Shown here one piece after another: positions 1 through 45,902 of a stretch of DNA of 45,902 nucleotides (position 1 is the first letter of the stretch; every line of letters begins with the position of its first letter). The notes below the pieces were generated by a model that saw only the letters and a list, made by a program, of their open reading frames with translations, was not told where the DNA came from and made no database searches. The DNA comes from Rhodobacterales bacterium HKCCSP123. GTDB taxonomy: Bacteria > Pseudomonadota > Alphaproteobacteria > Rhodobacterales > Rhodobacteraceae. The stretch lies in the NCBI GenBank assembly GCA_015689745.1, contig WVSO01000020.1, positions 1 through 45,902 of the forward strand, written 5' to 3'. A program made the position numbers and the translations under genes.

Positions 1-270
1 AGACGGCGCCCGAGGGCGCCGCGGACCGGCGGTGGTCGGCGCGTAGCCGCAGAGCTGCCGCCGGTCCCGCCCGACGCGCGGCACCCATTCGGTGTTGGCC
101 CCCACGCCGACGCGCACGAAGACGCAGCCGCGGCTATCAACGTATTGATCTGACGAATAGCTCGATGGCGGCACTTCCGCCGGAACACCCTGAGCCAGAG
201 ATACCGTTACGCTTGCCGCGGCGAACACGACCGCCGAGGCAGCGACCCGGACGAGTCGCTTCAGTTCCAT
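1..270 (-). CDS. Secreted SPOR-type protein, N-terminal part (cut by window edge)
   Basis: The reading frame is open for 90 codons from an ATG at 268-270 to the window edge, so the C-terminus is missing. Residues 1-27 form a signal peptide (Lys/Arg start, Ala/Val-rich core, likely cleavage after SLA). The mature part has a segment reading [19 protein letters not shown], then R-D-R-R-Q-L-C-G-Y, with cysteines at 49 and 74. From memory this is typical of Rhodobacteraceae periplasmic proteins with a C-terminal SPOR (peptidoglycan-binding) domain, which would lie beyond the edge and cannot be seen. A G-rich ribosome-binding site (GGGGGG) precedes the ATG. The gene follows upp on the same strand after a 70-bp gap with no clear terminator. 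The SPOR assignment is inference; the secreted nature is well supported. Confidence 0.72.
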
Positions 271-340
271 GCAAACCCCCCAAGTTCGCGATGGAAACAC
301 ACTGTCCCAAGACTCTGCGCAAGTAAAGGAGAGCGTTGGA

Positions 341-973
341 TTATTTGGTGCCGTACATGCGGTCGCCCGCATCCCCCAGGCCGGGCACGATATAGCCGTG
401 GTCGTTCAGGTGGCTGTCCAGCGCCGCGGTGACGATGGGCACGTCGGGGTGCGCCTCCTTCATCCGTGCGACACCCTCGGGCGCGGCAAGAAGGCAGAGG
501 AAGCGGATGTTCCGGGCACCGGCCTCCTTCAGCATGTCGACGGCGGCGGCCGAGGAGTTGCCGGTCGCGAGCATCGGGTCGACCACGATGGTCAGGCGGT
601 CCTCCAGCTCGGCGGGCACCTTGAAGTAGTACTTCACCGGCTGCAGCGTCTCGGGGTCGCGGTAGAGGCCGACGAAGCCCACCCGCGCGTTCGGGATCAG
701 GTCGAGGATGCCGTCGAGCAACCCGTTGCCCGCCCGCAGGATCGACACCAGCGCCAGTTTCTTGCCCTGGATCACGGGCGCGTCCATCGGCTCGAGGGGG
801 GTCTCGATGCGCTGAGTCGTCATCGGCAGGTTGCGCGTGACCTCGTAGGCGAGAAGGTGGCTGATCTCGTTCAGAAGCTGCCGGAACGACTTGGTCGAGG
901 TGGTCTTGTCGCGCATCAGCGACAGCTTGTGCTGCACCAGAGGGTGATCGACGATGGTCAGGTGCTCGGTCAT
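341..973 (-). CDS. upp: Uracil phosphoribosyltransferase
   Basis: This cytoplasmic enzyme converts uracil and PRPP to UMP plus pyrophosphate in pyrimidine salvage. The 210-aa protein has the family's usual length. The PRPP-binding loop is at residues 129-141 ([13 protein letters not shown]), and the C-terminal uracil-binding stretch [17 protein letters not shown] is intact. The ATG at 971-973 overlaps the stop of the adenosine deaminase gene by 4 bp, so translation is probably coupled. It is the last gene of the salvage operon cdd-deoA-deoB-small ORF-add-upp. Uracil released by thymidine phosphorylase acting on uridine or deoxyuridine would feed directly into this step. Confidence 0.97.
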
Positions 974-1956
974 GTGTCGCTGGTCCCCAGTCTTTTCGCG
1001 ATGATGTCTTTCGTGGCCGCGTCGCAGAAGGCGGCTTCGAGGGCGGTGCGGTTCACCTCGGCGAACACCTCCTCGTCCCAGCCGAAATGGCGGTTCAGGT
1101 TCTCGTAATCCGAGGTCATGGTGATCCCGAAGAAGGGCGGATCGTCGGTCGAGACGGTCACCTTCACGCCCCGTTCCCGCAGCTTTTCAATGGGATGGCT
1201 GCGCCAGTCCTTGAAGACTCCCAGAAACACGTTCGAGCCCGGGCAGCATTCCAGCACGATCCCGTCCTCGGCCAGCCGGTCGACAAGGGCCAGGTCCTCG
1301 ATCGCCTGCACGCCATGGCCGATCCGCTCGGGGTTCAGCGCGTCGAGCGCGTCGCGCACCGACTGCGCGCCGCCCCATTCGCCGGCATGGACGGTGATGC
1401 GCAAGCCCGCCTCGCGCGCGCAGTCGAAGGACCACAGGAAATCCCCCGGTTTCCCCTTCAGCTCGTCGCCCGCCATGCCGAAGCCCGTGATCCAGTCCCC
1501 CGCCGTCTCGGCGGCGCATCGCGCGATGGGCTTGGCGCGCTCGGGGCCGAAGTGGCGGATGCAGGTGATGATGCCGCGAAGGGTGATCCCATGCGCCGCT
1601 TCCGCCGCATCCGCCGCCTCGCGGATCGCGGCGAGATACTCGCGCCACGCGCCCACATCGCCGCCGCCGCAGAAATCGGGCGAAAGGAAGGTCTCGGCAT
1701 AGACCACCCCGTTGGCCGCGCTTTCCTCGAGCACGGCGGTGGTGAGCCGCGCGTAATCCTCGGGCGTGGTCAGCACGCTCGTGGCGGCCTCGTAGACCTC
1801 GAGGAAATGCCAGAAATCGCGGTAGGTGTAGCCGCCATCCTCGCGGAAGATGCCGGACAGGTCGACGTTCTTCTCCTTCGCGATGCCGCGGATGAAGGCG
1901 GGCGGTGCGCCGCCTTCGAGGTGCAGGTGAAGCTCGATCTTCGGAATGTCCCGCAT
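970..1956 (-). CDS. add: Adenosine deaminase family protein
   Basis: The product hydrolyses adenosine or deoxyadenosine to inosine or deoxyinosine, or possibly adenine; some bacterial members act on the base. The metal-dependent hydrolase fold is evident: HLHLEG at residues 10-15 (zinc ligands H10 and H12), the HAGEWGG motif, GHGVQAIED, and STDDPPFFG near the C-terminus (catalytic and zinc aspartates). The ATG at 1954-1956 gives 328 aa. An in-frame GTG at 1960-1962 overlaps the preceding TGA and would add two residues; I prefer the ATG because the start [15 protein letters not shown] is typical. Phosphopentomutase upstream and the phosphoribosyltransferase downstream fit a nucleoside-catabolism role. 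Adenosine and adenine specificity cannot be separated by eye. Confidence 0.93.
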
Positions 1957-1958
1957 GC

Positions 1959-2123
1959 TCACGCCCCGATCGCCCAGCCGATGCCCGCGATGACCAGCCC
2001 GAACCCCGCCGCCCCCCGCCAGGGCGTGCGGGGCCGCCCGAGCAGCGGGCCGATGAAGCGCACCGCCAGCGTGACCACGGCGAAGGTCATCACGAAATAG
2101 ATCAGTTCAGAGGCGGACATCAT
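1959..2123 (-). CDS. Small membrane protein (54 aa) inside the salvage operon
   Basis: A 54-codon ORF fills the gap between deoB and add. It begins at tandem ATGs (2118-2123), overlapping the 3' end of deoB by 14-17 bp, and its TGA abuts the add start. The product has two hydrophobic segments, LIYFVMTFAVVTLAVRFIGPL and AAGFGLVIAGIGWAIGA, separated by a basic RPRTPWRG loop, so it is probably a two-pass inner-membrane protein. Tight overlaps on both sides and use of the whole interval argue that it is translated. I do not recognise the family with certainty. Its position suggests a link to nucleoside uptake or a structural role, but that is only inference. Confidence 0.72.
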   Translation of the reverse strand: MMSASELIYFVMTFAVVTLAVRFIGPLLGRPRTPWRGAAGFGLVIAGIGWAIGA

Positions 2124-3336
2124 TCCCCATCAGAAAGCTTGTTCCGGGCCCGTCGCTTTCGACGCCCAGATGCGCCGCGACGGAAGCGCCGACATCGGCG
2201 AAGGCGCGGATGCCGATCTGCCCCGAATAGGGCCCCTTGGCAACCACCGGAACCCGCTCGCGCGTGTGGTCGGTGCCTGTCCATGTCGGATCGTTGCCGT
2301 GATCGGCGGTGAACAGCATCAGGTCGTCGGGGCGCAGCGCGGCGAGGATGGGCGCGATCGCACCGTCGAACCATTCGAGATGGCGGGCATAGCCCGACAC
2401 GTCGCGGCGGTGGCCGTAAAGGCTGTCGAACTCGACGAAATTGGCGAAGGTCAGGCTGCCCTCTTCCGCCTCGGCCACGCTGGCCGCGAGATATCCCATA
2501 AGGTCACGATCCGCGCCGGTCCTCACATGCCCCGCGCCACGCCCCGCGAAGATGTCGCGGATCTTGCCGATGGTGTAGGTCTCACGCCCGGTATCCGTCA
2601 CCCAGTCGAGCAGCGTGCGCCCCGGCGGCGCGATGGCGTAGTCGTGGCGGTTCTGGGTGCGCCGGTACTGCCCCGGCGTACCCGTGAAGGGCCGCGCGAT
2701 GACCCGGCCCACGCGGCGGGCGTGCAGCATCGGCGCCAGGTCCTCGCAGAGCTTCAGAAGACGGTCGAGGCCGAAGCTGTCCTCGTGCGCGGCGATCTGG
2801 AAGACGCTGTCGACGCTGGTGTAGCAGATCGGCCAGCCCGTCGCCTGGTGCGTCTCGCCGAGGCGCGCGATGATCTCGGTTCCGCTGGCATGCTCGTTGC
2901 CGAGGATGCCGTCGGTGCCCGCAAGGCGCATGACCTCGGCCACGATCTCGTCGGGGAAGGCGGGGTTGGTGTTGGGGAAATAGCTCCAGTCCCAGGGCAC
3001 GGGCAGGCCCGCCAACTCCCAGTGCCCGGAGGGTGTGTCCTTGCCCGGCGAGATCTCCTCCGCCACGCCCCAGAGGCCCACCGGGTCGGCATCCATCCCC
3101 TCACCCCGCGCGCCCGAGGCGAGGCGCAGCGCCGCCCCCAGCCCCAGCGCATCGAGATGCGGCAGGTGCAAGGGCCCGCTGCGCCCATCCTCGGCCCGGC
3201 CCCCGGCGCAGGCGGCAGCGATATGGCCGAGCGTGTTCGACCCGGTATCGGGCACCTCGCCGTTGAAGAAGCGGTCGGCGTCCGGAGCGCCGCCGATGCC
3301 GAGGCTGTCCAGGACGACGAGGAAGGCGCGCGGCAT
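2107..3336 (-). CDS. deoB: Phosphopentomutase
   Basis: The enzyme interconverts ribose-1-phosphate or deoxyribose-1-phosphate with the 5-phosphates, passing phosphorolysis products to central metabolism. The protein is 409 aa, normal for the family. It belongs to the alkaline-phosphatase superfamily: the N-terminal metal site is in VVLDSLGIGGAPDA (D10), followed by DTGSNTLGHIA. The conserved GKDTPSGHWE phosphorylation-loop motif and the C-terminal ADHGNDPTWTGTDHTRE metal ligands are also present. Its ATG (3334-3336) overlaps the deoA stop in an ATGA arrangement, and its 3' end overlaps the 54-aa membrane ORF. Confidence 0.97.
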   Translation of the reverse strand: MPRAFLVVLDSLGIGGAPDADRFFNGEVPDTGSNTLGHIAAACAGGRAEDGRSGPLHLPHLDALGLGAALRLASGARGEGMDADPVGLWGVAEEISPGKDTPSGHWELAGLPVPWDWSYFPNTNPAFPDEIVAEVMRLAGTDGILGNEHASGTEIIARLGETHQATGWPICYTSVDSVFQIAAHEDSFGLDRLLKLCEDLAPMLHARRVGRVIARPFTGTPGQYRRTQNRHDYAIAPPGRTLLDWVTDTGRETYTIGKIRDIFAGRGAGHVRTGADRDLMGYLAASVAEAEEGSLTFANFVEFDSLYGHRRDVSGYARHLEWFDGAIAPILAALRPDDLMLFTADHGNDPTWTGTDHTRERVPVVAKGPYSGQIGIRAFADVGASVAAHLGVESDGPGTSFLMGNDVRL

Positions 3337-4646
3337 CAGGCGATCCTTTCGTGGATCAGCGGAGGTGCCTCGGGCGTGCCGTCCACGAGCGTGAAGGCGC
3401 GGCGCACCTCGGCCACGACGGCGCGCGCGGCCTCTTCGCTGGCGGCGTGGATGCGCGCAAGCGGGCGCTGCGGATCGACCCGGTCGCCGATCCGCGCGAT
3501 GTCGGTCAGGCCGACGGCAAGGTCGATCCGGTCATCCTGCCGCAAGCGCCCGCCGCCCAGATGCACCACCACCTCGCCCAAAGCCCGTGTGTCGATCCGG
3601 CCCACATGGCCCGCGTCGCCGGGGTGGACATCGACCATCACGCGCGCTGCCGGAAGCCGGTCGCGCCAACGATCGGTGAAATCCTGCGGCCCGCCCAGCG
3701 CGGCCACCATCTCGCCGAAGGTCTCTGCCGCCTCGCCCGAGGTCAGTGCCCGCGCGATCCGCCCTTCGCCATCCGCCGCGTCGGCGGCAAGCCCGCCCAG
3801 TGCCAGCACCTCGCCCCCCAGGGACTGTGTCAGCTGCGACAAGGGCGTCGACAGATCGCCCGAGGTCAGCGCCTCCATCACCTCGATCACCTCAAGCGCG
3901 TTGCCCGCCGAGGGCACGAGCGGCTGGTTCATGTCGGTGACCAGCGCCGTGGTCATGCAGCCGGCACCCTGCGCGGTATCGACCAGTGCCTGCGCCAGCG
4001 CCAGCGCGTCGGCGGGGTCGGCCATGAAGGCGCCCGAGCCCGTCTTGACGTCGAGCACCAGCGCCTCGAGCCCCGCGGCCAGTTTCTTGGACAGGATCGA
4101 CGCGGTGATGAGGTCGATGCTCTCGACCGTGCCGGTCACGTCGCGCACCGCGTAAAGGCGGCGGTCGGCGGGTGCGATATCGCCCGAGGCGCCGACGATG
4201 GCGCAGCCGATATCGGCCACGAGATCCTGCAGATCCTCGACCGAGACCTGCGTGCGGTAGCCCGGTATCGCCTCGAGCTTGTCGAGCGTGCCGCCGGTGT
4301 GGCCCAGCCCCCGGCCCGAGATCATCGGAACATACGCCCCACAGGCCGCCAAGGCGGGCGCCAGCACGAGCGAGACGCAATCGCCCACGCCGCCCGTCGA
4401 ATGCTTGTCGAGCACCGGCCCGTCGAGGTCCCATTTCAACACCTGACCGCTTTCGCGCATCGCGTTGGTCAACTGCACCCGCCCCGCGGAACCAAGGCCC
4501 CGGGTGCAGACTGCCATGGCGAAGGCGCCGGCCTGCGCATCGGTGACCGCGCCGCTGGCAAGCCCCTCGGCGAACCAGAAGAGCTCGGCCTCGGTGGGCG
4601 TGTCGCCGTCGCGCAGCTTGGCGAGGATGGCGCGCGCGTCCGTCAC
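3336..4646 (-). CDS. deoA: Thymidine phosphorylase
   Basis: It phosphorolyses thymidine, and usually deoxyuridine, to base plus deoxyribose-1-phosphate, the substrate of DeoB next door. The GTG start at 4644-4646 gives 436 aa, matching family length. A longer frame upstream lies inside cdd and lacks family character. The start overlaps the cdd stop as GTGA. Visible motifs are LDKHSTGGVGDC (phosphate/nucleoside site) and the family signature SGRGLGHTGGTLDKLE. A C-terminal pyrimidine-nucleoside-phosphorylase domain ends in RRAFTLVDGTPEAPPLIHERIA. The overlaps with both neighbours imply one polycistronic, coupled message. Confidence 0.96.
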   Translation of the reverse strand: MTDARAILAKLRDGDTPTEAELFWFAEGLASGAVTDAQAGAFAMAVCTRGLGSAGRVQLTNAMRESGQVLKWDLDGPVLDKHSTGGVGDCVSLVLAPALAACGAYVPMISGRGLGHTGGTLDKLEAIPGYRTQVSVEDLQDLVADIGCAIVGASGDIAPADRRLYAVRDVTGTVESIDLITASILSKKLAAGLEALVLDVKTGSGAFMADPADALALAQALVDTAQGAGCMTTALVTDMNQPLVPSAGNALEVIEVMEALTSGDLSTPLSQLTQSLGGEVLALGGLAADAADGEGRIARALTSGEAAETFGEMVAALGGPQDFTDRWRDRLPAARVMVDVHPGDAGHVGRIDTRALGEVVVHLGGGRLRQDDRIDLAVGLTDIARIGDRVDPQRPLARIHAASEEAARAVVAEVRRAFTLVDGTPEAPPLIHERIA

Positions 4647-5050
4647 GGGGCGGAAGGCTCCGCCCGGTCCATGAAGCCCGCGTCGAAGGCGCCGGGCAGC
4701 AGGTCGGCCACCGTGGTCACAAGCGTCGCGCCGCGCGTCGTGGCAAGCGTGACGACCACGTCGCCCGCGGCGAATTCCGCAAGCTTCTGGCGGCACCCGC
4801 CGCAGGGCGGCACGGGGGCGGGGCTGTCGGCGATCACGGCCACCTCGGCGATGCGGCGGTCGCCCGCGGCGATCATCGCGGCGATCGCGCCGGCCTCGGC
4901 GCAGGTGCCTTCGGGATAGGCCACGTTCTCGACGTTGCAGCCGACATGCGTCCGCCCCTCGACCGAGCGCAGCGCCGCCCCGACCTTGAAGCCCGAATAG
5001 GGCGCGTGGGCGTTCAGGCGCACCGATGCGGCATCTTCGATCAGCGACAT
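4643..5050 (-). CDS. cdd: Cytidine deaminase
   Basis: The enzyme deaminates cytidine and deoxycytidine to uridine and deoxyuridine. The start chosen is the ATG at 5048-5050, preceded by GGAGGGAC; it gives 135 aa, the usual length of the short homotetrameric type. The upstream extension of the open frame has no conserved character. Zinc ligands are C50 in the CAE motif (TCAEAG, catalytic E52) and C83/C86 in PPCGGC. The substrate motif GCNVENVAYPEGT is also present. It is the first gene of the salvage operon; its products flow through DeoA and Upp. The 70-bp gap to the histidine kinase gene upstream may hold the operon promoter. Confidence 0.96.
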   Translation of the reverse strand: MSLIEDAASVRLNAHAPYSGFKVGAALRSVEGRTHVGCNVENVAYPEGTCAEAGAIAAMIAAGDRRIAEVAVIADSPAPVPPCGGCRQKLAEFAAGDVVVTLATTRGATLVTTVADLLPGAFDAGFMDRAEPSAP

Positions 5051-5120
5051 GCGTGCGGTCCCTCCCCGGTGCGGTGCAATCGCTTCACTGTGGTCCGGCC
5101 CCGCCGCCAGCGCAAGGGGA

Positions 5121-6683
5121 TCAGCCTGTCCCGAGACGGATCCCGCAGAGCGCGCCCGAGGCCTCGACATGCGCGATCAGGTCGGCCAGATCGGCACGGC
5201 ACGGCTGGTAGAGCGCGGGCAGATCCGCCATCCGCCGACGCTTGGCCGCGATGTTCAGCACCTCGGCCAGCCGGTGCAGCCGCTCGGCCCCGACCGCCCC
5301 GGAAATCGCGATCAGGATGTGGGTCTGCGCCCGGATCTCGGATAGGACCGTGTCGCGGATCGCCGAGTCGAGGACCGCGCGCACCGTGCTGAGGTCGTCG
5401 TGCAGCCGCGAGAGGAGCTCGGCGCAGCCGTCGGGCCCCGCGATCTCGAGCAACGCCTCGAAGCGCGCCACGTCGAGCTTGCGGCCGAACTGGGTCGCCC
5501 CCGACAGGCCCGACAGGACATCCTCGGGTTCGGGCAGGCCGGCGGGCCGGCCCGCATAGCGAAGGATCGCGCGGCCGAACTCACGCCCCGAGGAGATCGG
5601 TTTGCCGAGGATGCCATCCGCCCCGGCGTCGTAGATCGCCTCGCGGTTGTCGCGCAGGACATAGGCGGTCAGCGCGACAAGCGGCATCCGCGCCACCGCG
5701 TCGCTGCGGCGGCGCACCGCCTGCATCACCTCGAGCCCCGAGAGCCGCGGCATCTCGATGTCGATGAGCGCGATGTCGAAGCGGTCCTGTTCGAGGCGCT
5801 CGAGCGCGGAGATGCCGTCGGCAACAAAGACGGCATCGGCCTGCATCTGTCCGAGCAGCTGGCGAAGGATGGTCTGGTTCGTCAGGTTGTCCTCGGCCAC
5901 GAGGATGCGCAGGCCGCTCAGGTCCGGGATCTCGCCGGGTTCGGGGCCCGCGCCGTCCCAGTCGAGCACCCTGGACGGCAGGGTCAGCCGACCCTCGCCA
6001 CCACCGCCCGTCCGGTTTCGCAGCTCCAGCGTCGCGCCGGCCTGAAGCGACAGTTCGGCCGCGATGCGAAGGCCAAGGCCGCTGCCCGCCCATTGCCCCG
6101 ATGCCGGGGGGTCGATCCCGCGGGCGAAGCGGTCGAGCACTACGGGCGGGTAGCCCGGCCCGTCATCCCGCACGGTGAGCTCGAGGCCACGCTCCCGGTC
6201 GGCCCGCACCCGCAGCGTCACCGGTGCGCTCGGCGCATGGCGAAGCGCATTCGACACGAGATTTCCGATGATGCGGTCGAGCATCACCTGGTTGGCCTGC
6301 ACCCGGTTCGGCAGGGGTCCGGCCCGGTCGAGCCTGAAGGCCCCCCCGACCTCCTGCGCATGCCCGGACCAGCGCCGCTCGTGCGCGGCGAGCAGATCCT
6401 CGAGCGCGAAGGAGCACTGGTCGAGCTGGATCAGCGTTTCACCCGCGGCGGCGAGGAGCGCGCCATCGACCAGCGCCGCGAGCGTGTCCGCGGCGGCCTG
6501 GACGCGGTCGATCTGCAGCCGCGCCTCGGGCGCGAGCCTGTCCCGGTCGACGAGCCGCAGCCCGCCGATCACGTCAGACATGGCCGAACGGATGTCATGG
6601 CTGAACAGCTGGAGGGTCTCGGCCATCGCCGGCGCGCGCCCGAGGGCCTCGTTCAGCGGTTCGCGCGGATCGGTGTCCCGCAT
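5121..6683 (-). CDS. Hybrid histidine kinase without sensor domain (HK-REC-Hpt)
   Basis: This 520-aa soluble signalling protein has no membrane segment and no recognisable input domain. It starts almost directly with the dimerisation/phosphoacceptor region, H29 in LFSHDIRSAMSDVIGG. The ATPase domain has an N-box (IIGNLVSNALRHA, N145), DDGPG (173-177) and GSGLGLRIAAEL. A receiver domain spans roughly 258-375, with D265, phosphoacceptor D308 (ALIDIEMP), T339 and K361. The C-terminal ~110 residues look like an Hpt domain with H455 in THILIAISGAVGA. There the usual Lys-Gly after the histidine region (HxLKG) is replaced by Ile-Ala, so phosphotransfer competence is uncertain. It lies between prpE and the salvage operon; its partner regulator is not in the window. 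Confidence 0.88.
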   Translation of the reverse strand: MRDTDPREPLNEALGRAPAMAETLQLFSHDIRSAMSDVIGGLRLVDRDRLAPEARLQIDRVQAAADTLAALVDGALLAAAGETLIQLDQCSFALEDLLAAHERRWSGHAQEVGGAFRLDRAGPLPNRVQANQVMLDRIIGNLVSNALRHAPSAPVTLRVRADRERGLELTVRDDGPGYPPVVLDRFARGIDPPASGQWAGSGLGLRIAAELSLQAGATLELRNRTGGGGEGRLTLPSRVLDWDGAGPEPGEIPDLSGLRILVAEDNLTNQTILRQLLGQMQADAVFVADGISALERLEQDRFDIALIDIEMPRLSGLEVMQAVRRRSDAVARMPLVALTAYVLRDNREAIYDAGADGILGKPISSGREFGRAILRYAGRPAGLPEPEDVLSGLSGATQFGRKLDVARFEALLEIAGPDGCAELLSRLHDDLSTVRAVLDSAIRDTVLSEIRAQTHILIAISGAVGAERLHRLAEVLNIAAKRRRMADLPALYQPCRADLADLIAHVEASGALCGIRLGTG

Positions 6684-6701
6684 GCACTCAAGACCCTCAA
6701 C

Positions 6702-6720
6702 ACTTGCTCCTCAAGCAAGT
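6702..6720. promoter_or_regulatory. Inverted repeat in the leader of the hybrid kinase gene
   Basis: ACTTGCT-CCTCA-AGCAAGT is a perfect 7-bp inverted repeat with a 5-base loop, 19-37 bp upstream of the kinase ATG and downstream of the prpE stop. It could be a protein operator, an RNA hairpin in the kinase leader, or part of a short terminator for prpE; no T-tract follows. Only the symmetry is seen. Confidence 0.4.
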
Positions 6721-6767
6721 ATAACCCACAAGCGTCATCCGTTAAAGGCGAGTGCGGCCCGGTGCCG

Positions 6768-8669
6768 TCACGAGGCCGCGGCGAAGGGGTAGCCAAGCCG
6801 CCCCACCGCTTCGCGGATCTCGTCGAGGATCGCGGGATCGTCGATCGTGGCGGGCATCTTGAACTCCTCGCCATCGGCGATCTTGACCATCGTCGCGCGC
6901 AGGATCTTGCCCGAGCGCGTCTTGGGCAGACGGTCCACCACGACGGCCAGCTTGAAGGCCGCGACGGGGCCGATGCGGTCGCGCACCAGCTTGACGCAGT
7001 CCTTCACGACCTGCTCGGGCGGCGTCTCGGCCCCCTTGTTCAGGCACAGGAACCCCATGGGCAACTGCCCCTTCAGGCTGTCGGCCACGCCGATCACGGC
7101 GCATTCCGCCACATCGGGATGCGAGGCCAGAACCTCCTCCATGCCGCCGGTCGACAGGCGGTGGCCCGCGACGTTGATGACGTCATCGGTGCGCGCCATG
7201 ATGTAGAGGTATCCATCCGCGTCGATCATGCCCGCGTCACCGGTCTCGTAGTAGCCGGGGAAATGGGTGAGGTAGGACTTGCGGAACCGGTCCTCGGCCT
7301 TCCAGAGGGTCGGGAGCGTGCCGGGCGGCAACGGCAGCTTCACGGCGATGGCGCCAAGCTCGCCCGCGGGCATCCGGTGGCCGCCCTCGTCGAGGATCTG
7401 CACGTCATAGCCCGGCATGGCGACCGAGGGAGAGCCGATCTTGACCGGCAGTTTCTCGATCCCCAGCGGGTTGCCCGCGATGGCCCAGCCGGTTTCCGTC
7501 TGCCACCAATGGTCGATCACGGGCACGCCGAGCTTGGCCTGCGCCCATTCGATCGTGTCGGGGTCGGCGCGTTCGCCGGCAAGGAACAGGCTTTCGAGCG
7601 ACGACAGGTCATAATCGCCCACCAGAGCGCCCTGCGGATCGTCGCGCTTGATCGCGCGGAAGGCCGTGGGCGCGGTGAACAGGCACTTGACCCCGTGATC
7701 CTCGATCACCCGCCAGAAGGTGCCGGCATCGGGCGTGCCCACCGGCTTGCCCTCGAAAACGATGGTCGTGCAGCCGAAGGTGAGCGGCGCGTAGCAGATG
7801 TAGGAATGCCCCACGACCCAGCCCACGTCCGAGGCCGCCCAGAACACCTCGCCGGGGTTCATGTCGTAGAGGTTGCGCATCGTCCAGTTCAGCGCGACCA
7901 GGTGCCCGCCGGTGTGGCGCACCACGCCCTTGGGCTGACCCGTCGTGCCGGAGGTGTAGAGGATATAGGCCGGGTGGTTCCCCTCGACAGGCACGCAATC
8001 GGCGGGCTCGACCCCGTACTGGAAGGCGTGCCAGTCGTGATCGCGCCCCTCCTCCAGGTGCGCCACCTCCTGTTCGCGCTGGAAGATCACGCAGAACTCG
8101 GGGGCGTGCCTGGCCAGCGCCAGTGCGCCGTCAAGCAGCGGCTTGTAATGAACGACGCGCCCCGGCTCGATCCCGCAGGAGGCCGCGATGATGCATTTCG
8201 GCTCGCAATCGTCGATCCTCACGGCCAGCTCGTTCGCGGCGAAGCCGCCGAAGACGACCGAATGGATCGCGCCCAGCCGCGCGCAGGCGAGCATGGCTTC
8301 GAGCGCCTCGGGGACCATCGGCATGTAGATGATGACGCGGTCGCCCTTCTCGACGCCCTTTGCCTTCAGCGCACCGGCGAGGCTGGCCACCCGCGTCTGC
8401 AGCTCGGCATAGGTGATCTTGTGGGTGGTGCCGGTCAGCGGGCTGTCGTGGATGATCGCCAGCCGCGCGCCGTGCCCTGCCGCGACATGGCGGTCGACCG
8501 CGTTCCAGCAGCCGTTCAGCGTGCCGTCCGCGAACCATTCGTACAGGGGCGCGTTCTCGTCGAACAGCGCCTTGGAGGGGCCGGTGAACCAGTCGATCCC
8601 TTCGGCGGCCTCCATCCAGAACGTGTTCGGATCGGCTTTCGCCCGCTCATAGACCTCGGCATACCGCAT
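6768..8669 (-). CDS. prpE: Propionate--CoA ligase (acyl-CoA synthetase)
   Basis: It activates propionate (or acetate) with ATP and CoA to the acyl-CoA. The ATG at 8667-8669 is preceded by an excellent AAGGAGGGA site and gives 633 aa; the longer frame starting further upstream lacks this. The start MRYAEVYERAKADPNTFWMEAAEGI matches PrpE-type synthetases better than AcsA, from memory. Adenylate-forming motifs are present: YILYTSGTTGQPKG (P-loop), the WWQTETG motif, the YETGD motif, and the acetylatable catalytic lysine in PKTRSGKILR near the C-terminus. Propionyl-CoA would enter the methylmalonyl-CoA route. The substrate preference is inference from overall similarity. Confidence 0.93.
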   Translation of the reverse strand: MRYAEVYERAKADPNTFWMEAAEGIDWFTGPSKALFDENAPLYEWFADGTLNGCWNAVDRHVAAGHGARLAIIHDSPLTGTTHKITYAELQTRVASLAGALKAKGVEKGDRVIIYMPMVPEALEAMLACARLGAIHSVVFGGFAANELAVRIDDCEPKCIIAASCGIEPGRVVHYKPLLDGALALARHAPEFCVIFQREQEVAHLEEGRDHDWHAFQYGVEPADCVPVEGNHPAYILYTSGTTGQPKGVVRHTGGHLVALNWTMRNLYDMNPGEVFWAASDVGWVVGHSYICYAPLTFGCTTIVFEGKPVGTPDAGTFWRVIEDHGVKCLFTAPTAFRAIKRDDPQGALVGDYDLSSLESLFLAGERADPDTIEWAQAKLGVPVIDHWWQTETGWAIAGNPLGIEKLPVKIGSPSVAMPGYDVQILDEGGHRMPAGELGAIAVKLPLPPGTLPTLWKAEDRFRKSYLTHFPGYYETGDAGMIDADGYLYIMARTDDVINVAGHRLSTGGMEEVLASHPDVAECAVIGVADSLKGQLPMGFLCLNKGAETPPEQVVKDCVKLVRDRIGPVAAFKLAVVVDRLPKTRSGKILRATMVKIADGEEFKMPATIDDPAILDEIREAVGRLGYPFAAAS

Positions 8670-8891
8670 GAGTTGTCCCTCCTTCGAAGTGCACAACCTT
8701 GTATCGTCGCGAGGCCACGCCGCGCAATTCGGTGATAGTGACGCATGGGGGCGCTAACGGCCCGACCGGAGGCCCCCGATCACATCTCGTGAAACAGGCG
8801 CGGCGCCGCTTGCGGGACTCGGGAAAACGGCGCTGGGATGTGCTCACGCCGGGCCGGCATGGTGCCGGTCCGCGCATCGAGGACGACGCCC

Positions 8892-8948
8892 ATGGGCGAC
8901 AAGAAACCAACCCAGAAGAAAGCCGGCGGCGGCAAGCCCGGCAAGTAA
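8892..8948 (+). CDS. Possible 18-aa basic peptide
   Basis: An ATG at 8892 opens a 19-codon frame encoding MGDKKPTQKKAGGGKPGK, ending in TAA and followed by a strong stem-loop. A GAGGA-like site lies about 10 bases upstream. The peptide is extremely Lys/Gly-rich. The start, stop and following hairpin look like a miniature gene, but 18 codons can arise by chance. No function can be assigned. Confidence 0.35.
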   Translation: MGDKKPTQKKAGGGKPGK

Positions 8949-8961
8949 CCCCAGACGCCGC

Positions 8962-8998
8962 GGCCCGCGTCGGGCGTTGCCCCTGCCCGGCGCGGGCC
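8962..8998 (+). terminator. Strong stem-loop after the tiny ORF
   Basis: GGCCCGCGTCGGGC (8962-8975) pairs with GCCCGGCGCGGGCC (8985-8998) over 14 positions with one G-U-type exception and a 9-base loop. It lies 13 bp after the tiny ORF's TAA. There is no T-tract, so it may be a terminator, a transcript-stabilising hairpin, or part of the repeat element that follows. Confidence 0.5.
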
Positions 8999-9001
8999 AG
9001 A

Positions 9002-9048
9002 GCATGTTGCGCAAAAGTGGGAACCGGTTTTGCGCGCCTCGAACATGC
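9002..9048. repeat. Dispersed intergenic palindrome (RIME-like)
   Basis: The outer arms GCATGTT (9002-9008) and AACATGC (9042-9048) pair perfectly. The inner arms GCGCAAAA (9009-9016) and TTTTGCGC (9028-9035) also pair. The central GTGGGAACCGG matches, from memory, the core of palindromes scattered in intergenic regions of many Alphaproteobacteria, especially Rhizobiales. It is probably a non-autonomous dispersed repeat. Copy number cannot be tested here because only this copy is in the window. Confidence 0.65.
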
Positions 9049-9132
9049 GGCCCCCCTCAGATGCGACACACCGCCTCATGCTGCAGCGCAGCACCCGGCC
9101 TAGCTCCCCGTTTGCGAACAGGAGAAATGCCG

Positions 9133-9384
9133 ATGACCCTTGCCCCCGAAGCGCCCAAGCCCCGCTACATCACGCGCCACGTCACCTACCGCCTGCCGAT
9201 CATCGGCCGCATGGCGCGCGAGGTCGTCGAGGGCCCCGTGGAAAACGCCTTCGCCGCGATCTTCGGCACGGTCGCGGCCATCGCCATCGGCGTGCTGATC
9301 TGGGGCTATCCCGCGCTGATCTTCTCGGCGCTTCTGGCGGCCGCGCTGATGGTCGTCACCCTCGTCCGCATCACGCTGGGCTGA
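9133..9384 (+). CDS. Small conserved-looking membrane protein (83 aa)
   Basis: The product begins MTLAPEAPKPRYITRHVTY. After a basic, amphipathic segment (RLPIIGRMAREVVEG) it has two hydrophobic stretches, AFAAIFGTVAAIAIGVLIWG and LIFSALLAAALMVVTLVRI, so it is probably a two-pass membrane protein with the N-terminus in the cytoplasm. Two in-frame ATGs exist (9127 and 9133). The second is better spaced from AGGAGA, so it is preferred. The gene converges on maeB, with only 3 bp between the stops and no visible terminator. I do not recognise a function. Confidence 0.78.
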   Translation: MTLAPEAPKPRYITRHVTYRLPIIGRMAREVVEGPVENAFAAIFGTVAAIAIGVLIWGYPALIFSALLAAALMVVTLVRITLG

Positions 9385-9387
9385 CGC

Positions 9388-11667
9388 CTAGCTGTAGACG
9401 CTGACCGGGGTTCCGGCCAGGGCGGAGATGTTCAGCAAACCCCGCGCCGTGATCGAGGGCGTCACGATATGCGCCCGGTTGCCCATCCCCATCAGGATGG
9501 GCCCGACCTCGAGCCCCCCGGCGCGCGCTTTCAGCATGTTGCGCGCCGCCCCCGCCGCGTCGGTCGAGGCGAAGACCAGCGCGTTGGCGGCCCCCTCCAT
9601 CCGGCTGCCGGGAAGGATGCGGTCGCGCAGCTCGGGATCGAGGGCGGTATCGACATGCATCTCGCCCTCGTAGGTGAAATCCACACCCATCCCGTCGAGC
9701 AGCTCCAGCGCCGCGCGCATCCGCCGCCCGCTGTCGCTGTCGAGATTGCCGAACTGGCTGCCCGAACAGAGCGCGACCTTGGGTTCGATCCCGAAGCGCC
9801 GGATGTGCCGCGCGGCGCCGCAGACGGTTTCGGCGATCTGCCCGGGCGTCGGTTCGGGGTGAACCTGCGTGTCGCCGATGAAGAGCGGGCCATCGTCCGA
9901 GATCATCAGGCTGAGCGCGCCGACCGGGTGCAGACCGTCCGTCGCCAGAAGCTGCGTGACGTAGTTCAGGTGCCAGAGATACTGACCGAAGGTGCCGCAG
10001 ATCAGGCTCTCGGCTTCGCCGCGATGGACCATCACTGCGCCGATGGCGGTGGTGTTCGTCCGCATGATCGCGCGGGCGAGATCGGGCGTCACGCCGCGCC
10101 GCGCCATGACGCTGTGATAGGTCTGCCAGTAGTCGCGGTAGCGCGGGTCGTTCTCGGGGTTCACCAGCTCGAAATCGACGCCGGGCCGCACGGTCAGGCC
10201 ATGGCGCTCGATCTGCAGGTCGATGGCCGCCGGACGGCCGATCAGGATCGGCTTGTCGGTCGTTTCCTCGATCATGGCCTGTGCGGAGCGCAACACGCGC
10301 TCGTCCTCGCCCTCGGCGAAGACGATACGCCGCTCGGCGCTGCGGGCGGCCTCGAAGACGGGGCGCATGATGAGGGCCGAGCGGAAGACGGACTGGTTCA
10401 GCCGCTCGCGGTAGGCATTCAGGTCATCGAGCGGCCGGGTCGCAACGCCCGACTCCATCGCGGCCTTTGCGACGGCACTGGCCACCACCGCGATCAGGCG
10501 GCGGTCGAAGGGCTTGGGGATCAGGTAATCGGCCCCGAAGGTCAGCTGCTCGCCGCGATAGGCGGCGGCGGCTTCGGCGCTGGTGGTGGCGCGCGCCAGC
10601 GCCGCGATCCCCTCGATGCAGGCGATCTGCATCGCGTCGTTGATCTCGGTCGCGCCCACGTCCAGCGCGCCGCGGAAGATGAAGGGGAAACACAGGACGT
10701 TGTTGACCTGGTTCGGGAAATCGCTGCGCCCCGTGGCGATGATCGCGTCGGGCGCGACGCTGCGCACCGCGTCGGGCAGGATCTCGGGCGTGGGGTTGGC
10801 CAACGCGAAGATGATGGGCCGCTTGGCCATCCGCGCCACCATCTCGGGCGTCAGCACCCCGGGGCCCGAGAGGCCAAGGAACAGGTCCGCGCCGTCGATC
10901 ACGTCCGAGAGCGTCCGAAGGTCGGTCTTCTGCGCATAGGCCGCTTTCTGCGGGTTCATGTCCGTCTCGCGGCCCTCGTGAACCAGCCCGTGAATGTCGC
11001 AAAGCCAGACGTTCTCGCGCTTCACGCCCAGCTTGAGCAGCATGTTGAGACAGGCGATGCCCGCCGCGCCGCCGCCCGTCGAAACGACCTTGATCTCCTC
11101 GAACCGCTTGCCCGCCACGCGCAGCGCGTTGGCGGCCGCAGCCCCCACCACGATGGCCGTGCCGTGCTGGTCGTCGTGAAAGACGGGTATGTTCATCCGC
11201 TCGCGGCAGATTTGTTCAACGATAAAACAATCCGGCGCCTTGATGTCCTCGAGATTTATCGCCCCGAAGGTCGGCTCCAGCGCGCAGACGATCTCGGCCA
11301 GCTTGTGCGGATCGGGTTCGTCCAGCTCGATGTCGAAACAGTCGATGTTGGCGAAGTTCTTGAAGAGAACCGCCTTGCCCTCCATCACCGGCTTGGAGGC
11401 CAGCGCGCCGATGTTGCCCAGCCCCAGGACCGCCGTGCCGTTCGAGACGACGGCCACCAGGTTCCCGCGCGAGGTATAGCGCGCCGCATTCGCCGGATCG
11501 GCCTTGATCTCAAGGCTCGCCTCGGCCACGCCGGGGCTGTAGGCACGGGCAAGGTCGCGCCCGTTGGCCAGCGGTTTGGTCGCCCGGATCTCGAGCTTTC
11601 CCGGCTTCGGATACTCATGGTAGAACAGCGCCGCCGCACGCAATCCGTCCTGCTTGTCGTCGCTCAT
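9388..11667 (-). CDS. maeB: NADP-dependent malic enzyme with C-terminal phosphotransacetylase-like domain
   Basis: It decarboxylates malate oxidatively to pyruvate, supplying NADPH during growth on organic acids. At 759 aa it is the large MaeB type. Residues 1 to about 430 are the malic-enzyme region, with AYSPGVAEASLEI, VFHDDQHGTAIVVGAAAANAL, and the dinucleotide motif VSTGGGAAGIACLN. From about residue 435 there is a phosphate-acetyltransferase-like domain (IVFAEGEDERVLRSAQ ... SGSQFGNLDSDSG), which in this family is regulatory and lacks transacetylase activity. An AGGG site precedes the ATG (11665-11667). A perfect 14-bp palindrome lies 23 bp upstream. Confidence 0.96.
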   Translation of the reverse strand: MSDDKQDGLRAAALFYHEYPKPGKLEIRATKPLANGRDLARAYSPGVAEASLEIKADPANAARYTSRGNLVAVVSNGTAVLGLGNIGALASKPVMEGKAVLFKNFANIDCFDIELDEPDPHKLAEIVCALEPTFGAINLEDIKAPDCFIVEQICRERMNIPVFHDDQHGTAIVVGAAAANALRVAGKRFEEIKVVSTGGGAAGIACLNMLLKLGVKRENVWLCDIHGLVHEGRETDMNPQKAAYAQKTDLRTLSDVIDGADLFLGLSGPGVLTPEMVARMAKRPIIFALANPTPEILPDAVRSVAPDAIIATGRSDFPNQVNNVLCFPFIFRGALDVGATEINDAMQIACIEGIAALARATTSAEAAAAYRGEQLTFGADYLIPKPFDRRLIAVVASAVAKAAMESGVATRPLDDLNAYRERLNQSVFRSALIMRPVFEAARSAERRIVFAEGEDERVLRSAQAMIEETTDKPILIGRPAAIDLQIERHGLTVRPGVDFELVNPENDPRYRDYWQTYHSVMARRGVTPDLARAIMRTNTTAIGAVMVHRGEAESLICGTFGQYLWHLNYVTQLLATDGLHPVGALSLMISDDGPLFIGDTQVHPEPTPGQIAETVCGAARHIRRFGIEPKVALCSGSQFGNLDSDSGRRMRAALELLDGMGVDFTYEGEMHVDTALDPELRDRILPGSRMEGAANALVFASTDAAGAARNMLKARAGGLEVGPILMGMGNRAHIVTPSITARGLLNISALAGTPVSVYS

Positions 11668-11689
11668 GGCGCCCTCCCGTTTGAAACTT

Positions 11690-11703
11690 GTTTAACGTTA
11701 AAC
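11690..11703. promoter_or_regulatory. 14-bp perfect palindrome upstream of maeB
   Basis: GTTTAACGTTAAAC is fully self-complementary and AT-rich in a GC-rich background. It lies 23-36 bp upstream of the maeB ATG and 41 bp from the end of nadK. It is a plausible dimeric-regulator operator overlapping the maeB promoter. The regulator is unknown. The sequence contains two TTAA half sites, but spaced 2 bp apart rather than the 7 bp of a CtrA box. Confidence 0.5.
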
Positions 11704-11744
11704 AGTTTTCCGCACACGCCGGAAACGCGGCGCAACGCCGCCCC

Positions 11745-12512
11745 TCAGACGAACTGCTCGCGGATCAGCCGTTCCTCCAACCCGTGACCGGGGTCGAAGA
11801 GGATGCGGTGTTCCACCGCCGGTTCCGACCGGATCTCGACCGAGACGACGTCAGCGACCGAGCGGCTGTCGGCATCCGCCATGACGGGCCGTTTCTCGGG
11901 CTCGCTCACCTCGATGCGCACCAGCGCCGTCTTGGGCAGAAGCGCGCCCCGCCAGCGCCGTGGCCGGAAGGCCGCCACCGCCGTCACCGCCAGCACGTCG
12001 GCGTCGATCGGCAGGATCGGCCCGTGGGCCGAGTAGTTGTAGGCGGTCGAGCCTGCGGGCGTGCAGACCAGCACGCCATCGGCCACCAGCTCCTCCATGC
12101 GCAAACGCCCGTCGACGTAGATCTTCAGCTTCGCCGCCTGCGGCCCGGCGCGCAGCAGGCTCACCTCGTTGATCGCCAGCATCTCGACCGTCGCGCCCGC
12201 CACCGTGGTCGCGGTCATCTGAAGCGGGTTGATCACCGTCTCTTCCGCCGCTTCCAGCCGCGCGATCAGCTCCTCCTCGGCATAGGCGTTCATCAGGAAC
12301 CCGACCGTGCCGCGGTTCATGCCGTAGACCGGCGCATCGATCCCCTGCGTCCCGTGCAGCGTCTGCAGCATGAACCCGTCGCCGCCCAGCGCCACGATCA
12401 CGTCCGCCTCCTCGGGCGAATGGGCACCGTAAAGACCTTCGAGCCGCGCCTTCGCCTCCTGCGAAAGCGCGGTGTCGGATGCGAGAAACGCGATGTTGCG
12501 CGCCGCGGGCAT
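11745..12512 (-). CDS. nadK: NAD kinase
   Basis: It phosphorylates NAD to NADP. The ATG at 12510-12512 has an AGGAGG site upstream and gives 255 aa; the longer open frame upstream has no family similarity. Motifs are GGDG (43-46, IVALGGDGFMLQTLHG), the NE/S motif in INEVSLLR, and the TPAGSTAYNYSAHGPI loop. Neighbouring maeB, also on the minus strand, uses NADP, but there is no overlap and maeB has its own promoter-like region. Confidence 0.96.
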   Translation of the reverse strand: MPAARNIAFLASDTALSQEAKARLEGLYGAHSPEEADVIVALGGDGFMLQTLHGTQGIDAPVYGMNRGTVGFLMNAYAEEELIARLEAAEETVINPLQMTATTVAGATVEMLAINEVSLLRAGPQAAKLKIYVDGRLRMEELVADGVLVCTPAGSTAYNYSAHGPILPIDADVLAVTAVAAFRPRRWRGALLPKTALVRIEVSEPEKRPVMADADSRSVADVVSVEIRSEPAVEHRILFDPGHGLEERLIREQFV

Positions 12513-12702
12513 GGGCGCCCCTCCTCCTGCCGGTGCCGCCACAGTTGCGCGCGCGGATCGGAAACTCAATCCTCCATCCGCACGCCCCGGGCCGCTTTCC
12601 GCGGCCGCCCTGCCGCTTTCCACCCTTCCCCGAGGGGCTCGCTTGCCCTAAACCGCGCGCTAACTGACGCCCATGCAGACCACCACCAAGGGAGACGCTG
12701 CC

Positions 12703-13998
12703 ATGAATGCCCCCCACCGTGACGAAGGGTTCTTCACCGAAAGCCTCGAGACCCGCGACGCCGAGATCTTCGGCGCGATCCGCAAGGAACTGGGCCGCCA
12801 GCGCGACGAGATCGAGCTGATCGCCTCGGAAAACATCGTCTCCGCCGCCGTGATGGAGGCGCAGGGCTCGGTGATGACCAACAAGTATGCCGAGGGCTAT
12901 CCCGGTCGGCGCTACTACGGCGGCTGCCAATATGTCGACATCGCCGAGGAGCTGGCGATCGAGCGCGCCAAGCAGCTCTTCAACGTGGGCTTCGCCAATG
13001 TGCAGCCCAACTCGGGGTCGCAGGCCAACCAGGGCGTCTTCACCGCGCTTCTTCAGCCGGGCGACACGATCCTCGGCATGAGCCTCGACGCGGGCGGCCA
13101 CCTGACCCATGGCGCGAAGCCCAACCAGTCGGGCAAGTGGTTCAACGCCATCCAGTATGGCGTGCGCCAGCAGGACCTCGAGGTCGACTACGACCAGATC
13201 GCGGCGCTCACCGCCGAACACCAGCCCAAGATGATCATCGCCGGCGGCTCGGCCATCCCGCGGATCATCGACTTCGCGAAAATGCGCGAGATCGCCGACA
13301 GCGTCGGCGCCTACCTGCTCGTCGACATGGCCCATTTCGCGGGGCTCGTCGCCTCGGGCCATTACCCCAGCCCCTTCCCGCACGCCCATGTCGCCACCAC
13401 GACCACGCACAAGACCCTGCGCGGGCCCCGCGGCGGCATGATCCTGACCGATGACGAGGCGATCGCGAAAAAGGTCAACTCCGCCATCTTCCCCGGTATC
13501 CAGGGCGGGCCGTTGATGCACGTGATCGCCGCCAAGGCCGTCGCCTTCGGCGAGGCGCTGCGCCCCGAGTTCAAGGATTACCAGGCGCAGGTGATCAAGA
13601 ACGCCCAGGCGCTCGCCGACCAGCTGATGAAGGGCGGCCTCGACATCGTCACAGGCGGCACCGACACGCACCTGATGCTGGTCGACCTGCGCCCCAAGGG
13701 CGTGAAGGGCAACGCCACCGAAAAGGCGCTGGGCCGGGCGCATATCACCTGCAACAAGAACGGCATTCCCTTCGACACCGAGAAGCCGACGATCACCTCC
13801 GGCATCCGCCTCGGGAGCCCGGCGGGGACCACCCGCGGCTTCGGCGAACCCGAGTTCCGCCAGATCGGCGACTGGATCACCGAGGTGGTCGACGGCCTTG
13901 CCGCCAATGGCGAGGAGGGCAACGCCGACGTGGAGGCGAAGGTCCGCGCCGAGGTCGAGGCGCTCTGCCAGCGGTTCCCGATCTACCCCAAGCTCTGA
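12703..13998 (+). CDS. glyA: Serine hydroxymethyltransferase
   Basis: This PLP enzyme interconverts serine plus tetrahydrofolate with glycine plus 5,10-methylene-THF, the main source of one-carbon units. The ATG at 12703 follows AAGGGAGA and gives 431 aa; an upstream in-frame ATG at 12673 lacks a comparable site. Motifs include [32 protein letters not shown] in two parts, [12 protein letters not shown], and the PLP lysine K237 in [14 protein letters not shown]. The C-terminal segment [16 protein letters not shown] is also typical. nadK is divergent, so the ~190 bp between them should hold both promoters; no riboswitch is seen there. Confidence 0.97.
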
Positions 13999-14039
13999 TC
14001 CGCCGACGCAGGCCTGTTGACCTGCGACAATATTGCAGC

Positions 14040-14078
14040 CCCCCGCCGCCCGTGGCAAAATTGTCCGGACGGCGGGGG
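14040..14078 (+). terminator. Stem-loop downstream of glyA
   Basis: CCCCCGCCG (14040-14048) pairs with CGGCGGGGG (14070-14078), a perfect 9-bp GC stem around a 21-base loop, 42 bp past the glyA stop. No T-run follows. It is a plausible terminator or barrier between glyA and the desaturase gene. Just before it, a near-palindrome CTGCGACAATATTGCAG (14022-14038) could be a regulator site; that is speculative. Confidence 0.45.
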
Positions 14079-14141
14079 TGATTATGTCTGGCTGGTCCAG
14101 GCGGCTCCCGCGCGCCCACATGACCGATCGAGACCGGACCG

Positions 14142-15182
14142 ATGCACGCTGCCGTACACCGCCCCGAGATCACGCCCCATTACCGCGCCGAGGCCGAGCG
14201 CGAGATCCGCGCCTTCACCCGGAACTGGACCGCCCGCGACGATCGCATCGCCTGGCTCAGCTATGTCGCGACCTTCGCCGCCTATTTCGTCACCCTCTGG
14301 CTTGCCCTGCAGGCCTGGCCCGTCTGGTGGCTGGTGATGCCCCTCGTCGTGGTGAACGCGCTGGCGGGCGTGCGCCTCTACGTGCTGCAGCACGACTGCG
14401 GACATGGCTCGCTGTTCTCGAGGAAACGCCTGAACGATCTCGCAGGGCACGGGCTCAGCATCTTCACCCTGACCCCCTACCGGGTGATGCAGTCGAACCA
14501 CAACGACCACCACTCCCATCTCGGCAATCTCGACGAGCGCGACACGACCGAGATCTTCACCATGACGCTGCGCGAATGGCAGGCCGCAGGGTTCCGGACG
14601 CGCCTGTGGTACCGGCTCTACCGCAACCCCCTGATCCTGATCCCGATCGGCGGGCTGTTCACCTACGCCTTCGCCTATCGCTGGCCCAAGAACGCCGCCA
14701 AGGTCGACCCGCGCGGCGTGATCCTGCACAACCTCGGGCTGGCCGCTTGGGTCGCCCTGATCTGGTGGCTCGCGGGCGTGCCGGGCCTGGTCGTCTACGC
14801 CGGAACCGTCTTCGTGGCGGGCTGCGTCGGCGTCTTCCTCGTCTATCTCCAGCACAATTTCGAAGACACCTGGTGGGACCGCAAACCCGATCTCAACCCG
14901 GCGCGCGCCGCCCTGCAGGGCTCCTCGGCGCTGGACCTCGGCTGGTGGTTCGACCTGGCGGTCGCCAATATCACCTACCACAACATCCACCATTTCAACG
15001 CCAACATCCCCAGCTACCGCCTGCGGTCCTGTCACCGCGCGCTGCGCGAGAGATACGAGGTGCAGACGATCGGCTGGGCCGAGGCGCTGCGCTCCTTCAC
15101 GCTGAAGCTCTGGGACGAGGAGCAGGGCCGCCTCGTCCCCTTCCCGGCGACGGCGAGACAGGCGGCACCCCGAACCGCCTGA
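14142..15182 (+). CDS. Membrane fatty-acid desaturase
   Basis: The 346-aa product is a di-iron membrane desaturase. Its histidine boxes are HDCGH (84-88), HNDHHSH (120-126) and HNIHH (280-284), with an additional H in LQHNFEDTWW (238). Four or more hydrophobic segments alternate with these boxes, as expected for an acyl-lipid or acyl-CoA desaturase of the inner membrane. The ATG at 14142 lacks a strong ribosome-binding site, but no better start exists. Position and chain-length specificity cannot be read from sequence. It appears to be a single-gene unit, and a pair of intergenic repeats follows it. Confidence 0.9.
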   Translation: MHAAVHRPEITPHYRAEAEREIRAFTRNWTARDDRIAWLSYVATFAAYFVTLWLALQAWPVWWLVMPLVVVNALAGVRLYVLQHDCGHGSLFSRKRLNDLAGHGLSIFTLTPYRVMQSNHNDHHSHLGNLDERDTTEIFTMTLREWQAAGFRTRLWYRLYRNPLILIPIGGLFTYAFAYRWPKNAAKVDPRGVILHNLGLAAWVALIWWLAGVPGLVVYAGTVFVAGCVGVFLVYLQHNFEDTWWDRKPDLNPARAALQGSSALDLGWWFDLAVANITYHNIHHFNANIPSYRLRSCHRALRERYEVQTIGWAEALRSFTLKLWDEEQGRLVPFPATARQAAPRTA

Positions 15183-15205
15183 CCACGGTGAACACTCCCT
15201 TGACC

Positions 15206-15263
15206 GCGCCCCGTTAACCTTGACGCGCGCGCGCCTTCTCCGTTTTCCAAGTATTCCCGCCGA
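15206..15263. repeat. Intergenic repeat, copy 1
   Basis: The segment CCGTTAACCTTGACGC followed by a GC-rich stretch and TTTTCCAAGTATTCCCGCC recurs in related form about 215 bp downstream. The 338-bp interval between the desaturase and TetR genes otherwise holds no supported gene. From memory, similar GTTAACCTTGACGC ... CCAAATAT-CCCGCCGG blocks are common at gene ends in Rhodobacteraceae. Confidence 0.6.
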
Positions 15264-15421
15264 TTGCCCGACAGGCGGACTTGCCGCAGAAAGGGGAAGC
15301 GCCAGCAACGTGCCGCCCACGCAACGGCCCTGGATCGCGGCGCGGCCCCGTCCCGGCAAACCGTCGCCGCCCCGCGCCTGGCCGCCCACCCCGCCGGATC
15401 ATGGCATACAAACCCTTGATG

Positions 15422-15500
15422 GCGCGCCGTTAACCTTGACGCTCGCGCCCTCCCCATCTTCATCCTCCAAATATGGCCGCCGGAGGCTCCCGCAGCCTCC
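15422..15500. repeat. Intergenic repeat, copy 2, ending in a hairpin
   Basis: GCGCGCCGTTAACCTTGACG (from 15422), a pyrimidine-rich spacer and CCTCCAAATATGGCCGCC parallel copy 1 in the same orientation. This copy continues into a perfect 7-bp stem-loop, GGAGGCT (15482-15488) with AGCCTCC (15494-15500) and loop CCCGC. The hairpin lies 21 bp past the stop of the minus-strand TetR gene, so it may also act as that gene's terminator. Confidence 0.6.
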
Positions 15501-15520
15501 ACCCGCGCCTGGGCCGGGCC

Positions 15521-16108
15521 TCAGCGCGCGGCGGCCACGGCCTTGCGCGCCATGTCCCAGTAGAGCGCCTCGACCGTGTCGCGGTCCAGCCGCCCGCCTT
15601 CGCGGTACCACGTCGTCACCCCCGTCAGCATCGCGATCAGCGCCATGGTGGCCAGCTTCGTGTCGGCCATGTCGAACTCGCCGGTGGCCAGGCCCCGTTT
15701 CAGGATCGACTCGAGCTGCGTCTCGTAATCCCGCCTCAACCCCTCGATCACCGCGAAATTCGCAGGCTCGAGGTTGCGCAGTTCCATGTAGGCGATGAAC
15801 ACCAGGTCCGGCCGGTCGAGGTGATAGCGGATGTGATGGCGCACGAAGCTTTCCAGCTGCAGCAGCGGTGGCCCCCCGGGTGGCTGCCAGTCGGCCAGCA
15901 GATCCTCGAGATGCCCGCGCATCAACTCGAAGAGCAGCGCCTGCTTGTCGGGCGTGTAGAGGTAGAGCGCCCCCGCCTGCACCCCGACCTCCGCCGCGAT
16001 CTGGCGCATCGAGACGGCGGCGAAACCATGCCGCGCGAACAGCCTGAGCGCCGCCTCGCGCAAGCGCGGCCCGGTGATGTCTGCGTGACTGCCCTGTTTG
16101 CGTGCCAT
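15521..16108 (-). CDS. TetR/AcrR-family transcriptional regulator
   Basis: The 195-aa protein starts at the ATG at 16106-16108. A longer frame using TTG at 16138 would run through an apparent operator and is less likely. The N-terminal helix-turn-helix is clear (LREAALRLFARHGFAAVSMRQIAAEVGVQAGALYLY, residues about 16-51, shown here in essence). The remaining helices (residues 60-190) would form the ligand-binding/dimerisation domain. A TGAAC-N4-GTTCA palindrome lies just upstream, suggesting autorepression. Targets are not evident; the divergent neighbour is a small lipoprotein gene. Confidence 0.92.
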   Translation of the reverse strand: MARKQGSHADITGPRLREAALRLFARHGFAAVSMRQIAAEVGVQAGALYLYTPDKQALLFELMRGHLEDLLADWQPPGGPPLLQLESFVRHHIRYHLDRPDLVFIAYMELRNLEPANFAVIEGLRRDYETQLESILKRGLATGEFDMADTKLATMALIAMLTGVTTWYREGGRLDRDTVEALYWDMARKAVAAAR

Positions 16109-16123
16109 GGGCGCATGGTTATC

Positions 16124-16137
16124 TGAACGGGTGTTCA
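16124..16137. promoter_or_regulatory. Probable TetR operator
   Basis: TGAAC-GGGT-GTTCA is a perfect inverted repeat of 5-bp arms, 16-29 bp upstream of the TetR ATG and about 50 bp upstream of the divergent lipoprotein gene. The form and position suit a TetR-family autoregulatory site. Direct binding is inference. Confidence 0.55.
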
Positions 16138-16186
16138 ATTCAACTGCCCGCTGGACTTGGCCCCCGCCAAGGCGCTACCTAGCCCC

Positions 16187-16444
16187 ATGCCGCGCCTCGC
16201 CCTCTGCCTCGCCTGTCTTCTCGCCCTGGTGGCCGCCTGCGGCCCGTCCCGGCCCGAACTCGCAAGCCGGCTCAGCCCCGAAGCGCGCAGCGCCGCCTTT
16301 CCCGAACTCGTGTCCCTCGGCCCGCTCATGCAGCGCAGCGACCAGCTGCTGCCGCGTGCGGCCGACCGCGAGGGCCAGAGCCTCGAGGCGCGCGCCGCCG
16401 ATCTCCGCCGCCGCGCCGCCGCCTTGCGCGCGATGCCGCTCTGA
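16187..16444 (+). CDS. Small predicted lipoprotein (85 aa)
   Basis: The ATG at 16187 gives a lipoprotein signal, MPRLALCLACLLALVAAC, with a lipobox LVAA-C18. The mature part is a short Arg/Ala-rich helix (LEARAADLRRRAAALRAMPL at the C-terminus). A longer frame from 16157 would bury the signal peptide and is less likely. It is probably anchored in the outer or inner membrane and could be a small periplasmic helix protein. It lies 79 bp upstream of hom on the same strand. The function is unknown. Confidence 0.75.
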   Translation: MPRLALCLACLLALVAACGPSRPELASRLSPEARSAAFPELVSLGPLMQRSDQLLPRAADREGQSLEARAADLRRRAAALRAMPL

Positions 16445-16523
16445 GCGACGCGTTGCAGCCCGGCGGCGAAGCCGCTAACACCTTCGGGAATAGCGATTGC
16501 AGCCCCATTCCGGAGGATCCCCG

Positions 16524-17810
16524 ATGACAGACCCCCTGCGCCTTGGCATCGCCGGGCTTGGCACCGTCGGCGTGGGTGTCGTGAAGATCGTCCAGCGGCA
16601 GGCCAACCTGCTCTCGCGCCGCTGCGGTCGCCCGATCGAGATCACCGCCATCTCCGCCCGCTCCCGCGACAAGGACCGCGGCGTCAATCTGTCCCGCTAC
16701 GCCTGGGAAGACGACCCGGTCGCGCTCGCCCGCCGACCCGACATCGACGTCTTCGTCGAGCTGATGGGCGGCAGCGACGGCCCAGCCAAGGCCGCGACCG
16801 AGGCCGCCATCGCGACCGGCAAGGACGTGGTCACCGCCAACAAGGCGATGCTGGCGCTCCACGGCCAGGCGCTCGCCGAGGCCGCCGAGGCAGCAGACCG
16901 CGTGCTCCGCTTCGAAGCCGCCGTCGCGGGCGGCATCCCCGTCATCAAGGCCCTGACCGAGGGGCTGGCCGGCAACGCCATCGACCGCGTCATGGGCGTG
17001 ATGAACGGCACCTGCAACTACATCCTGACGCGCATGGACAGCGCGGGCCTGACCTACGAGGAGGCCTTCGCCGAGGCCGACGGGCTGGGCTATCTCGAGG
17101 CCGATCCGAATCTCGACGTGGGCGGCATCGACGCGGCCCACAAGCTGACGCTTCTCGCGGCGATCGCCTATGGCACGAAGCCCCATTTCGACACCATCCA
17201 GCTCGAGGGGATCGGCTCGATCACCATCGAGGACATCCGCCGCGCGGGTGACATGGGCTACAAGATCAAGCTCCTCGGCGTGGCCCAGATGACGGGCCGC
17301 GGCCTCGAACAGCGCATGTCGCCCTGCCTCGTGCCCGCGACCTCGCCGCTCGGCCAGCTCGAGGGCGGCACCAACATGGTGGTGATCGAGGGCGACAGCG
17401 TGGGCCAGATCGTCCTGCGCGGCGCGGGTGCGGGCGAAGGCCCGACGGCCAGCGCGGTCATGTCGGACGTCTGCGACATCGCCCGCGGCATCCGCGTGGC
17501 GACCTTCGGCGTGCCTGCGACCGCGCTCGACGATGCGCCGCCCGCAAGTGCGGCCAGCCCCGCCTGCTACTACCTGCGCATGGAACTGGCCGACAAGCCG
17601 GGCGCGCTGGCGAAGGTGGCGACCGTGCTGGGCGAGGCCGGCATCTCCATCGACCGGATGCGGCAATACGATCACCCCGGCGAGAACGCGCCGGTCCTGA
17701 TCGTGACCCACAAGGCCGCGCGCCCGAACCTCGATGCGGCGCTGGCAGCCCTGCCCGGCACGGGCGTGGTGGTCGGTGCGCCCGTGGCGCTCAGGATCGA
17801 GGACGTCTGA
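16524..17810 (+). CDS. hom: Homoserine dehydrogenase
   Basis: It reduces aspartate semialdehyde to homoserine for threonine and methionine synthesis. The ATG at 16524 follows GGAGGA and gives 428 aa. The dinucleotide motif is GIAGLGTVGVGVV (8-20). The family signature AEADGLGYLEADPNLDVGG is followed by IDAAHK, which carries the catalytic lysine. A C-terminal ACT domain (YYLRMELADKPGALAKVATV onward) indicates feedback control, usually by threonine. The gene is the first of a plus-strand run with glpX, but a 90-bp gap separates them. Confidence 0.96.
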   Translation: MTDPLRLGIAGLGTVGVGVVKIVQRQANLLSRRCGRPIEITAISARSRDKDRGVNLSRYAWEDDPVALARRPDIDVFVELMGGSDGPAKAATEAAIATGKDVVTANKAMLALHGQALAEAAEAADRVLRFEAAVAGGIPVIKALTEGLAGNAIDRVMGVMNGTCNYILTRMDSAGLTYEEAFAEADGLGYLEADPNLDVGGIDAAHKLTLLAAIAYGTKPHFDTIQLEGIGSITIEDIRRAGDMGYKIKLLGVAQMTGRGLEQRMSPCLVPATSPLGQLEGGTNMVVIEGDSVGQIVLRGAGAGEGPTASAVMSDVCDIARGIRVATFGVPATALDDAPPASAASPACYYLRMELADKPGALAKVATVLGEAGISIDRMRQYDHPGENAPVLIVTHKAARPNLDAALAALPGTGVVVGAPVALRIEDV

Positions 17811-17900
17811 CCCGCCCCCGTTAGCGCCCCCATGCTGGACGCCACCGGGCCGGGCGGCTAGACGAAGGCCAACGGAATTCAGCCCAAGGCCAAGATCCCC

Positions 17901-18869
17901 ATGTCGCATCCCACCGATTTCAACGACCGCATGCTCTCCCTCGGCCTCGCCCGCGTGTCCGAAGCCGCGGCGCTGGCCTCTGCCGATTTCATCGGGCGCG
18001 GCGACGAGAAGGCCGCCGACCAGGCCGCCGTCAACGGCATGCGCGAGCAGCTCAACAAGCTCGAGATCCGCGGCACCGTCGTGATCGGCGAGGGCGAGCG
18101 CGACGAGGCCCCGATGCTCTACATCGGCGAAGAGGTGGGCATGGGCACCGGCCCCGAGGTCGACATCGCCCTCGACCCGCTCGAGGGCACCACCCTGACG
18201 GCCAAGGACATGCCGAACGCGCTGACCGTCATCGCCATGGGCCCGCGCGGCTCGATGCTGCATGCGCCCGACGTCTACATGGAGAAGCTGGCAATCGGCC
18301 CCGGCTTCCGCCCGGGCGTCGTGACGCTCGACATGTCGCCCTCCGAACGGGTGAGCAAGCTTGCCTCGGCCAAGGGCTGCTCGACCACCGATATCACGGT
18401 CTGCGTTCTCGAACGTCCCCGCCACCAGGAGATGATCGACGAGCTGCGCACCACCGGCTGCGCCATCCGGCTCATCACCGACGGTGACGTCGCGGGCGTA
18501 ATCCACTGCGCCGAGCCCGAGATCACCGGCATCGACATGTACATGGGCCAGGGCGGCGCGCCCGAGGGCGTTCTGGCCGCCGCCGCGCTGAAATGCATGG
18601 GTGGACAGATCTTCGGCAAGCTCCTGTTCCGCAACGACGAGGAACGCGGCCGCGCCGCCAAAGCCGGGATCAAGAACCTCGACCGCGTCTACACCCGCGA
18701 CGACATGGTGACCAAGGACGTGATCTTCGCCGCCACCGGCGTCACCGACGGCTCGATCCTGCCCGGCATCAAGCGCGAGCCGGGCTTCCTGACCGCCGAG
18801 ACCCTGCTGATGCGGTCGAAGACCGGGTCGGTCCGGCGCATGACCTACCGCAACCCCGTGAAGAAATGA
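17901..18869 (+). CDS. glpX: Class II fructose-1,6-bisphosphatase
   Basis: It hydrolyses fructose-1,6-bisphosphate in gluconeogenesis; some class II enzymes also act on sedoheptulose-1,7-bisphosphate. The 322-aa length and GlpX motifs are typical: [35 protein letters not shown], the metal-binding [12 protein letters not shown], and ITDGDVAG. Its stop overlaps the start of the next gene as ATGA, so a coupled operon glpX-hydrolase-recJ is likely. The proximity of hom and glpX is a layout I recall from Rhodobacteraceae genomes. Confidence 0.96.
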
Positions 18870-19429
18870 GCGCCACGGCGCTTCTTCTGATCGACATACA
18901 GGCGGGCTTCGACAGCCCCGCCTGGGGCGCGCGCAACAACCCGGGGGCCGAATCGAATGCCGCTCGGCTTCTCGCGGCCTGGCGGACAGCGGGCGCGCCC
19001 GTCCTCCACGTCCGCCATGTCAGCGTCGAGCCCGGCAGCCCCCTCGGCCCCGGCCCCGGCGGCGCCTTCAAGCCCGAGGTCGCGCCCCTGCCCGGCGAGC
19101 CGGTTTTCGAGAAATCCGTCAACAGCGCCTTCATCGGCACGGGGCTCGGGGACCACCTGCGCGGGCGTGGCATCGACCGGCTGGTCATCTGCGGCCTGAC
19201 CACGCCCCATTGCGTGTCGACCACCACGCGGATGGCGGCCAACCTGGGCTTTTCCGTGCGCCTCGCCCATGACGCCTGCGCCAGCTTCGCGGGCAATGCC
19301 CGCACCGACTGGGCCGAGGGGCTGGCCCCGTTGGACGCCGAGGCGATCCACGCCGCCGCCGTCTCGCATCTGCATGGCGAGTTCGCCACTGCCCTTTCCA
19401 CGGACGCCGTGCTAACCCAAGGCCCATGA
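18866..19429 (+). CDS. Isochorismatase-like cysteine hydrolase
   Basis: The 187-aa protein belongs to the isochorismatase/nicotinamidase superfamily. The catalytic triad is visible as D10 ([10 protein letters not shown]), K83 (FEKSVNSAF) and C116 ([15 protein letters not shown]). The cis-peptide region [10 protein letters not shown] is canonical. The substrate is unknown; relatives hydrolyse nicotinamide, N-carbamoyl compounds, ureas or isochorismate. It overlaps glpX upstream (ATGA) and recJ downstream (ATGA), so its expression is coupled to both, though no pathway link is evident. Confidence 0.9.
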
Positions 19430-21168
19430 CCGCCTTTCTCGGGATCGAGACCTCGCTCACCGGCCGCCGCTGGATCGGCCCGGACCCCGATACCGCGCGC
19501 CTGGCCGAGGCGCTGGGTCAGCGCGCCGACCTGCCCCCGCCGCTCGCCCATGTCCTCGCCCGGCGCGGCGTGACGCCTGAGGAAGCGCAGGGCTTCCTCT
19601 CGCCCGCGCTGCGCGACCTGATGCCCGATCCCCGCGGCCTCAGGGACATGGACGCCGCCGCCGCCCGTGTCATCGCCGCGCTGGACAGGGGCGAGCGCAT
19701 CGCCATCTTCGCCGATTACGACGTCGACGGTGGCGCCTCGGCGGCGCTGCTGATCGACTGGCTGCGCAGCATGGGCCGCCCCGCGACCCTCTACATCCCC
19801 GACCGCATCGACGAGGGCTATGGCCCGAACGAGCCCGCCATGGCGGCCCTGGCCCGCGACCACGACCTGATCGTCTGCGTCGATTGCGGCACGCTCTCCC
19901 ACGGGCCCATCGCCGCCGCTGAAGGCGCGGACGTGATCGTCCTGGACCACCACCTCGCGGGCGCGGACCTGCCCGACTGCGTCGCCGTGGTGAACCCCAA
20001 CCGGCAGGACGAGGACGGCAGCCTCGGCCATCTCTGCGCCGCGGGCGTGGTCTTCCTCCTGCTGGTCGAGCTGAACCGCCGCCTGCGCGAGGCGGGCCGG
20101 AAAACCCCCGACCTCATCGCGATGCTCGACCTCGTGGCGCTGGCCACCGTGGCCGATGTCGCACCGCTGACGGGGCTCAACCGCGCCTTCGTGCGGCAGG
20201 GGCTCAAGGTCATGGCCCGCCGCGCGCGCCCCGGCCTTGTCGCGCTCGGCGACGTCGCCCGGCTGGACCGGCCACCGACAAGCTACCACCTCGGCTACGT
20301 GCTCGGCCCCCGCGTGAACGCGGGCGGGCGGATCGGGGCGGCCGACCTCGGCGCGCGGCTTCTCGCCACCACCGACCCCGCCGAGGCCGCGCAGCTTGCC
20401 AAGCGGCTCGACGACCTCAACACCGACCGCCGCGAGATCGAGGGGCGCGTGCGTGACGCCGCCCTTGCCCAGGCCGAGGCGCGCGGGACCGAGGCCGCCC
20501 TCGTCTGGGCTGCCGAGGAGGGCTGGCACCCCGGCGTCGTCGGCATCGTCGCCTCGCGCCTGAAGGAAGCGACGAACCGCCCCGCCGTGGTGATCGGCTT
20601 CGAGGGTGACGCGGGCAAGGGCTCGGGCCGCTCCGTCTCGGGCGTCGACCTCGGGGCCGCCATCCAGCGCCTCGCCGCAGAGGGCCTGATCGAGAAGGGC
20701 GGAGGGCACAAGATGGCCGCTGGCCTGAGCCTGACCCGCGCGCAGCTCGAGCCGGCCATGGAACGCCTGGCCGAGCTGATGGCGAAACAGGGCGCGGGCG
20801 AACGCGGCCCGGGCGACCTGCGTCTCGACGGCCTGCTGTTGCCCGCGGCCTGCACGGTCGACCTGATCGAGCGGCTGGACGAGGCGGGCCCCTTCGGCGC
20901 TTCGGCCCCTGCCCCCCGCTTCGCGCTGCCATCTCTGCGCATCCGCCACACCCGGCCCGTTGGCCAGGGCCACCTGAAACTGACGCTGTCCGACGGGGCG
21001 ATGAGCCTCGACGCGATCTGGTTCGACGCGACCGCCAAGGGGGTCGAGGCCGCGCTGCACGCCCATTCCGGCCGCCCGCTCCATGTCGCGGGCCGGATCG
21101 AGGTGAATCACTGGAACGGCCGCCAGACCGTTCAGCTCCGCCTCGATGACGCGGCCTGGGCGGACTGA
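19426..21168 (+). CDS. recJ: Single-strand DNA-specific exonuclease
   Basis: RecJ degrades single-stranded DNA 5' to 3' in recombination and mismatch repair. The protein is 580 aa. DHH-superfamily motifs are [14 protein letters not shown] (D97, D99, D101), CVDCG (153-155 region) and the signature VLDHHLAG (174-176). A DHHA1 domain follows, with [16 protein letters not shown] and [15 protein letters not shown]-terminal OB-fold region ends in [10 protein letters not shown]. The ATG at 19426 overlaps the preceding stop. It is followed by tRNA-Glu after 90 bp. Confidence 0.96.
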
Positions 21169-21258
21169 GGGACGGCCGCAAATCTTTCGCACGAAAGCCC
21201 GAAGAATCCGCTTGAACCCGCCTCCGGCTTTTTCTAGATACCACCCCACGCCAAGCGC

Positions 21259-21333
21259 GGCCCGTTCGTCTATCGGTTAGGACGCCAGGTTTTCAACCTG
21301 GAAAGAGGGGTTCGATTCCCCTACGGGCTGCCA
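21259..21333 (+). tRNA. tRNA-Glu (anticodon UUC)
   Basis: The 75-nt gene folds into a full cloverleaf, with U8, the D-arm around TCTATCGGTTAGGA, anticodon stem CCAGG/CCTGG with loop TTTTCAA (anticodon TTC), and T-arm AGGGGTTCGATTCCCCT. A genomically encoded CCA is present (21331-21333). The acceptor stem GGCCCGT/ACGGGCT pairs over all seven positions with G1-U72 as a wobble pair. Accessory genes begin right after its 3' end, so it may be an island attachment site. Confidence 0.97.
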
Positions 21334-21753
21334 TGGCGCTCCCCATGAAACCGTGAATCTGGATGCTGCGGACCACCGTCGCGCTCGGCCGCTTGATGGC
21401 ATCGGCCACCGGGGGAACACTCAGGACGTTCTTCCAGCCTCGGGCACTTGGCACAGACCCCGGACATCGATCCCGTGGATGGGCAAGTCGAGGCATGATG
21501 GCGTCCATCCTGCCCTGTCCGCGGCTGTTTCGTTCGGGATCGTGAGCCCGGCAGGATCCGCGACACCCACGGCAAAAGGCGATCATCGGGTCGAGGTCGC
21601 ATGCATCGACGAAGCCCCGGTTGCCGGGACCACCGGGAGAAGGCTCCGGGCGGCCAGGCATGTCGCGCAGCAGCCACCAAGGGCTGTTCCAGGCGGGGAG
21701 TGATCCTTGGAAGTTCCGTTGAAGGTGCCTGTCAAATATTGTTAAGTCTTAGA
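21334..21753. other. Gene-poor stretch after tRNA-Glu
   Basis: These 420 bp carry short overlapping frames on both strands, but none has recognisable motifs, codon character or a convincing start. The last ~40 bp become AT-rich (CAAATATTGTTAAGTCTTAGA), suggesting a promoter or leader for the next gene. No integrase, IS end or duplicate of the tRNA 3' end was found by eye. Confidence 0.5.
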
Positions 21754-22446
21754 ATGAACCCGTCCAAGGTCAGCCTACGATCATTTCGAAATCGCATGGG
21801 CGACGGGGCCGTACTGTTCATCCGCCCGCGCGAGGTGCAGTATCACTCCGGCACGAAATGGGCAGTCGCCAAGACCCGGTCAAAGCGGCTCGATGCGGCC
21901 ATGCCGCGCGTCTTCATGAACATCCTGTTGCGGATATTGAAGAGCCGGGAACCGTTCGTCATCCCGCGTCACTACTTCCGCGACATTGAGCCGATTACAG
22001 GGACGCCGCGTTATGAGAAAGTGGCGGACTTCATTGCGTCCGGGGGTCCGGTGGAGGAGACGCTCTGGTTCAGGCAGCTGGTGGCGGATCTCGAAAGCAA
22101 CGGCATTGCGCGACATAAAAAGATTCTCATGAGGAACCGGGCGGAGATATCCGGGTTCCTGGAAACCTATGCCGCTCCATTGGTCGAGAGCCTGAAGTCG
22201 GAAGGCTTCTCGACGGACAAGGGCGATTACGAAGCCTCGGCCATAATTGATGCGGACGGTCGCCTGGTCAAAGCTAGTTCGGGAAACCACCGGTTCGCCA
22301 TCGCCCACGTACTCGACCTGCCCGTCTTTCCCTTGCGTGTCGCGGCCGTGCACGAGGACTGGTACCGGGAGGAGGTGGCATCGCGGGGCGACAACTGGCT
22401 GGAGTTACAGGCCGCGCTGGAGAGGGTCGAAGACAGACATCGATGA
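21754..22446 (+). CDS. Unknown protein with ParB/sulfiredoxin-like C-terminal motif
   Basis: The 230-aa product has no signal peptide. Near the C-terminus, IIDADGRLVKASSGNHRFA and then IAHVLDLPVFPLRVAAVHEDW resemble the ParB/Srx-fold pattern 'G-x-HR-x-A-x-A-x-x-L-G-x-x-x-x-P-V' (GNHR at residues 177-180). Residues 1-150 are basic and helical, with an aromatic-rich IPRHYFRDIEPITG segment. I cannot assign a function. Proteins with this kind of region occur, as far as I recall, among polysaccharide genes and with sulfotransferases, as here. The start is uncertain: ATG 21754 is chosen, with an alternative at 21796. Confidence 0.65.
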   Translation: MNPSKVSLRSFRNRMGDGAVLFIRPREVQYHSGTKWAVAKTRSKRLDAAMPRVFMNILLRILKSREPFVIPRHYFRDIEPITGTPRYEKVADFIASGGPVEETLWFRQLVADLESNGIARHKKILMRNRAEISGFLETYAAPLVESLKSEGFSTDKGDYEASAIIDADGRLVKASSGNHRFAIAHVLDLPVFPLRVAAVHEDWYREEVASRGDNWLELQAALERVEDRHR

Positions 22447-22907
22447 CCGGCCGCACGCCGAAGCACCTGCATCCATCGCCACCGGCCTGGTCAAAAGCCG
22501 TTCATCGCGACGTCAGCCTCGGCCGCGGACCACGTGCGATCGCTTGTCGGTTCCGCCTGGTGGAACACCCGACGCGCCGCGCCGCGAAACCTCGTCTCCT
22601 TGGCGGCATGACCCGGATCCGCCCGCTTGAACGATCGACTGTCACGACACGCATGCCACACGCTTCGGACTCCGGGGGACGATGCAACAATCCGCGGTCG
22701 GGAAATCCCGGTTTGCCGCAGCCGCACCAAGGGGCATCACGGCATGACGACACCCCGGTCGGCGCTCCCGCTCGTTCCAGCATCGACAATTGACTTCACC
22801 GCGACAGGGCGAAACAAGGGGACAGGGCCGCGGCCTGCCCGTCCCGGACCGTTCGGGACCGGCGATCGGCGACGTGCCGCGGGCTACGGGAACCGGATGA
22901 GCAGGTC
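22447..22907. other. Gene-poor stretch between island genes
   Basis: These 461 bp contain only frames without recognisable protein motifs. A frame from 22443 to 22793 is open but has Arg/Pro-rich, unpatterned composition typical of a spurious ORF. The stretch may hold a decayed gene. No repeat or terminator stands out. Confidence 0.45.
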
Positions 22908-23720
22908 ATGATCACGGTCGTTGCCATACTGGGGCTGGAGCACAGCGGCACCACCTTGCTTGCCCGCATGCTCGGCACCCATTCGGCCGCGACGAGTGTC
23001 GGCGGCATAAAGAACTTCGCCGCCTTCGCCTCCGGCAAGAAGGCCTGCACCTGTGGCGGGTCATGGGGGGATTGCGACTTCTGGTCGGCCGTCGATGAGG
23101 CGCTTGAGGCAGCGGGCCGTTCCTCTCGGGATGTCGGATCGGCCATCGGGTCGGGCGCGGAGGGCGGGCCGTCTTCACGGCAGGCCGCCCAGGACCTCGT
23201 GCGGGCGATTTCCTCCGCCACGGGAAGCAAGATCCTGGTGGACTCCTCGCGCGATCCGCTCTGGGTCGACATGCTGGATGGTGCCACGGACATCCGGACC
23301 GTGCGCGTCCACATCTTCAAGACACCATACGAGCAGATGGCCTCCGCCAAGCGCAAGAACCGCTCGACCTACAAGGAACTGCGAAAATACAATCGACGCA
23401 GCCGGGCCTGCCGGAGGGCTCTGGCGTCGCATGACGGCGGCATCACCATACCCTACGGTGCCTTCTGCGGCGCTCCCGAGGGGTTCGTGTCGCAGATCAT
23501 GCGGGCAGCCGGCGCACAGCTCGAGCCGGAACAGATCACCGGCTGGGGGCTCACCCCGCTTCACATGCTCGGGGGAAACCGCATGAAGCGGGAAACCCGC
23601 TCGACGATACGATACGACGAACTGTGGCGGGATACGCTCTCGTCGGGAGAGGTGTTGCTCGCCAGGCTGATCGCCGGTGGTTCACTGAGGCGGAACATGG
23701 ACAGCAGCTCGCGGGGGTGA
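22908..23720 (+). CDS. Sulfotransferase family protein
   Basis: The 270-aa protein has the PAPS 5'-phosphosulfate loop at its N-terminus (LGLEHSGTTLLARML, residues 8-22) and a 3'-phosphate-type motif KILVDSSRDP (108-117). A Cys-rich element CTCGGSWGDCDFW (47-59) is typical of bacterial carbohydrate sulfotransferases. It would transfer sulfate from PAPS to a sugar or lipid acceptor in the cytoplasm. The 5' flank lacks a clear ribosome-binding site, but the ATG at 22908 sits exactly where the fold should begin. The glycosyltransferase and a second sulfotransferase nearby suggest a sulfated surface glycan. The acceptor is unknown. Confidence 0.82.
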   Translation: MITVVAILGLEHSGTTLLARMLGTHSAATSVGGIKNFAAFASGKKACTCGGSWGDCDFWSAVDEALEAAGRSSRDVGSAIGSGAEGGPSSRQAAQDLVRAISSATGSKILVDSSRDPLWVDMLDGATDIRTVRVHIFKTPYEQMASAKRKNRSTYKELRKYNRRSRACRRALASHDGGITIPYGAFCGAPEGFVSQIMRAAGAQLEPEQITGWGLTPLHMLGGNRMKRETRSTIRYDELWRDTLSSGEVLLARLIAGGSLRRNMDSSSRG

Positions 23721-23822
23721 GCACCGGATCGGACGCGGCGTCATCAAGGAGTGATGCTTCATCCGAGTCCAGAGCATTCTCGACCCGGCTCTCCACGTCA
23801 GCCCAACGAAGGGTCCCTTGTC

Positions 23823-25412
23823 ATGAACGGTATGCTCACTGCAAACGCGATCCCCAAGGACGGAAGCGGCATGTCGTGGCCCATCGTCGTGGTCGGTTCC
23901 GGGCCCGGAGGCGCATTTGCTGCGATCAGACTTGCCGAGTTAGGTCACGAAGTCCTTGTCGTCGAAGCCGGCGAACAGGCCCCCGACCTGAACTGGTCGG
24001 ATTATTTCGTCATCGATCGACCGGCAGGAGAAAAGCGCCGGGACAATATCGGGCTTAGCTGGCAACTCGGCGGCTCATCGAATTTGTGGGCGGGGCGCAT
24101 TGCGCCACTCGATCCCACCGACATCTCCAGGGAAAAAGGCTGGCCATTTGACAGCGCCGAGCTCGATCGTCATTACGCCTCGGCCCTCGAGCGCATGGGA
24201 ATGGCGCAGATCGACGAATTGTCCACCGATCAACCGATCTCGAGGCTACCATCTCACTGGGATGAAACCCTCAAGGCCTCTCTGTCGATGAAGATATTTC
24301 AGTGGTCAACGCCGTCCTTCAGCACGGCAAAGGCCCTGAGAGAGGCAATGACCCTCCACGAGAATCTGTCGATCCTGACCGGCTGCCGGCTGCTGTCGCT
24401 TGAATGCCCCGACGGCACTGGCCGAGTTCGGACCGGACTTTTTTCCGAACCGGCGGGGGAGCGCTTCCGGATTTCCGGCGATATCTTCATTCTGGCCATG
24501 GGCGGGATCGAAACACCCCGGGTTCTCCTGAACTCAGCCGAGGGAAAAGGTCTGGGAAACAGCTCGGGCCTTCTGGGCCGGTATCTGTCCACCCACCCGA
24601 AGATGAATGTTGGAACCGTGGAGTTGGAAAAACCTGTCGCATTGTCCTCGCCGCTGTTCGCGGATGTGGCTTTCAAAGGAAGGCGCATAAGGTCCGGGAT
24701 CGGTCTTCCGCAGCGGAAGGATGAAGTCGATCCTCTCAATCACTACATACAGTTCACGAGACGCTACGAGAGGTCCGGAACCTACCTTTTGGAGCAGATG
24801 CAAAAGATCTTCGTCGATCATTCCGGTCACGGCCGGAAAGTTGCGCCGCTCAAGACCGCAAACGCCATTGCAATTGCGTTGGGCCGCGTCGCCTTCAATA
24901 CCCTTGGCCGCACGGGACTGCTGAGACGCAGGGCTCGGCGGTTATCCGTCCGTGCGTTCCTGGATCAATATCCCAATCCTGATTGCCGGGTAACTCTCGA
25001 CAGTGCGCTTGATCCGCACGGAATTCCAAAGGGAAAGATCCAATGGTTCCTTTCAGAAGAGGATGTCCGTTCCATCCGAGGCTTCCTGCAGGACATGAAG
25101 AGCCTCTTCTCGGGTGCTCATATTGGAGAATTTTCTCTTGAGCTTGAAGATGACGCGCGGAGATGGGAGATCACCGGTATTCACTCGCATTTCATGGGCA
25201 CCACGCGCATGGGTGCCGATAGGGAGACATCCGTTACCAATGCGGATGGTCGCCTGCATGACGCGAAAAATGTCTTCATATCCGGTCCTTCGCTATTTCC
25301 ATCCTACGGCTATGCCAACCCCTTCCTGACGATTGCCGCCCTGGCGCTCCACCTGGCAGAAAAGGTCGATGAAACCGTTGCTCGGGAGAAAAATGGAGAA
25401 CAGGGTCAATAA
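23823..25412 (+). CDS. GMC-family FAD-dependent oxidoreductase
   Basis: The 529-aa protein has an N-terminal FAD-binding Rossmann motif (VVVGSGPGGAFAAIRLAELG, with GSGPGG at 25-30) ending in acidic E48. A second FAD motif is GLSWQLGGSSNLWAG, followed by LAMGGIETPRVLLNS. The GMC C-terminal domain has HSHFMGTTRMG, VTNADGRLHDAKNVFISGPS and YGYANPFLTIAAL (catalytic His and Asn positions). It probably oxidises a sugar or alcohol hydroxyl, and the context suggests a glycan precursor. Base composition is clearly lower in GC than the housekeeping genes. The start at ATG 23823 is chosen because the FAD motif then lies at the usual distance. Confidence 0.87.
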   Translation: MNGMLTANAIPKDGSGMSWPIVVVGSGPGGAFAAIRLAELGHEVLVVEAGEQAPDLNWSDYFVIDRPAGEKRRDNIGLSWQLGGSSNLWAGRIAPLDPTDISREKGWPFDSAELDRHYASALERMGMAQIDELSTDQPISRLPSHWDETLKASLSMKIFQWSTPSFSTAKALREAMTLHENLSILTGCRLLSLECPDGTGRVRTGLFSEPAGERFRISGDIFILAMGGIETPRVLLNSAEGKGLGNSSGLLGRYLSTHPKMNVGTVELEKPVALSSPLFADVAFKGRRIRSGIGLPQRKDEVDPLNHYIQFTRRYERSGTYLLEQMQKIFVDHSGHGRKVAPLKTANAIAIALGRVAFNTLGRTGLLRRRARRLSVRAFLDQYPNPDCRVTLDSALDPHGIPKGKIQWFLSEEDVRSIRGFLQDMKSLFSGAHIGEFSLELEDDARRWEITGIHSHFMGTTRMGADRETSVTNADGRLHDAKNVFISGPSLFPSYGYANPFLTIAALALHLAEKVDETVAREKNGEQGQ

Positions 25413-25461
25413 GGGTGGACCTGCAACAGAAGGTCACGCGGTAGAAGGAGGATTTTTCCGC

Positions 25462-26406
25462 ATGAAACTTTCCGAAGACCGTATTCTCATTCTTGGCGCA
25501 GGCTGGCGCGTGCAAAGGTTCATTCTGCCCGCCCTGGAGCTTGCCGGAGCCCGGACCGCGAACATCACCATCCTCCGCCGGAAATCCGTGCCCGTGATCG
25601 GCTTCGAGGAGGCTTCTGTCATCACTGACGTGTCACGCTGCGACGAAACACCTGATCTTGTTGTCAACTGCCTCCCCTCCGGCGAACTCATCACCCTGGG
25701 CACCGAGGTCTTTTCCACTTTTCCAAGTTCGGTGCATTTTTGGGATACGGCATCGTCAAAGGTCCCCTTCAGGCTTCTCTTGAAGGCACACTCGGACCCA
25801 AGGCTGCAAGAAATCAGGTCAACGGAAGACTTTCCCATGTTGCCAAACGTTCTTGCCATGGAAAAGCACCTTGGCGGAATTTCAAGACTGAGATTTGCAA
25901 ATGTCGGCATCCCGATCCACTTCCTGTCCTTCATGAGAACACTTCTGTCGGACCAATGCGGGAAGATATGCATCTTCAGAAGACATGGGGATGACTTCGC
26001 ATCGCGAAAGCGGTTCTCGATTTCCCGGAGCAAGGATTTTTCAAGTGCCCGCATCACCGCCGGCCATGGCACCGCTGACCTGACCGACAACCTCGGGTTT
26101 CTCGACAGCTTTTCGGGTGGCGGCCTTTCGGATGGCGAGGTCGTCAGACTCGTCGATGACGTCTCGGTGAAGTACCGCATTGATGGAAATGTCTACTCGT
26201 CATTTGAAATAAACGCGAGAATCAGGGCTGAATTTCTTGACGACGCATCGCGAAAATCCGCGCATGAATTGGACAAGGTTTTCGCCCTTCGGGACATCTT
26301 CCTATCGCCCCATTCGCACTACAGCGCAAGAAACTCGATTGCCGACACGATCGCGGGGAAATGCCTCAAGAAATTCGGTATTTGCATGGTCAGACCTGGC
26401 ACCTGA
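25462..26406 (+). CDS. Gfo/Idh-like NAD(P)-binding protein
   Basis: The 314-aa product starts MKLSEDRILILGAGWRVQRF, a Rossmann nucleotide-binding start (GAGWR, 12-16). Next come a TDVSRCDETPDLVVNCLPS segment and then HFWDTASSKVPFR, like the E-K-P loop region of Gfo/Idh oxidoreductases but diverged. The rest shows mixed alpha/beta pattern without clear motifs. AAGGAGGA upstream supports the ATG at 25462 over an in-frame ATG at 25394 that overlaps the GMC gene. The two genes are 49 bp apart, share low GC and probably form one unit acting on the same sugar. The substrate is unknown. Confidence 0.65.
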   Translation: MKLSEDRILILGAGWRVQRFILPALELAGARTANITILRRKSVPVIGFEEASVITDVSRCDETPDLVVNCLPSGELITLGTEVFSTFPSSVHFWDTASSKVPFRLLLKAHSDPRLQEIRSTEDFPMLPNVLAMEKHLGGISRLRFANVGIPIHFLSFMRTLLSDQCGKICIFRRHGDDFASRKRFSISRSKDFSSARITAGHGTADLTDNLGFLDSFSGGGLSDGEVVRLVDDVSVKYRIDGNVYSSFEINARIRAEFLDDASRKSAHELDKVFALRDIFLSPHSHYSARNSIADTIAGKCLKKFGICMVRPGT

Positions 26407-26710
26407 TCAAGACTCCATATCCCCTTCGTGGTCAATGGATGCCCTGGCGGTTTGACGGGCCTCTCCGATGCCCGGGGCGGCAAATCCATACCCGACCACC
26501 CGGCGGAGCCCCGAGCCCCCGGCGCGCCGATCGGGCGGGCACGCGGCGGCAGCCAGGCACGGAACCGCTCGGCCTCGGACGTGGTGATGTCGCCGGGGTG
26601 CGGTGCGGGCCGGAGTTGTCTCCTCTGGAACCGCTGCCGCTTTCGTGCCGGATCCCCTGTGCAATCGGGGCTCTCTTCACTAAGACACCCGCAGCAAGAG
26701 GGGTTGGCCA
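26407..26710. other. Intergenic stretch before the glycosyltransferase gene
   Basis: This 304-bp stretch marks a return from low to high GC. A minus-strand frame through it is Pro/Arg-rich with no recognisable motif. CTTCACTAAGACACCC near 26670-26690 may belong to the promoter of the next gene. Nothing else can be supported. Confidence 0.4.
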
Positions 26711-27754
26711 ATGAACGACCGGGTCTACGGGATGAAGGACGCAAGCGCCCTGGCATGGGTGGACAGCGGGACCGTGGACCCCGACAAACTGACCCTTTTC
26801 TCGGTCATGAAGAACGAGATGGCCTTCCTGCCCGGCTGGCTGTCGCATCATCGCGGCATCGGGTTTCGGCAATTCCTGATCTGGGACGATACCTCGGACG
26901 ACGGGACGCTGGACTATCTCCGGGACCAGCCCGACTGCATCGTCATGCGGTCCGAGTTGTCCTACGGAGATGAGATTCGCTTCCGCGACCCCGACGGCAA
27001 GCTCCGTCGCGAACGGGCGGGCATCTATTTCAAGATCGCGCTTCCGCACCTGTTCTTCGATGGTCCCTACGTCGGCTACCTCGACGCCGACGAATTCCTG
27101 ATCCTGCCGCCGGACGTCGGCTCCATCCAGGAGGTGCTGGCAAGGCTCGACGCCGAGGGCGCACCCTCGGTCGTGGCCTCCGTCGTCGAGTTCTTCCCGG
27201 CCAACGTGCGCGATCTGCAGGGCGAGATGCCCGGGGATTTCGCCGGGCTGATCGACGCCTATCCCTATTTCGAGGCCGAGCGGCTGGTGCAGCTCGCCCC
27301 CGGCGCGCAGCCGGTTCTGACAGGCAGGTCCAAGACCGCGCGCCTCTTCGACCGTTTCGGCATCGAGCCCCGCGTCGAACGGAAGGGCTGGCAACGCATC
27401 TGGATGTCCCGCGGCGCCAAGGAAGTGCAAAGATTCCAGAAATCGCCCCGGCACAAGACGCCGTTGCTGCGCCGCGACGCCCAAAGCCGCCTTGTCGGGT
27501 CGCATAACGGCAGCTTGCCGCCGTCGCCCGACGTGCTGCTGTGCATCGCGCATTTCGTCTTCACGGCCCAGTTCGCGGACAAGATCGCTCGGGCCACGTC
27601 CTGGGGCGCGCACGCCAACAGCGCCGCGAAATACCGGTATTACAGGGAGCTTCTGGACAGGATGGAGGCCGAGGACGGCACGTTCCTGGAACCCTCCTCG
27701 CGGCGGTTCGAAAACGCGTGGCAACTGGTCGACGCAGGGCTCATCCAGTGGTGA
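26711..27754 (+). CDS. Family-2-like glycosyltransferase
   Basis: The 347-aa protein opens its catalytic domain with LFSVMKNEMAFLPGWLSHH and RQFLIWDDTSDDGT (residues 29-66), the pattern of the Glyco_tranf_2_4 group. A DxD-type motif follows in GYLDADEF (DAD 125-127). The C-terminal third is rich in Trp/His/Arg (GWQRIWM, SHNGSLPP, CIAHFVFTAQF). No membrane segment is present, so it should act at the cytoplasmic face. Donor and acceptor are unknown. Its 3' end overlaps the convergent sulfotransferase gene by 14 bp. Confidence 0.85.
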   Translation: MNDRVYGMKDASALAWVDSGTVDPDKLTLFSVMKNEMAFLPGWLSHHRGIGFRQFLIWDDTSDDGTLDYLRDQPDCIVMRSELSYGDEIRFRDPDGKLRRERAGIYFKIALPHLFFDGPYVGYLDADEFLILPPDVGSIQEVLARLDAEGAPSVVASVVEFFPANVRDLQGEMPGDFAGLIDAYPYFEAERLVQLAPGAQPVLTGRSKTARLFDRFGIEPRVERKGWQRIWMSRGAKEVQRFQKSPRHKTPLLRRDAQSRLVGSHNGSLPPSPDVLLCIAHFVFTAQFADKIARATSWGAHANSAAKYRYYRELLDRMEAEDGTFLEPSSRRFENAWQLVDAGLIQW

Positions 27755-28601
27755 TGACCCACCGGGCCGAGGGCCAGAGCCGTGCGATCTGTGGCAGGCG
27801 CGACGCCACCGCCTCGTAGACGGGGGCGTAATGCCGGGCGATGCGGCATTCGAGGTCGGACGGGAACGCGGTTCGGCCGGACCCGCGCGCGTTCATCGGC
27901 GCCGCCCCGGCGTCCGGTTCTGTCGCCACGCCCGAGAAACCCGCGAAACGCGCGATGCCGGCCGGCGTGAACATGTCCTCGAACAGGCAATAGAACCTTT
28001 GTTCGGCTGGAAAGACGGCCTCCAGTTCCGCCAGCGTCAGGTCGTAGCGCATGCGCGCCTCGGCCTCCGCGCTGGCATAGAAGCGGTCCATGTCGGTCGC
28101 CTCGTCCCCTGTCCTGTCCCGGTATCCCTTCTGCTGGTCCATCAGCAGGTGCGAGCGCAGGCGCGCCACCGGGTCGCGCATCGCGAAAAGCGCGCGCGTC
28201 TCGATCCCGCGCGCGGCGAAGCCATCCCGGATGCGCGCCAGCGTCGCGGCGGGCAGGGCCGCGTAGGATGGCGTGATGTCGCCCGTGCGCCGGATTCCGG
28301 GCTTGCCGAGGAGCGACGAGAAGTACTCGAAATACGCGTCCCGGTCCGTCTGCATGCGCCACCGCAGGTAGGTGCGGGATGGCCTGACCCCAAGGCGCCA
28401 CTTCACGGCCCCCGCCAGCCTGTAGGCCCGCCCTGGCGTCGGCACGCGGTAGCGCGCGAAGACCGAGCCCAGGTCGCTCTCCCAGGCCTGGTACTCCTCG
28501 AGGCGCCCGAAATCGGACCCGGGCTGCCGCGCAAGGTAGGCCTGCATCCAGGTGGAGCCGCATTTCTGCCCACCCAGGCCCAGGAAGAACGTCTTTGTCA
28601 T
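27741..28601 (-). CDS. Sulfotransferase domain protein
   Basis: The 286-aa product has the PAPS-binding P-loop FFLGLGGQKCGSTWMQAYL (5-23) and the 3'-phosphate motif ALFAMRDPVARLRSHLLMD. An acceptor-side motif, GDITPSYAALP, is also present. This is the heparan-sulfotransferase-like group found in bacterial glycan clusters. Its ATG (28599-28601) overlaps the stop of the upstream P-loop gene, so translation is coupled. Together with the sulfotransferase at 22908 it strongly suggests sulfated saccharide synthesis. Confidence 0.87.
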   Translation of the reverse strand: MTKTFFLGLGGQKCGSTWMQAYLARQPGSDFGRLEEYQAWESDLGSVFARYRVPTPGRAYRLAGAVKWRLGVRPSRTYLRWRMQTDRDAYFEYFSSLLGKPGIRRTGDITPSYAALPAATLARIRDGFAARGIETRALFAMRDPVARLRSHLLMDQQKGYRDRTGDEATDMDRFYASAEAEARMRYDLTLAELEAVFPAEQRFYCLFEDMFTPAGIARFAGFSGVATEPDAGAAPMNARGSGRTAFPSDLECRIARHYAPVYEAVASRLPQIARLWPSARWVITTG

Positions 28602-29272
28602 TGAACGAATTCCGCCAGCAGGCGCCGCGCAAGGCAGCGTGCCTCCGTATCGACGTCACCGGTCGCCTCGGTGAGCATCCAGGGAATCCCCGGATTGAAG
28701 TCACCGATTGCCCGGACGTCGCTCAGGGTCCTCTCCAGACTGTCCTGATATCGCTCGGCATCCTGTGTCCGGTCGCCGGTCTCGAGCCCCCGCCGCAGGC
28801 ATCGCTCCCGCCACACATCCAGGGGCGGCTGCAGGACGATGACGCAGTCGACCCGGTCAGTGAGGGCCCTCTGCTCGCGCCCGGACAGGTCTGCGAAAGA
28901 GACCTGTCCCCTCGACAGGCGCCTCATGGCGCGGATCTTGTGGGGAATGCCCTCGTCGAAGACGACGAAGGGAAACGGCCTCAGGGCCGCACACTCGAGC
29001 TTTCTGTAGTGGTCATAGAACAGGCGCACCAGCTTGCGATATGCGCCCAGGTCCCTCGGCCGGCTGGCCGCGGCAAGACCGATGATCCGGGGGACGTATC
29101 GCATCGCCGACAGGTTGGCGCGCAACCGCTTCAGGCGACCTGCGCGCTCGAAGTTGCGGGACGCCGAGAGGATCTGGCCGGGAAAGTTGCGTTCCAGGGC
29201 GTCCACCAGCGTGGTCTTCCCAGCACCGGCGAATCCGACACAATGCACGTATTTCTGCAAGCCGTTACGCAT
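28598..29272 (-). CDS. P-loop kinase-like protein
   Basis: The ATG at 29270-29272 gives 224 aa; a TTG two codons upstream is less likely. Walker A is GFAGAGKTT (13-21), and a Walker-B-like FVVFDEGIPHKI follows. Next are a VDCVIVLQPP strand and an Arg-rich lid-type segment (DVWRERCLRRGLETGDR), the layout of small nucleotide or sugar kinases. The substrate is unknown. Coupling to the sulfotransferase raises the possibility of an APS-kinase-like or acceptor-phosphorylating role, but the APS-kinase motifs are not evident. Confidence 0.7.
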   Translation of the reverse strand: MRNGLQKYVHCVGFAGAGKTTLVDALERNFPGQILSASRNFERAGRLKRLRANLSAMRYVPRIIGLAAASRPRDLGAYRKLVRLFYDHYRKLECAALRPFPFVVFDEGIPHKIRAMRRLSRGQVSFADLSGREQRALTDRVDCVIVLQPPLDVWRERCLRRGLETGDRTQDAERYQDSLERTLSDVRAIGDFNPGIPWMLTEATGDVDTEARCLARRLLAEFVQ

Positions 29273-29585
29273 CGGCAAAAATTGTCGTGCTTCATTATTT
29301 CGGTCAAGAGACCGATTGTGCCACCGTCGGGTGCGGGCGGGGGACCCGGCGACCGCCCTCCCGAGGCCGGGCTGCAGAATGGTCCGACATGCGCCTCTCC
29401 GTCTCCGCAGCCGACGCGGCCCGCCGCGTCACCGGGACCAGGCCGAGCCCCCCAAGCGCCCCGTTTCAAGGCGACACCCGCGCCCGTCGCCCAAAAAACG
29501 GGCAGTCGGGCCGATGCGGCCAGGGCGGCCCCCTGCTTTCCTTAGGGGCCCCCGCCCGTTCAGCCTACTGCTTGGGTCAGCAGGG
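29273..29585. other. Intergenic stretch with hairpins upstream of the guanidine operon
   Basis: The first ~40 bp are AT-rich (AAAATTGTCGTGCTTCATTATTT) and probably hold the promoter of the minus-strand kinase/sulfotransferase pair. Two inverted repeats follow: GCCCGT (29482-29487) with ACGGGC (29498-29503), and GGGCGG (29523-29528) with CCGCCC (29552-29557), enclosing CCCCT/AGGGG. The riboswitch promoter should lie here, but no clear -35/-10 stands out. Confidence 0.45.
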
Positions 29586-29694
29586 CATTTAGGGTTCCGC
29601 CGGTCCGCAGATGCGGCCGGGCCTGGTCCGAGAAATGCAGCCGGTCCGGCAAATTCCGGGACGGTACACGGCGGGCCAAAATCCCGGGAGAGCA
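29586..29694 (+). promoter_or_regulatory. Guanidine-I (ykkC class) riboswitch
   Basis: All conserved blocks of the guanidine-I aptamer appear in order and spacing: TAGGGTTCCG (29590-29599), GGTCCGAGA (29625-29633), ACACGG (29666-29671), and GGGCCAAAATCCCGGGAGA (29673-29691). GC-rich pairing segments connect them. It lies about 80 bp upstream of an ABC-transporter and guanidine-hydrolase operon, exactly the expected gene class, so it should switch these genes on when guanidine binds. A possible expression platform pairs GGGAG (29686-29690) with CTCCC (29715-29719). The aptamer is a strong match to remembered consensus; the platform is inference. Confidence 0.9.
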
Positions 29695-29775
29695 CTGCAC
29701 ATCGAGTTCGGCCGCTCCCCTGAACGCTCGCTTCCGGTCGGACGTGGAACATCATCCAACCGGAGGACCCGGACC

Positions 29776-30840
29776 ATGACCAGACTTGCACTCGCCGCCA
29801 CCACCGCCCTCGGCCTCGTCCTCGCGCCGGGCTTCGCCACCGCGCAGGAGCGGGACAGCTTCCGCGTGGCATGGTCGATCTACGTGGGCTGGATGCCCTG
29901 GGGCTATCTCGAGGAGAGTGGCATCATGGACCGCTGGGCCGAGCGCTACGGCATCGACGTCGAGATCGTGCAGATCAACGACTATGTCGAGTCCATCAAC
30001 CTCTATACCGCGGGCGAGTTCGACGGCGTGACCGCCACGAACATGGACACGCTCTCGATCCCCTCGGGCTCGGGCGTGGACACCACCGCGCTGATCGTCG
30101 GCGATTTCTCCAACGGCAACGACGCCGTGATCCTCAAGGGCGAGGGCACGCTGGAAAGCCTCGCGGGGATGCCCGTGAACCTCGTGGAACTGTCCGTCTC
30201 CCACTACCTGCTCGCCCGCGCGCTCGACAGCGTGGGGCTGGCCGAGCGTGACCTTGCAGGCGTGGTGAACACCTCCGACGCCGACATGATCGCCGCCTTC
30301 CAGACCGACGACGTGCAGGCGGTCGTCACATGGAACCCGCTCGTCTCCACCATCGCCGAGGACCCCGCGGCCAACATCCTCTTCACCTCCGCCGACATCC
30401 CCGGCGAGATCATCGACATAATGGTCGTCAACACCGAGACGCTGGCCGCCAACCCCGATTTCGGCCGCGCGCTGGTGGGCGCCTGGTACGAGTTGATGAC
30501 GATCATGTCGTCCGACACGGACGAGGGCATCGCCGCCCGCACCGCCATGGCCGAGGCGTCGGGCACCGATCTTGCGGGCTATGACGCGCAGCTCGCCTCG
30601 ACCCAGATGTTCTGGAACCCCGCCGATGCCGTCGCCTTCGTCGAAAGCGAGACCCTGCCCGAAACCATGGTCACCGTGGCCGAGTTCCTCTTCGATCAGG
30701 GCATCCTGGGCGAGGGCGCGCCGAGCGCCGATTTCGTCGGCATCGAATACCCCGGCGGCGTGACCACGGGCGACAGCGGCAACATCCGGCTGCGCTTCGA
30801 CCCAAGCTTCATGCAGATGGCCGCCGACGGCGCGCTCTGA
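29776..30840 (+). CDS. ABC transporter substrate-binding protein (probable guanidine uptake)
   Basis: The 354-aa protein has a signal peptide (MTRLALAATTALGLVLAPGF, cleavage after ATA near residue 23). The NitT/TauT-like periplasmic binding fold shows in FRVAWSIYVGWMPWGYLEESG, in the EFDGVTATNMDTLSIPS segment, and in VQAVVTWNPLVSTI. Relatives accompany urea-carboxylase or guanidine-degradation genes. It is the first gene after the guanidine-I riboswitch and is preceded by GGAGGA. It probably captures guanidine in the periplasm for the permease/ATPase pair that follows. The substrate is inferred from context. Confidence 0.88.
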   Translation: MTRLALAATTALGLVLAPGFATAQERDSFRVAWSIYVGWMPWGYLEESGIMDRWAERYGIDVEIVQINDYVESINLYTAGEFDGVTATNMDTLSIPSGSGVDTTALIVGDFSNGNDAVILKGEGTLESLAGMPVNLVELSVSHYLLARALDSVGLAERDLAGVVNTSDADMIAAFQTDDVQAVVTWNPLVSTIAEDPAANILFTSADIPGEIIDIMVVNTETLAANPDFGRALVGAWYELMTIMSSDTDEGIAARTAMAEASGTDLAGYDAQLASTQMFWNPADAVAFVESETLPETMVTVAEFLFDQGILGEGAPSADFVGIEYPGGVTTGDSGNIRLRFDPSFMQMAADGAL

Positions 30841-30868
30841 GCCACCGGGCCGAAGGGGAGCGCGCGCC

Positions 30869-31681
30869 ATGCGTCTCATCAACCGACGCGCGGGCCCGGT
30901 CAGCCGGGTGGCACTGGCCGCGCTTCCCTTCGTGCTGGTGGGGCTGGCCTATGCCTCGGCCTCCGCCGCGCGGCTGGCCGAGAACCCGCAGGACCGCGTC
31001 CTGCCCTCGCCGGCCACGCTGCTGGACACGGCCGTGCGCCTGATGACGGATGAGGACCGCCGCTCGGGCGAGATCCTGTTCTGGGGCGACACGCTCTCCA
31101 GCCTGACGCTCTTGTTCTCGGGCGTCGGCATCGCCGCCGTCATCGGGCTGTGCGTCGGGCTGGCCATCGGTCTGGTGCCGCTGGTGCGCACCAGCCTGCA
31201 GGGCTTCGTCGCGGTCCTGTCGATGATCCCGCCCTTGGCGCTTCTGCCGATCCTCTTCATCTCGCTCGGCGTGGGCGATGCCGCAAAGGTGGCGCTCATC
31301 GCCATCGGCATCACCCCCTTCCTGATCCGCGACCTTGCCGCGCGCACGATGGAACTGCCGCAGGAACAACTGGTGAAGGCGCAGACGCTGGGTGCCTCGA
31401 CGCTTTCCATCGCGCTTTCCGTCGCGCTGCCCCAGATCATGCCGCGGCTTCTGTCGGCGCTGCGCCTGTCGCTGGGGCCTGCGTGGCTGTTTCTCATCGC
31501 GGCCGAGGCCGTGGCCTCGGACAGTGGCCTTGGCTACCGCATCTTCCTCGTCCGCCGCTTCCTCGCCATGGACGTGATCCTGACTTACGTGGCCTGGATC
31601 ACCTTCCTCGCCTTCGCGATCGACTGGCTTCTCGCCCAAGCCTCCCGCCGCCTCTACCCCTGGGCCGAGGTGCGGGCATGA
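30869..31681 (+). CDS. ABC transporter permease (probable guanidine uptake)
   Basis: The 270-aa inner-membrane protein has about six hydrophobic segments and the binding-protein-dependent permease EAA loop (QEQLVKAQTLGASTLSIALS followed by VALPQIMPRLL). The ATG at 30869 is preceded by AAGGGGAG. Its stop overlaps the ATPase start (ATGA), so translation is coupled. It would form the homodimeric membrane channel of the transporter. Confidence 0.92.
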   Translation: MRLINRRAGPVSRVALAALPFVLVGLAYASASAARLAENPQDRVLPSPATLLDTAVRLMTDEDRRSGEILFWGDTLSSLTLLFSGVGIAAVIGLCVGLAIGLVPLVRTSLQGFVAVLSMIPPLALLPILFISLGVGDAAKVALIAIGITPFLIRDLAARTMELPQEQLVKAQTLGASTLSIALSVALPQIMPRLLSALRLSLGPAWLFLIAAEAVASDSGLGYRIFLVRRFLAMDVILTYVAWITFLAFAIDWLLAQASRRLYPWAEVRA

Positions 31682-32484
31682 GCTTCGTCACTGTCGAGAA
31701 CCTGTTCCAGAGCTATGGCCGCCGCCCGATCCTCGAACGCGTGAACCTGACAGCCGAGGAAGGCGAGTTCGTCTCCATCGTGGGCGCGTCGGGCTGCGGG
31801 AAATCCACCTTCCTGCGCCTGCTGCTCGACCAGGAGCGCCCGACGCGGGGCGAGATAACGGTGGACGGCCAGCCGCTGCGCGGCGAACCCGACCGCTCGC
31901 GCGGCATCGTGTTCCAGCGTTATTCCGTCTTCCCGCACCTGACGGTGCGCGACAACATCGTCGCGGCCGAAGGCCTGTCGCGCCCGCTGGGCCGCCTTTT
32001 CGGCACGGTCAAACGCGCCGCCCGCGCGCGGGCCGAGGCCGCGCTCGAGCGGATCGGGCTGGCCCATGTCGCCGACCAATACCCCGCCGCCCTCTCGGGC
32101 GGGATGCAGCAACGCCTTGCCATCGCGCAGGCGCTGGCCGCCAAGCCGCGCATCCTGCTGCTGGACGAGCCCTTCGGCGCGCTCGACCCCGGCACGCGCG
32201 AGCAGATGCACGCCTTCCTGCAGGACCTCCGCGCCGAGACGCGGATGACCGTCTTCATGGTCACCCATGACCTGCCCGAGGCCTTCAAGCTGGGCGACCG
32301 CGTCATCGTCTTCGACAAGACCCGCTGGGACCCCCACGACCCCGCCGCCTATGGCGCGACGATCACCTATGATTTCGACGCGCGGAACGGCGGCTTCCCC
32401 TATCAACTGCAAGAGGACCAAGATGATCTTGAGAGAGACGAGGATCACCCGGTCGCATCACCCGGCCGACCGGCCGACGCGTGA
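31678..32484 (+). CDS. ABC transporter ATP-binding protein (probable guanidine uptake)
   Basis: The ATG at 31678 overlaps the permease stop and gives 268 aa. Motifs are complete: Walker A GASGCGKST (36-44), Q-loop Q80, signature LSGGMQQR (139-146), Walker B ILLLDEP (159-165) and switch H197. A C-terminal tail after residue 215 (WDPHDPAAYGATITYDFDAR) resembles ATPases linked to urea-carboxylase-type transporters, from memory. The last 62 bp may overlap the guanidine hydrolase gene, depending on its start. Confidence 0.93.
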   Translation: MSFVTVENLFQSYGRRPILERVNLTAEEGEFVSIVGASGCGKSTFLRLLLDQERPTRGEITVDGQPLRGEPDRSRGIVFQRYSVFPHLTVRDNIVAAEGLSRPLGRLFGTVKRAARARAEAALERIGLAHVADQYPAALSGGMQQRLAIAQALAAKPRILLLDEPFGALDPGTREQMHAFLQDLRAETRMTVFMVTHDLPEAFKLGDRVIVFDKTRWDPHDPAAYGATITYDFDARNGGFPYQLQEDQDDLERDEDHPVASPGRPADA

Positions 32485-33667
32485 TCGCCGCGCCCATCAC
32501 CCAGACCTGACCCGCCTGCAGGGCTGGCGCAGCATGAAGGCCGAGGCCGACTTGCCCGAAGGCCGCTGGGACGAGGAACGCCGCTGGGCGCTGCGCATGG
32601 GCCTGACCGGCGCGGACTCGATCGACGACAAGTCGATCCCCACCTTCGCGCGCGGCGAGCTTCCGCATTACGCGGGCATCAACACCTTCCTCAAGGCCCC
32701 CTATGCCGAGGATGTGCTCGAGGTCGCCAATTACGACGCCACGGTCCTCGGCATCCCCTTCGACGGCGGCACCACCTACCGCCCCGGCACCCGCTTCGGG
32801 CCGCAGGGCCTGCGCAAGATCAGCGCGCTCTACACGCCCTACAATTACGAGATGGCCGTCGACCTGCGCGAACAGATGACGCTCTGCGACGCGGGGGATG
32901 TCTTCACCATCCCCGCGAACCTCGAGAAAAGCTTCGACCAGATCAGCCGCGCGGTGAGCCACGTCTTCTCCTCCGGCAGCTTCCCGGTGATGATCGGGGG
33001 CGATCATTCCATCGGCTTTCCTTGCGTGCGCGGCATCGCCGAATGCACCTCGAAGAAGATCGGGATCGTCCATTTCGACCGCCACGCCGACATCCAGGAA
33101 AAGGACCTGGACGAACGCATGCACACGACGCCGTGGTTCCACTCCACCCTCCTGCCCAACGTGCCCGCCAAGAACCTCGTGCAGGTCGGCATCGGCGGCT
33201 GGCAGGTCCCGCGCGAGGCGGTGAAGGTCGCGCGCGAGCGCGAGACCAACATCATCACCATGTCGGACATGGAGAAGATGGGCGTCGACAAGACCGCCGA
33301 GATGGCGCTGGAGATGGCCTGGGACGGCGTCGACATGGTCTACATGTCCTTCGACATCGACTCGATCGACTGCGGCTTCGTCCCCGGCACCGGCTGGCCC
33401 GAACCCGGCGGCTTCCTCCCGCGCGAGGCGCTGGCGCTGGCCTCCAAGGTCGCGGCCGAGGGGCTGTGCGGCATGGAGCTGGTCGAGGTCTCGCCGCCCT
33501 ATGACACCTCCGACATCACCGCGCTGATGGGCACCCGCGTGATCGTGGACGTGCTGGGCAGCATGGTCGCCAACGGCAAGATGGGCGCGCACAAGCGGCA
33601 CATCGACAAGCCCGTCAGCATCCCGCACGGCGAGTTCGAGGGAAAGAGGTGGTCCAATGCCACATGA
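32423..33667 (+). CDS. gdmH: Guanidine hydrolase (Ni-dependent, arginase superfamily)
   Basis: The product should hydrolyse guanidine to urea and ammonia. All six ureohydrolase metal ligands are present: H195 (GGDHS), D219, H221 and D223 (HFDRHAD), and D311 and D313 (SFDIDSID). Features recalled from cyanobacterial GdmH (Sll1077) are also seen: HYAGINTFLKAPY, MHTTPWFHSTLLPN, VGIGGWQVPR, CGFVPGTGWPEPGG and VEVSPPYD. The guanidine riboswitch and transporter upstream support this over agmatinase. ATG 32423 has an AAGAGGAC site and gives 414 aa; ATG 32534 would avoid the overlap with the ATPase gene and give 377 aa. The active metal is nickel in characterised homologues. No urease genes lie in the window. 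Confidence 0.9.
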   Translation: MILRETRITRSHHPADRPTRDRRAHHPDLTRLQGWRSMKAEADLPEGRWDEERRWALRMGLTGADSIDDKSIPTFARGELPHYAGINTFLKAPYAEDVLEVANYDATVLGIPFDGGTTYRPGTRFGPQGLRKISALYTPYNYEMAVDLREQMTLCDAGDVFTIPANLEKSFDQISRAVSHVFSSGSFPVMIGGDHSIGFPCVRGIAECTSKKIGIVHFDRHADIQEKDLDERMHTTPWFHSTLLPNVPAKNLVQVGIGGWQVPREAVKVARERETNIITMSDMEKMGVDKTAEMALEMAWDGVDMVYMSFDIDSIDCGFVPGTGWPEPGGFLPREALALASKVAAEGLCGMELVEVSPPYDTSDITALMGTRVIVDVLGSMVANGKMGAHKRHIDKPVSIPHGEFEGKRWSNAT

Positions 33668-34115
33668 CCACCATCACCACGGGCACGGGCATGATCACGG
33701 CCATGACCACGGGCATCACCACCCCCACGGCCACAACCACGCCCATGCCGACCATCTCCATTCCCACCTCATGCCCGAGGATCGGGCCGCCGACCTGCAG
33801 GTCCTGACCGCGCAGTTCATCGACGGTTTCGTCACGGCCCGCGACAAGGCCGCCTACCTCAAGCTTGCGGGTGTGCCGCTGGAGCGCCCCGGCAAATCCG
33901 GGCCGGGCATGCTGAAACTGGTGGATGTGGAGCTGAAGACCGAATGGCAGGTCGGCACCGCCTCCCCCTCCTTCGGCTCGCACGAGTTGAGCTACCTACC
34001 GTTCCCGGGCGAGATGATCCGGGAGCGCACCAACATGAGCCTCGTCTACGTCTCGATGACCGAGAAGGACCTGCTCGATATCCGCGATTTCCTTGCAGAA
34101 AAAGAAAGGGACTGA
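33657..34115 (+). CDS. Histidine-rich protein, candidate metal chaperone
   Basis: The 152-aa protein opens with an extreme metal-binding tail: 20 histidines in residues 1-38, spaced by Gly and Asp (MPHDHHHHGHGHDHGHDHGH and on). The remaining ~110 residues look folded: DLQVLTAQFIDGFVTARDKAAYLKL, a central strand-rich part (MLKLVDVELKTEWQVGT), and MSLVYVSMTEKDLLDIRDFL. It lacks HypA zinc cysteines and any HypB GTPase motif. It overlaps gdmH by 11 bp, so translation is coupled. A nickel-storage or insertion role for GdmH is a strong contextual inference, comparable to the His-rich tails of HypB, SlyD or UreE. I do not recognise the C-terminal domain. Confidence 0.85.
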   Translation: MPHDHHHHGHGHDHGHDHGHHHPHGHNHAHADHLHSHLMPEDRAADLQVLTAQFIDGFVTARDKAAYLKLAGVPLERPGKSGPGMLKLVDVELKTEWQVGTASPSFGSHELSYLPFPGEMIRERTNMSLVYVSMTEKDLLDIRDFLAEKERD

Positions 34116-34118
34116 CCC

Positions 34119-34295
34119 ATGATCCGCACCAATCTCGCCGCCCTCGCCCTTCTGGCCGCGACCGCCCCCGTCCATGCGCATGAGGCCGGCGGCCTTGCGC
34201 ATCTCCACCCCCACGGGACCGAGGCGGCGCTGGCCGCCCTTGCCCTGTTCGTCGGCGCGGTCTTCCTCTGGCGCGCCGTCACGCGCAACCGGTAA
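34119..34295 (+). CDS. 58-aa membrane peptide with periplasmic His stretch
   Basis: The ATG lies 3 bp after the stop of the His-rich gene. The protein has a signal-like start (MIRTNLAALALLAATAPVHA), a short histidine segment HAHEAGGLAHLHPHG, and one membrane helix ALAALALFVGAVFLWRA ending in RNR. If the signal is cleaved, the His-rich part becomes the mature periplasmic N-terminus. A HEAGGLAHLHPHG-like start is also reminiscent of HupE/UreJ-type nickel proteins, but this one is far too short for that family. A role in periplasmic nickel binding for the guanidine hydrolase system is inference. Confidence 0.75.
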   Translation: MIRTNLAALALLAATAPVHAHEAGGLAHLHPHGTEAALAALALFVGAVFLWRAVTRNR

Positions 34296-34303
34296 GCACC
34301 CCC

Positions 34304-34334
34304 GCGGGCGTCCTCCTCAACCGATGACGCCCGC
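34304..34334. terminator. Stem-loop between convergent operons
   Basis: GCGGGCGTC (34304-34312) pairs perfectly with GACGCCCGC (34326-34334), a 9-bp stem with a 13-base loop. It lies 9 bp after the last gene of the guanidine operon and spans the stop codon of the convergent CoA-transferase gene. It can act in both directions; there is no T-tract. Confidence 0.55.
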
Positions 34335-35507
34335 CGCCCTCAGCGCCGCGATCTCATCGGCGCCGTATCCCGCCTCGGCCAGCACATCCCCCGTTTGTGC
34401 GCCGAGGTCGGGAACCGGGTGGCGCACCGAAAGCGGCGTCTCCGAGAACTTGACGGGAAACCCCGTCATCCTCACCGTCCCATGCCCCGGATGCGGCACC
34501 TCCAGCACCATCTCCTGCGCCGCGACCTGCGGGTCGGCCAGCGCCTCGGTCACGCTCTGCACCTTGCCGCAGGGCACGCCCGCGGCGTTCAGCCGCTCGA
34601 TCCAATGGGCTTGCGTCTCGCGGCCGACGGCCTCGTTCACCAGCGCGTTCAGCGCGGCCCGGTTCTCGACGCGGGCGGCGTTCTGCGAAAACCGCGGATC
34701 GTCCAGCAGCTCCGACAGGCCGATTTCCTTCAGGAACCGCGCGACGAAGACATCGGTCGAGGGCGAGACCGCGATATCCCCGTCGCTGGCCCGGAACAGG
34801 CCGTAGGGCGCGACGATGGGATGATCGTTGCCCGTCGGCACCGGGTCGCGCCCCGTGGCCAGCGCGCCCGAGGACATGTAGGCCATCATCGAGATGATGG
34901 ACATCATCATCGAGGCCTCGACCCGCTGCGCCGGTCCCCCCCGCTCGCGCCCACGCAGGGCCGCGACAGCCCCCAGTGCCGCGTAAAGCCCCGCGATGAG
35001 GTCGGTCAGCGGCGGCCCCGTCCTGAGCGGCCCGGTCTCGGGCGTGCCGTTCGTCGCCATGTAGCCCGACATCGCCTGCGCGATGAAGTCGAAGGCCGGG
35101 CGGTCGGCATAGGGCCCGGTCGAGCCGTAGCCGTTCACGCTGACCACGATCAGGTCGGGGTTGATCGCGGCCAGCCGCGCCTCGGTCAGGCCCATCTCGT
35201 CCAGCACGCCGGGGCGGTAGTTCTCGGTCAGGATGTCGGCCTCGGCCAACAGCCGCTCCAGCACCGCCAAGCCCGCAGGGTTCCGCAGGTCCAGCGCGAC
35301 CGAGCGCTTGTTGCGGTTGAAGCCCGCGAAATACCACGACAGCCCGTCGCGGATATGCCCCTGCCCCCGCACCGGGTCGCCGCCCTTCGGGCTTTCGATC
35401 TTGATCACCTCCGCGCCCAGGTCGCCAAGGATCATGGAACAGAACGGCCCCGACAGGATGCGCGTCAGGTCCACGACCCGGACGCCGGACAAGGGAAGCG
35501 CGCTCAT
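34317..35507 (-). CDS. CaiB/BaiF family CoA-transferase (family III)
   Basis: The 396-aa protein transfers CoA between carboxylic acids without a free acyl-CoA intermediate. The N-terminus GVRVVDLTRILSGPFCSMILGDLGAEVIKIE is typical. The catalytic Asp is D169 in TGPPLTDLIAGL, and KRSVALDLRNPAGL binds CoA. Its ATG overlaps the stop of the lyase gene (ATGA), so the two form one operon. It probably activates the acid that the lyase then cleaves; donor and acceptor are unknown. Confidence 0.92.
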   Translation of the reverse strand: MSALPLSGVRVVDLTRILSGPFCSMILGDLGAEVIKIESPKGGDPVRGQGHIRDGLSWYFAGFNRNKRSVALDLRNPAGLAVLERLLAEADILTENYRPGVLDEMGLTEARLAAINPDLIVVSVNGYGSTGPYADRPAFDFIAQAMSGYMATNGTPETGPLRTGPPLTDLIAGLYAALGAVAALRGRERGGPAQRVEASMMMSIISMMAYMSSGALATGRDPVPTGNDHPIVAPYGLFRASDGDIAVSPSTDVFVARFLKEIGLSELLDDPRFSQNAARVENRAALNALVNEAVGRETQAHWIERLNAAGVPCGKVQSVTEALADPQVAAQEMVLEVPHPGHGTVRMTGFPVKFSETPLSVRHPVPDLGAQTGDVLAEAGYGADEIAALRAAGVIG

Positions 35508-36469
35508 CCCGCCGCCGTCGCCGTCAGGCCCGGATCGTAGCGCCTGAGGCGCGGGCCGGACTTGATCACCTGCCCCGGCAGCTCGCGCCCGATCACGCCT
35601 TGCGTGAGCTTCGCCGCCTCGATCATCTTCTCCAGGTCGACGCCGGTGTCATAGCCGCTTTCGTTCAGCAGGTAGACCAGGTCCTCGGTGCAGATATTGC
35701 CCGTGGCCCCCGCGGCGAAGGGGCAACCGCCAAGCCCGCCGACCGAGGCGTCGTAATGCGTCACCCCCTCGGCCAGCCCCGTCATCACGCAGGCCAGGCC
35801 GACGCCGCGGGTGTTGTGGAAATGCAGGCCGATGCCCAGCCCCGGCGCCTCGGCCCTTATCGCCTGCACCGCGGCGCACACCGTGCTGGGCGTGGCCATG
35901 CCGGTGGTGTCGCCGAGGCCCACGGACGTCGCGCCAAGCTCTTGATATCGCTTTGCGATCTTCGCCACCTGCTCGGGCGGCACGACCCCTTCGAAGGGGC
36001 AGCCGAAGGCCGTGGCGATGCCCCCCTCGATCTTGACGCCCGCGCGGATCAGCATTTCGCAGACCGCCTCGAAATCCCGCAAGGAGGCGTCGATCGTCCG
36101 GTTCACGTTCTTCAGGTTATGCGTCTGCGACGCCGACACGACCGTGTGGACCGCATCCACCCCCGCCCCCGCCGCGCGCTCCGCGCCGCGCAGGTTCGGG
36201 ATCAGCGCCGTGATCACCGCCCCCTCGGGCCGGTCGATGCCCGCCAGCACCGCCTCGGCATCGGCGAGTTGCGGCACGGCGCGCGGGCTGACGAAACTGG
36301 TGACCTGCATGTGACGCAAGCCGGCGGCGAACAACGCGTTGACGATCTCGATCTTCTTGTCGGTCGGGATGAAGGCGGCCTCGATCTGGAACCCGTCGCG
36401 CGGCCCCACCTCGCAGATCGTGACGCGGGCGCCCTCGGGCACGGGGGCAACTGCTGCGGCGCTGGCCAT
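35504..36469 (-). CDS. Hydroxymethylglutaryl-CoA lyase family protein
   Basis: This TIM-barrel lyase cleaves a 3-hydroxy-3-methyl acyl-CoA, classically HMG-CoA to acetoacetate and acetyl-CoA. Motifs are ICEVGPRDGFQIEA (catalytic Asp and metal site, 18-31), LHFHNTRGVG (metal-binding histidines) and the signature GGLGGCPFAAGATGNICTED with the catalytic Cys. The ATG at 36467-36469 has GAGGAG at the right spacing and gives 321 aa; ATG 36475 is too close to it. The CoA-transferase and TTT transporter around it imply catabolism of an imported branched acid rather than leucine degradation. Confidence 0.92.
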   Translation of the reverse strand: MASAAAVAPVPEGARVTICEVGPRDGFQIEAAFIPTDKKIEIVNALFAAGLRHMQVTSFVSPRAVPQLADAEAVLAGIDRPEGAVITALIPNLRGAERAAGAGVDAVHTVVSASQTHNLKNVNRTIDASLRDFEAVCEMLIRAGVKIEGGIATAFGCPFEGVVPPEQVAKIAKRYQELGATSVGLGDTTGMATPSTVCAAVQAIRAEAPGLGIGLHFHNTRGVGLACVMTGLAEGVTHYDASVGGLGGCPFAAGATGNICTEDLVYLLNESGYDTGVDLEKMIEAAKLTQGVIGRELPGQVIKSGPRLRRYDPGLTATAAG

Positions 36470-36594
36470 GTCCATCACTCCTCTGGTCGGGCCCCTGATC
36501 GAGGCTGATCGCGCGCATGATGCCCCGCCGGAAATCCGCGCTTCAAGGGGATGAACCATAGACATCGCCAACAATGGGCCAGCCATGAATTTCC

Positions 36595-36604
36595 GTGATA
36601 TCAC
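36595..36604. promoter_or_regulatory. Palindrome in the lyase-tctC divergent promoter region
   Basis: GTGATATCAC is a perfect 10-bp palindrome embedded in CCGTG...CACGG symmetry (36593-36612), within the 220-bp gap between the divergent lyase operon and tctC. It is a reasonable operator for the LysR gene at the end of the tct operon. The assignment is inference. Confidence 0.4.
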
Positions 36605-36689
36605 CCCCACGGCGCCCGGAACCCCCCTTGAAAAACGCCGCAGGATCGCATCCCCTCACCCTCGGGTTTTTACTGGGAGGAGAAAACCG

Positions 36690-37664
36690 ATGATCTTTCG
36701 CAGCCTGACATCCGTGAAGCTGGGGGCCGCGCTGGCCGCCACGATGACGCTGACGGCCCTGCCCGCCAGCGCGACCGAATGCATCGCGCCCTCGAACCCC
36801 GGCGGCGGCTGGGATTTCACCTGCCGCACCATCGGCCGCATCCTGAGCGAGCTGGAGCTGGTCGACGGCAACGTGCAGGTCACCAACATGCCCGGCGGCG
36901 TGGGCGCCGTGACCTTCGCCATGGTCGCCGCCGAGCGCGCCGATGACGCCGACCTGATCGTCGCCACCTCGACCGTCGGCATCACCCAGATCGCGCAGGG
37001 CCGCTACCCCGCCCCGCTCGAGACGATGCGCTACCTCGCCATGCTGGGCGCCGACGTGGGCGTGATCGCGGTCGACAACGACAGCCCGATCCAGACGCTG
37101 GCGCAGCTCAACGAGGCGATGGCCGCCGACCCGACCAGCCTTGTCACCGCGGGCTCCTCGGGCGCGGGTGGCTGGGACCACATCCGCCTTCTGATGGTCG
37201 CGCAGGAAGCGGGCGTCGAAGACCTCGGCGCGATCCGCTGGGTGCAGTTCGACGGCGGCACCGATGCCGTCACGCAGATGATGGGCGGTCAGATCGACGT
37301 GGTCTCGACCGACCTGGGCGAGATCGCGGGCTTCGTCGAGTCGGGCGACATCCGCATCCTCGCTGCCCTCAGCGACGAGCCGATCCCGGCCTTCCCCGAT
37401 GTGCCCACCGCCGTCAGCCAGGGCGTCGACGTGATCGGCTACAACTGGCGCGGCCTCTACACCGGCGGCCAGGTGACCGACGAGCAGTACGCCGAGTGGG
37501 TCTCGAAGCTGGAAACGCTCTACAACTCGCCCGAGTGGCAGGAGGCGGCCACCGCATCCGGCCTCGTCCCGATCTGGCGCGGCGGCGACACCTTCGAAGC
37601 CTTCGTCCGTGAGCAGGCGCAGGTGATGGAGCAGATCTCGCGCGATATCGGCGTCATCGAATGA
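36690..37664 (+). CDS. tctC: TTT transporter substrate-binding protein (TctC family)
   Basis: The 324-aa periplasmic protein has a signal peptide ending TALPASA near residue 29. The Bug/TctC fold shows in CIAPSNPGGGWDFTCRTIGRIL, VTNMPGGVGAVTFAM and the FPDVPTAVSQGVDVIGYNWRG segment. An excellent GGGAGGAG site precedes the ATG at 36690. It delivers a carboxylate to the TctA/TctB membrane subunits. The ligand is unknown, but the divergent CoA-transferase and lyase suggest a di- or tricarboxylate such as a 3-hydroxy-3-methyl acid. Confidence 0.93.
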   Translation: MIFRSLTSVKLGAALAATMTLTALPASATECIAPSNPGGGWDFTCRTIGRILSELELVDGNVQVTNMPGGVGAVTFAMVAAERADDADLIVATSTVGITQIAQGRYPAPLETMRYLAMLGADVGVIAVDNDSPIQTLAQLNEAMAADPTSLVTAGSSGAGGWDHIRLLMVAQEAGVEDLGAIRWVQFDGGTDAVTQMMGGQIDVVSTDLGEIAGFVESGDIRILAALSDEPIPAFPDVPTAVSQGVDVIGYNWRGLYTGGQVTDEQYAEWVSKLETLYNSPEWQEAATASGLVPIWRGGDTFEAFVREQAQVMEQISRDIGVIE

Positions 37665-38092
37665 GCGTAAGGATCCTGGGCGTCGCGATCTTCGTGATCG
37701 CGGCGCTCTACACCCGGCAGGCGGGGACCTATGCCGTCACCTTCGGCGATGTGCTGGGGCCGACGGTCTTCCCGATCATCGTGGGCATTCCCATGATGAT
37801 CCTCTCCGCCTCGCTGGTGGTGTTCCCGACGGGGCAGGTCGACTGGCCTGCCCCGCAACGGATGGGACGGCAGGCGGCCGCCCTTGCCGTGCTGGTGGGC
37901 TACACCATGACGCTCGAGCCGCTTGGCTTTCCGCTCGCCACCTTCGCGCTCATCGCGCTGATCGGCATCATCCTCGGCGGTGCGCCGTGGAAGGCCGTCG
38001 TGCTGGGCGCGGTGATGGCGCCCGCGCTCTGGGCGCTCTTCGACCAGGTGCTGGGCCTGCCGCTCGATTTTCTGGGTGAACTCTTCGTCTGA
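37661..38092 (+). CDS. tctB: TTT transporter small membrane subunit (TctB family)
   Basis: The 143-aa protein has four hydrophobic segments, including ILGVAIFVIAALYTRQAG, VFPIIVGIPMMILSASLVVF and FPLATFALIALIGIILGG, which is the TctB layout. Its ATG overlaps the tctC stop (ATGA). It forms the small subunit of the secondary, ion-driven transporter. Sequence conservation in this family is low; the assignment relies on topology and position between tctC and tctA. Confidence 0.9.
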   Translation: MSVRILGVAIFVIAALYTRQAGTYAVTFGDVLGPTVFPIIVGIPMMILSASLVVFPTGQVDWPAPQRMGRQAAALAVLVGYTMTLEPLGFPLATFALIALIGIILGGAPWKAVVLGAVMAPALWALFDQVLGLPLDFLGELFV

Positions 38093-38120
38093 GACCGGAC
38101 GGGGACAAGGGATCGTAGAC

Positions 38121-39638
38121 ATGGAAATCCTGTCGCTTCTGGGCCAAGGCTTCGTCGTCGCGGCGACGCCGCTCAACATCGGCCTCCTGCTGATGGGCTG
38201 CTTCATCGGCACGCTTCTGGGCGCGCTGCCCGGCCTCGGCCCGGTGAACGGGGTGGCGGTGCTGATCCCGCTGACCTTCGCCTTCGGCTTCGATCCCACC
38301 TCCTCGATGATCCTGCTCTGCGCGGTCTATTTCGGCTGCATGTACGGCGGGCGGATCAGCTCGATCCTGCTGAACATCCCCGGCGACGAACCGGCGATCA
38401 TGACCACGCTCGACGGCTACCCGATGGCCGTGCAGGGCCAGGCCGCGAACGCGCTCGCCATCTCCGGCGTCGCCTCCTTCGTGGGGGCGACCATCGCGGT
38501 GCTCGGCCTGTCGCTCTTCGCGCCCGTGCTGGCGCGCGCCGCGATCCACTTCGGCCCGGCCGATTATTTCGCCCTCTACATCCTCGCCTTCGCCACCATC
38601 GGCGGCATCGCGGGCGTGGACCCGCGCAAGACGCTTCTGTCGGCGCTGATCGGCCTGTTGCTGGCGACCGTGGGCCTCGACCCGATCTCGGGCGTGCCGC
38701 GCTACACTTTCGACAGTTTCCACCTCTACGACGGGATCGAGCCCATCGTGGCCCTCGTGGGTCTCTTCGCGATCTCGGAAATCCTGATGCTGCTGGAGAT
38801 GCACCTCAAGGACCGGCCCAAGGCCATCCCCGTGGGCAGCTGGCTGCCGCAATGGGGGGCGATCTGGAAGACGCGCGCGGCGATGCTGCGCGGCTCAGGC
38901 GTGGGCTTCGTCGCGGGGGTCCTGCCCGGCGCGGGGGCCTCGCTGGGGTCCTTCATGGCCTATGTCGCGGAAAAGCAGTGGTCCAACAAGAAAGGCACCT
39001 TCGGCAAGGGCGACCCGCGCGGCGTGGCCGCCCCCGAAGCGGGCAACAACGCCGCCTCGGGCGGTGCGCTGATCCCGATGCTGTCGCTGGGCGTGCCCGG
39101 ATCGGGCACCACCGCCGTTCTGCTTGCCATGCTCATCTCGCTGAACGTGCAGCCGGGGCCCCTCCTGTTCGAGCGTCAGCCCGATCTGGTCTGGGGCCTC
39201 GTCGCCTCGCTCTACATGGCGAACATCGCGCTCCTGATCCTGAACCTGCCGATGATCGGCATCTTCACGCGGCTGATGATGACGCCCACATGGGCGCTGA
39301 TGCCGGTCGTCGCCGCCGTCACCTTTGTCGGCGTCTACGGCATCTCGAACTCGGTCTTCGACCTCGAGATGATGGTGGCCTTCGGGGTCATCGGCTACGT
39401 CCTGCGCAAGATGGACGTGAGCCTCGTGCCGCTCGTCCTCGGCCTCCTGCTCGGCGGCGACATGGAGCGCAACCTGCGCCGCGCGATGTCGATCTCGGAC
39501 GGCGACTGGTCCATCCTGATCGCCAGCCCCATCTCCATCGGCCTCTACATCCTGACCGCGGGCTTCCTCGTGCTCTCGGTCTGGCTCGCCGTGCGCGACC
39601 ACAGGCAGACCCAGGCCGAGCGCCTGACCGAAGGGTGA
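38121..39638 (+). CDS. tctA: TTT transporter large membrane subunit (TctA family)
   Basis: The 505-aa protein has about 11-12 membrane segments. The TctA motifs GALPGLGPVNGVAVLIPLTF and MYGGRISSILLNIPGDEPA (residues ~45-105) are seen, with the repeated half LPGAGASLGSFMAYVAEKQW and GNNAASGGALIPMLSLGVPG in the middle. The ATG at 38121 is chosen, 28 bp after tctB. Its stop overlaps the GTG of the LysR gene, so the regulator belongs to the same transcript. Confidence 0.95.
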   Translation: MEILSLLGQGFVVAATPLNIGLLLMGCFIGTLLGALPGLGPVNGVAVLIPLTFAFGFDPTSSMILLCAVYFGCMYGGRISSILLNIPGDEPAIMTTLDGYPMAVQGQAANALAISGVASFVGATIAVLGLSLFAPVLARAAIHFGPADYFALYILAFATIGGIAGVDPRKTLLSALIGLLLATVGLDPISGVPRYTFDSFHLYDGIEPIVALVGLFAISEILMLLEMHLKDRPKAIPVGSWLPQWGAIWKTRAAMLRGSGVGFVAGVLPGAGASLGSFMAYVAEKQWSNKKGTFGKGDPRGVAAPEAGNNAASGGALIPMLSLGVPGSGTTAVLLAMLISLNVQPGPLLFERQPDLVWGLVASLYMANIALLILNLPMIGIFTRLMMTPTWALMPVVAAVTFVGVYGISNSVFDLEMMVAFGVIGYVLRKMDVSLVPLVLGLLLGGDMERNLRRAMSISDGDWSILIASPISIGLYILTAGFLVLSVWLAVRDHRQTQAERLTEG

Positions 39639-40531
39639 GCGCGGGCTACGACCTGACCACGCTCGCGCTCTTCCGCAGCGTGGCGGCGACGGGCAGCATC
39701 GCGCATGCCGCGGCCCGGGCGGGGCTCGTGCCCTCCGCCGTGTCGAAGCGCATCGCCGACCTCGAGGCGCAGGTCGGCGCGCCCCTTTTCCACCGCCACC
39801 GCCGCGGCGTGGACCTCACACCCGCAGGCGCCGACCTCCTCCGCCATGCCGAGGCGATCGGCCGCGCGGTCGATCACATGACCGCCGAGATGGCCGCCCA
39901 TGCCACCGGCCGCCGGGGCACGATCCGGGTCGCCGCCAACAGCAGCGCCATCTCGCAATTCCTGCCCGAGGACCTGGCCGAGTTCGTCACCGCCCAGCCC
40001 GGGATCCAGCTCCAGCTGACCGAAATGACCAGCCTCGAGGTGATCGAGGCCGTCCGCACGGGCCGCGCCGATCTCGGCGTCTACAGCGCCCTGACCGAGG
40101 CGCCGGGCCTGACCACCCTGCCCTACCGCCGCGACACGCTCGTCGTCGTCACGCCCGCCGACCACCCGCTTGCCGCGCGCCGCGGCCTGACCCTGGCCGA
40201 GATCGCCGCCGAGCCCTTCGTCGCCCTGCAGACCGGCAGTTCGATCCAGGCCTTTCTCGACCGCCGCGCGGACCAGGTCGGCGCGCGCATCCGCACGCAG
40301 GTCGCGGTGCAAAGCTTCGACGGCGTGCGCCGCATGGTTCAGGCGCGCCTCGGCATCGCCGTCCTGCCCTTCGGCGCGGTCGAGCCCTATCTCGACGCCA
40401 CCCGCCTTGCGATGGTGCCGCTCGACGAACCCTGGGCCACCCGCGACCTGCTCATCGCCATCCGCGACCGTGCGGCCCTCGGCCCGCAGGCCGCGGCGCT
40501 CATCACCACCCTGACCGGGCAGCCGGTCTGA
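39635..40531 (+). CDS. LysR-family transcriptional regulator
   Basis: The start is GTG at 39635, in a GTGA overlap with the tctA stop, giving 298 aa. The winged helix-turn-helix is at the N-terminus (SIAHAAARAGLVPSAVSKRI then DLEAQVGAPLFHRHRRGVDLTPAG). The C-terminal periplasmic-binding-like effector domain runs from residue 90. It probably controls the tct operon and the divergent CoA-transferase/lyase genes in response to the transported acid or its CoA ester. The translational coupling to tctA is unusual for LysR genes, which are often divergent. Confidence 0.93.
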   Translation: MSAGYDLTTLALFRSVAATGSIAHAAARAGLVPSAVSKRIADLEAQVGAPLFHRHRRGVDLTPAGADLLRHAEAIGRAVDHMTAEMAAHATGRRGTIRVAANSSAISQFLPEDLAEFVTAQPGIQLQLTEMTSLEVIEAVRTGRADLGVYSALTEAPGLTTLPYRRDTLVVVTPADHPLAARRGLTLAEIAAEPFVALQTGSSIQAFLDRRADQVGARIRTQVAVQSFDGVRRMVQARLGIAVLPFGAVEPYLDATRLAMVPLDEPWATRDLLIAIRDRAALGPQAAALITTLTGQPV

Positions 40532-40549
40532 CCGAGGAAAGGACACCCC

Positions 40550-40939
40550 ATGGGAACCTTCGACGAAGACCTGTTCGAAAAGGGCCTCGCCCGCCGCAAG
40601 GCGACGCTGGGCGACGACTATGTCCAGAAAAGCATCGACAGCGCCGACGACCTGACCCGCGGCTTCCAGGAGGCGATGACCGCCTGGTGCTGGGGTTTCG
40701 GCTGGGGCGATGACGCGATCGACGCGAAGACGCGCAGCCTGATGAACCTCGCCATGCTGGGCGCGCTCGGCAAGATGCATGAATGGGAACTGCACTGCCA
40801 CGGCGCCCTGAACAACGGGGCCACACCCGAACAGATCCGCGCCGCCTGCCACGCGGTCGCCATCTACTGCGGCGTGCCGCAGGCGCATGAGTGTTTCCGC
40901 GTGGCGCGCAAGGTGCTGGAGGAGCGCGGGCTGTTGTAA
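40550..40939 (+). CDS. Carboxymuconolactone decarboxylase-like protein
   Basis: The 129-aa protein is a single PcaC/AhpD-like domain: FGWGDDAIDAKTRSLMNLAMLGALGK, then WELHCHGALNNGATPEQIRA and VAIYCGVPQAHECFRVARKVL. It lacks the CxxC redox motif of AhpD, so a decarboxylase or lactone-binding role is more likely than peroxidase. AGGAAAGGA precedes the ATG. It follows the LysR gene by 18 bp and is probably part of the same catabolic unit; its substrate is unclear. Confidence 0.88.
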   Translation: MGTFDEDLFEKGLARRKATLGDDYVQKSIDSADDLTRGFQEAMTAWCWGFGWGDDAIDAKTRSLMNLAMLGALGKMHEWELHCHGALNNGATPEQIRAACHAVAIYCGVPQAHECFRVARKVLEERGLL

Positions 40940-40951
40940 GGAAATAGGCCG

Positions 40952-41440
40952 TTAGGAATATGGTTGCCCGAGTCTTATGGACATGGCCTGTTCCGAGACA
41001 CCGAAGAGCCGCGCCATCTCGACAACGTTGTCTCCCAGTCTGTCGCGCTCTCTCATGATGGCCTCACGCGGCATGAGAAGGTTAGCGGCAAACTTGTTGG
41101 CTTCGGTCTCTTCTTTCGGTCCGATCAGGGTATTGTGGTATTTTCCGGCCTCTGTGCTGCGATATGCTCGATCATCGTCAAGGCCATCTCCGACCAGATG
41201 GCGGTGAAGCATGTAATGCCCCAGTTCATGTGCCAACGTGAACCTTTGGCGGGTGTCCGGATCGAGCGCATTGATCGTAACGAGAAAACTGCCGCGGTCA
41301 CGTTCAAGCATTCCTGAAATCCCGGCAGGCAGGAAGGCCGACTTCAATCCAATGCCGAGCCGTGCGGGCAGAGACGTCACGGGTACCGGAATAGTGCGCC
41401 GCGCAGCCGACAGAATGTCCCATTGATCAGAGAGGTTCAT
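40952..41440 (-). CDS. ImmA/IrrE-type metallopeptidase
   Basis: The 162-aa protein carries the zinc motif RFTLAHELGHYMLHRH (HELGH at 71-75) and a third-ligand region KEETEANKFAANLLMP (likely E113). This is the compact ImmA/IrrE family that cleaves phage-type or stress repressors. A short C-terminal helix-turn-helix-like segment (EMARLFGVSEQAMSIRL) may recognise its target or DNA. No repressor gene lies beside it. It overlaps the upstream membrane-protein gene by 4 bp. GC is lower than in flanking genes, suggesting recent acquisition. Confidence 0.88.
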   Translation of the reverse strand: MNLSDQWDILSAARRTIPVPVTSLPARLGIGLKSAFLPAGISGMLERDRGSFLVTINALDPDTRQRFTLAHELGHYMLHRHLVGDGLDDDRAYRSTEAGKYHNTLIGPKEETEANKFAANLLMPREAIMRERDRLGDNVVEMARLFGVSEQAMSIRLGQPYS

Positions 41441-41778
41441 CGGCTTTTTCCCTCACCATTATCCTGCGCGACTGCCATCCGATCAGCAACCTCATCGGTT
41501 ACGTCTTCAGAGCCCAGAAATGACCGGTAGGCTTCCATCAAATCAGGCAACTCTCGCTGCAGGTACTCGTTGGTTACGCGTTCGGCGGTCGCCTCGGCGG
41601 TTTCCTTTGCCTGAGCTATCGCCTGAGTACGTGCGATGGACCTGAAATTCAGAAACGCAAATATGCCACCAAGCACCAAGATGGTGCTTACGATGGCCAA
41701 AAGCAACGAGACAAAGTCGAGCCGCCCTGTCTGCGCAGCAAACTCGACCACTGAGGTCACGACCTCGTCACCATTCAT
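41437..41778 (-). CDS. Small membrane protein with cytoplasmic coiled coil
   Basis: The 113-aa product has one membrane helix (VSLLLAIVSTILVLGGIFAF, about 23-42). A long Ala/Glu/Lys helix follows (AIAQAKETAEATAERVTNEYLQ), predicted coiled coil, with an acidic tail. No known family is recognised. Its stop overlaps the ATG of the ImmA-like gene, so the two proteins are made together. It may anchor or sense for the peptidase, or be its substrate. Low GC and the pairing suggest a horizontally acquired two-gene module. Confidence 0.7.
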   Translation of the reverse strand: MNGDEVVTSVVEFAAQTGRLDFVSLLLAIVSTILVLGGIFAFLNFRSIARTQAIAQAKETAEATAERVTNEYLQRELPDLMEAYRSFLGSEDVTDEVADRMAVAQDNGEGKSR

Positions 41779-41877
41779 CGGGCATCCTCCCGCGTGCAGG
41801 AATAGTTCGATACACCTTAACGTTCAATAAACGCAGACAATTCTCCCGCGCCCCCCACGCGGCGGCTTGCGCGCCCC

Positions 41878-41899
41878 CCGTGAAAAGGTATTTTCACGG
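41878..41899. promoter_or_regulatory. Palindromic operator at the RpiR gene
   Basis: CCGTGAAAA-GGTA-TTTTCACGG has perfect 9-bp arms and ends two bases before the regulator's ATG at 41902. It occupies the place of a ribosome-binding site, so the gene may be read from a leaderless or very short-leader transcript. A related GTGAAAA...TTTCAC repeat precedes the TRAP operon. An autoregulatory RpiR operator is the likely role. Confidence 0.65.
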
Positions 41900-41901
41900 G
41901 C

Positions 41902-42747
41902 ATGCCGGCTTCCAGCACACCCTCTTTCGTGGCGCGCATCCGGGCCGCGATGCCGGACCTCCACCGCAGCGAGACGCGGCTGGCGGAGACGATCCTGAAC
42001 TTCCCCGGCCAGCTCGCCAGCTATACCGCCACCGAACTGGCGCAGATCGCCGGCGTCTCCAACGCCACCGTCACCCGCTTCGTGCGCAAGATCGGCTATG
42101 CCTCCTTCGAGGAGGCCCGGCAGGCCGTCCGCGCCGAGCAATCGGCGGGCACCGCGCTCATGCGCGTGGACAGCGACAGCGCCGGGGCCGAGGGGAAACT
42201 GGCCCGCTACCTCGAGCGCGCGCACCTCAACCTCGACCAGACCCTCGGCGCGCTCGACGACGCCGTGATCGGCGAGATCGCCACCACCATGCGAGCCGCG
42301 CCCCGGCTCTGGCTGATCGGGTTCCGCGCGGGCCAGCCCTTTGCCCGCTACCTCGCCTGGCAGGTGCTCCAGGTCCGCTCGGACGTTGCGGTCTTGCCCC
42401 GCGACGGCGAAACGCTGGCAGAAAGCCTCGCCGCCATCGACCCCGCCGATTGCGTGATCGTCTTCGGCCTGCGCCGCCCCTCCCGGCAACTGGGCCCGCT
42501 TCTGGACCAGCTCGCGCGGACGGCTGCACAGGTCGCGCTGATCGGCGATCTCGCGGGGCTCGAGAGCTTGCCCGCCCGCTGGCACCTGCCCTGCATGACG
42601 ACCGGGGCGGGCGCGCTTTTCGATCATGTGGGCGTCATGGCTCTGTCCGGCATGCTCGCTTCGCGCGTGATCGGGGAATCGGGCGCGGCGGGCCGCAAAC
42701 GGCTCAGCGCGATCGAGGGCTTCCACGATTCGCTTGACGAGATCTGA
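41902..42747 (+). CDS. RpiR/MurR-family transcriptional regulator
   Basis: The 281-aa protein has the RpiR N-terminal domain (LHRSETRLAETILNFPGQLA, then TATELAQIAGVSNATVTRFVRKIGY) and a C-terminal SIS domain. The SIS part has LWLIGFRAGQPFARYLAWQVL and ADCVIVFGLRRPSRQLGPLL, though this loop is less sugar-phosphate-like than usual. The ATG at 41902 has no Shine-Dalgarno because a palindrome fills that space; the next ATG (41950) would cut into the conserved domain. It probably represses or activates the TRAP-racemase operon downstream, in response to a catabolic intermediate. Confidence 0.92.
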   Translation: MPASSTPSFVARIRAAMPDLHRSETRLAETILNFPGQLASYTATELAQIAGVSNATVTRFVRKIGYASFEEARQAVRAEQSAGTALMRVDSDSAGAEGKLARYLERAHLNLDQTLGALDDAVIGEIATTMRAAPRLWLIGFRAGQPFARYLAWQVLQVRSDVAVLPRDGETLAESLAAIDPADCVIVFGLRRPSRQLGPLLDQLARTAAQVALIGDLAGLESLPARWHLPCMTTGAGALFDHVGVMALSGMLASRVIGESGAAGRKRLSAIEGFHDSLDEI

Positions 42748-42843
42748 CGCCGCCCTGCCCTGATCCACCGCCGAAACGCCCATCATCGCCCCCGCGAAGC
42801 TGCCTCATTTCTGTGCGCCCGCTGTCTCGCGCGGCCGGAATTT

Positions 42844-42875
42844 GTGAAAATTCTTTTTCTTGTGGAGAATTTCAC
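42844..42875. promoter_or_regulatory. Imperfect inverted repeat upstream of the TRAP operon
   Basis: GTGAAAATTCT (42844-42854) and AGAATTTCAC (42866-42875) are inverted copies differing by one base of length. The half site GTGAAA matches the palindrome at the RpiR gene. It lies 62-93 bp upstream of the dctP ATG in an AT-rich promoter-like region, a suitable place for RpiR binding. Confidence 0.6.
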
Positions 42876-42936
42876 GAAAAAGAGATTGCACACGCTCACC
42901 CACCTTCCGTCTGTTCCGGATCAGAAAGGACCCGCC

Positions 42937-43917
42937 ATGACCCACCTGAGACATTCCATTTTCATCGCCGCGGCCTGGCTCGCCCTGCCCGGCGCGGCCG
43001 CCGCCCAGACCGTGCTGCAGATCAACTCCTCCCTGCCCGAGGGGTCCTTCGCCCATGTCTTCCTGCAGGAATACGAGACCCGGCTCGAGGCCGCGACCGA
43101 CGGCGCGGTCGATGTGCAGATCTTCATGTCCAACACCCTCGGCTCCGAGGAAGACGTGCTTCAGGGCCTCGCGCTCGGCACGCATAACGCCTCGCTCTCG
43201 GCCTCGGCCATCGCGCAGATCAACACCCGCGCCGCGATTTTCGACCTGCCCTACCTCTTCGAGGACCGCGCCGCCGTGCAGGCCTTTGCCGCCAGCCCCG
43301 CGGGCGACATGCTGCGCGAGGGCTTCGAGGGCACCGGCATGGTGCTCGCCGCGATGTGGGACAACGGGTTCCGCCAGATCACCAACAACGTCCGCCCCAT
43401 CACCGTGCCCGCCGACCTCGAGGGGCTTAAGATCCGCACCCCCACCAGCCGCCAGCGGGTCGAGATGTTCAACACGCTCGGCGCGAACGCCACCCCGCTC
43501 TCCTTCGGCGAGGTCTACTCGGCGCTGGATCAAGGCGTCATCGACGGGCAGGAGAACCCGGCCCAGGTCGTCGACAGCGCGCGCCTCTACGAGGTGCAGG
43601 AGTACATGTCGCTCTCCAACCACGTCTACCTGCCGACCTTCCTCGTCTTCGGCGAGCCCTACCTCGCGTCGGTCGACCCCGCGCTGGCCGAGGCGATGCT
43701 GTCGGTCGCCGCGGAAACCGCCGCCTGGACCTTCGAGTGGGGCGAAACCACGGATGGCGAGGTGATCGCGTCCCTCGCCGACCGCATCGCGATCAACGAG
43801 ATCGATTTCGCCGCCTTCCAGGCCGCCGCCGCGCCCCTCTACGACAGCCCGACCTTCGTGGAGGTGATCGGCGCCGACATGATCGCGGCGACCCGCGCCG
43901 CCCTCGGCATCCAGTGA
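42937..43917 (+). CDS. dctP: TRAP transporter substrate-binding protein (DctP family)
   Basis: The 326-aa protein begins with a signal peptide (MTHLRHSIFIAAAWLALPGA, cleavage after AAAA near residue 24). Family features are LPEGSFAHVFLQEYETRLEA, the conserved Arg-containing LKIRTPTSRQRVEMFNTLGA and PLSFGEVYSALDQGVIDGQE. The Arg in LKIRTP normally binds the substrate carboxylate. GAAAGGA supports the ATG at 42937; an upstream in-frame ATG lies inside the operator. The substrate is probably an amino- or hydantoin-type acid, given the racemase downstream. Confidence 0.94.
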   Translation: MTHLRHSIFIAAAWLALPGAAAAQTVLQINSSLPEGSFAHVFLQEYETRLEAATDGAVDVQIFMSNTLGSEEDVLQGLALGTHNASLSASAIAQINTRAAIFDLPYLFEDRAAVQAFAASPAGDMLREGFEGTGMVLAAMWDNGFRQITNNVRPITVPADLEGLKIRTPTSRQRVEMFNTLGANATPLSFGEVYSALDQGVIDGQENPAQVVDSARLYEVQEYMSLSNHVYLPTFLVFGEPYLASVDPALAEAMLSVAAETAAWTFEWGETTDGEVIASLADRIAINEIDFAAFQAAAAPLYDSPTFVEVIGADMIAATRAALGIQ

Positions 43918-43941
43918 CCTGAGAGAACCCGGAGCAGCCCC

Positions 43942-44463
43942 ATGGCCCGTCTCACCGCCCTTGTCGAATTCGTCGACATCTGGCTCACCCGCATCCTCGA
44001 CGCGGTGGTGATCGGGCTCGCGGGGCTGCTCTTCTGCCTGCTGAACTACGCGGTCTTCACCCGCTTCATCCTGAACGACAGCGTCAGCTGGTCCGAGGAA
44101 CTGCCCGCCCATATCCTCGCCACGCTCACCTTCATCGGCGCGGCCTATCTCACGCGGACCTCGGAACACCTCGGCTTCGACGCGGTCGTGCGCATCCTGC
44201 GCCCCGGACTGAAACGCGCGGTGATGGCCGGGAACCTTCTCCTCATGGCCTTCTTCGGCGGTCTTCTGGCGTATTACGGCGGCATCGCCGCGGCCAGTTT
44301 CGGCAGCCGCATGCTGATTTCCGTCGACCTTCCCATGGCGCTCTTCCGCTACGCCATGCCCCTGGGCGGCGCGCTGATCGCGCTCATCAGCCTTACCCGC
44401 CTGGCCGGTCTTCTGACCGGACAGGTGCACCCCGATGACCTTCTGCCCGAAAGCGACGCGTGA
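43942..44463 (+). CDS. dctQ: TRAP transporter small membrane subunit (DctQ family)
   Basis: The 173-aa protein has four membrane segments, with the family motif FTRFILNDSVSWSEELPAHIL after the first helices. It lies 24 bp downstream of dctP, with a GGAG site. It pairs with DctM in the sodium-driven transporter. Its stop overlaps the start of dctM. Confidence 0.92.
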   Translation: MARLTALVEFVDIWLTRILDAVVIGLAGLLFCLLNYAVFTRFILNDSVSWSEELPAHILATLTFIGAAYLTRTSEHLGFDAVVRILRPGLKRAVMAGNLLLMAFFGGLLAYYGGIAAASFGSRMLISVDLPMALFRYAMPLGGALIALISLTRLAGLLTGQVHPDDLLPESDA

Positions 44464-45749
44464 TGTTCCTCGATCCCGGCTGGATCATCCTGATCCTTCT
44501 CGTTGTCCTGCTGATCGCGGGGCTTCCCATCGCCTTCGTCCTCGGCATCACCGCCGCGGTGATGATCCTGCTCGACCCAGCCGTCGTGCCGCAGATCATG
44601 GGGCTGATCCCCTTTGGCGGGGCGAACAACTACCTGCTGGTCGCGGCCCTTCTCTTCATGATCGCGGGCGAGGTGATGAACCAGGGCCGCATCGCGGAAA
44701 AGCTGATCGCCTTCGCCTCCAGCCTGGTCGGCCACATCCGGGGCGGGCTCGCCCATGTCAACATCCTGACATCGCTCTTCTTTTCCGAGATTTCCGGCAC
44801 CGCCACCTCGGATGCCGCCGCCATCGGCTCGGTCATGATCCCGCAGATGAAGAAGCGCGGCTACCCCGCCGCCTTCGCCGCTGCCGTGACCTCGACCTCG
44901 GCGACCATGGCGATCATCGTGCCGCCGTCGCTCAACCTGATCCTCTACGCCTATGTCGCCAACGCCTCGATCGCCGAGCTGTTCGCCGCGGGCATCCTGC
45001 CCGGCATCATGGTCTGCGCGCTGCTGATGGCGACGGCCTATGCGATCTCGGTCAAACGCGGCTACCCGACCGAGGGCGAATTCCAGTTCCGCCGCGTGAT
45101 CGAGACCGGCAAGGACGCCGCCATCCCGCTGACCCTGCCCATCCTGATCCTCGTCGGCATCTTGGGCGGCATCTTCACCGCGACCGAGGCGGGCGCCATC
45201 GCGGCCTTCTGGTCCATCGTGCTGGCGGCCTTCCTCTACCGCACGATCCGCCTCGGCACCCTGCTCGACACCTTCCGCATCGCGGGCAAGCGCAGCGCGA
45301 TGCTCATGTTCATCGTGGCGACCTCCACCCTGCTCGGCTGGTACCTGACGAACCAGCGCATCCCGCAGGACATCGCGCAGGCGATCCTCGGCATCTCGGA
45401 CAATTACTGGGTGGTGCTCGCCACCATCAACATCTTCTTCCTGCTCGCAGGCACCATCATCCACGGCACGCCGGCGATCCTCATGCTGGTGCCGATCTTC
45501 CTGCCGCTCGCCGACCAGCTGGGCATCGACCGGGTGCATTTCGGCCTGATCCTGACGATCAACCTCGGCATCGGCCAGCAGACGCCGCCGGTCGCCTCGG
45601 TGGTGCTGATCACCTGCGCCATCGCGAAGATCTCCATCGCCAGGATCATCCCCTCGATGCTCTGGTTCATCGGGGCGATGCTGGTGGCGCTGATCCTCGT
45701 GAACCTCTTCCCGGCCATCGTCCTCTGGCTGCCCTCGGTGATCCTGTGA
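44463..45749 (+). CDS. dctM: TRAP transporter large membrane subunit (DctM family)
   Basis: The ATG at 44463 overlaps the dctQ stop as TGATG; an in-frame GTG one codon upstream is possible. The 428-aa protein has about 12 hydrophobic segments. DctM motifs include FFSEISGTATSDAAAIGSVM, KKRGYPAAFAAAVTSTSATM, IVPPSLNLILYAYVAN and GQQTPPVASVVLI near the C-terminus. It is the ion-coupled transport channel. Its stop overlaps the following racemase start (TGATG). Confidence 0.95.
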   Translation: MFLDPGWIILILLVVLLIAGLPIAFVLGITAAVMILLDPAVVPQIMGLIPFGGANNYLLVAALLFMIAGEVMNQGRIAEKLIAFASSLVGHIRGGLAHVNILTSLFFSEISGTATSDAAAIGSVMIPQMKKRGYPAAFAAAVTSTSATMAIIVPPSLNLILYAYVANASIAELFAAGILPGIMVCALLMATAYAISVKRGYPTEGEFQFRRVIETGKDAAIPLTLPILILVGILGGIFTATEAGAIAAFWSIVLAAFLYRTIRLGTLLDTFRIAGKRSAMLMFIVATSTLLGWYLTNQRIPQDIAQAILGISDNYWVVLATINIFFLLAGTIIHGTPAILMLVPIFLPLADQLGIDRVHFGLILTINLGIGQQTPPVASVVLITCAIAKISIARIIPSMLWFIGAMLVALILVNLFPAIVLWLPSVIL

Positions 45750-45902
45750 TGCGGGTGCTCGTGGTCAATCCCAACACCTCGCAAGGCGTGACCGACCGGA
45801 TCGGCGCCGCCGCGCAGGCGGCCGCCGCGCCCGGCGACCGGATCACCACGGTTTCCGCGGCCTTCGGCCCGGCGCTGATCGTGACCGAGGCCGACGCGGC
45901 CG
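45749..45902 (+). CDS. Asp/Glu/hydantoin racemase family protein, N-terminal part
   Basis: The frame is open from an ATG overlapping the dctM stop to the window edge (51 codons). MRVLVVNPNTSQGVTDRIGA is the typical start of the Asp/Glu/hydantoin racemase superfamily, where NPNTS belongs to the active-site region; the second half with the other catalytic Cys is beyond the edge. Maleate isomerase or hydantoin racemase activity are alternatives. Coupling to the TRAP genes suggests that the imported compound is a chiral amino-acid derivative or hydantoin. Confidence 0.82.
   Translation, partial: MRVLVVNPNTSQGVTDRIGAAAQAAAAPGDRITTVSAAFGPALIVTEADAA

Follow-up and report, generated by a model that had tools for sequence, protein, structure and literature searches.

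A predicted guanidine hydrolase operon of Rhodobacterales bacterium HKCCSP123 with an undescribed histidine-rich gene, a candidate nickel chaperone of GdmH

How might a guanidine hydrolase be loaded with nickel where the HypA/HypB-type chaperones of cyanobacteria are missing from its operon? This question is raised by a contig of Rhodobacterales bacterium HKCCSP123, of which a stretch of 45,902 nucleotides (the window) was analyzed. The hydrolase GdmH was reportedly first described by Funck et al. in 2022, jointly with PMC8390497. According to the available part of PMC12186494, the GdmH of Synechocystis requires nickel-delivery proteins. In the window a riboswitch, three ABC transporter genes, the hydrolase gene and two genes for histidine-rich proteins, designated his1 and his2, form one set on the plus strand, in agreement with the initial annotation:

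29578..29692, plus strand: guanidine-I (ykkC) riboswitch aptamer (Rfam RF00442, 75.6 bits, gathering threshold 63)
29693..29775, plus strand: leader from the aptamer to the first gene, probable expression platform
29776..30840, plus strand: substrate-binding protein of the ABC transporter, presumably the guanidine receptor (NCBIfam TIGR03427)
30869..31681, plus strand: ABC transporter permease (PF00528, 65 bits)
31678..32484, plus strand: ABC transporter ATP-binding protein (PF00005, 127 bits)
32534..33667, plus strand: GdmH, predicted guanidine hydrolase of the nickel-dependent kind (scores, residues and tree)
33657..34115, plus strand: his1, histidine-rich N-terminus and core of about 105 residues, proposed nickel metallochaperone of GdmH
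34119..34295, plus strand: his2, 58 amino acids, proposed periplasmic metal-binding helper

A covariance-model search confirmed the guanidine-I riboswitch, which had been placed at 29586-29694: the RF00442 match at 29578-29692 passes the gathering threshold and spans the full length of the model (1-107 of 107). Using a model built from the window aptamer and 11 relatives, we detected the riboswitch in 77 of 80 loci of related genomes. In the MFE fold the Shine-Dalgarno-like GGAGG lies inside a stem, at a z-score of only -0.88. Terminator-like pairing of the 3' end of the aptamer with the leader was rejected; in 31 sequences, from the window plus 30 of the 77 loci with a riboswitch, the exact pairing did not exceed that of shuffles in length (mean 5.39 versus 5.53). 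The substrate-binding protein matches the model 'putative urea ABC transporter substrate-binding protein' with 523 bits (cut-off 334), and the top NCBIfam model of the permease is TauC, under its cut-off.

The hydrolase scores 545 bits to the guanidinase of Synechocystis (7esr) and 533 bits to that of Nitrospira inopinata (9fek), with identities of 66% and 63% in the aligned part. The next solved relative reaches 172 bits, and no other solved ureohydrolase, agmatinases and arginases included, exceeds this value. Both solved guanidinases share the residues H158, D182, H184, D186, D274 and D276, which we take, from the arginase family, to be the six metal ligands; on this assumption all six ligands described earlier are indeed in place. 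The specificity residues given in the available part of PMC11410670 are Thr97 and Trp305 for Synechocystis and Thr105, His222, Trp313 and Glu344 for N. inopinata. The guanidinase specificity residues are kept in the window as T81, H197, W288 and E318. At each of these sites the chain index equals the number in PMC11410670 plus 2; the alignment has 135 rows, which are no count of loci, some having been fetched repeatedly.

In a phylogenetic tree the Synechocystis, Nitrospira and window hydrolases fall into one guanidinase clade of 23 rows with a support of 100/100. Proclavaminate amidinohydrolase, guanidinobutyrase, guanidinopropionase and both other ureohydrolases of the window genome lie outside this clade. 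The result is from a single tree with long outer branches. A phylogeny against GdmH, agmatinase and arginase had been suggested as a check; its first part stands with the guanidinase clade, and agmatinases and arginases, which have no row in the tree, were compared by score only. Neither of the outcomes named beforehand as fatal, a clustering with agmatinase or guanidinobutyrase and a missing riboswitch hit, occurred, as far as the sequence tells. By these features the hydrolase is a GdmH-type enzyme, for which nickel dependence and guanidine activity are predicted, and it is highly probable that the window holds a guanidine hydrolase operon. Homology gives good support to a role of this operon in sensing, uptake and hydrolysis of guanidine.

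As an arrangement such an operon is not new, and the earlier view of the set as distinctive is not supported. Similar operons have been published: sll1077 and its analogs are often found under riboswitch control, in operons that also contain hypA, hypB and three ABC transporter genes (PMC8390497 and, likewise, PMC12186494), and comammox Nitrospira, too, has a GdmH (PMC11410670). Furthermore, gdmH and his1 occur together in 80 of the 80 related loci, the riboswitch in 77 and the ABC genes in nearly all. The operon of Synechocystis sp. PCC 6803 (sll1077 for gdmH, sll1080-1082 for the ABC transporter) resembles that of the window in riboswitch class, transporter, hydrolase and a slot for nickel-accessory genes. 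Unlike it, the window operon carries an unrelated histidine-rich protein instead of HypA/HypB homologues, and adds a small histidine-rich membrane protein. The N. inopinata guanidinase is likewise under riboswitch control, but the locus as described in the available part of PMC11410670 has an APC permease and no nickel chaperones where the window has an ABC transporter and his1.

The new part of the operon is the undescribed his1. At the thresholds applied, the gene product has no sequence match in Pfam, NCBIfam or the PDB, and it does not qualify as HypA or HypB by PF01155 and TIGR00073. A comparison of 17 his1 members with Pfam gave a single weak match to DUF761 and nothing else. Two Foldseek searches likewise revealed no PDB fold match at the threshold applied (best E 0.37 and 0.14); the best-ranked COMM-domain chains, and cystatins further down, were taken as chance. 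The core contains 25 invariant columns among 39 sequences. The N-terminus varies in length and is persistently rich in histidine, with at least 5 histidines ahead of the last 105 residues in all 80 loci (median 16); cysteine is absent in 77 of the 80 proteins. Identity of his1 drops to 26-33% in loci whose GdmH keeps 74-77%. In the operon his1 comes after gdmH and in many cases overlaps the gdmH stop; the two are within 60 bases of each other in 72 of 80 loci, a figure that depends on the choice of start. With no database match and a place close to gdmH in each of the 80 loci, his1 bears out the initial annotation, which had spoken of new accessory genes. Among the papers listed by literature searches, no title or abstract start describes a histidine-rich partner of a guanidine hydrolase; one might still be mentioned in the text or supplements of Funck et al. 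or in the riboswitch surveys.

The 80 loci come from named genomes, mostly Rhodobacteraceae-like going by their record names, and, having been selected as the best among at least 567 relatives, are close kin. A fairer test of linkage is provided by two even samples of 398 Pseudomonadota and 385 Alphaproteobacteria, which overlap in two genomes (G000 and G375); at least one sampled genome may recur among the 80. In the Pseudomonadota gdmH was found in 7 genomes and his1 in the same 7, and in the Alphaproteobacteria 11 of 11 gdmH genomes carried his1, which amounts to 16 of 16 for both samples combined. One genome (G067), in which a gdmH-like fragment is truncated where the contig ends and his1 is absent in 9.5 kb, was left out of the counts. 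The 73% complete G008 carries both genes.

Two further Alphaproteobacteria, G564 and G782, have his1 and no gdmH match, neither in the genome at E 1e-100 nor in the neighbouring stretches examined, and both hold damaged copies only. In G564 about 92 residues are left, with the N-terminus gone and an in-frame stop. In G782 the N-terminal histidine tract of the core is missing and a histidine-rich tail is present instead; the gene lies directly after a substrate-binding protein cut at about residue 142, in another frame, where an assembly error is possible, and tblastn found no piece of gdmH within the surrounding 11.5 kb. A second client of his1, sought in these two genomes, is thus supplied by neither. 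No his1 was present within the stretches fetched around four actinobacterial gdmH loci (L107, L108, L110 and L111).

Known nickel helpers and urease were searched for in 15 gdmH genomes, with G008 excluded and the 82% complete G020 kept. HypA, and HypB above cut-off, are absent from the same 10 genomes, among them the window genome, whose sub-cut-off HypB match proved to be UreG. A tblastn search of 98 gdmH loci with queries from related genomes likewise gave no HypA or HypB, and the positive controls were found. The other 5 genomes, all with his1, encode HypA/HypB elsewhere, and supply in trans is therefore possible there. Urease alpha is present in 15 of 15. The sole match of the window genome is on contig C57, near ureG, and not on the window contig (C101); the absence of urease from the window had been noted correctly, and the genome search proposed for it was successful. 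The permease HupE was found in 13 of 15 genomes (not in G434 and G187), including the window genome, where it is encoded outside the operon.

Both histidine-rich genes noted earlier are open frames with homologues or look-alikes at the same place elsewhere. In his2 a signal-peptide-like start is followed by HEAGGLAHLHPHG and a single hydrophobic stretch; signal peptide and transmembrane helix were judged by motif and hydropathy. The product is probably a small, exported, histidine-rich membrane protein. A his2-like small gene lies directly after his1 in 47 of 80 named loci versus 15 of 900 control windows, and the counting rule left 33 of the 80 unmatched. The rule first gave 52 of 90 loci, from which one (L007, 282 bases away) was removed to give 51; L003 and L014 are from the same genome and L001 is the window itself, and the tally for named loci is 47. 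A looser rule gave 49 loci. In two loci (L101 and L109) hupE occupies the slot of his2 after his1. The his2 product has no match to PF04955 (HupE/UreJ), and homology to the HupE N-terminus, suggested by the motif, was not retained: profile scores against HupE proteins were not significant, and therefore only the shared slot is claimed. That his2 acts in metal handling is conceivable and put forward here with reservation.

From these observations the following order of events is proposed. In the presence of guanidine the riboswitch would switch on the operon, and the ABC transporter would import guanidine, its presumed substrate. GdmH, a member of the ureohydrolase family and presumably a dinuclear nickel enzyme, would convert guanidine to urea and ammonium, and the urea would then be degraded by the urease from the other contig. 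The his1 protein, predicted to be cytoplasmic with a compact alpha/beta core, would bring nickel to GdmH, replacing the HypA/HypB-type chaperones of cyanobacteria. The his2 protein, exported and held by a one-helix anchor, would gather nickel with periplasmic histidines for an uptake that possibly proceeds through HupE.

We infer from the histidine tract, the linkage and the missing HypA/HypB that his1 is a nickel chaperone of GdmH; this is the likeliest reading, and we consider it rather probable. As is general for HypB, UreE and SlyD, a protein with a histidine-rich tract is encoded beside a nickel enzyme; unlike these chaperones, his1 has no known domain, and its core resembles no known chaperone fold. 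Storage and detoxification proteins can have histidine-rich tracts as well, the actinobacterial loci lack his1 in the stretches fetched, and one third of the his1 genomes searched (5/15) have HypA/HypB elsewhere, which all weigh against a delivery function. The same holds for the comammox guanidinase regions, for which the available part of PMC11410670 reports no nickel chaperones; the N. inopinata genome likewise yielded none, and GdmH may therefore need none. The related metformin hydrolase is HypA/HypB-dependent (PMC11399263). The operons of metformin/dimethylguanidine hydrolases (Aminobacter, Pseudomonas) contain hypA, hypB, two ureohydrolases and, downstream, hupE, so that a nickel ureohydrolase is again accompanied by dedicated helpers and hupE follows as it does after his1 in L101 and L109. 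This enzyme is heteromeric, belongs to another subfamily (134 bits or less to the window GdmH) and comes with HypA/HypB; a his1-like gene is not mentioned in the available part of PMC11399263.

The conserved core, the position directly after gdmH or over its stop, and the decay of his1 in both genomes without a gdmH match would also suit a partner or regulatory subunit, the core of which binds and stabilises GdmH with the histidine tract being incidental. We regard this as unlikely: the tract is retained in all 80 loci despite its varying length, the operon is otherwise devoid of the chaperones known to activate the enzyme family of GdmH, and the N. inopinata guanidinase is a hexamer that is active without such a partner, as the available part of PMC11410670 describes. 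Improbable, too, is a function of his1 and his2 in storing or detoxifying metals (nickel, zinc or cobalt) during guanidine metabolism without delivery to GdmH, with which the many histidines, the lack of cysteine and the optional his2 are consistent; a general store would be expected beyond gdmH, but his1 stands alone in only two sampled genomes, both with damaged copies. That the hydrolase is an agmatinase or other guanidino-acid hydrolase misread as GdmH, as NCBIfam agmatinase models matching with 205 and 168 bits (both under cut-off) might suggest, is hardly credible in view of the scores, the specificity residues, the tree, albeit one lacking agmatinase and arginase rows, and the upstream guanidine riboswitch.

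Returning to the chaperone reading, a more far-reaching version can be offered tentatively. The his1 proteins may form a new family of nickel metallochaperones that require no GTPase, have no relationship to HypA/HypB and serve GdmH as their single client; in replacement of HypA/HypB-like helpers, the family may have become fixed when the alphaproteobacterial GdmH clade arose. The his2 protein may be a minimal single-helix periplasmic nickel collector, encoded at the position that hupE has in some relatives.

Taken together, guanidine use via GdmH is well represented in Alphaproteobacteria, beyond cyanobacteria and comammox, and his1 is a concrete candidate for the nickel supply of GdmH where HypA/HypB are missing. 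The nickel-loading mechanism of the comammox guanidinase is called unclear in the available part of PMC11410670, and metal choice in ureohydrolases is an open question according to that of PMC11399263. If the proposal is true, a chaperone without known relatives and with one client would be a simple system for metal choice in ureohydrolases.

The operon lies on the plus strand of the window and consists of the following elements:

29578-29692, plus strand: guanidine-I riboswitch (Rfam RF00442, 75.6 bits against a gathering score of 63, whole model covered)
29776-30840, plus strand: SBP gene, ABC transporter substrate-binding protein (TIGR03427)
30869-31681, plus strand: ABC permease gene
31678-32484, plus strand: ABC ATPase gene
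32534-33667, plus strand: gdmH, guanidine hydrolase (assigned by scores, residues and tree)
33657-34115, plus strand: his1, His-rich (N-terminal His-rich part, then a core)
34119-34295, plus strand: his2, His-rich, 58 residues

The covariance-model search confirmed the riboswitch of the initial annotation, and the three-gene ABC transporter, the GdmH-type hydrolase and the two His-rich genes were each found at 29776-34295 as it had described. The SBP scores 523 bits against a cut-off of 334 with TIGR03427, whose name, "putative urea ABC transporter", is an annotation only. In the leader (29693-29775) the GGAGG ahead of the first ATG sits in a stem of the predicted fold (z-score -0.88), which would suit translational control. 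Beside the operon (34317-39638), the minus strand encodes a CoA-transferase III and an HMGL-like lyase, and the plus strand the tripartite tricarboxylate transporter components TctC and TctA; a tRNA gene is located at 21259-21330 (plus strand).

Judged by its sequence, the hydrolase is a guanidinase. It reaches 545 bits with the Synechocystis guanidinase structure 7esr and 533 with that of N. inopinata (9fek), against 172 bits with the next solved relative, proclavaminate amidinohydrolase, and at most 134 with metformin hydrolase; solved agmatinases and arginases score lower still. The six metal ligands, placed by the arginase family positions, are H158, D182, H184, D186, D274 and D276. The residues named as important in the N. 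inopinata enzyme, Thr105, His222, Trp313 and Glu344 (described in PMC11410670), map to T81, H197, W288 and E318. In a single tree of 28 ureohydrolase rows, with long outer branches and agmatinase and arginase rows absent, the window enzyme groups with the guanidinases in a 23-row clade (support 100/100), in accord with bit scores and conserved residues. Within it, the alphaproteobacterial enzymes form one 17-row clade (100/99); the window genome's two other ureohydrolases fall outside the guanidinase clade. The outermost row of that clade is a GdmH-like enzyme on an Embleya plasmid (L111 7001-8038, NZ_CP108785.1), in which Thr replaces the specificity Trp (W288 of the window enzyme) and which possibly acts on another substrate. 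At locus L010 (G008:C7, genome 73% complete) a frameshift or an error of assembly divides gdmH between two overlapping frames, which cover residues 1-322 and 322-376.

A scan for GdmH relatives in named genomes gave at least 567 stretches, of which the best 80, mostly Rhodobacteraceae and Roseobacter kin by title, were fetched. Among these best 80, the riboswitch was present in 77 (one truncated by a contig end), and in L047 and L090 the stretch begins too near gdmH to reveal one. ABC genes lie upstream within 6.5 kb in nearly all 80; the SBP was absent from three, the permease from two and the ATPase from one. More distant gdmH loci carried an Rfam riboswitch in six of eight stretches (the cut fragment L105 is one of the eight) and in five of nine of a further set. 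Operons in which a riboswitch controls gdmH together with hypA, hypB and ABC genes have been published from Synechocystis and others (PMC8390497, PMC12186494) and from marine picocyanobacteria (PMC10119275). Since the set is frequent among relatives and similar operons are published, the view that it appears distinctive as a whole does not hold; in its main parts this is an ordinary guanidine assimilation operon.

Variants of the set were also observed. In Rhodobacteraceae AG-470-P20 (L074), the remaining one of the 80 loci without a riboswitch, gdmH and his1 were detected, and riboswitch and ABC genes were not found in the flank searched. At L099 (7432-8855, G187:C2, minus strand) a riboswitch precedes gdmH-his1 by about 0.2 kb and ABC genes were not found in the stretch, which looks like the smallest guanidine-induced unit. 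On a Rubrobacter indicoceani plasmid (L107, NZ_CP031116.1) riboswitch, gdmH, a sodium:solute symporter and urease genes occur together without his1, with a formamidase on the opposite strand of the cluster. The window itself holds no urease, as noted initially; the genome search located the sole urease-alpha match on contig C57, with ureG about 4 kb off, and urease alpha was present in all 15 gdmH genomes searched.

The start of his1 falls within the 3' end of gdmH. The gene was found near gdmH in all of the best 80 of at least 567 loci; measured from the chosen start, the distance is no more than 60 bases in 72 loci and never exceeds 440 bases; at L009, not among the 80, the distance is 587 bases. 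Its His-rich N-terminus was likewise present in all 80 (median 16 His, minimum 5) and precedes a core roughly 105 residues long. Neither Pfam nor NCBIfam yielded a match to his1, its profile matched no PDB sequence, and a PDB fold search with structure predictions for the full-length protein (mean pLDDT 74.6) and for the core alone (83.1) was empty at E<=0.001. A literature search that covered titles and abstract text turned up no description of it.

The linkage was also seen in a first sample of relatives, where his1 accompanied 10 of 11 gdmH matches, the remaining one being truncated where its contig ends, and in even samples (gdmH E<=1e-100, his1 E<=1e-5). Both genes occurred in the identical seven of 398 Pseudomonadota, and among 385 Alphaproteobacteria all 11 genomes with gdmH were included in the 13 with his1. 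As the samples share G000 and G375, this corresponds to 16 distinct gdmH genomes, all carrying his1 no more than about 350 bases away (match coordinates). The two extra genomes, G564 and G782, contain damaged copies (L157 7079-7348 and L158 9260-9933) without a gdmH match: G564 retains a piece some 92 residues long that contains an in-frame stop, and G782 a core lacking the N-terminal His tract, 3' of a shortened SBP in a different frame, possibly an assembly artefact. Thus, intact his1 without gdmH was not seen in the even samples. In five loci a diverged his1 (26-33% identity) adjoins gdmH, and their GdmH groups with the Sinorhizobium enzyme.

By motif and hydropathy only, his2 comprises a signal-peptide-like start, HEAGGLAHLHPHG and a single hydrophobic stretch. 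A similar small gene follows his1 in 47 of the best 80 of at least 567 loci (control, 15 of 900 windows), and in most cases the two genes share four bases at the his1 stop; in the window his2 instead begins four bases on. Among 14 more distant loci, two, L109 (Sinorhizobium fredii) and L101, have a HupE/UreJ nickel permease in this slot (153 and 169 bits, cut-off 23); in the window genome HupE is encoded elsewhere. The motif likeness of his2 to the HupE N-terminus was not significant in a profile comparison, and we therefore claim only a shared slot, not kinship.

According to a review (PMC12186494), Synechocystis GdmH requires nickel-delivery proteins from its own operon. Metformin hydrolase is described as HypA/HypB-dependent, with hupE adjoining the enzyme genes (PMC11399263). 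In Synechocystis hypA and hypB stand beside gdmH; in the window his1 does, and HypA/HypB are absent. No HypA/HypB homologues were found in 98 gdmH loci (80, plus 14 alphaproteobacterial, from genomes or a plasmid, and 4 actinobacterial), where the HypB search gave nothing beyond weak matches to UreG-like genes in L161 and L165. HypA, and HypB above cut-off, were absent from the same 10 of 15 gdmH genomes, including the window genome (99.7% complete), and in the other five the genes lie away from gdmH. The weak HypB match of the window genome proved to be UreG (295 bits).

A His-rich protein so strictly tied to a nickel enzyme lacking the usual chaperones is most simply its chaperone, and we infer that his1 probably serves GdmH in this way. 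The role is put no more firmly because the comammox guanidinase regions, as described in PMC11410670, lack any nickel chaperone, and the four actinobacterial loci lack his1. That his1 is a subunit of GdmH seems unlikely, and a storage role even less likely. With his1 as a probable nickel chaperone, it is the nickel-helper part that is new in this operon, and his1 is the new gene.
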